Position numbers and translations under genes: made by a program. Of a stretch of 32,832 nt of DNA, positions 1 to 32,832 are shown one piece after another (within the stretch, counting starts at the first letter, position 1; every line of letters begins with the position of its first letter). The stretch lies in NCBI GenBank assembly GCA_023705985.1, contig BPTO01000019.1, positions 1 to 32,832 on the forward strand, in the 5' to 3' direction. The notes under the pieces were generated by a model, which was not told the origin of the DNA, ran no database searches, and saw nothing but the letters and a program-made list of their open reading frames with translations. This stretch comes from Candidatus Heimdallarchaeota archaeon (GTDB taxonomy: Archaea > Asgardarchaeota > Heimdallarchaeia > Heimdallarchaeales > Heimdallarchaeaceae).

Positions 1-1551
1 CTTTTCAATTGGTTTATCAAGAATTGCTGCTAGAGTTTGATAATAGGAAACAATTTCATTCTTTGGTTCTATATAGCCTTTCCTTACATCTTCAAAGTAG
101 GTGAAAGGATGAGTACTATAATAAGTGCTAATGGGATCATCGTTCCTTAGAATAAGGACTCCTATGGATTCTTGTCCTTTTCTACCTGCTCTTCCTAGTC
201 TTTGAGTAAAACTCGTAACGTCAACTATGGAAGAAATAACAGCAGAAACATCACCAATATCAATTCCTAACTCAAGTGTTGGAGTAGAAACAAGAATATC
301 TAATTGTCCTTTTCTGAAGCTGTTCTCTACTCTGTCTCTATACTCTTTAGTCAAACCAGCTCGATGAACTGCTGATTTGAGCTTTGCACGTTTTAACATC
401 AAATTAATTATTTCTGCGTTTTTATGATTATTCTGGAAACAAAGAGTTTTGTATTTAGAGTACAATAGCTGTTGCGCTATTGATGCAGTAATTGTGTATT
501 GACTTACAACAAAAGGCATTACCATCAATAGATGAATTGCAGCTTTTCTAGCTGTTTCTACAGTTATTGCTTTTACATCTCTCCCAAAAAGCTGTGAAGC
601 AAATTCTTTACCATTTCCTATTGTTGCACTTGCTCCAATAAACTTGATTTTATATTTTGATAGTCTCTGTAATCTTTTAAGTATAAAATATAGATTTGAC
701 CCGAAAGCTCCAACAGCAATGTGAATTTCATCAATAATAACGAATTTAACTCCATGTAATAACTCTCTGAACTGTGTTCTTCGCATATGATAATGGAGCA
801 TATCAGGATTTGTGATGATTATATCAGGAGGATACTGGAAGATTCTATTGCGTACGTCTTTGGGCGTGTCACCATCAAAAATCGCTGAATTTATACCTAA
901 GGCACTTCCATACTTACTTATTTTTTTATGCTGATCCTTTGCCAGTGCTTTAGTGGGATAAATGATTATGGCACTAACTCCTCTTCGCAAAAGAGGGTGA
1001 GGATTAGACTCCCAGATTTTTGATATTACTGGTAAAAGAAATGATTCAGTTTTTCCAGTTCCTGTTGGGGTTACAATTACAATGTCTTTTCCCTTTTGAA
1101 TCATTTCAAAGGATTCTACTTGAAAATCAAAAAGAAATTTTATCCCACTTTCCTGTAGCAAATTATTGAGCTCTTTTGGATAAATCTTTTTTTTACTGCT
1201 TATTGGGGGAAATTGTTGCTTGAGAAAACTGTAAAACACAATCTCATTATCTGGATTATTGATTATCCGTTTTACCACATTTGGAAGGGTGTCTGGTTCA
1301 ATTCCTGCGTTTTTTATGAGTTTTATTTTTTCTTCCTTTGTTTTTCTTTTTATAATAGGTAAGGCAGCATCTTTTTGCTTATTTTCTGGTTTTGAAGATT
1401 TTTTATTTCTTTGCTTTAACAATCTTTTATAAGCTTCTTTTTTATCTAGAGTATAATAGCGCTTATTTAACCCGCAAAAAGAGCAAAAGAGAATTATAGA
1501 ATCAACTTTTTTCGAGATAAAGAGCTCTTTTTCACAATCTGGACACTGCAT
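1..1551 (-). CDS. DEAD/DEAH-box superfamily 2 helicase, DUF1998/MrfA-Hrq1/Lhr-like, C-terminus cut off by window edge
   Basis: My minus-strand translation from ATG at 1549-1551 is open to position 1 (517 codons, not in the ORF track because it is truncated). N-terminal zinc ribbon MQCPDCEKEL...LFCSFCG, Walker A VTPTGTGKTES, DEIH box, GASATIGN, STPTLELGIDIGD, QRLGRAGRKG. Confidence 0.88.
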   Translation of the reverse strand, partial: MQCPDCEKELFISKKVDSIILFCSFCGLNKRYYTLDKKEAYKRLLKQRNKKSSKPENKQKDAALPIIKRKTKEEKIKLIKNAGIEPDTLPNVVKRIINNPDNEIVFYSFLKQQFPPISSKKKIYPKELNNLLQESGIKFLFDFQVESFEMIQKGKDIVIVTPTGTGKTESFLLPVISKIWESNPHPLLRRGVSAIIIYPTKALAKDQHKKISKYGSALGINSAIFDGDTPKDVRNRIFQYPPDIIITNPDMLHYHMRRTQFRELLHGVKFVIIDEIHIAVGAFGSNLYFILKRLQRLSKYKIKFIGASATIGNGKEFASQLFGRDVKAITVETARKAAIHLLMVMPFVVSQYTITASIAQQLLYSKYKTLCFQNNHKNAEIINLMLKRAKLKSAVHRAGLTKEYRDRVENSFRKGQLDILVSTPTLELGIDIGDVSAVISSIVDVTSFTQRLGRAGRKGQESIGVLILRNDDPISTYYSTHPFTYFEDVRKGYIEPKNEIVSYYQTLAAILDKPIEK

Positions 1552-1670
1552 TCAAAGACATAAACACATATTACTTAATAAAGTTGTATCCCTATTAATA
1601 ATCGTCTAGTAAAAACACCAAAAAGATAGGTTTAAAATGGCTTTTTCTCCCATATACTTGGAAGATAAGA

Positions 1671-1931
1671 ATGGCAGAAAATCTACGTGTATGCAAATGG
1701 AAGAAAAGTATTAGTGGTCGCAGTCCAGAGGGAACGGTTCAAAAAATCAATTTTCCTTGCCGTTTCCCAGATTCAGATTTGACTTTCGAACTGTGTGTTC
1801 AATGTTTGCTAGGAGAACTATTCGCAGTGTTTTACACCCAAACGATGAACATGCAAAAGAGCGGTAATATGCAAGAAGAAATTATGACATTCCTAAAAAA
1901 TTTCACTTCTGAAGATTTTGATATGCGATGA
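1671..1931 (+). CDS. Small hypothetical protein with four cysteines (86 aa)
   Basis: ORF track; divergent from the helicase, with its own intergenic region. Contains FPCRFPDSDLTFELCVQC (Cx11CxxC-like). Confidence 0.5.
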   Translation: MAENLRVCKWKKSISGRSPEGTVQKINFPCRFPDSDLTFELCVQCLLGELFAVFYTQTMNMQKSGNMQEEIMTFLKNFTSEDFDMR

Positions 1932-1949
1932 ATAATTAAGCACATAGAA

Positions 1950-4900
1950 CTATTTGTAATAAGCTGATTTTCTTGAAAACAGAGCTATTACTAGAACAAT
2001 TACTGTCAATGCTACTGCACTAATAAGAGGGTACAAGTATGGCAAGGATGAAAATGTTATTTCAATATCTGTTGATATTTGTGGTATCTTGATCTTAATA
2101 ACTGGTGAAAATACTGACCATTCAAATGAGAATTGCTCTTCTTCTATTATTATAGGTACCTCCATTTTTATCTGGTAAACTTCTGAACCCATATTAGTAA
2201 TCTCAAAGTTTGTATCAGCTGCTTGGAAAGTTGTTCCTTGGATTTCATAAAGAGACGAATATATTATAATTATCGGAGGAATAACAATTTCTCCCTCAAT
2301 ATTACTGAATATTTCCTGGATTCTAACCATTTCACCGGGATTTAGAGTCACGTTAGCTAGATTTACTTTAGTGCATGAGAAGGTTGCTGAAGATGTTATT
2401 GTAAGTAAGATTTCCTTCTCTTCAGTGATATAGTGACTTGTCGCTGATAACGAATCAGCTAATGAATTATCCAAAACCTGCGATATTGTAAGATTAGATG
2501 AAGAAAGACCAGTATTCGTTATTTCATAAATTACAATTACTTGATTGTCTTCTGTAATTTGGTAATCAAAATCTAGAGATAATTCAGGTACAGGAAAACT
2601 AGGTCTTGCCTGATTTTGAAGTGAGAGCGGTGGAACAAGAATACCTGTAACCATTGTAGAGCTCACAACATTCTGAGTTTCTCCACTGAATGTCCAAATT
2701 AATGGTTCGTTGGACCAGGGACTAGGAATCTCTAATGGATCTTCTGATTTATCAGAAATAAAACTAACTAATGCTACATAAGTATTCAAACCTATATTGC
2801 TGTTCGCATTTATTGAAAATTCTTTTACAAAACTTGCGTTACCATCTATATGGCTAATACTAAAGGATTTTATTGGAACAATTTCTGTTGGCAACCACAG
2901 ATAATTAAGTTTCAAGTTAACGATATCTACACGAACATTATATGCAGTTAGTGTTCCAATATTCTGGATATCAAGCAGAAAAGAAACCTCATCACCTACA
3001 ACATAGATTGATTCATTTGAAAGTAACGTACTTCTAAGTACAGCCTCTTCATCGCCTATTTGGAGATTGAGACCGTTTGTTATACCATAATATTCTCTTC
3101 CAACTACATCTTGATATTTGAATCTGCTACCTAATGAAACAAATGTATCCGAAGCTGCAGAATAATCACTAAGAAACCTTCCACTAATATTATTTTGCGC
3201 AAACATAGCTACCATGAGATTCTTATAATCGTATTCATAACTTTGGAATAATATGTAATCAAAATCTTCATTATATGATTGCACCTCAAAACGAAAAACA
3301 CCAAGCTTATCATTTGTTGTAGGAACATTCGCCAAATTCCATGAGATTTCTACCGATTCATTTACATCAAGAACAGGTATATTGCAGTAAAGATATGACC
3401 CAAAAATTGTTGAAACGTATGTAAAATCATTTTGATTGAATTGAAATAGAATAATTTCATCATAGAGAGCTTCGTACAATGTATCATAGGCATTATTGAT
3501 TGCTGGTAAAAGAATTTGATAAACTTCTTGAATCTCACCTGTTAGATTAGTATAGAAATGCCCGATATTAAAATCTTGCATATATTCATCGAGATTTTGC
3601 ACAATAACATTGTATACATCCAAAGGAATACCATTTGAGCTCAATATTTCTAAATATTCATTTAACACGATAGTTGTGTTATCCATCCACCTTACAAGCA
3701 TACCTTCAGTAATATTCTCATACCATCCTTGAATATCAAGTACTGGAATAATAACATTTACATCTACAATACTATCGTAATAGACGCTAATTTGTATGAA
3801 CGATGAAACAGTTTCATCGATTCTTATATCTTCTTTTAGAACAGGTGCATTAGCCCCATGTAACAATATTTCTTTAAAATCCTCTGGAATTGGAAAAACT
3901 ATAGTTGTGTTTATTGCTGGAGAAGTACCGACATTTCTAACACTATAAACCATATCTAATATACCATTTTGATTTAGCTCATCATCAGAATAAGAAGAAG
4001 TTGTAACAACTCGTGGATATTCCAAATCTAAGAATGTAGCAGGATAGTACTCAACTAGTGCATCAAAAGCTTGAAATCTTGGTATTAGAAGAAAACGTAG
4101 AGACCACTCAAAAACACCTGTAACTTCCGGAGCAAAATTATCTGGAGAGGGATAGAGATGAGTGATATTTGCGGGAAAAGGTAGTTTGAAACTCACTTTC
4201 GATGAAAGAGAACGAGGATTTGAAATGATCTTTTCTCCTAAAACATTACTAACATTCATGCTTCGCAATTGATCAGTTATACTTATACCTTTTTCAAGAC
4301 CAAGCATAGCTTTACGGACTGCGAAGAACTGTCCATCATCAGATTTTTTGAGTGTATAACCAAATGCATATATTATCGGATTAGTTTTTATTCGCTCAAA
4401 AAAGATGTCTTCAAAATTACCATTACTACTATTATTATCTGGAGCAAAAACGTCAACAAAAGCGACCAGAGCTTTAGAATATGATAAAGCAGCCATTAAG
4501 GATAACTGAACTGAATATGTACCGATTCTTTGGATATTATAGATTTCAAGCATCACACCATAATGGTCATAAAAAACTTGTTGTACATGTTGGTACATAT
4601 TTTGAATAATTTGTAGATTTGTTGTTTGAATTACTATTTTTACGCTCAAACCATTTGGAAATTGCCAAAGAGGGTTTGTCCAGATTTTAGAAAAGTTAGT
4701 TTGTTCAGTCACTATAAAATCAATTCGTGATACCCTTAATAGTGCAGGAGATAGAAGATCAAAGTGTGTTTCATTTCTCATTCCATTTAATTCTAGATTC
4801 AAGAGAGCTGATTCTTCTTTTCCTGCAATTATTTCTATGCTCTCATAATATAGATTGTTAAAAAAAGAAGAAGTGGAAGAAGTAATTGAGCCATTTTCTA

Positions 4901-5015
4901 CTTCTGATGCTTTAACAGAAGGAGTAATAAACAAAACAGAGAGTAACACAGTGAGTACAAAAACGCATTTCACGATAGATGGGGTATTTATTTTCCAATA
5001 TATTTCCGCACTCAT
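1950..5015 (-). CDS. Large secreted/surface-anchored protein with beta-sandwich (CARDB/DUF11-like) repeats
   Basis: 1021 aa; N-terminal hydrophobic signal (CVFVLTVLLSVLFITPSVKA); repeated segments of the type 'VGDEVSFLLDIQNIGTLTAYNVRVDI' and 'NQVIVIYEITNTGLSSSNLTI'; C-terminal TM helix followed by SRKSAYYK. Confidence 0.75.
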   Translation of the reverse strand: MSAEIYWKINTPSIVKCVFVLTVLLSVLFITPSVKASEVENGSITSSTSSFFNNLYYESIEIIAGKEESALLNLELNGMRNETHFDLLSPALLRVSRIDFIVTEQTNFSKIWTNPLWQFPNGLSVKIVIQTTNLQIIQNMYQHVQQVFYDHYGVMLEIYNIQRIGTYSVQLSLMAALSYSKALVAFVDVFAPDNNSSNGNFEDIFFERIKTNPIIYAFGYTLKKSDDGQFFAVRKAMLGLEKGISITDQLRSMNVSNVLGEKIISNPRSLSSKVSFKLPFPANITHLYPSPDNFAPEVTGVFEWSLRFLLIPRFQAFDALVEYYPATFLDLEYPRVVTTSSYSDDELNQNGILDMVYSVRNVGTSPAINTTIVFPIPEDFKEILLHGANAPVLKEDIRIDETVSSFIQISVYYDSIVDVNVIIPVLDIQGWYENITEGMLVRWMDNTTIVLNEYLEILSSNGIPLDVYNVIVQNLDEYMQDFNIGHFYTNLTGEIQEVYQILLPAINNAYDTLYEALYDEIILFQFNQNDFTYVSTIFGSYLYCNIPVLDVNESVEISWNLANVPTTNDKLGVFRFEVQSYNEDFDYILFQSYEYDYKNLMVAMFAQNNISGRFLSDYSAASDTFVSLGSRFKYQDVVGREYYGITNGLNLQIGDEEAVLRSTLLSNESIYVVGDEVSFLLDIQNIGTLTAYNVRVDIVNLKLNYLWLPTEIVPIKSFSISHIDGNASFVKEFSINANSNIGLNTYVALVSFISDKSEDPLEIPSPWSNEPLIWTFSGETQNVVSSTMVTGILVPPLSLQNQARPSFPVPELSLDFDYQITEDNQVIVIYEITNTGLSSSNLTISQVLDNSLADSLSATSHYITEEKEILLTITSSATFSCTKVNLANVTLNPGEMVRIQEIFSNIEGEIVIPPIIIIYSSLYEIQGTTFQAADTNFEITNMGSEVYQIKMEVPIIIEEEQFSFEWSVFSPVIKIKIPQISTDIEITFSSLPYLYPLISAVALTVIVLVIALFSRKSAYYK

Positions 5016-5115
5016 AGTGAAACCCTCTTATGTTTATTTAAGTTCAAAGTCAATTTTAAGGATTCTTTTCTAATTATATAGTGTTTACTTCGAGAAAATT
5101 CGAACTTCATCATAA

Positions 5116-5955
5116 TTACCACACCAAACCATTCATAATCAAAAACGCCAGCCCGTTTAGAGTGTAACTTGTCACTAAAGCGACAATTCCTGCCTTTTCA
5201 ATCCTTAATTCTTTTATAACTATAATTGCCTCAATAAGTAACCCCAAAGTAATAACTTGTGTAAAAATTAAAATTACAAACAACCATATTTCAAGATCTA
5301 ATGGAGATACTGGATAATCTAAATCTACTACTAAAGATTCTAGAACACTAAAAAGTACTAGCGGTATCTGTACTATTACAACACTTTGAAAAAGAGCTAA
5401 TTTTTCTTTCTTTCTTTTGAAAAGAAATGAAGAAAATAATTCACATAGAATATATGTTACAAGAGTAGAAACTACAAAGAAAATGGGTGCGAAATATGCA
5501 GGAGAAATTAAAGAAGGAAATAAGAATACAAGACTTGTTGACATGAAAAAAGTGGATACAGTTAATCCTACAAATAGAAGGAGTGTAAACCCTAGAGAAC
5601 GAACAGAATCTGCATATATAAACTGAAAAACAGATCGAAGAAATAATGTGTGAAGAAAGGATAATTTTCCATATGCCTGGATTTCAGGAGCAGAAACATC
5701 TAGCTCATCTTCAATCAATGCATAAGCTCTTCTTCCCTTTTCAGACAATAAGTATTTTTTAGTAGCATTTTGAGTTATCAATTCCCCAAGAGTATCTAAA
5801 TGATGGTATAATGTACCAACTTTTGTACCAAAACGTGATTGAATATCAGTAAAAGAAACAACCCTCTTTTCTCCAATAAACACAAGTAAGTCCCTTCTTA
5901 TTTGATTGGAGAGAGCTTTCCAAATATTTGAAGAAAGCTGTTTCTTGGAATTCAT
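5116..5955 (-). CDS. Winged-HTH (ArsR-like) regulator with C-terminal multi-TM domain
   Basis: N-terminus LSNQIRRDLLVFIGEKRVVSFTDIQSRFGTKVGTLYHHLDTLGELIT resembles an archaeal wHTH; about 4-5 hydrophobic segments follow. Confidence 0.75.
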   Translation of the reverse strand: MNSKKQLSSNIWKALSNQIRRDLLVFIGEKRVVSFTDIQSRFGTKVGTLYHHLDTLGELITQNATKKYLLSEKGRRAYALIEDELDVSAPEIQAYGKLSFLHTLFLRSVFQFIYADSVRSLGFTLLLFVGLTVSTFFMSTSLVFLFPSLISPAYFAPIFFVVSTLVTYILCELFSSFLFKRKKEKLALFQSVVIVQIPLVLFSVLESLVVDLDYPVSPLDLEIWLFVILIFTQVITLGLLIEAIIVIKELRIEKAGIVALVTSYTLNGLAFLIMNGLVW

Positions 5956-6002
5956 TTATAATACTGACTAATACGATGTTAAATTTAAAACTTGGCTTTA
6001 AA

Positions 6003-7145
6003 TCAGTAATGGTTTATAAGATTGTATAGCGTATCACGTTCGACAGGAATACGATTTGCATCTTTTATTATTGCTACAAAATCTTCCACTGTCATCAATT
6101 CACCATACGTTCCACCAGCTTTTTTCGTTATATTCTCAGTAAATAAAGTACCCCCAAGATCATTTACTCCTGCATCAAGAGAAATTTGGGCTAATTTTGG
6201 TCCAAGTTTTACCCAAGATGTTTGTATATTATGGATAGATTCACCTAAATAGAGTCTAGCTGCACTATAAAGAGCTAAATCGTGCATTCCTGAACTACTA
6301 GGTCGTGCACCTAGAAAGCGATACAGAATAGTGTTTTGATGCATAAAGGATAATGGAACAAATTCAGTAAAACCCTTAGAAAGTTCTTGTACCGTTTTGA
6401 GTATTACTAAATGCTCTGCTTCATCTATTAGTGATTCAACATGACCGTACATCATTGTAGCTGATGATTTTATTCCTGCACGATGCCCCGTAAGAACAAT
6501 ATTCACCCATTGTTCAGTAGATATTTTATCTGGACAAATTACTTTTCTTACTTCATCTACTAATATTTCAGCAGCTGTTCCAGGAAAGGAACCTAAGCCA
6601 TTTTTCTTGAGTTCCTTGAAGATATTTTCTATGTTCTCCCCTGAAAGTTGTGACATATAAGCTATTTCTGCGGGAGAAAAAGCATGAATGTGTATATTGG
6701 GTGCAGTTCGCTTTATTGTTTTCAATAGATCTATATAATAAGCAAAATTTATCTGGGGGTCAAGCCCTCCTTGGATACAAACTTCTGTACACCCTCTAGC
6801 TAATGCTTTCTGCGTTTCTATCTCAATATCTTCAAGCGACATCCTCTTTGAAAGAGATCGGTCTTTTCTAGATTCAGACTTGAAAGAACAAAACCTGCAG
6901 GTTCCTATACAATTATCCGTGAAATTAATATTCTGATTTGTTACAAAAGTTACATTACTCCCTACTTGTTCAGCTCTTGCTTCATCAGCTAAAGCGAGTT
7001 GAATCCCCAAATCCTTTCCTCTCTTCTTCAGCATCAAAGCAAGCTGCACTATTTCTTCTTTATGAGATTCACGAAAATTTGAAATATCCAAATGTTGGTC
7101 AATCTTAGGGGGAGAGGTATTTTTCATTTGTGTAGGTATCCTCAA
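6003..7145 (-). CDS. cofH: F0 synthase subunit 2 (5-amino-6-(D-ribitylamino)uracil--L-tyrosine 4-hydroxyphenyl transferase), radical SAM
   Basis: Radical-SAM CxxxCxxC in NINFTDNCIGTCRFCSFKS; EVCIQGGLDPQINFAYY; HIHAFSPAEIAYMS; LGSFPGTAAEIL. These are typical CofH motifs, and the gene is adjacent to cofG. Confidence 0.93.
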   Translation of the reverse strand: MRIPTQMKNTSPPKIDQHLDISNFRESHKEEIVQLALMLKKRGKDLGIQLALADEARAEQVGSNVTFVTNQNINFTDNCIGTCRFCSFKSESRKDRSLSKRMSLEDIEIETQKALARGCTEVCIQGGLDPQINFAYYIDLLKTIKRTAPNIHIHAFSPAEIAYMSQLSGENIENIFKELKKNGLGSFPGTAAEILVDEVRKVICPDKISTEQWVNIVLTGHRAGIKSSATMMYGHVESLIDEAEHLVILKTVQELSKGFTEFVPLSFMHQNTILYRFLGARPSSSGMHDLALYSAARLYLGESIHNIQTSWVKLGPKLAQISLDAGVNDLGGTLFTENITKKAGGTYGELMTVEDFVAIIKDANRIPVERDTLYNLINHY

Positions 7146-8190
7146 TTAATGTGCGTATCCTATCGCTTAAATACTTTTTATAGGAGGGATAAACTGGTAA
7201 TCTTTCCTTAAAAATATAGCCGTTCTTCTCAAGTATTTTCTTGAGGTTTTCTTCTTTTAGCCAATCCATTGTGGGATTGATAAAATCTATTGTAACAGGA
7301 GAAATACCTCCTAAATCATTAGCCCCATGAGCTAAAGCATCTATAATACGTTCACTGTTTAAGTTAGGTGGCACTTGAATATTTACAGATTTGGGTAATA
7401 TCACTCTTGCAAGAGCTACTGAGTCAAGAAAGTCTTTTTTTGATGGAGGGAGTCTGTCAGCCATTGGTGTAGAAGGTATTGGATTAAAGTTTTGAATAAT
7501 TACCTCTTGGATGTGAGAGTATTGTTTGCTAATTTTAGCAATAGATAGCAGAGATTCTATCCTTTCTGCTATATTTTCACCAATTCCAACAAGAATTCCA
7601 GTAGTAAAAGGAATTTTGAGCTTACCGGCATTCTCAATTGTCTCAAGTCTTTTTTCCGGATTCTTACCTGGAGAATTGAAATGAGGATGACCTTTACCCA
7701 TTAGACGTTTACTAACATTTTCAAGCATTAATCCCATGCTAGCATTTGAATCCTTGAGTAAAGAAAGTTCTTCAAATGAAAGTAAGCCAAGATTTGAATG
7801 GGGAAGCAGTGCTTTTTTTAAAGCTATTTCACAAAAATTTTTAACATATTCGACAGTTGAAGAATAACCATGGCGTGTTAAAAAATCACGGGCATCCGAA
7901 TACTTTGTTTCGGGTTTTTCTCCGAGGGTTAACAGAACTTCACTACATTCAACCTTTTTCGTCTTTTGAAGAAATTCAATGTACTTGGATGGAGTAATCC
8001 AAGATGAAACATCATCTGATACGAAACCACAATAATCACATTTGTTTCTACATTGACGAGTTACAGGAACGAAAATATTTCGTGAAAAAGTTATTTCGTT
8101 TTTGTAATTCTTAACACGTTTCTCATTTGCTTTATGAACAAGTTCCTCAGAGTTATTATTGACTAGAGATAAATATTTATCGAGACTCAT
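7105..8190 (-). CDS. cofG: F0 synthase subunit 1 (7,8-didemethyl-8-hydroxy-5-deazariboflavin synthase), radical SAM
   Basis: RNIFVPVTRQCRNKCDYCGF (CxxxCxxC); HPHFNSPGKNPEKRLETIENAGKLKIPFTTGILVGIGE. Overlaps cofH by 41 nt. Confidence 0.93.
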   Translation of the reverse strand: MSLDKYLSLVNNNSEELVHKANEKRVKNYKNEITFSRNIFVPVTRQCRNKCDYCGFVSDDVSSWITPSKYIEFLQKTKKVECSEVLLTLGEKPETKYSDARDFLTRHGYSSTVEYVKNFCEIALKKALLPHSNLGLLSFEELSLLKDSNASMGLMLENVSKRLMGKGHPHFNSPGKNPEKRLETIENAGKLKIPFTTGILVGIGENIAERIESLLSIAKISKQYSHIQEVIIQNFNPIPSTPMADRLPPSKKDFLDSVALARVILPKSVNIQVPPNLNSERIIDALAHGANDLGGISPVTIDFINPTMDWLKEENLKKILEKNGYIFKERLPVYPSYKKYLSDRIRTLIEDTYTNEKYLSP

Positions 8191-8873
8191 TTCTTTTCCT
8201 CATCCAGCAATGTCATTGAAACAAGAATACCCTCACCAACACGTTTTGTTTGCGTTATCTTAACGGACAGTGTTTTTTTCAAAGTATTCTTTAATTCATC
8301 TCTTAATAGAGGAATACCCCCTAAATGTCCTACTAGAATAGGAGCGAAATAGATAAACATTTTATCAACAAGTCTTCGTTGAATAAACTGTGAGATAATC
8401 GTTGATCCCCCTTCAACAAGTAATGTTTTAACATTAAAATCGTTTTTCAAATGCTCAAGTATCTGTATTAAATCAAGAAAATTAGTTTTTTCTTCTTCGC
8501 CAACAGGAATAATTGTCACTCCAAGATTGTTAAATTCGTCTCTTTTTTCGATAGGATGGGTCCTAGAAACAAAAATTACAGTAGGATACTTTTTTTGTTC
8601 TTTGATAACTTTAGAATCTATAGGAATTGAACCTTTAGAATCGAGAATAACTCGAAGAGGGTGTTTTTTACGCGAGGTTATGTATCTAACTGTAAGCAAT
8701 GGATTATCAATGATAACAGTGTTTTTTCCTACAAGAATAGCATCAACACTACTTCTCAATGAATGAACTCTTTCTAAATCTTCTCTACTTGACAGATGTA
8801 AAGCTCCCTTATTAGAAGCAATGAAACCATCTAAGGAAGAAGCAACATTGATAATCACTTTTGGTCTTTTCAT
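8187..8873 (-). CDS. arfC: RibD_C-family reductase, probable 2,5-diamino-6-(ribosylamino)-4(3H)-pyrimidinone 5'-phosphate reductase
   Basis: RPKVIINVASSLDGFIA, LRSSVDAILVGKNTVIIDNPLLTVR, LLVEGGSTIISQFI. ATGA-type 4-nt overlaps with both neighbours. Confidence 0.87.
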   Translation of the reverse strand: MKRPKVIINVASSLDGFIASNKGALHLSSREDLERVHSLRSSVDAILVGKNTVIIDNPLLTVRYITSRKKHPLRVILDSKGSIPIDSKVIKEQKKYPTVIFVSRTHPIEKRDEFNNLGVTIIPVGEEEKTNFLDLIQILEHLKNDFNVKTLLVEGGSTIISQFIQRRLVDKMFIYFAPILVGHLGGIPLLRDELKNTLKKTLSVKITQTKRVGEGILVSMTLLDEEKK

Positions 8874-10036
8874 TTTATCTTCTTTCCATTAAACATCTGA
8901 AATATAATATCATTAGGTGTTGCTCGCAAGGTTATAGCCGTGTAAACATCTTTTGAATATTTTGTTCTAACACTTTCAAGATTTATTGCAACAAAATCTG
9001 CACTGTAACCTGTTTCAAGTCTACCTATTTTTCTTTTTGCAATTATACCAGCGTTTACTGTTAATGCTTTCAGAATCTCAATTGGTTCAATTACATTTCC
9101 TAGACTCAGACAACCTAACAGAGTGTTTTTCATCAAGTGAAATGGATCTGGATTAGACATCAATATATTATCTGTTCCCAATCCTAGAAGCACTCCTTTA
9201 TCCAGAATTTCCTTTATAGGAGGGAATTTCAAACCAAAATACATTGTAGTTAGTGGACAACACACAACGCCTACATCTTGTACCTTCAATAGCTGTAAAT
9301 CGTTTTCTATGTCTGCATAGTTAGCATGAACAACAAAATCAATATCATACAAATCCAAAGCGTGCTGTACATCAGTTTTACCAAAAGCGTCAAGAGATCT
9401 AGAAACAATATCTTCAGTTTCTGAAACATGAAGACTCACAATAATATTGGGATATTTAGGTTTAAGAAAGTCTATTTGTTTTATATGTTCCTCATGTTTA
9501 TCATGAAGAGTGAAAATTGTTGAAAAACCTATCCCCTCACATGTAGCATGTTCTAGAATATTAGTGACATTAAAATCATTAGTAGGACGACCAAGAACAA
9601 TTCCTCTAATTGATGAGAGAAAAGAATCAAGAGCATTTTTTAGCATAATTACACCTGGTAAACCGCTTTCTCTATAATCAATGAATGAAGTAAAACCATT
9701 TTCGATAAGCGTCTGTAAACTATATTTCATTCCATCAACAAGGATATGTGACGCTATTTCTTCTAATTTAGAATGTTTGAGACCATTCTTTCCTACAACT
9801 TCTTGTAATGACAAACCATATCCTTGATCTTTTAAAAAAGAGTCTCCAATATGAGTATGAGCATTGATAAACCCAGGAATAAGTACAGATTGAAAAGGAA
9901 GAGAAAAATCGGGTTCAGTTGAACTTTTAGAGGATATTTGTTGAATGTAACCTTCAGTATTAATTTCAATATACAAATCACGTTCTAGTTGCAATTCATT
10001 ACCAATAAGAGCTTTAGGAGCAAAAATAACAGACAC
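8870..10036 (-). CDS. Amidohydrolase/deaminase (cytosine deaminase / 5'-deoxyadenosine deaminase-like superfamily)
   Basis: Metal-dependent hydrolase motifs: NAHTHIGD (HxH), SLHVSETED, FVVHANYAD, LGTDNILMSNPD. First gene of the F0 cluster; 4-nt overlap with arfC. Confidence 0.85.
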   Translation of the reverse strand: MSVIFAPKALIGNELQLERDLYIEINTEGYIQQISSKSSTEPDFSLPFQSVLIPGFINAHTHIGDSFLKDQGYGLSLQEVVGKNGLKHSKLEEIASHILVDGMKYSLQTLIENGFTSFIDYRESGLPGVIMLKNALDSFLSSIRGIVLGRPTNDFNVTNILEHATCEGIGFSTIFTLHDKHEEHIKQIDFLKPKYPNIIVSLHVSETEDIVSRSLDAFGKTDVQHALDLYDIDFVVHANYADIENDLQLLKVQDVGVVCCPLTTMYFGLKFPPIKEILDKGVLLGLGTDNILMSNPDPFHLMKNTLLGCLSLGNVIEPIEILKALTVNAGIIAKRKIGRLETGYSADFVAINLESVRTKYSKDVYTAITLRATPNDIIFQMFNGKKIK

Positions 10037-10183
10037 AAAAAAAATATGCTGATGAGTTATAAAACACTTTTGCCAATTTTAATGTATACTTAGTATCTCA
10101 TATATAAAGGATGTAAAAAAGAGGAAGTGTTGAAGTTTTACTCTTATTATTACTTCGTTTCTACTAAGTTTCTGACCGCGGGT

Positions 10184-11755
10184 CTATTTTTTCTTTGTCT
10201 TCTTTGAGATTATCCTTGTGAGTAATAAGGGAAATATTAGCATTATGAGAATAAATGTGAAGTTTGATTGATTCTTATCTGTAGTAGATTCAACTGAATG
10301 TACGGTAGGTTCATCGAGAGGATATAGATCTTCTGAATTTGCAGAACCATCTATATAATAAGAACCTGTTCCTGACCAATCTGACCAGTAATTACCTTCA
10401 AGTGTTTCAGTACTATACCAATAGTTGTTAGCTCCAGAATCATACGCTTGGGAAGTACCACCAAGGTTATTATCTACAAAAGTATTATGGTGAAAAAGAA
10501 TATCATCAGAAATAGATGAGGAGTATACTCCATATTTTTCATTTTCTTGTAGAAGATTGTAAGTAACGACACAAAAATCAGAAGAGGAAAGATAGATGCC
10601 ATGGTTGCTGTTGTTGTTGCAAGTGTTGTTGGAAACAGTAGAATTACTAGAATAGTAAAGATAGATGCCAATATCGTTGTTATCGCTGCACATGTTATTT
10701 GTAACAGTAGAACTACCAGAATCATCAAGCAAGATGCCTATGCAGTTATTGCTGCAAGTGTTGTTGGAAACAGTAGAACTACCAGAATCATCAAGCACGA
10801 TACCTCGTAAGTTGTTGATACAAGTGTTGTTGGAAACAGTATAATCACTAGAAGACAAAAGATAGATACCTCTGTAATTGTTGATGCAAGTGTTGTTAAT
10901 GACAGTAGAATCACCAGAAGAGGAAAGAGAGATGCCATCCCTGTTGTTGTTGATACAAGTGTTGTTGACAACAGTAGAACCAACAGAAGAGGAAAGAGAG
11001 ATACCAATATCGTTGTTACTACTACAAGTGTTGTTGGAAACAGTAGAAATAGTAGAAGATAAAAGATAGATACCGCTGAAGTTGTTGTTGTAGCAAGTGT
11101 TGTTGGAAACAGTCGAACTACCAGACGAGGATAACAAGATGCCATCGTTGTTATTTTTGCTGCAAGTGTTGTTAGTAACAGTAGAACCATAAGAAAATCG
11201 AAGATAGATACCGCTGAAGTTGTTGTTGTTGCAAGCGTTGTTAGTAACAGTAGAAATACTAGAACATAAAAGTTTGATACCATAGTTATTGTTACTGCAA
11301 GTGTTGTTGGAAACGGTAGAAATACCAGAATTCCAAAGATAGATGCCAATGTCGTTGTTATTGTTGCACGTATTATTATTGACAGTAGCTGTTAAATAAG
11401 CGACATCATCGATATAAATGCCATTGATTAATGCGTCAACATAGCAGTTGCGAACAATGAAATATTTTGTTGTATCAGTAATATAAATACCATTTTGACT
11501 CGTTGTTATAATATTGTAACCCTCAATAAGATAAGGATCCTCGACAGTTCCTGTTCCTGGAAAAACTTCAAAATCGCTATCACTTGTTATTTCAATAGGA
11601 TCATGAGATATTAATGCAAAAGATATATAGTTAGCAGAAGAAGACAATACAGAATCGAATTTGACTGTTGTATTATTATTGCTAAATAAAAATAATATTA
11701 TTAATAAACCTATTAAAAATATATTAGTTATAGTTAAGTGTTTTTTTGACATCAT
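10184..11755 (-). CDS. NosD-like right-handed parallel beta-helix surface protein with C-terminal TM anchor (copy A)
   Basis: N-terminal signal/TM; EDPYLIEGYNI; about 12 tandem NN(T/A/M)C-containing repeats (STVSNNTCSNNN.GI.L); GNYWSDWSGTGSYYIDG..DLYPLDE; C-terminal FPLLLTRIISKKTKKK. Confidence 0.88.
   Translation of the reverse strand: MMSKKHLTITNIFLIGLLIILFLFSNNNTTVKFDSVLSSSANYISFALISHDPIEITSDSDFEVFPGTGTVEDPYLIEGYNIITTSQNGIYITDTTKYFIVRNCYVDALINGIYIDDVAYLTATVNNNTCNNNNDIGIYLWNSGISTVSNNTCSNNNYGIKLLCSSISTVTNNACNNNNFSGIYLRFSYGSTVTNNTCSKNNNDGILLSSSGSSTVSNNTCYNNNFSGIYLLSSTISTVSNNTCSSNNDIGISLSSSVGSTVVNNTCINNNRDGISLSSSGDSTVINNTCINNYRGIYLLSSSDYTVSNNTCINNLRGIVLDDSGSSTVSNNTCSNNCIGILLDDSGSSTVTNNMCSDNNDIGIYLYYSSNSTVSNNTCNNNSNHGIYLSSSDFCVVTYNLLQENEKYGVYSSSISDDILFHHNTFVDNNLGGTSQAYDSGANNYWYSTETLEGNYWSDWSGTGSYYIDGSANSEDLYPLDEPTVHSVESTTDKNQSNFTFILIMLIFPLLLTRIISKKTKKK
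10185..10233. repeat. 49-nt perfect direct repeat, copy 1 (3' end of NosD copy A)
   Basis: 'tattttttctttgtcttctttgagattatccttgtgagtaataagggaa', identical to 11819-11867; encodes the shared LLLTRIISKKTKKK tail. Confidence 0.9.
10600..11400 (-). repeat. Tandem in-frame repeats of roughly 66-72 bp encoding beta-helix coils
   Basis: Recurrent plus-strand core 'caagtgttgttggaaacagtagaa' with variable spacers; encodes STVSNNTC.NNN.GI.L.SS units. Confidence 0.85.
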
Positions 11756-11817
11756 TTCTCCATTATCCCCATTGAAATTCTACTTGATTGACACTTTTTA
11801 AGTTCCACCCCAAATAG

Positions 11818-13506
11818 TTATTTTTTCTTTGTCTTCTTTGAGATTATCCTTGTGAGTAATAAGGGAACTACTAATATTAGAAGAGTAAGTGTGAAGTTTG
11901 ATGGATTTTCATCTGTAGTAGATTCAATTGAAGTGTGTTCAGTTGTAGTATGTTCAAAAACTTCATCAAGAGGGTAAAGATCGAATGCTCCAGCTGAACC
12001 ATCAATATAATAGTAACCTGTTCCCGACCAATCTGACCAAAAATTTCCTTCATTAGTGATTACATCACACCAGATATTATTATTTCCATCATCATACGCT
12101 TGGGAAGTTCCTACTAGATTATTGTCTAAAAAGGTATTATGGTGAATATGATTATTATCAGAACTAGATTCTATGTATATTCCATAACCTTCATTTTCTT
12201 GTAGAAGATTGTAAGTAGCGACACAAAAATCAGAAGAGGAAAGAGAGATACCTTCAAAGTTATTATTGATGCAAGTGTTGTTGGAAACAGTAGAACGGCT
12301 AGTATGGTAAAACCAGATGCCTCCCCTCTCGTTGTTGCTGCAAGTGTTGTTGAAAACAGTAGAATTAACAGAAGTGGAAAGCGAGAGGCCTCTGTGGTTA
12401 TTGATGCAAGTGTTGCTGGAAACAGTAGAACTAATAGAAGTGGAAAGCAAGAGGCCTACAAGATTGTTGTTACATGTGTTATTGGAAATAGTAGAACTAT
12501 CAGAATAGTAAAGCAAAATACCTCTGTAGTTGTTGTTGCAAGTGTTGTCGGAAACAGTAGAGGAAGAAGAAGTGTAGAGAAAGATGCCAGTATCGTTGTT
12601 ATTGTTGCAAGTGTTGTTGAAAACAGTAGAACTAACAGAATTGTCGAGAAAGATGCCAACATCGCCATTGTTGCAAGTGTTGTCAATAATAGTTGAATAT
12701 GTACAAGAGTAGAGAAATAGACCAGTTGTAGCATTATTTAATATTTGGTCACGCACTGTAACATTAGTACAATTGATGAATATTAATTGACCATAAACTG
12801 GTTCAGCAATAATCGTAGATTCAAGGTTAGTGTAAAAACCTAGTTTTTTCCCATTCACCCAATTATTTTCTATAACATACGATAGGTAAGCATCAATGGT
12901 ATATTCGTATATATATAAACCACAATTAGTAAAAGTGTTGTTGGAAATAGTAGAGTTGCCAGAATGCGGAAGCCTGATGCCATAGTGGTTATTATTACTG
13001 CAAGTGTTGTTGGAAATAATAGAATGATCAGAACGATAAAGATTGATGCCACCATAGTCATTGTTGCCACATATGTTGTTGGAAATAGTAGAATTAATAG
13101 AGGAATCAAGCTTGATACCGTCATGTACATTGTTGCTACATGTGTTGTTAGAAACAGTTGCTGTCCCATCAGCTACATTATCGATATAAATACCATCATA
13201 TATTGCGTCAACATAGCAGTTACGAATAATAAAATAATTAGTTGTATTATAGATATAAATTCCAGTATATTCTGTTGTTATAATTTCCAACCCTTCAATA
13301 ATATAAGGATCTTCAGCTGTTCCTGTTCCTAGAAAACCGTAATCGGTGAAATTATCGTCAGAAATTATTTCAATTGATTCATGGGGTGTCAATTCTAATG
13401 AAGGAGGTCTGTAATCATTCTCTTCAGCAGTTATTTGTACATTGACATTTGATGCGTAGATTGACAATGTCAGTATTAGTAAAAATATTGTTGTTTTCTT
13501 TTGCAT
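11818..13506 (-). CDS. NosD-like right-handed parallel beta-helix surface protein with C-terminal TM anchor (copy B)
   Basis: Tandem paralog of 10184..11755 with the same N- and C-terminal motifs. It additionally contains a NosD-type segment NNWVNGKKLGFYTNLESTIIAEPVYGQLIFINCTNVTV. Confidence 0.88.
   Translation of the reverse strand: MQKKTTIFLLILTLSIYASNVNVQITAEENDYRPPSLELTPHESIEIISDDNFTDYGFLGTGTAEDPYIIEGLEIITTEYTGIYIYNTTNYFIIRNCYVDAIYDGIYIDNVADGTATVSNNTCSNNVHDGIKLDSSINSTISNNICGNNDYGGINLYRSDHSIISNNTCSNNNHYGIRLPHSGNSTISNNTFTNCGLYIYEYTIDAYLSYVIENNWVNGKKLGFYTNLESTIIAEPVYGQLIFINCTNVTVRDQILNNATTGLFLYSCTYSTIIDNTCNNGDVGIFLDNSVSSTVFNNTCNNNNDTGIFLYTSSSSTVSDNTCNNNYRGILLYYSDSSTISNNTCNNNLVGLLLSTSISSTVSSNTCINNHRGLSLSTSVNSTVFNNTCSNNERGGIWFYHTSRSTVSNNTCINNNFEGISLSSSDFCVATYNLLQENEGYGIYIESSSDNNHIHHNTFLDNNLVGTSQAYDDGNNNIWCDVITNEGNFWSDWSGTGYYYIDGSAGAFDLYPLDEVFEHTTTEHTSIESTTDENPSNFTLTLLILVVPLLLTRIISKKTKKK
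11819..11867. repeat. 49-nt perfect direct repeat, copy 2 (3' end of NosD copy B)
   Basis: Identical by eye to 10185-10233. Confidence 0.9.
12250..13165 (-). repeat. Tandem in-frame beta-helix repeats in copy B, interrupted by a non-repeat insert at about 12690-12930
   Basis: Same 'aagtgttgttggaaacagtag' core in two blocks flanking the VNGKKL...YGQLIF insert. Confidence 0.82.
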
Positions 13507-13820
13507 AAATTCACACTTAAATAAGCTCTATTATAGGATATATGTTTTGTGATACGGATTCTTCTGTTAATATTCCTAATGCGCATATTTTTCGAGCTTA
13601 TAAACCAAGTTTAGATAATTTAGTAGGGCCATCTGTTCTAATATCTTCCTATCTTCAAAAAATCCTAATTTCTTGGTTTTAGAGCCTTGGTCTATTAGGA
13701 TTTCAAACAACTAAAGATTATTGAGTAGAAATGATTCAGTATAAAACCCACATACAGTTAAAGGTTAAACTGGTTTTATTAGGAAGTTTATCAACGAAAT
13801 TAAAAGCAGAAAACAGTATC

Positions 13821-13830
13821 TTTATAAAAA
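13821..13830 (+). promoter_or_regulatory. Putative archaeal TATA box for the EF-2 paralog
   Basis: 'tttataaaaa' about 46 nt upstream of the ATG at 13876, in an otherwise non-coding gap. Confidence 0.45.
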
Positions 13831-13875
13831 AAAGTTAAGAGCTTCGTATAACTAGATTATTGAAAGGGATAAAGT

Positions 13876-16092
13876 ATGGTTCGCGTAAAGAACGCTGAAG
13901 AAATTAGGGATATGATTAAACATCACCCAATGGATTTAAGACGTGTGTTTACTATTGCAGCTCACATTGACCATGGAAAAACAACCACAAGTGATTTTTT
14001 GCTCAGAAGAGCAGGTTTGATGTCTGATGCTGACGCTGGAAAAAAAGTTATGATGGATAGCGACGAGGAAGAACAAGAAAGAGGAATTACTATTTTTACT
14101 AGTGTTGTTCTACTCAATTACGACTATGGTGACAAACAATATCTTTTTGAGATTAACGATACACCAGGTCATATATCTTTTACAGGAGAGGTGTCTCGTG
14201 CCTTGCGCGGCAGTGATGGTGTCATTCTCTTAGTTGATGCTCTTGAAGGTGTTATGACCCAAACTGAGACTAATATCCGCTTAAGTATAGGCGAGATGTG
14301 TAAACCTGTCTTATTTATCAACAAGGTTGATCGTCTCATTTCTGAATTGCGATTAGCTCCTAAGGATGTCTTTTCTAAGATTGATTCTATTATCTCACAG
14401 GTAAACAGATTAATTAAAGCATGTGCTCCCAAAGAATTGTCTAAAGAATGGCAAGTTTCCTTTGTTAATGATTCCGTCTCTGTTGGAAGCGCAAAAGATG
14501 GCTGGGCTTTTAATATGTCCACCCTTAAACGATTAGAAATCAAACCTCAAGTAGTCTTTGAAAAATATGCCGAAGATAACAAGGATTGGCTAAAGACTGA
14601 ACTTCCTCTCGAAGATCCTCTTCTTGAAATGGTTATTAAACACCTACCCAATCCTGTTGAAGGTCAAAAATTGAAAATCCCTCATATCTGGTCTGGTGAT
14701 CTTGAGAGTGAAGTAGGCAAATCCTTGATAGAATGCGATCCAAACGGACCATTACTAGGTATGATTACAAAAATATTCATAGATCCAAAATCTAAAAGGC
14801 CGACACTTATAGGGCGAGTTTTTTCAGGAACACTTAGGAATTCAGATATATTGTATTTAGTAGGTAAAAAGACTAAGGTAAAAATAAAAAGACTGGGAGT
14901 TATGGAAATTACTGACATTCTTGATGTTGATGAAGTTCCTGCTGGAAACTTATTTGCTATTTATGGTTTTATTTGTCCAGCTGGTGAAACATTCGTTTTA
15001 GATGGTGAGCAGGAGAAAATCACCGTTTTTGAGGAAATCTCTTATGTAGCTGAACCTGTAGTTAGTCGAACAATTAAACCCAAAGATCCAAAAGACATAG
15101 CGAAATTGGGTGAAGTTGTTTCCAAATGGATAATGGCCGATCCAACAGCAACTTTTAGACATGATGAAGAATCAAAAACTTATGTTCTTTCAGGAATTGA
15201 TCCTCTACAAATCGAAATCTTGGTTACAAGAATTCGAGAACAAGTAGAAATAGAAGTCAGTGATCCTATAGTTGTCTATAGAGAACTACCTACGACCAAA
15301 GGAATAGATGTTCATTCAAAATCACCAAATGGTCATAACAGATTGTTAATTCATATAGAACCATTAGATAAAAAAGCTATGGCATTATTCAAGAGTGGAA
15401 AAGTAAACATGGATCAAGACAGAAGGACGAGAGCACAAATTCTACAACAAGAAGCAGGATGGGAAGCAAAAGTAGCTAGAAGGATATGGACAATAAGCGA
15501 GACAAACGTATTAATTGATGCAACAACAGGAGTTCAAAGATTCGATAATATTAAACAATATATCATTCAAGTTTTCATGGATTTCTGCAATGGAGCAACA
15601 CTAGCAAAAGAGCCACTAATGGGAAGTAAATACATCATAACAGATGCAACAGTACACGTAGACCCAGCACACACTGGTTTTACTGAAATTTTTCAAATGG
15701 CTTTAGCTGGTTACCACACAACCTTCCTAACAAGCGATCCCCATATACTAGAACCTATACTAATGATTGATATCAAAGTTCCTTCCAATTATGTAGGTAA
15801 TATGTCCAAAGTTATTACTCAACATCGTGGAATTATTCAAGAAATGACTCAAGACGGTGAAAATACTTTGATAAAAGGAAAAATCCCTACAGCTGAAACA
15901 ATAGATTTAGCAGATGAAATAAGAAGTAACAGCTCGGGAAGAGCTTTCTTTGGTTACCAATTCTTGGGTTTTGAACCAGTGCCTAAAAATCTTGAAAAAG
16001 AATTAATACAAAGTATTAGAGAGAGAAAAGAACTACCTCCAGACATTCCAGATATTTCAAACTGGGATCGATTTATGTACAGACGTACATAA
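13876..16092 (+). CDS. Elongation factor 2 family GTPase, divergent paralog (diphthamide-loop deficient)
   Basis: 738 aa; AHIDHGKTTTSD (G1), ERGITI (G2), DTPGHISF (G3), NKVDRL (G4), domain IV SPNGHNRLLIHIEPL, domain V GRAFFGYQFLGFEPVP. The diphthamide region reads VHVDPAHTGFTE rather than LHxDAIHRGxxQ. Confidence 0.95.
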   Translation: MVRVKNAEEIRDMIKHHPMDLRRVFTIAAHIDHGKTTTSDFLLRRAGLMSDADAGKKVMMDSDEEEQERGITIFTSVVLLNYDYGDKQYLFEINDTPGHISFTGEVSRALRGSDGVILLVDALEGVMTQTETNIRLSIGEMCKPVLFINKVDRLISELRLAPKDVFSKIDSIISQVNRLIKACAPKELSKEWQVSFVNDSVSVGSAKDGWAFNMSTLKRLEIKPQVVFEKYAEDNKDWLKTELPLEDPLLEMVIKHLPNPVEGQKLKIPHIWSGDLESEVGKSLIECDPNGPLLGMITKIFIDPKSKRPTLIGRVFSGTLRNSDILYLVGKKTKVKIKRLGVMEITDILDVDEVPAGNLFAIYGFICPAGETFVLDGEQEKITVFEEISYVAEPVVSRTIKPKDPKDIAKLGEVVSKWIMADPTATFRHDEESKTYVLSGIDPLQIEILVTRIREQVEIEVSDPIVVYRELPTTKGIDVHSKSPNGHNRLLIHIEPLDKKAMALFKSGKVNMDQDRRTRAQILQQEAGWEAKVARRIWTISETNVLIDATTGVQRFDNIKQYIIQVFMDFCNGATLAKEPLMGSKYIITDATVHVDPAHTGFTEIFQMALAGYHTTFLTSDPHILEPILMIDIKVPSNYVGNMSKVITQHRGIIQEMTQDGENTLIKGKIPTAETIDLADEIRSNSSGRAFFGYQFLGFEPVPKNLEKELIQSIRERKELPPDIPDISNWDRFMYRRT

Positions 16093-16229
16093 TCTCTTTT
16101 TCTTCTTTACTTGTTCATCCTCTCATTTTTCTTTCAAACATTATTTCTGAAATCTTCATAAACTCCCCCACCTAAAGGAAGGGGACTTCTGTTGAATTCA
16201 GGTAAAAGATGGTGTGAATATTTTATTTC

Positions 16230-17816
16230 TTACTCTTCTTTTGCACTCAGTTGCTCGCGTAATTTTTGATAGAACAGCTCATCATCTTCCACTGGTGAAA
16301 GTCCACCTTCTGTTACAATCCCAGTTCGTTCCGCTTCTTGGTATTGTCTTTCTACATCTAGCACGGGTTCAATAGCAGATTCTAATCTTGATGAAAGTCT
16401 CTCTTGTATGAAACCTATTAACACTGTAAAGAGAAGTATGAACACTACAATTGGAATAAGTAGCAACACTACTCCTTCTGGTTCATACATTTCTAAGGAA
16501 TTGTATATTGAGGCTGGATAGCGCAGTACAAATAGTAGTACATTTGGATTTAAAATTACATATAATCCAACAATCATTATTCCCACTCTAAACACTACAG
16601 AAACTAACACATAGACAATCGTCATTAGCGGAGATATCGCCACTGAAGCTCCTACTAGCTTGTCATCTATTGTTGAATCACTTGCTACTAGCCCATCATG
16701 ATATCTTTGGAGTCTACTAGTGAGCTTGTCTTTTTGTCCTCCAGGTTTCGCGAACAGTGAATCTGATGCTTTGTCAATCATGAGAGCTACACCTGCAAAA
16801 CCAAATTTTCTTGATACAGAGCTTCCTGTACTTGTGATTGACTTAGAGGCTTGTTTTTCTTCAGAATCTTCTCCTTCTTCAGCCACTTCATGTGTTAACT
16901 TTGCTGGATCAGTAGACGTTATACCTAGCCTGAAATCTTTCAATCTATCTAAAGATCGTAACACACGCTGATGCCTGTTCTGTGTGGGGTTGAGAATCTG
17001 TGAAATATACGATATTTGGAGTGAGATTTCCAAGAACATATACGAAGCTAAAGCTACCATAACAACATTTGAACTAAACATATCTCCGATATTACTGGAA
17101 GGAATGAAGGAAAATACATCTGGAGAATCTTGCCTAAAGAGGAGTTGAACACTGCTATAAAAAACAATAAATTGTGACAGAACAAATGCTGTCGCAGCTG
17201 AACGCATATCAGCACGGAAAATAAAAGCAAGAATAGCTATTCCTAATAGAATAATAGCAAACCAAAGAAGAGATGCACGGTTAATAGTTTTTAATAGATC
17301 CCCTTCCAGACTAAAAATGCTACTGAAGTATCTCGCAAAAGGAGAAAAGAGAAAATCTGGAACTGTAGCGCTAGAAGGAACAGCAAATAGATCATCAAGC
17401 CCTAAATTACTAATCGCATTTTGCATCGCAACAGGAACATCAACATTATTGAAAAGATCAACATTGAGAAAAGCTCTAACAGTATTCAATATAGCTACTG
17501 CATCTTGAGGAGTACCAGCTGCATTAACAATAGGTATCAAAACAAGGAAGGGGAGGGTAAAGAGAACGATTACTATAAGCTGAATGAAAATGAAAATCAT
17601 TTTGAGAGTATCAAGAAGATGACCTTCAGGGAATTTAGCGGTATTATCAAAATCAATAAGATCAAAGAGAGTTATTGATAACCATACAATGGCTCCAACA
17701 GCTATAAGACGACCAATAACGTTAGTTGCCATAGTTTGCATGCGAGCACCACGGAGACGTCGCTGGACACCGCGGATGCCGAGGTCAATGAAACCAGAAT
17801 CTGAGAGAGAGTCCAT
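16230..17816 (-). CDS. Multi-TM membrane protein of the MoxR/DUF58 operon
   Basis: 528 aa, several hydrophobic helices and a charged cytoplasmic tail; starts 8 nt after the DUF58 gene ends. Confidence 0.8.
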   Translation of the reverse strand: MDSLSDSGFIDLGIRGVQRRLRGARMQTMATNVIGRLIAVGAIVWLSITLFDLIDFDNTAKFPEGHLLDTLKMIFIFIQLIVIVLFTLPFLVLIPIVNAAGTPQDAVAILNTVRAFLNVDLFNNVDVPVAMQNAISNLGLDDLFAVPSSATVPDFLFSPFARYFSSIFSLEGDLLKTINRASLLWFAIILLGIAILAFIFRADMRSAATAFVLSQFIVFYSSVQLLFRQDSPDVFSFIPSSNIGDMFSSNVVMVALASYMFLEISLQISYISQILNPTQNRHQRVLRSLDRLKDFRLGITSTDPAKLTHEVAEEGEDSEEKQASKSITSTGSSVSRKFGFAGVALMIDKASDSLFAKPGGQKDKLTSRLQRYHDGLVASDSTIDDKLVGASVAISPLMTIVYVLVSVVFRVGIMIVGLYVILNPNVLLFVLRYPASIYNSLEMYEPEGVVLLLIPIVVFILLFTVLIGFIQERLSSRLESAIEPVLDVERQYQEAERTGIVTEGGLSPVEDDELFYQKLREQLSAKEE

Positions 17817-17823
17817 ACCATAA

Positions 17824-19266
17824 TCACCCTTGACGTTGCATTCGATTAAATTGAGCTAAAACTGTTGGCATAAAATCATCAGGACCAACAGAAACAGAAG
17901 TTGCATCAAAGCCACGGAGAGCTTTAAACATAATTTGGCGCTCACCAAGCTGTTTTTCAACAAGTGCATGACCAATCATCTGCTCAACAGGAGAAAGCTG
18001 CTGAGAAACGATTTCAAACCAAGGACCGAAGGGAGAGACAACAGTAATGTTATGTTTACGAGCACGAGCACGACGAACAGCAGGAATAATCTTTTGAGGA
18101 TGCGATTCAAGGTCAGAAATGACAATTAGGTAAGCAGAACGCTTAACACGTTGAAGAATAAAGTCAACAGCATTCTCAAGATCACCTTCACCCTCAGGTT
18201 TAGCATGAGCTAAAGCTTCAAGGAATTGGAAAAGTTGTGCTCGGACACCGGTAAGCTCAATAAAAGAACGAACCTTGGAATCATAAATACATAAAGCAAC
18301 AAGATCTTTTTTCTCAAAAGCAAGATGGATGAAAAGAACAGCACTACGAATAGCATACTCAAGTTTAGTATTTCGGGGAAGACCAGCACCCATACTAGCA
18401 GAAGAATCAAGAACGATAACGACGCGAATATTTTGCTCAGCTTCATACTCACGAACCATCATTTTCTGAGTACGACTATAAGCTTTCCAATCGATAAACT
18501 TGAATGCGTCACCAACTTGATATTCACGAATACCAAAAAAGTCAGTACCCATCCCCTTGATTTTAGTGCGGTGGAAACCAAAAAGGAGACCAAGCTGACG
18601 CTTCTTACCGATCATCTCCATCTTACGGATATCCTCGTAGCTAGGATAAACTAATATCGTTGTCTTTGTTTTTATCTCTCCTTCTGTTGCATAGAATCCC
18701 ATTCTATCTCTAATTATTACTTTTGTTGGACCTATATCAAACTCTCCTCTTATTGGAATCCTTACAATATACCCAAACGTTATTTCTTCTCTTGGATTCA
18801 ATTGTGTTACGATAAAGTTTTCTCCTAAAATTAGATCAAATACTTCTGGTATAGCATCATATATTTCTATTGTTGGTATTTGGTTTACTGATTTGTTTCT
18901 TGCTGTTACTTCGATGTAAACATAATCTCCTGCAAATGCTTTTGTTTTAGCTACTCTTCTCTTTATCTCTATACTTTTCGGGTTTGCTCCTAGTCTATAA
19001 AATGGCAGCCCTAATAGTACTGAAAATATTAGCATTACTCCCGCTATTATAAAATACCAAATCAATGTTGCATCTTTCACGTAGAAGTGGACTACGTCCA
19101 TAATTCCGAAACCTTGTGCTTCTGCTGTCGACCCATTAAGTGTTATTGGTTCTGTTGTAAAGGAAGCTATAATATTATTCAGTGACAGATATCCTGCTAA
19201 CGCGAAACCAATTGAAATCATTACAATTCCGGCAAAAACTAGCCATCCGCCTCTACGTGTGAACAT
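17824..19266 (-). CDS. DUF58/von Willebrand A-like protein with two N-terminal TM segments
   Basis: GMGTDFFGIREYQVGDAFKFIDWKAYSRTQKMMVREYEAEQNIRVVIVLDSSASMGAG: DUF58 signature with MIDAS-like DxSxS. Confidence 0.92.
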   Translation of the reverse strand: MFTRRGGWLVFAGIVMISIGFALAGYLSLNNIIASFTTEPITLNGSTAEAQGFGIMDVVHFYVKDATLIWYFIIAGVMLIFSVLLGLPFYRLGANPKSIEIKRRVAKTKAFAGDYVYIEVTARNKSVNQIPTIEIYDAIPEVFDLILGENFIVTQLNPREEITFGYIVRIPIRGEFDIGPTKVIIRDRMGFYATEGEIKTKTTILVYPSYEDIRKMEMIGKKRQLGLLFGFHRTKIKGMGTDFFGIREYQVGDAFKFIDWKAYSRTQKMMVREYEAEQNIRVVIVLDSSASMGAGLPRNTKLEYAIRSAVLFIHLAFEKKDLVALCIYDSKVRSFIELTGVRAQLFQFLEALAHAKPEGEGDLENAVDFILQRVKRSAYLIVISDLESHPQKIIPAVRRARARKHNITVVSPFGPWFEIVSQQLSPVEQMIGHALVEKQLGERQIMFKALRGFDATSVSVGPDDFMPTVLAQFNRMQRQG

Positions 19267-19432
19267 TCTTGTCTTACACCTATTATTTCCAATTCACTTG
19301 TTCTAACTATAGTTCTTATATTTTTCCCAATTAGGAATCTTTACTGATTAACTTATACTTTCTCCACTCTGAGAAGAGAAAGGAGAAAGTTTTGTCACTT
19401 ACCTACTTAAGACTTGTTTTCTTCTTTTTTCT

Positions 19433-20437
19433 CTAAACAGGCACAACAAGATTCCTTAGAATCTCATCTACAACCATTGTTCCAGTTGTTCCTTCAAGTT
19501 CAGCTTCAGGCTTCATCTGCAACCTGTGAGAAGTTGCTATTTTTGACACTCTTTTTATATCATCGGGGATGACATAATCTCTTCCTCTCATAGATGCAAC
19601 AGCTTTTCCAGCGTTGAGAAGGGCTATGCTACATCGTGGACTACCACCTAGTATAAGTCTTGGGTCTGTTCTTGTTGCGACAACTAGCTCTCGGATGTAA
19701 TTAATAATATCCTCATGTACATATACTCTTCTTGCAACAGTTTCAATCATTTTTGTTATTGTCATAGGAGTAGTTACTCGTCGAACAGTTTTGCGGATTC
19801 CTTTATGAATTAATTCAATAATCTCTTTTTCTTCATCAGGAGATGGCAAGTCTACAAGAAGTTTGAACATGAAACGATCAACTTGTGCTTCTGGCAATGG
19901 GTAAGTTCCTTCTTGTTCTATTGGATTCTGTGTGGCAATAACTAAGAATGGTGGTTCAAGCTCAAATGTTGTTCCTTCGACAGTGACTTGTTTTTCCGCC
20001 ATTGCTTCTAATAGCGCAGCTTGGGTTTTTGGTGGACTTCTGTTAATTTCGTCAGATAAGACGATATTACAAAATATTGGCCCTTTTCTCATTTTGAAGG
20101 TTCCAGCTTTTGGGTCATAAATTGTTGTTCCAACAACATCACTTGGTAGTAAGTCGGGTGTGAATTGTATTCTCTTAAAATCGCACCCTAGTGTTGCTGC
20201 AAAATACTTAGCCATCACAGTTTTTGCAATTCCAGGGACTCCTTCTAATAGACAATGTCCTCCTCCTAGAAGAGCAATAAACATATCCTCTAGAATATCT
20301 ACGTTGCCTATTATCACTTTTTCAAGTTCGCTATAGATTTCTTCCCAAACACGTTTAACATCCTTCGGTGTAACATATGTTTCTGTTTCTGCTTGTGCCT
20401 GTGCTTTTGCTGGTTTTTCTTCACTCATACTTTTCAC
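19433..20437 (-). CDS. MoxR-family AAA+ ATPase
   Basis: HCLLEGVPGIAKTVMAKYFA (Walker A), RIQFTPDLLPSDVVGTTIYDP, NIVLSDEINRSPPKTQAALLEAMAEKQVTVEG, FLVIATQNPIEQEGTYPLPEAQVDRFMFK. Confidence 0.96.
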   Translation of the reverse strand: MKSMSEEKPAKAQAQAETETYVTPKDVKRVWEEIYSELEKVIIGNVDILEDMFIALLGGGHCLLEGVPGIAKTVMAKYFAATLGCDFKRIQFTPDLLPSDVVGTTIYDPKAGTFKMRKGPIFCNIVLSDEINRSPPKTQAALLEAMAEKQVTVEGTTFELEPPFLVIATQNPIEQEGTYPLPEAQVDRFMFKLLVDLPSPDEEKEIIELIHKGIRKTVRRVTTPMTITKMIETVARRVYVHEDIINYIRELVVATRTDPRLILGGSPRCSIALLNAGKAVASMRGRDYVIPDDIKRVSKIATSHRLQMKPEAELEGTTGTMVVDEILRNLVVPV

Positions 20438-20464
20438 TTTCCATTTCTTTTTTTATTTTTTACT

Positions 20465-22150
20465 CTACGATATTCTATCCATTAAATCTTTAATGAATGT
20501 CATTATAGTCAAAAATTCAGTTTCTTTCAATAAACGAGGTCTTCCCAAAAAGGCATCAATTCGTCTTAATTGAGGAAGAATATTTTTAACTTTCAAAGAT
20601 GGATCTCTTTCCAAAAAGAATTCCGTTACTTCTCTTGGTGTATTAAGAGGACTACCAGATATTTTTCTAGCTCCTCTCAATAATGCTCTATATAAGAGAC
20701 TAATCGCTTCTTTGAATGCTCCTGTCTCGGTGATTCTCCTTATTTCCCTTTCGAATCTTGATTTTCCTGCTTCTCCCCTGTATTTTGTCCACAATACAGG
20801 TGTTAATCTTGTTTTCTTTGGAATAAGAGGATAAGCTAATACTGCAATAAATATAGGTATAAAAGGAGCGTATAAAGGAAACATTGACATTTCAGTTATA
20901 AAGCGCATCAAAGTCATTGAATATATAGAAGCACTATAGAATTTTTGATGAACATGTCCTTCATCAAATATAATAGGGTAGGGTTCCCCTGCAGTCATGT
21001 TAAGATCCTGTGTGGCATAATCAAACAAGTTTTGACAGAATCTTAAATTGTCATTATCGTCAGTTTTTTCAATCCATTTGTTAATAAAAATATCTGGATC
21101 GCCAATCATTATAATTTTACCATTACCTATAGGTAGCGTCATCATAGGGGCAAATTTTACATTTCCCCACTCATCTTCATCAGGGGTTGCTGTCCCTTCT
21201 TTTGCTGCACGAAAATCTGACTCTAACCATGCAGATTTGGAAGTATAAAATGGTAAAAACGGCAAGAATTGATCTTCTATTGATCTGCCAAATAGAGACA
21301 AGGATACAGCTTGCATTGGCATCCAATCAGGTTGATAGATTTTCACAGTCTGTGGAACACCTTGGTCAATGTATACACTATGATTCATTTTTATGCTAAT
21401 AACAGTACCAAACTCCATTTGCACACCCTTGGTAATCCCATTAGTTAATGGGTTCGTCCCTTCAAACTCTTTTAAAAGTGGCTGAGCTGGATTAGTAGTA
21501 TAACTTTCTGCATCCATCAATACTGAATTATTGAAACCAATACCTTTTAACATCCCTGCAATCATAGTGAAAATAAGATCCCCTCCTTCCTGTGTTACAT
21601 TTCCAAATAATTCGGATAATGAAGTTATTGTTCCTCCACTTACTGAAGCGACATCATCCCAAGTTTCTAATAAATTGAAGAGTGGTTCAAATATTTCAGA
21701 ACCTGTTCCGTAATCATCTGCAATAATTAAACTTCCACCTCGTGCAAGGAACGCTATCATTGAAATAGTATCAGCTTGACTATATTTTGTTGCTGGTCCA
21801 ATGACTGTTACTACAGCTGATCTATTGAATCTATTTAGAATATTAAGCGATGACATTCCATTTAATATCTCGTATTTCTGTCCATAAGCAGTTGTTTCTT
21901 GTTCTAAATACAAGCGTACGCTAGAAAGCCCATCCCATCCTTCATTGTATATTGAGAACTTTGTCCCAAAGCTACCTAGACCTACCATTCCTAGAAATAT
22001 AGGTACCACTATTACCATGAAGAGAAGAAACATTGCAATGGAGTACTTCGTAAAGGAAGGACGCCAACTAAACTTTCTTCTTGATGCTCTTTCGCTTCTT
22101 GACAACTTTCTTCTTTGTTGACTTCTTCTTTTGTTTTCCTCTTGGCTCAA
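20465..22150 (-). CDS. DUF4350-like membrane protein with DUF4129-like C-terminal segment
   Basis: 561 aa; N-terminal TM; EGWDGLSSVRLYLEQETTAYGQKYEILNG...SMIAFLARGGSLIIADDYGTG; GNGKIIMIGDPDIFINKWI; two TM segments; tail SPLNTPREVTEFFLERDP. Confidence 0.72.
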   Translation of the reverse strand: MSQEENKRRSQQRRKLSRSERASRRKFSWRPSFTKYSIAMFLLFMVIVVPIFLGMVGLGSFGTKFSIYNEGWDGLSSVRLYLEQETTAYGQKYEILNGMSSLNILNRFNRSAVVTVIGPATKYSQADTISMIAFLARGGSLIIADDYGTGSEIFEPLFNLLETWDDVASVSGGTITSLSELFGNVTQEGGDLIFTMIAGMLKGIGFNNSVLMDAESYTTNPAQPLLKEFEGTNPLTNGITKGVQMEFGTVISIKMNHSVYIDQGVPQTVKIYQPDWMPMQAVSLSLFGRSIEDQFLPFLPFYTSKSAWLESDFRAAKEGTATPDEDEWGNVKFAPMMTLPIGNGKIIMIGDPDIFINKWIEKTDDNDNLRFCQNLFDYATQDLNMTAGEPYPIIFDEGHVHQKFYSASIYSMTLMRFITEMSMFPLYAPFIPIFIAVLAYPLIPKKTRLTPVLWTKYRGEAGKSRFEREIRRITETGAFKEAISLLYRALLRGARKISGSPLNTPREVTEFFLERDPSLKVKNILPQLRRIDAFLGRPRLLKETEFLTIMTFIKDLMDRIS

Positions 22151-22550
22151 CTACTTCAACATCCTGTTCTCTTATACCTCTGAAACAGATATCTAATCGC
22201 TGTATAGCCTCTTGATAGTCTTCATAAGTGACTTCTCTGTCAGTATAACGAGCAATTTCAAAGGAGACCATATACTCATCCATTACTTCTGCGGAAATGT
22301 TCGCCTCATTAGATATTTCAAAACCAAATTCACGTCCAGTTGTATTAGAAGAACGAGTCATATTTAATAAATCATGAGCAATGGTTGTTAAACCTCCAAA
22401 TGAAGCGATTACAGCTCCGCGATAATCTTGCCTTTGCTCGAAGATTCTAACATCTCCCATGACTGTATTAAATATTTGATCTAATCTCTTAACCTGTTTT
22501 TTCCTTTTGAAGAAACCAAATATACCTCTGTTACTCAACTTTCTTTTCAC
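22068..22550 (-). CDS. Small cytoplasmic DUF4129-like protein
   Basis: 160 aa; SNTTGREFGFEISNEANISAEVMDEYMVSFEIARYTDREVTYEDYQEAIQRLD resembles the DUF4129 core. Overlaps the next gene by 83 nt; Lys-rich C-terminus. Confidence 0.65.
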   Translation of the reverse strand: MKRKLSNRGIFGFFKRKKQVKRLDQIFNTVMGDVRIFEQRQDYRGAVIASFGGLTTIAHDLLNMTRSSNTTGREFGFEISNEANISAEVMDEYMVSFEIARYTDREVTYEDYQEAIQRLDICFRGIREQDVEVVEPRGKQKKKSTKKKVVKKRKSIKKKV

Positions 22551-22556
22551 CTACAT

Positions 22557-25500
22557 TTATGTTTCGATTTCCATTTTACTAATTTCTAGTTGATCTATAG
22601 TTTTAAGGAGTGCTCTCACTCCTGCATTATAATCTTCTTCGGTTATAGGTTCATGACTATAACGCGCTTTTTCGAAATAATAAGTTATTGTAGCCATAGT
22701 TTCTCTTTGGATTTCAGCTTTTGCTGCTAAGAGAAAAGCAAATTCCATCGGTGTTTGATGTTTATATCTTGGAAGTTCGTAGAACTCTCTACCCACACCT
22801 TCTACTACGTTCCACATTTTTATTAAACCTTCCTTATATCTTCCCTCAGCACCATCTCTTTTTATTTCTTCAATAATTTCTCTTAGGTAATCTCTTAATC
22901 TTCTTCTAAGAGTTTGTTTTTTAGCATAGGTTTGTAAAGAGTGTCTATTAATCCAGAAGAATAGAACTATTATAACAACAACTAAACCACCAACAACTCC
23001 ACCGATGAGTGCACCGATGTTTAATTCAGTACCACCACCAGGAGGAATAACAGGGGGAGGATTAACAACACTTAATTGCACAAGAGGTGTAGTAAGCAAA
23101 TTATTGACAATATCATATGATAGTAAATTGTAATCTAATGGAAAAGGATCGACACTTGTTTCATTTAAGAGATAATCAGAAAGATCTAATGATGCAAAAT
23201 ATGTATTTGTTGTTCCAACTTGAGTTAAAATCACAAGTATTGTCTGTCCATTATAATCAACATAAACTGTAACATTTTGTATACCTGATCTTTCATCAGT
23301 AAGAATTATAGTAAAATTAAGAACAGTATCGGCTTCTATAACTATGCCAGTATAATCAACAACTAAACCACCAGGGCCAATTACAGGAGCGTCAGAGTCT
23401 ATAGCTGCTAGATTTCTTGTTATACTTGTGATTGCATTGTTTACGGGATTTGCATTATCATAAGCAATGTAGTACCATGAGTACTCGTAATTATAGTCTG
23501 CGTTTAAGACATAAAACCACTGGTTAGTACTGGGAACGTTTGTCATCAATTCGCCATTTTTATAATTTTCTTCCCAGACACCACTACCTTCCACACTTCG
23601 ATTAACATAAATTCTTACAGATGAAATACCTGTGTATATTGAACTGTCATTAACAAAAACTGTAATATTAAACCAAGGATTATCTAGTTCTGGAGATGTT
23701 AAGGAAACTGGATCTCCTTCTTCCACTGGTTCTTCATAGTCCCCTATTTGATACTCATTATAGTGTGTACTATTATATAAAAGATATATCCATCCAAAGG
23801 TTACATCGTATTGTGCAACAGCTTGTCTTGTTCCATTAGCAAATAAACCATAACCTGCAAAATCTTTGACCTCAATGTAATATTGAATGTAATTTTGTGC
23901 ATACATCGTACTTATATTTAAAGTAGCTTCATATTGACCCCCCCCAATATCGTATAAAGTAATATTATCCCATATTACTATTACACCTACACCCTCTTCA
24001 TAAATTTGGTAAATCAAAGTTACATAGTTTATACCCGTTCCCACATCTGAAGCAGTTACAGTAAACGTAACATCAAAATAAGGTTCATGTGGGACTACTA
24101 CTAATGGGTCTGGTGTTCGTATTTCTGCTGTTATTTGAGGTACATCATAATCTGGACCATAAATGTAAATTGTATGAGTTATTGACTCAGCATAAACCAA
24201 TCCAGGAAGAACGTTTGCTGTAATTACAAGACCAGCAGGATAAGCTATTGATAGATCTAACCCACTGCTATCCAAATCACTCACAGTATAAAGGACATAG
24301 TGAGTATCGTTAGTTACTCCATCAGGAAGATTATTTACTTCATATCCTGCAAGAGTGATTGAAATCGTCGCACCTAACGGTTTCCTACCAAATTGATCTC
24401 TCACTGTAAGATTATATGCTTGAGCTGTTAATGAAGAATAGAAAGTATTGTTGAATTCTGTCCAATCAGCCACTGGATCATCTAGAGGATCAGTGAAAGT
24501 TAAAGTAAGATCATAATAGGTGTTAAAGGTGACGTTTGTTGAAACTACCCCTATTACATTATAACGATAAGTTGCTTGGGTTTCATTTAAAGCCGTTACT
24601 TGAATAGTTTTAAAAGCTGTTTGATTTGCAAAATCTGGAACAATTTTATTCAGTATTTTGTTCCCACTAGCTTCTGTTGTAGCCACCATTGATGCAACTT
24701 CTGGAAAGGTTATGTTGAATCTTGAAAGAGGTGCCTTATTTCCAGCTTCATCGATAACGGTTATATCATAATAAATGGTTTCTCCTGGAGTGTAGAAATT
24801 CCCACCAGGATTATTATATAAATTAATTACAATTGTGGTGATATTTATTGCATAATGAACTGTTAAATCATCATCATTCAATAGAGCTGCTCCAAATTCA
24901 GATGAAAGAGCCTCGAAATGGACATTTATAGTATCCGTGATATCCGTAACATCGCTTGTAAGATCATAAGTTTTCTGGATTTCGGCTTGTAAATCGGTTA
25001 AAAGGTCTTCTACAATATATACTCCTCCACCGCCAGTTATAGTTACTCTTATTGTCCTACTAGGCTCAGCACCATTATCTGAAGTTAAATTAGCAAAAAC
25101 AGTGAAAGTAGAACCATATACAACCTCCACTGGCGTTTTTGTTTTTGATATTCCCACTACAAAATATGCATCGACAACTACTTGGTTGTCTGTCTTTGTA
25201 GTGTTATAATAAGCGAGGAATCTATCGTTTTCTGGGTCAACAGAATCATTATCTCTAAAGAATGTTAACCCTAATGGCGCAAAATTATAGAATACAGTTA
25301 TGTCTACGTCTTGTACAAGAAGAGGAGCTGTTCCAGAATAAATATCGTTGTAGGGGGAAATTATACCAAAAGTACGATTACCATTGAAATCTGTTCCACT
25401 AACCCACCACTCCACCTTAAGGGTATATTGATCGCCTTGTGTGTCTGCTACTGACCCATTATCAAAATAACATTGACTAGTAATAGTATAACCTTGACCT

Positions 25501-26264
25501 GGATTCGTGATTGCTATTGTCACATCAAGATCTATAGACCCATAGAAGGTTACATTGACATTACCAGGACTAAGACTTCCTCTACCAGCTTCAGGATGTC
25601 CCCAGAAGTAAGCTAAAAGATCAATTTCACCTATTTTGGAGAAGGAACTAGAGGAAAGAACAGAAGTTGTCAAATCAATTGTAAAATTACCGAGTCCAGA
25701 AGTTGTACCATTCCCAACCTCATATTGTGGGTTTCCTTGATAGTCTGAAGGTGCACTCTCGAATTGATATTTCGTAACATTATAATATAAATAAACTATT
25801 TCATTATTCCAATAATCTCCTGGAAAAACGTACAATTGTCCTTCAACTGTCACTGTATCCCCTCTAAAAGCATAATCAGGGACAGTATTTCCAGGTTCAT
25901 TTATTATTAGCTTAATATCAGTGGGTGTTTTTCTGGAGTCAGCGATTGTTGTACCATTGCTATTTCTAACTACCAGACCATTATCACATGGTTTTTGTAG
26001 TTCACTTGAGATATAGTTCTCACTCCCTTCTTCTAATTCTCTACTAATAATAGTTTGAGTTGATGAGATACCTATTGATTTATCTTTCTTCTCATTTTGT
26101 GTTATTGATACTTTTTCTTTAGAGAGTTGAGAATCTGCTAAATTAGCTTCCAATCGATCTTCATTTTGATGTAATGTTGCTTGAAGCGGGGTAAACATCA
26201 TTAAAGCTAATAATGAAAATAAAAGAATCGCAAGAAATTTAGGTTTATAGCTTCTCTGTGTCAT
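22557..26264 (-). CDS. Giant secreted Ig-like/beta-repeat protein with TM and cytoplasmic DUF4129-like tail
   Basis: 1235 aa; signal peptide; multiple beta-domain repeats; proline-rich linker PPPVIPPGGGTELN then a TM; tail HQTPMEFAFLLAAK...ITYYFEKARYSHEPITEEDYNAGVRALL. Confidence 0.8.
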   Translation of the reverse strand: MTQRSYKPKFLAILLFSLLALMMFTPLQATLHQNEDRLEANLADSQLSKEKVSITQNEKKDKSIGISSTQTIISRELEEGSENYISSELQKPCDNGLVVRNSNGTTIADSRKTPTDIKLIINEPGNTVPDYAFRGDTVTVEGQLYVFPGDYWNNEIVYLYYNVTKYQFESAPSDYQGNPQYEVGNGTTSGLGNFTIDLTTSVLSSSSFSKIGEIDLLAYFWGHPEAGRGSLSPGNVNVTFYGSIDLDVTIAITNPGQGYTITSQCYFDNGSVADTQGDQYTLKVEWWVSGTDFNGNRTFGIISPYNDIYSGTAPLLVQDVDITVFYNFAPLGLTFFRDNDSVDPENDRFLAYYNTTKTDNQVVVDAYFVVGISKTKTPVEVVYGSTFTVFANLTSDNGAEPSRTIRVTITGGGGVYIVEDLLTDLQAEIQKTYDLTSDVTDITDTINVHFEALSSEFGAALLNDDDLTVHYAINITTIVINLYNNPGGNFYTPGETIYYDITVIDEAGNKAPLSRFNITFPEVASMVATTEASGNKILNKIVPDFANQTAFKTIQVTALNETQATYRYNVIGVVSTNVTFNTYYDLTLTFTDPLDDPVADWTEFNNTFYSSLTAQAYNLTVRDQFGRKPLGATISITLAGYEVNNLPDGVTNDTHYVLYTVSDLDSSGLDLSIAYPAGLVITANVLPGLVYAESITHTIYIYGPDYDVPQITAEIRTPDPLVVVPHEPYFDVTFTVTASDVGTGINYVTLIYQIYEEGVGVIVIWDNITLYDIGGGQYEATLNISTMYAQNYIQYYIEVKDFAGYGLFANGTRQAVAQYDVTFGWIYLLYNSTHYNEYQIGDYEEPVEEGDPVSLTSPELDNPWFNITVFVNDSSIYTGISSVRIYVNRSVEGSGVWEENYKNGELMTNVPSTNQWFYVLNADYNYEYSWYYIAYDNANPVNNAITSITRNLAAIDSDAPVIGPGGLVVDYTGIVIEADTVLNFTIILTDERSGIQNVTVYVDYNGQTILVILTQVGTTNTYFASLDLSDYLLNETSVDPFPLDYNLLSYDIVNNLLTTPLVQLSVVNPPPVIPPGGGTELNIGALIGGVVGGLVVVIIVLFFWINRHSLQTYAKKQTLRRRLRDYLREIIEEIKRDGAEGRYKEGLIKMWNVVEGVGREFYELPRYKHQTPMEFAFLLAAKAEIQRETMATITYYFEKARYSHEPITEEDYNAGVRALLKTIDQLEISKMEIET

Positions 26265-29200
26265 TAGAACCCCTCTTCAGTATAACTTACTAAACAAAAT
26301 TCTTCCTTTAGAATCTTTATTGGATAAGAGTAATAACTAAATGATAAATTATACAATTTATGTGTTCTTATCACAAAGGTTGACATGTAAAATTTAACTT
26401 CCAAATCGTAAGAAGAGCTTGTTATTTTCCAATTTGATGTTGTGTCTATATAAGCAGAATAATCTCCTTCGGAGTTCATATCAAAATTCAGTATCAAGGT
26501 TTCAACAGTTATTAAGAGGTTAACAGAAGCGTTCCATCGTTCAAGATAAAAAGTTACCAACTTAAACAGACCTGCTCCAAATTTGCTTGCATCTATCCTA
26601 AATACAGCACTAAATTGTCCAGTCAAATCAGTACTTCCATTTCCAAGATTTATGATATTTTGTAGAGGTTTAGAGTCGTTAAGTGTTTGGAGTTCTGAAA
26701 GGTATGTGATTGAATCCTTCGTCCCAGTATAAACTTCATAATCAGCCAGAGGCATCATCCATACTTGAACTGCTTCATCTTCAATTGTATCTATGGGAAC
26801 ACCTAGTGGAGATATTAGGAAAAGCGAAAAATCAAAAGCTTCAAAGAAAATAAAATCAGTAGGTGTTACAATTACTGATGTTGAATTAATATCTATAGTT
26901 GAGCTTATACCGTCCATAAGGTAGAAGTAGGAGTAAGTATAATTCTGACCATAGTTAGCGATTAATGCATAAGCTTGATCAGTTGTGAGACCATCTAGAA
27001 GATCTTCACGCAATGGGGATGTATGATTGAGACTATAAACTCTGGAAACACCGCTAGGATCGGTTGTGTTGTATCCTAATTCAATCTCAGGAGCAACAAA
27101 TGTTGAAGTAGTTATCATAGTATTCAGTTGACTTAGTGTATAAACAAAATAGTAAACATCGCGATCTTGAAGAACGGTTGTAAGTGCCATGTCTTCGTAG
27201 AGAACGCTTGAAATTTCATAATTTAAGCCTTTTTGTATTATATAGAGCGATTCTGTGAGACCCGTACTAGGTATTACTTGTTGTGTTGCATTCACAAGAA
27301 CACTATCAAGATAGCCTTCTGGTACTATAGCAAAAGAGGTTGCAGCGTATGCTGAAAAACCGCTAAATGCGGCTAGAATATAGGATGTGGCCATATAATT
27401 ATTTACATCAAGTTGAACATATTCACTAGTATTAAAGCTATATATTAGTTCTGCTTCCCCGAAATCATCTGTAGACGCCTGTCCTAAATCATTACCCAAA
27501 ACCAACAAGTTTTGAGGTGTATCTATATTATCAGAAAATTGTTGTAAAGTATAAGTACGATAGGAAATTGGCACATTTGTTCCTGGACTCGCTCCACTAG
27601 TAGCGGTTGCTCTAAGCGTATAAAGAGTTGAAAAATCAATCATATAAGCTTCGTCAGGAGCTCCGGGGGGAATGGATGGGTGAGGAGGTATTGGCTGGGT
27701 TGTTAATGAATCATAACTTGGTGGTTCTCCAAACATCTCAAGTGTAAGATTATAACTGGAATGTAAAGTATTTTCACAATAAATTGGGGTGGTTCCTGAC
27801 TTAGCGGGTGATGGTTGGAATTGACCCCAGCTGTATTTAGTTACTCCTCCTTCCTCATATGGAAGAAGAGCTTCTATCCATGCAAAAATATTCTCCAATT
27901 TAAATTCCCTATAGGTTGCGGTTCCATCTCCAATTGCAAAACCACCTACTGGACGAGCTGGAATGCCTTGTATTCTTAAAGTCATTAAAGCCAGAGCTAA
28001 AAAGTCAGGAATTGTTTTGCTTTGCCCAGTTACGAGACGTTCAGCTCTGTCTTGACCTTCGTTGTCACCTTGTGCTGGCTCAGGGATTCCGAAAGTGGTC
28101 AATATTGAATCAAAATCGTATGTTATTTGCTGGTAAACACTGTCAAAACCAAGGTTCTCTCCGTTATTTTTCAAACTAGAGGCAAAACTCCAGACATTCG
28201 GTGAAATGGTTTCATAATTTTCTGGTATTTGTAGAAATAACGAATAAGTATCATTGAACGTTGATGATCCAAAATCGCTGTTATCAAAACCTAAAGCTCC
28301 ATCAGTTCCATCGGTAGATTCAATTAGAAGATCCTTTTCACTCTGTGACATAGGTAAGAAATATGAAAAGTATTCAAACGCGCCTATAAAACCAAGAGCG
28401 GTTGTTGTAGCTGTTAAAGAAAGCTGATCCCTTTGATTCCATCTTACTTTAGCTGTTCCACTTTTAGCTGCAGTTATTTTATCACTATCTGATCCAAAAT
28501 ACAGATTGTCTGACCAATCTGCATCATAATCAATTAAAGGAGTTTGGAAGGAGTTCCATGTCGTCAACATACTACTTTGAAGGGAAGTTGTTGCTGAATA
28601 GGCTTTTTGGTCAACTTCAAAATGTGTGTATGTCCCACTTAATGGTGGACCATAATCATCAGTTTCTAGATCGTATAAAACTGCATCATTTGACGCATCA
28701 AATTCCCAAGTTGTGGGATTATACCTATCATAAACTTCCCAGCGATAGAGAAAATTCCCCAATGAACCTGAAACCGCCGAGATATTCGCAAAATTCATAT
28801 CCCCCAGACTGGCGTTTAAATCGATTGCATCCAATAAATCTAATAGTCCATCAATGTAAAATGGTGCAGAACCAGTAAATAATGAGGAAAACCAATCCGC
28901 ATCAACAGTTTGTTCTCCTAGTTCACCCTCTGGTAAGTCACGATATTTTCCAATTAAACCCACATATGGGGAGAATAAAGAAATTATTAATGTCCCTATG
29001 ACTAATCCTGTAAAAATTATTCTCAATACATTATGTCTGGTTTGATATTTTATTAATGTAAACGGGAAGAATACTAGACCTGTTATAATTGTTAATAAAA
29101 TCCTTAGTGGAGTAAATTTAAATGCCATTTTGTAAGTTTCAAACGATAATAACAGAAGAAATACCTCTGCGAAAAGGATTATTGGAATAATTATATCCAT

Positions 29201-29443
29201 AAAGAAAGATGGTAGAGCAATCGGCACAAATTTGATAAAATAGAAATTTACTATGCTTGCAACCAAAAGACCAGTGAATATTGTAGTGAAAAAGATATTC
29301 TTTTTCCCAATACCCTTCGGTATCATAGCCTCGAGAGGTCGCTGCTTAGTCTTGCGTTTCAACCTTTTCGGAGTTACGACAACAGCTGGTTTTGTTTTGA
29401 GTTTTTTCCTAGTAGGTTTGAGTTTCTTTGGTTGCTTGGACAT
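26264..29443 (-). CDS. Transglutaminase-like (TgpA-type) membrane protein, probably catalytically inactive
   Basis: 1059 aa; basic N-terminus, about 4-5 TM; transglutaminase-like core KTIPDFLALALMTLRIQGIPARPVGGF...ENIFAWIEALLP...YSWGQFQPSP, lacking the expected Cys, His and Asp. Stop and next start share a base (TAATG). Confidence 0.75.
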   Translation of the reverse strand: MSKQPKKLKPTRKKLKTKPAVVVTPKRLKRKTKQRPLEAMIPKGIGKKNIFFTTIFTGLLVASIVNFYFIKFVPIALPSFFMDIIIPIILFAEVFLLLLSFETYKMAFKFTPLRILLTIITGLVFFPFTLIKYQTRHNVLRIIFTGLVIGTLIISLFSPYVGLIGKYRDLPEGELGEQTVDADWFSSLFTGSAPFYIDGLLDLLDAIDLNASLGDMNFANISAVSGSLGNFLYRWEVYDRYNPTTWEFDASNDAVLYDLETDDYGPPLSGTYTHFEVDQKAYSATTSLQSSMLTTWNSFQTPLIDYDADWSDNLYFGSDSDKITAAKSGTAKVRWNQRDQLSLTATTTALGFIGAFEYFSYFLPMSQSEKDLLIESTDGTDGALGFDNSDFGSSTFNDTYSLFLQIPENYETISPNVWSFASSLKNNGENLGFDSVYQQITYDFDSILTTFGIPEPAQGDNEGQDRAERLVTGQSKTIPDFLALALMTLRIQGIPARPVGGFAIGDGTATYREFKLENIFAWIEALLPYEEGGVTKYSWGQFQPSPAKSGTTPIYCENTLHSSYNLTLEMFGEPPSYDSLTTQPIPPHPSIPPGAPDEAYMIDFSTLYTLRATATSGASPGTNVPISYRTYTLQQFSDNIDTPQNLLVLGNDLGQASTDDFGEAELIYSFNTSEYVQLDVNNYMATSYILAAFSGFSAYAATSFAIVPEGYLDSVLVNATQQVIPSTGLTESLYIIQKGLNYEISSVLYEDMALTTVLQDRDVYYFVYTLSQLNTMITTSTFVAPEIELGYNTTDPSGVSRVYSLNHTSPLREDLLDGLTTDQAYALIANYGQNYTYSYFYLMDGISSTIDINSTSVIVTPTDFIFFEAFDFSLFLISPLGVPIDTIEDEAVQVWMMPLADYEVYTGTKDSITYLSELQTLNDSKPLQNIINLGNGSTDLTGQFSAVFRIDASKFGAGLFKLVTFYLERWNASVNLLITVETLILNFDMNSEGDYSAYIDTTSNWKITSSSYDLEVKFYMSTFVIRTHKLYNLSFSYYSYPIKILKEEFCLVSYTEEGF

Positions 29444-29660
29444 GGATTTTCCTCATTCTACAAAATATATTGGAATAATATACATCATACTATAATTAAT
29501 CTATAACAACATATTATTCAAAAACTTTTTGTGGGATATTTTTTTTCTTATTGTATTTAATAAGGTTGGCAATTATTCCTTTAAACTTGAATAAAGTTGA
29601 ACAGGGCCCGTATACAAGCCTAAAAGTGGCACAGAATAACGTTTAAAAAAAATTTGTGAC

Positions 29661-29670
29661 CTTTATATAT
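29661..29670 (+). promoter_or_regulatory. Putative archaeal TATA box upstream of the thyX leader
   Basis: 'ctttatatat' preceded by an A-rich/BRE-like tract 'taaaaaaaatttgtgac'; GC-enriched sequence begins about 25-30 nt downstream. Confidence 0.5.
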
Positions 29671-29691
29671 GAATCTACTTCTTTGTCTACT

Positions 29692-29780
29692 ATGGATGAG
29701 ATGGTACAGGACAACCGATAGTGTCTACACCATCCAATCGTGGAAGGATGTCGAGTATTCATCTGCATCATGTGAGGGCA
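29692..29780 (+). ncRNA. Putative structured RNA or thyX mRNA leader
   Basis: About 48% GC by hand count in AT-rich intergenic DNA. Hairpin 1: GATGGT(29700-29705)/ACCATC(29729-29734) with GACA/TGTC inside. Hairpin 2: GGATG(29746-29750)/CATCT(29760-29764). Possible closing stem GATG(29695-29698)/CATC(29766-29769). Confidence 0.4.
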
Positions 29781-29800
29781 AAATATATTAAGAAAGAAAA

Positions 29801-30532
29801 TTGTCAGTTTTCAATAAGGTTGTGATTCAAATAGAGGTTAAATTACTCTCTTATCCTTCAGAAACGGAATTAGTAGCAAAAATAGGGGCAGCTATTTGTT
29901 ATTTGGGAAAACAAAAGCTTAGTGAAATTGAAGAAATCGCAAGAAACAAACCAGATAATTATTTACAGGAAATTATCAAGTCGAGACATCTCTCGATTAT
30001 TGAACATAATGTGTTTGTTTTTTACATCGCAGGTATAAGTAGGGTTGCCAGTCATCAATTAGTGAGAAAAAGAATCGCATCCTTCAGTCAACAATCACAA
30101 CGATACGTCAATGCGTCGAATTTTGAATTCATAACACCTAATGAAATTGAAGTATCTCAATTCGCTGAAGAATATAAACAAACTGCAAAGAGTAATTTTG
30201 ATCTTTACCAAAAAATGGTTAATGCAGGGATATCAAAAGAAACTGCAAGATATGTACTACCTAATGCTACAACAACACAACTTATAGTATCAATGAATGC
30301 ACATGCGTTGATTGATTTTTTTGCTCAACGTTGTTGCAATCGAAGTCAAGGTGAAACACAAGAAATTGCTATGAAAATGTTAAAAGAAGTAAAACTCGTT
30401 TCTCCCACTATTTTCAAAGAAGCTGGAGCATTTTGCGATTTTTATGGTTATTGTCCAGAAAACTCAAATTCTTGTGGAAGGTCACTCACACTTTCCCAAT
30501 TAAAGGAACAAAATAAAAACAAACAGCTATAA
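29801..30532 (+). CDS. thyX: FAD-dependent thymidylate synthase ThyX (true start may be GTG at 29822)
   Basis: HQLVRKRIASFSQQSQRYVNAS (ThyX motif, variant of RHRxxSxxxxSxR), NATTTQLIVSMNAHALIDFFAQRCCNRSQGETQEIA, C-terminal CDFYGYCPENSNSCGR. Confidence 0.93.
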   Translation: MSVFNKVVIQIEVKLLSYPSETELVAKIGAAICYLGKQKLSEIEEIARNKPDNYLQEIIKSRHLSIIEHNVFVFYIAGISRVASHQLVRKRIASFSQQSQRYVNASNFEFITPNEIEVSQFAEEYKQTAKSNFDLYQKMVNAGISKETARYVLPNATTTQLIVSMNAHALIDFFAQRCCNRSQGETQEIAMKMLKEVKLVSPTIFKEAGAFCDFYGYCPENSNSCGRSLTLSQLKEQNKNKQL

Positions 30533-30533
30533 A

Positions 30534-31349
30534 TTATTCAAGTATTTCAACTTTCTTTATACTCTCATCTTGATTTTCTGGAATAGGAGCTTTTTTCATC
30601 ATTGTTTTCGGTAAAACAGCGCTAGTTCTGATCAACAAAACAGAGTATAAAATTGCCATAAAAATTAGAGCTGGTCGAACACTTAATTCTGCTATTGCAT
30701 TTGAAGGTATCATGAAATAAATTAGGATAGCATAACCTACGCCCAAAAGTGTCAGAAGTGCTAAAATAATAAAAGGCCATAGAAAACCTCCTAACATATT
30801 AGATAATTTTTGCCAAAAACTAATAGATGCTATTTTTTTGTACTCAAAATCGGTTTTTATGAGATTCTGTTTATATTGTTCGAGTTGGTTTTTTGAATAA
30901 CTACTGCAAGGTTTGACAGTATCAAAATCGCTTTTGAAATACTCTATGTAGAAGAAAGTCGTAAAAAGACGAATAACGATAAAAATACCGATAATTATTT
31001 GCCAAAGAATAATTTCAATTCTTCCAAAAGTACCTTGAAAGAATATGGAATCAAAGTTCACTAAAAACATAGATATAATTGTCCCAAAGATTAATAGAAA
31101 ACCAAATCTTAAGTAAGAAGCTGTTCCAATGGATTCATCACTAAAGAAATCTAGTGATACACTTATAACGCCCAGTAATAACCAGATAGCGAATGGTATA
31201 TAATTAAGACTTATTGCAGATTGAATAGTTATTAATGCAAAAGTAATAGCTCCAGAGATGTGATGAATTAAACGAGCTATATTACTACCTCTAACTGAAA
31301 GAAAAATTTTTTCCCAATCTTCTTCAAATGTACAATCACTGATTCTCAT
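30534..31349 (-). CDS. Multi-TM membrane protein paired with the second DUF58 protein
   Basis: 271 aa, about 6 hydrophobic segments; begins 4 nt after the DUF58 gene ends. Confidence 0.72.
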   Translation of the reverse strand: MRISDCTFEEDWEKIFLSVRGSNIARLIHHISGAITFALITIQSAISLNYIPFAIWLLLGVISVSLDFFSDESIGTASYLRFGFLLIFGTIISMFLVNFDSIFFQGTFGRIEIILWQIIIGIFIVIRLFTTFFYIEYFKSDFDTVKPCSSYSKNQLEQYKQNLIKTDFEYKKIASISFWQKLSNMLGGFLWPFIILALLTLLGVGYAILIYFMIPSNAIAELSVRPALIFMAILYSVLLIRTSAVLPKTMMKKAPIPENQDESIKKVEILE

Positions 31350-31353
31350 CTTC

Positions 31354-32745
31354 TTACACCCTTATAGCTTCTCTAATAATTCGCTGTGTGGGAGAGTATT
31401 TCTTCATCAAACGGTAAAGTGACAAAATGATATTATCATTATAACCCTTTACATCAACAAAGTCCCCACCAACAGTGAAGAGAATTTCTCTAACAAGTAT
31501 TTCCCTTTGTTTATATTCATCTTTTACCAAACTTGGTAATACATGTCCCAGTATCTGGTTATACTCCTTGTGTATAGATTGATTTTGCAACCTTTTAGGT
31601 GATGACAACAGATTGAAATCCATAGTTGAAAAATTTACAAAAATTATTCGACTCTCCATGGATCTGAGAAGATGTAATCCACGCAATTTTTGCGTGATTT
31701 CTCCTTCTAAATCTGAAAAAATGATAACTATAGAATGGTGCAGTTGTTGGTTTTTTACAAACTTTGCAGCTCTCATAAGGTTACTCTGAATCCCTGTAGG
31801 CTCTAAATCGTACAAATTAAGCATTAATTTTAACTCGTTTTTCCCAACTTGTGGTATAATATATCTTTGTACTTCTTCCTCATAGGCTATTATAGCTAAA
31901 TCATGTTGTGTTCCTTGTATCAGTGATGAAAGTTCAACAACTGATGAGAGAGCATAGTCAAATTTAGGTCCAAACATATTACTACCAAGGTCTAGAAAAA
32001 TAAGAAAATGGAGATTCTTCTGATCTTCAAACTCTTTGGATATTAGCTTATCTTGTCTAGCTGTTGCAAACCAGTGAATATGTTTAAAAAGATCTCCTAG
32101 TTGATATTCACGCAGTGAATGAAATTCATCACCTCTTCCTTTAATCCTATGAGCAAATTCATGAACCATTTTAAGGAGGAGATCTTTCTTTGTTTTCCAG
32201 GGAATATAAATTCTAGGTCGTTGAGGAAGAATTTTGATAGATTTAATATCCCCTAATATTCTTCGATTTACAAATATACTTTGAAATGGGCTCAATGAGA
32301 TTTCGATTGGACCGACACTTCCATTACCTCTTCTAGCTGCTAAAAGTAGCCAGTGTATTTTTTTGGATTCTTTGGGTTGAATCCGTATGTTTAAGGTTTC
32401 AGGAGTGTCTATACATGTAAAGTGGTAAGAGTAACTCAGTGTGATTCGAACTAACCTTGGTTTTTCAGAAGCATTTGTTATTTCTGTAGCAATAGCTATA
32501 AGTCCCCTATTTCTAACATATTCTTTCGAAAGTTTGATTGACACACCAAATTCTACATTTCTATTCGAAAGAAAATAAACAAAAGTTGAAGAAATAATTA
32601 ACCAGAAGAAGCATCCCGGAATTATAAAAAGAAAATTATCAATTGCTAAACCTAGAATTACAAAAATACTAGACAACAACAAAAAAATCTTACCATTCTT
32701 TGTTAATTCTATGTTTGCTTTACTATTCATATGATATTTCCTCAT
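31354..32745 (-). CDS. Second DUF58-family protein with degenerate MIDAS
   Basis: RIKGRGDEFHSLREYQLGDLFKHIHWFATARQDKLISKEFEDQKNLHFLIFLDLGSNMFG: DUF58 signature; two N-terminal TM segments. Confidence 0.88.
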   Translation of the reverse strand: MRKYHMNSKANIELTKNGKIFLLLSSIFVILGLAIDNFLFIIPGCFFWLIISSTFVYFLSNRNVEFGVSIKLSKEYVRNRGLIAIATEITNASEKPRLVRITLSYSYHFTCIDTPETLNIRIQPKESKKIHWLLLAARRGNGSVGPIEISLSPFQSIFVNRRILGDIKSIKILPQRPRIYIPWKTKKDLLLKMVHEFAHRIKGRGDEFHSLREYQLGDLFKHIHWFATARQDKLISKEFEDQKNLHFLIFLDLGSNMFGPKFDYALSSVVELSSLIQGTQHDLAIIAYEEEVQRYIIPQVGKNELKLMLNLYDLEPTGIQSNLMRAAKFVKNQQLHHSIVIIFSDLEGEITQKLRGLHLLRSMESRIIFVNFSTMDFNLLSSPKRLQNQSIHKEYNQILGHVLPSLVKDEYKQREILVREILFTVGGDFVDVKGYNDNIILSLYRLMKKYSPTQRIIREAIRV

Positions 32746-32785
32746 TCATATTAGATAACAACATGCACTTCTGAAAGTATGTTCT

Positions 32786-32832
32786 AGATCGGAAGAGCGT
32801 CGTGTAGGGAAAGAGTGTAGATCTCGGTGGTC
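32786..32832 (+). other. Illumina TruSeq adapter sequence (non-biological contig end)
   Basis: 'agatcggaagagcgtcgtgtagggaaagagtgtagatctcggtggtc' is the well-known TruSeq universal adapter read-through sequence (47 nt exact from memory). Confidence 0.98.

Follow-up and report, generated by a model that had tools for sequence, protein, structure and literature searches.

Diphthamide is a chemical decoration of EF-2 that is normally near-universal. In archaea and eukaryotes it is believed to protect the reading frame, and some bacterial toxins target it. Asgard archaea are the closest kin of eukaryotes. In yeast eEF2, the codon-anticodon duplex is contacted by His694, Asp696 and Diph699 along with His583 (PMC8674143; PMC4896748), which belongs to the histidine-diphthamide triad of that protein (PMC4896748). 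According to the accessible parts of the literature, many Asgard archaea have lost dph genes and possess a second EF-2 (Narrowe et al. 2018, GBE evy154, as cited in PMC10307638 (Eme 2023); PMC10989751), and the monophyly of Asgard EF-2 outside Hodarchaeales has already been published (PMC10989751).

Here we analyzed a stretch of 32,832 nucleotides (the window), which is the whole of contig C19 of G000, a Heimdallarchaeaceae metagenome-assembled genome (MAG) of 3.62 Mb in 387 contigs that is 89.9% complete. The window contains an EF-2 gene that is another case of the published EF-2 of dph-less Asgard archaea. As far as the accessible descriptions of that group go, the two share the absence of dph genes, a place in a monophyletic Asgard group apart from Hodarchaeales and a genome that also encodes a second EF-2; no difference was found. 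The gene falls in the single Asgard clan and keeps the His, Asp and His residues of the tip, as expected of the main EF-2 of such archaea. We consider it very probable that this gene encodes the housekeeping EF-2, a full translocase, of a diphthamide-less archaeon and that its His599 is unmodified.

Architecture of the window EF-2

The EF-2 gene (positions 13876–16092, + strand, as are all features of this gene given below) encodes a five-domain translational GTPase of 738 amino acids with a tip of the form HxDPxHT, which we refer to as the window type. Its GTPase motifs and five-domain architecture are those of the EF-2/EF-G superfamily, and Pfam matches cover the G domain (PF00009) and domains III (PF14492), IV (PF03764) and V (PF00679). 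The best curated family is archaeal EF-2 (aEF-2, TIGR00490) with 671.7 bits, which is under the curated cut-off of 738.45. The AF2 model has a mean pLDDT of 84.8 (87 for the tip block, residues 591–600), and Foldseek aligns it over its full length with the Methanoperedens EF-2 crystal structures 6u43, 6u44 and 6u45 (TM 0.83–0.84). The five domains, this fold and the retained His/Asp set of the tip contradict the original prediction that the gene is a paralog lacking key residues.

The G1 P-loop AHIDHGKT (residues 29–36, 13960–13983), in which G34 and K35 are invariant in the alignment, and G4 NKVD (residues 149–152, 14320–14331) are both intact, and G3 carries the predicted alteration: it reads DTPGHISF (residues 95–102, 14158–14181), with Ser101 replacing Asp. 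Domain III contains GIDPLQIE (residues 440–447, 15193–15216) where canonical EF-2 has GMGELHLE. His487 of SPNGHN (15334–15336) corresponds by motif to yeast His583 of the triad.

Canonical archaeal EF-2 (TIGR00490; PDB 5h7j from Pyrococcus, 6u45 from Methanoperedens and 8hl1 from Sulfolobus) shares with the window protein the five domains, G1, G4, the HxDxxH tip and the fold, and the two are 36–38% identical in structural alignment. The window protein differs in Ser101 of G3, in DPLQ for GELH and in Thr600 for Arg. Canonical, diphthamide-modified aEF-2 is marked by an HxDxxHRG tip, by dph2 and dph5 in the genome and by a score over the TIGR00490 cut-off; the window protein and its host have none of these. 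EF-2 of the Hodarchaeales or eukaryotic type belongs to the same superfamily and has His at the diphthamide position, but it has an HEDPVHRGAGQ-type tip, an open frame of 811–826 amino acids and dph genes alongside, and shares 34–38% identity with the window protein across the main part of the alignment.

Relatives whose EF-2 is 78–81% identical are Heimdallarchaeota MAGs that include Ca. Heimdallarchaeum endolithica and AB_125. The gene order 3′ of the window EF-2 (membrane protein, DUF58, 19433–20437) is kept in 14–17 relatives. On the 5′ side, two NosD-like beta-helix genes (10184–13506) lie between an amidohydrolase gene and EF-2; in relatives the amidohydrolase gene is directly 5′ of EF-2, and the two NosD-like genes are unmatched in the fetched stretches. 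Elsewhere in the window, two adjacent radical SAM genes (6003–8190), one with a CofH/MqnC C-terminal region, lie beside a RibD_C gene (8187–8873), and these genes (6003–8873) are possibly F420 cofactor genes.

Conservation of the domain IV tip and linked sites

The tip loop of domain IV, recognized from its sequence and conservation, reads VHVDPAHTGFTEI (residues 593–605, 15652–15690); codons 592–604 of the open reading frame 13876–16092 (+) are TVHVDPAHTGFTE. By motif, His594 (15655–15657), Asp596 (15661–15663) and His599 (codon CAC, 15670–15672) correspond to yeast His694, Asp696 and Diph699, respectively. His599, at the canonical diphthamide position, is retained as predicted and is presumably unmodified. 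The replacement of Arg, Gly and Gln by T-G-F-T-E that had been described was accurate for Arg, which is Thr600 here (15673–15675), and for the PAQ/AGQ flank, which has become FTE. Gly601 is retained (HRG to HTG), so the changes from HRGPAQ amount to R600T and PAQ to FTE.

We compared individual sites among 46 window-type and 17 canonical EF-2 sequences and 47 tip-less paralogs. His594, Asp596 and His599 are conserved in 100% of the window-type sequences. Position 600 is Thr in 98% of the window type and Arg in 100% of canonical sequences, and position 101 is Ser in 100% of the window type but Asp in 88% of canonical sequences and 100% of paralogs, such that G3 has the form DTPGH[IL]SF rather than DTPGHVDF. 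D442, P443 and Q445 of domain III are present in 100% of window-type rows, where the canonical residues are G, E and H. His487 is less strictly kept (83% of the window type, 100% of canonical sequences, mostly lost in paralogs). In all, the two types are near-fixed for different residues at seventeen sites, among them Asp to Ser101, Gln to Leu136, G442D/E443P/H445Q, Tyr to Arg555 and Arg to Thr600. Tip Thr, G3 Ser and DPLQ co-occur in 138 scorable rows, some of which are repeat fetches of one gene; tip Arg combined with G3 Ser or DPLQ was found in none of the rows that could be scored.

The loop had been described as degenerate. HxDxxHT, or rarely HxDxxHI, is present in every intact window-type EF-2 gene that was read; these genes come from Asgard archaea of the Heimdall, Thor, Odin and Loki types, and the recurrence of this motif with its invariant His and Asp residues is far beyond chance. 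The complete conservation of His594, Asp596 and His599 indicates that the loop is a conserved alternative and has not decayed. Positions 601–607 do differ between Asgard orders, as they would if constraint had relaxed once dph was lost and the loop were drifting, with no adapted function. That explanation appears extremely improbable to us given that H594, D596, H599 and T600 are 98–100% conserved across the phylum and that the same clan is fixed for the G3 and domain III substitutions. We rejected assembly error as a source of the variant, since it recurs in dozens of independent MAGs as well as single-contig genomes.

Some Asgard EF-2 genes contain short inserts. In four genomes (G075, G072, G074 and G160; loci L124, L125, L126 and L127, respectively) an insert of some 29 nt breaks the frame at DTPGH of G3, at the same place. 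The insert folds into a hairpin flanked by short helices and resembles an archaeal bulge-helix-bulge (BHB) mini-intron. In several Lokiarchaeia-type EF-2 genes, conserved GTPase motifs are interrupted by inserts of some 30 nt that contain in-frame stops: in switch I between TD and SDEEEQ (L170, L171, L173, L174 and L176) and in G1 between AH and IDHGK (L172 and L173). Most of these Lokiarchaeia-type inserts are hairpin-forming, and that of L172 has a BHB-like fold. Such Lokiarchaeia-type genes would be labeled as broken by automatic annotation.

Diphthamide synthesis genes across Asgard genomes

Profile searches that match in control archaea found neither dph2 (PF01866) nor dph5 (TIGR00522) in G000, and for PF01902 they returned a single 22.6-bit fragment below the cut-off, which bears out the expectation that diphthamide synthesis genes are lacking. 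The incompleteness of this MAG (89.9% complete) could hide dph genes, though dph2 and dph5 were likewise not found in the single-contig relative G007. Among 228 Asgard genomes, dph2 is present in 22 and dph5 is over the cut-off in 24, which are nearly the same genomes; the two are jointly missing from about 200, including single-contig ones. The groups with dph genes are families f5 and f6 (both Hodarchaeales-like by EF-2), f8, f12 and f13, together with single members of f20 and f23.

EF-2 type follows dph content. Canonical EF-2 genes read from genomes with dph have HEDPxHRG or HEDAVHRG, whereas those read from genomes without dph have HxDxxHT, rarely HxDxxHI, with G3 Ser. The variant loop is not common in diphthamide-modified EF-2, since HRG is present in every EF-2 read from a dph-containing Asgard genome with a canonical gene; nor is the window gene the sole EF-2 beside a complete dph set, which G000 does not have. 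There are four exceptions, all of which look like stray contigs: a dph2 fragment near a contig end in a 63% complete genome (G037), a single dph5 with no other dph gene (G008), a canonical EF-2 within a family of window-type genomes (G160, contamination 9%) and G166, with contamination of 12%, in which EF-2 was not found.

These data bear on whether His599 is still modified, either by diphthamide enzymes that were missed in MAGs or by an unrelated pathway. The invariance of His599 despite dph absence and the stray matches in G008 and G037 fit such a modification. We nevertheless regard it as quite improbable, because dph2 and dph5 are both missing from about 200 genomes, single-contig ones included, while controls match; the Arg beside the His is replaced in those same genomes; the strays are isolated and occur in genomes whose kin have no dph; and the tip His has, besides, a direct role in RNA contact.

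We found no compensating change in rRNA at the sites compared: the 530 loop and A1492-A1493 are identical in genomes with and without dph wherever they could be read. Beside the decoding adenosines, SSU rRNA pair 1409-1491 (E. coli numbering) appears as U-A in five Heimdallarchaeia (L286, L288, L291, L284 and L287, from G000, G007, G024, G056 and G059, respectively) and C-G in most other Asgard archaea read.

The second EF-2-family gene and its phylogeny

A second EF-2 in the genome had been anticipated, and an EF-2-family search of G000 found two genes of the family and no third. The second gene (contig C20, 29598–31583, − strand) encodes 662 amino acids, keeps the canonical G3 DTPGHVDF and has no HxDxxH tip. 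Judged from its sequence, the C20 gene is the tip-less paralog that the original prediction had in mind: it shares genome and superfamily with the window gene and agrees with the second EF-2 of dph-less archaea in the accessible accounts, and it is the copy that has lost the residues for modification and translocation. Across 47 paralogs, His594, Asp596 and His599 are lost, with Glu in most cases at the position of His599, and conservation averages 0.35 over domain IV, compared with 0.63 in the window type. Family members are 55–63% identical for the paralog and 78–81% for the window EF-2, so the paralog evolves faster and conservation is higher in the window gene. Codon-usage bias was tried as an expression proxy for the two genes and gave no signal; ribosomal proteins were not distinct either.

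The second gene is present in most dph-less Asgard genomes, and both genes occur in the single-contig genomes G007, G087, G121, G122, G174 and G185. In genomes with canonical EF-2, the paralog search gives at most one match, EF-2 itself. Six near-complete Lokiarchaeia-type MAGs (G132, G147, G106, G112, G115 and G137) apparently have one EF-2 type, which may be either an assembly gap or a real loss.

The presence of a second gene in G000 and most dph-less genomes, together with the long stem of the window type, could suggest that the window gene is a specialized paralog for hibernation or recycling and that another EF-2 performs normal translocation. We judge this very unlikely: the only other candidate in G000 has no tip, not even the His599 position, and evolves faster, no third EF-2 was found there, and it is the window type that keeps the tip contact residues.

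In our main tree (domains I–III, tip excluded, LG+C20+F+G4), the window type forms one clan with support of 100/100 and a stem of 0.78, and the paralogs fall together with the canonical EF-2 of Asgard archaea and Sulfolobus (support 91/87). FastTree analysis of 110 rows also recovered the window type as one clan, both on domains I–III and at full length. AU tests rejected the window type and canonical EF-2 as one clade (p 0.006) and did not reject the window type and paralog as one clade (p 0.085) or a single origin of the paralogs (p 0.18). The descent of the paralog from a canonical EF-2 copy is thus favored, not proven, given the p of 0.085 for the alternative. It is tempting to speculate on a role swap, to which we tentatively give somewhat less than even weight. 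Two classes would have coexisted early in Asgard evolution; the divergent window type would have become the diphthamide-free translocase, and canonical EF-2 would have lost its tip and become the fast-evolving paralog. The paralog would then perhaps bind the ribosome and serve as a GTPase in a different step, for example recycling or hibernation.

Discussion

Our preferred reading, that the window gene is the translocase of its host, draws on gene content and conservation, as does the proposed absence of a modification on His599. The protein would move tRNA and mRNA as other EF-2 proteins do, with the tip of domain IV entering the A site. There, His594, Asp596 and unmodified His599, with His487, would hold the codon-anticodon duplex. 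In the absence of Dph enzymes that recognize the tip, the Arg that follows His599 may have changed, together with the PAQ flank, to T-G-[F/Y]-x-[E/Q]. The linked changes in G3 (Ser101) and domain III (GIDPLQIE) point to a re-tuning of GTPase coupling within the same lineage. It could also be that His599 is retained because it carries some other modification.

To the published picture we add the linkage of three sites, the survey of dph content against EF-2 type in 228 genomes and the closeness of the paralog to canonical EF-2 in domains I–III. The three-site linkage and the canonical affinity of the paralog were not found in the accessible literature, and all three additions may overlap with Narrowe et al. 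2018.

The use of EF-2 as a tree-of-life marker is contentious (PMC10989751, PMC12395588), and our analysis of the paralog bears on which gene is chosen as "EF-2" for marker sets. If the role swap is true, canonical EF-2 would have its orthologue in the "paralog", and the Asgard "EF-2" would be a replacement. Most Asgard archaea seem to do without diphthamide, and the conserved tip and the two linked sites are the residues to probe for how a translocase manages without it.
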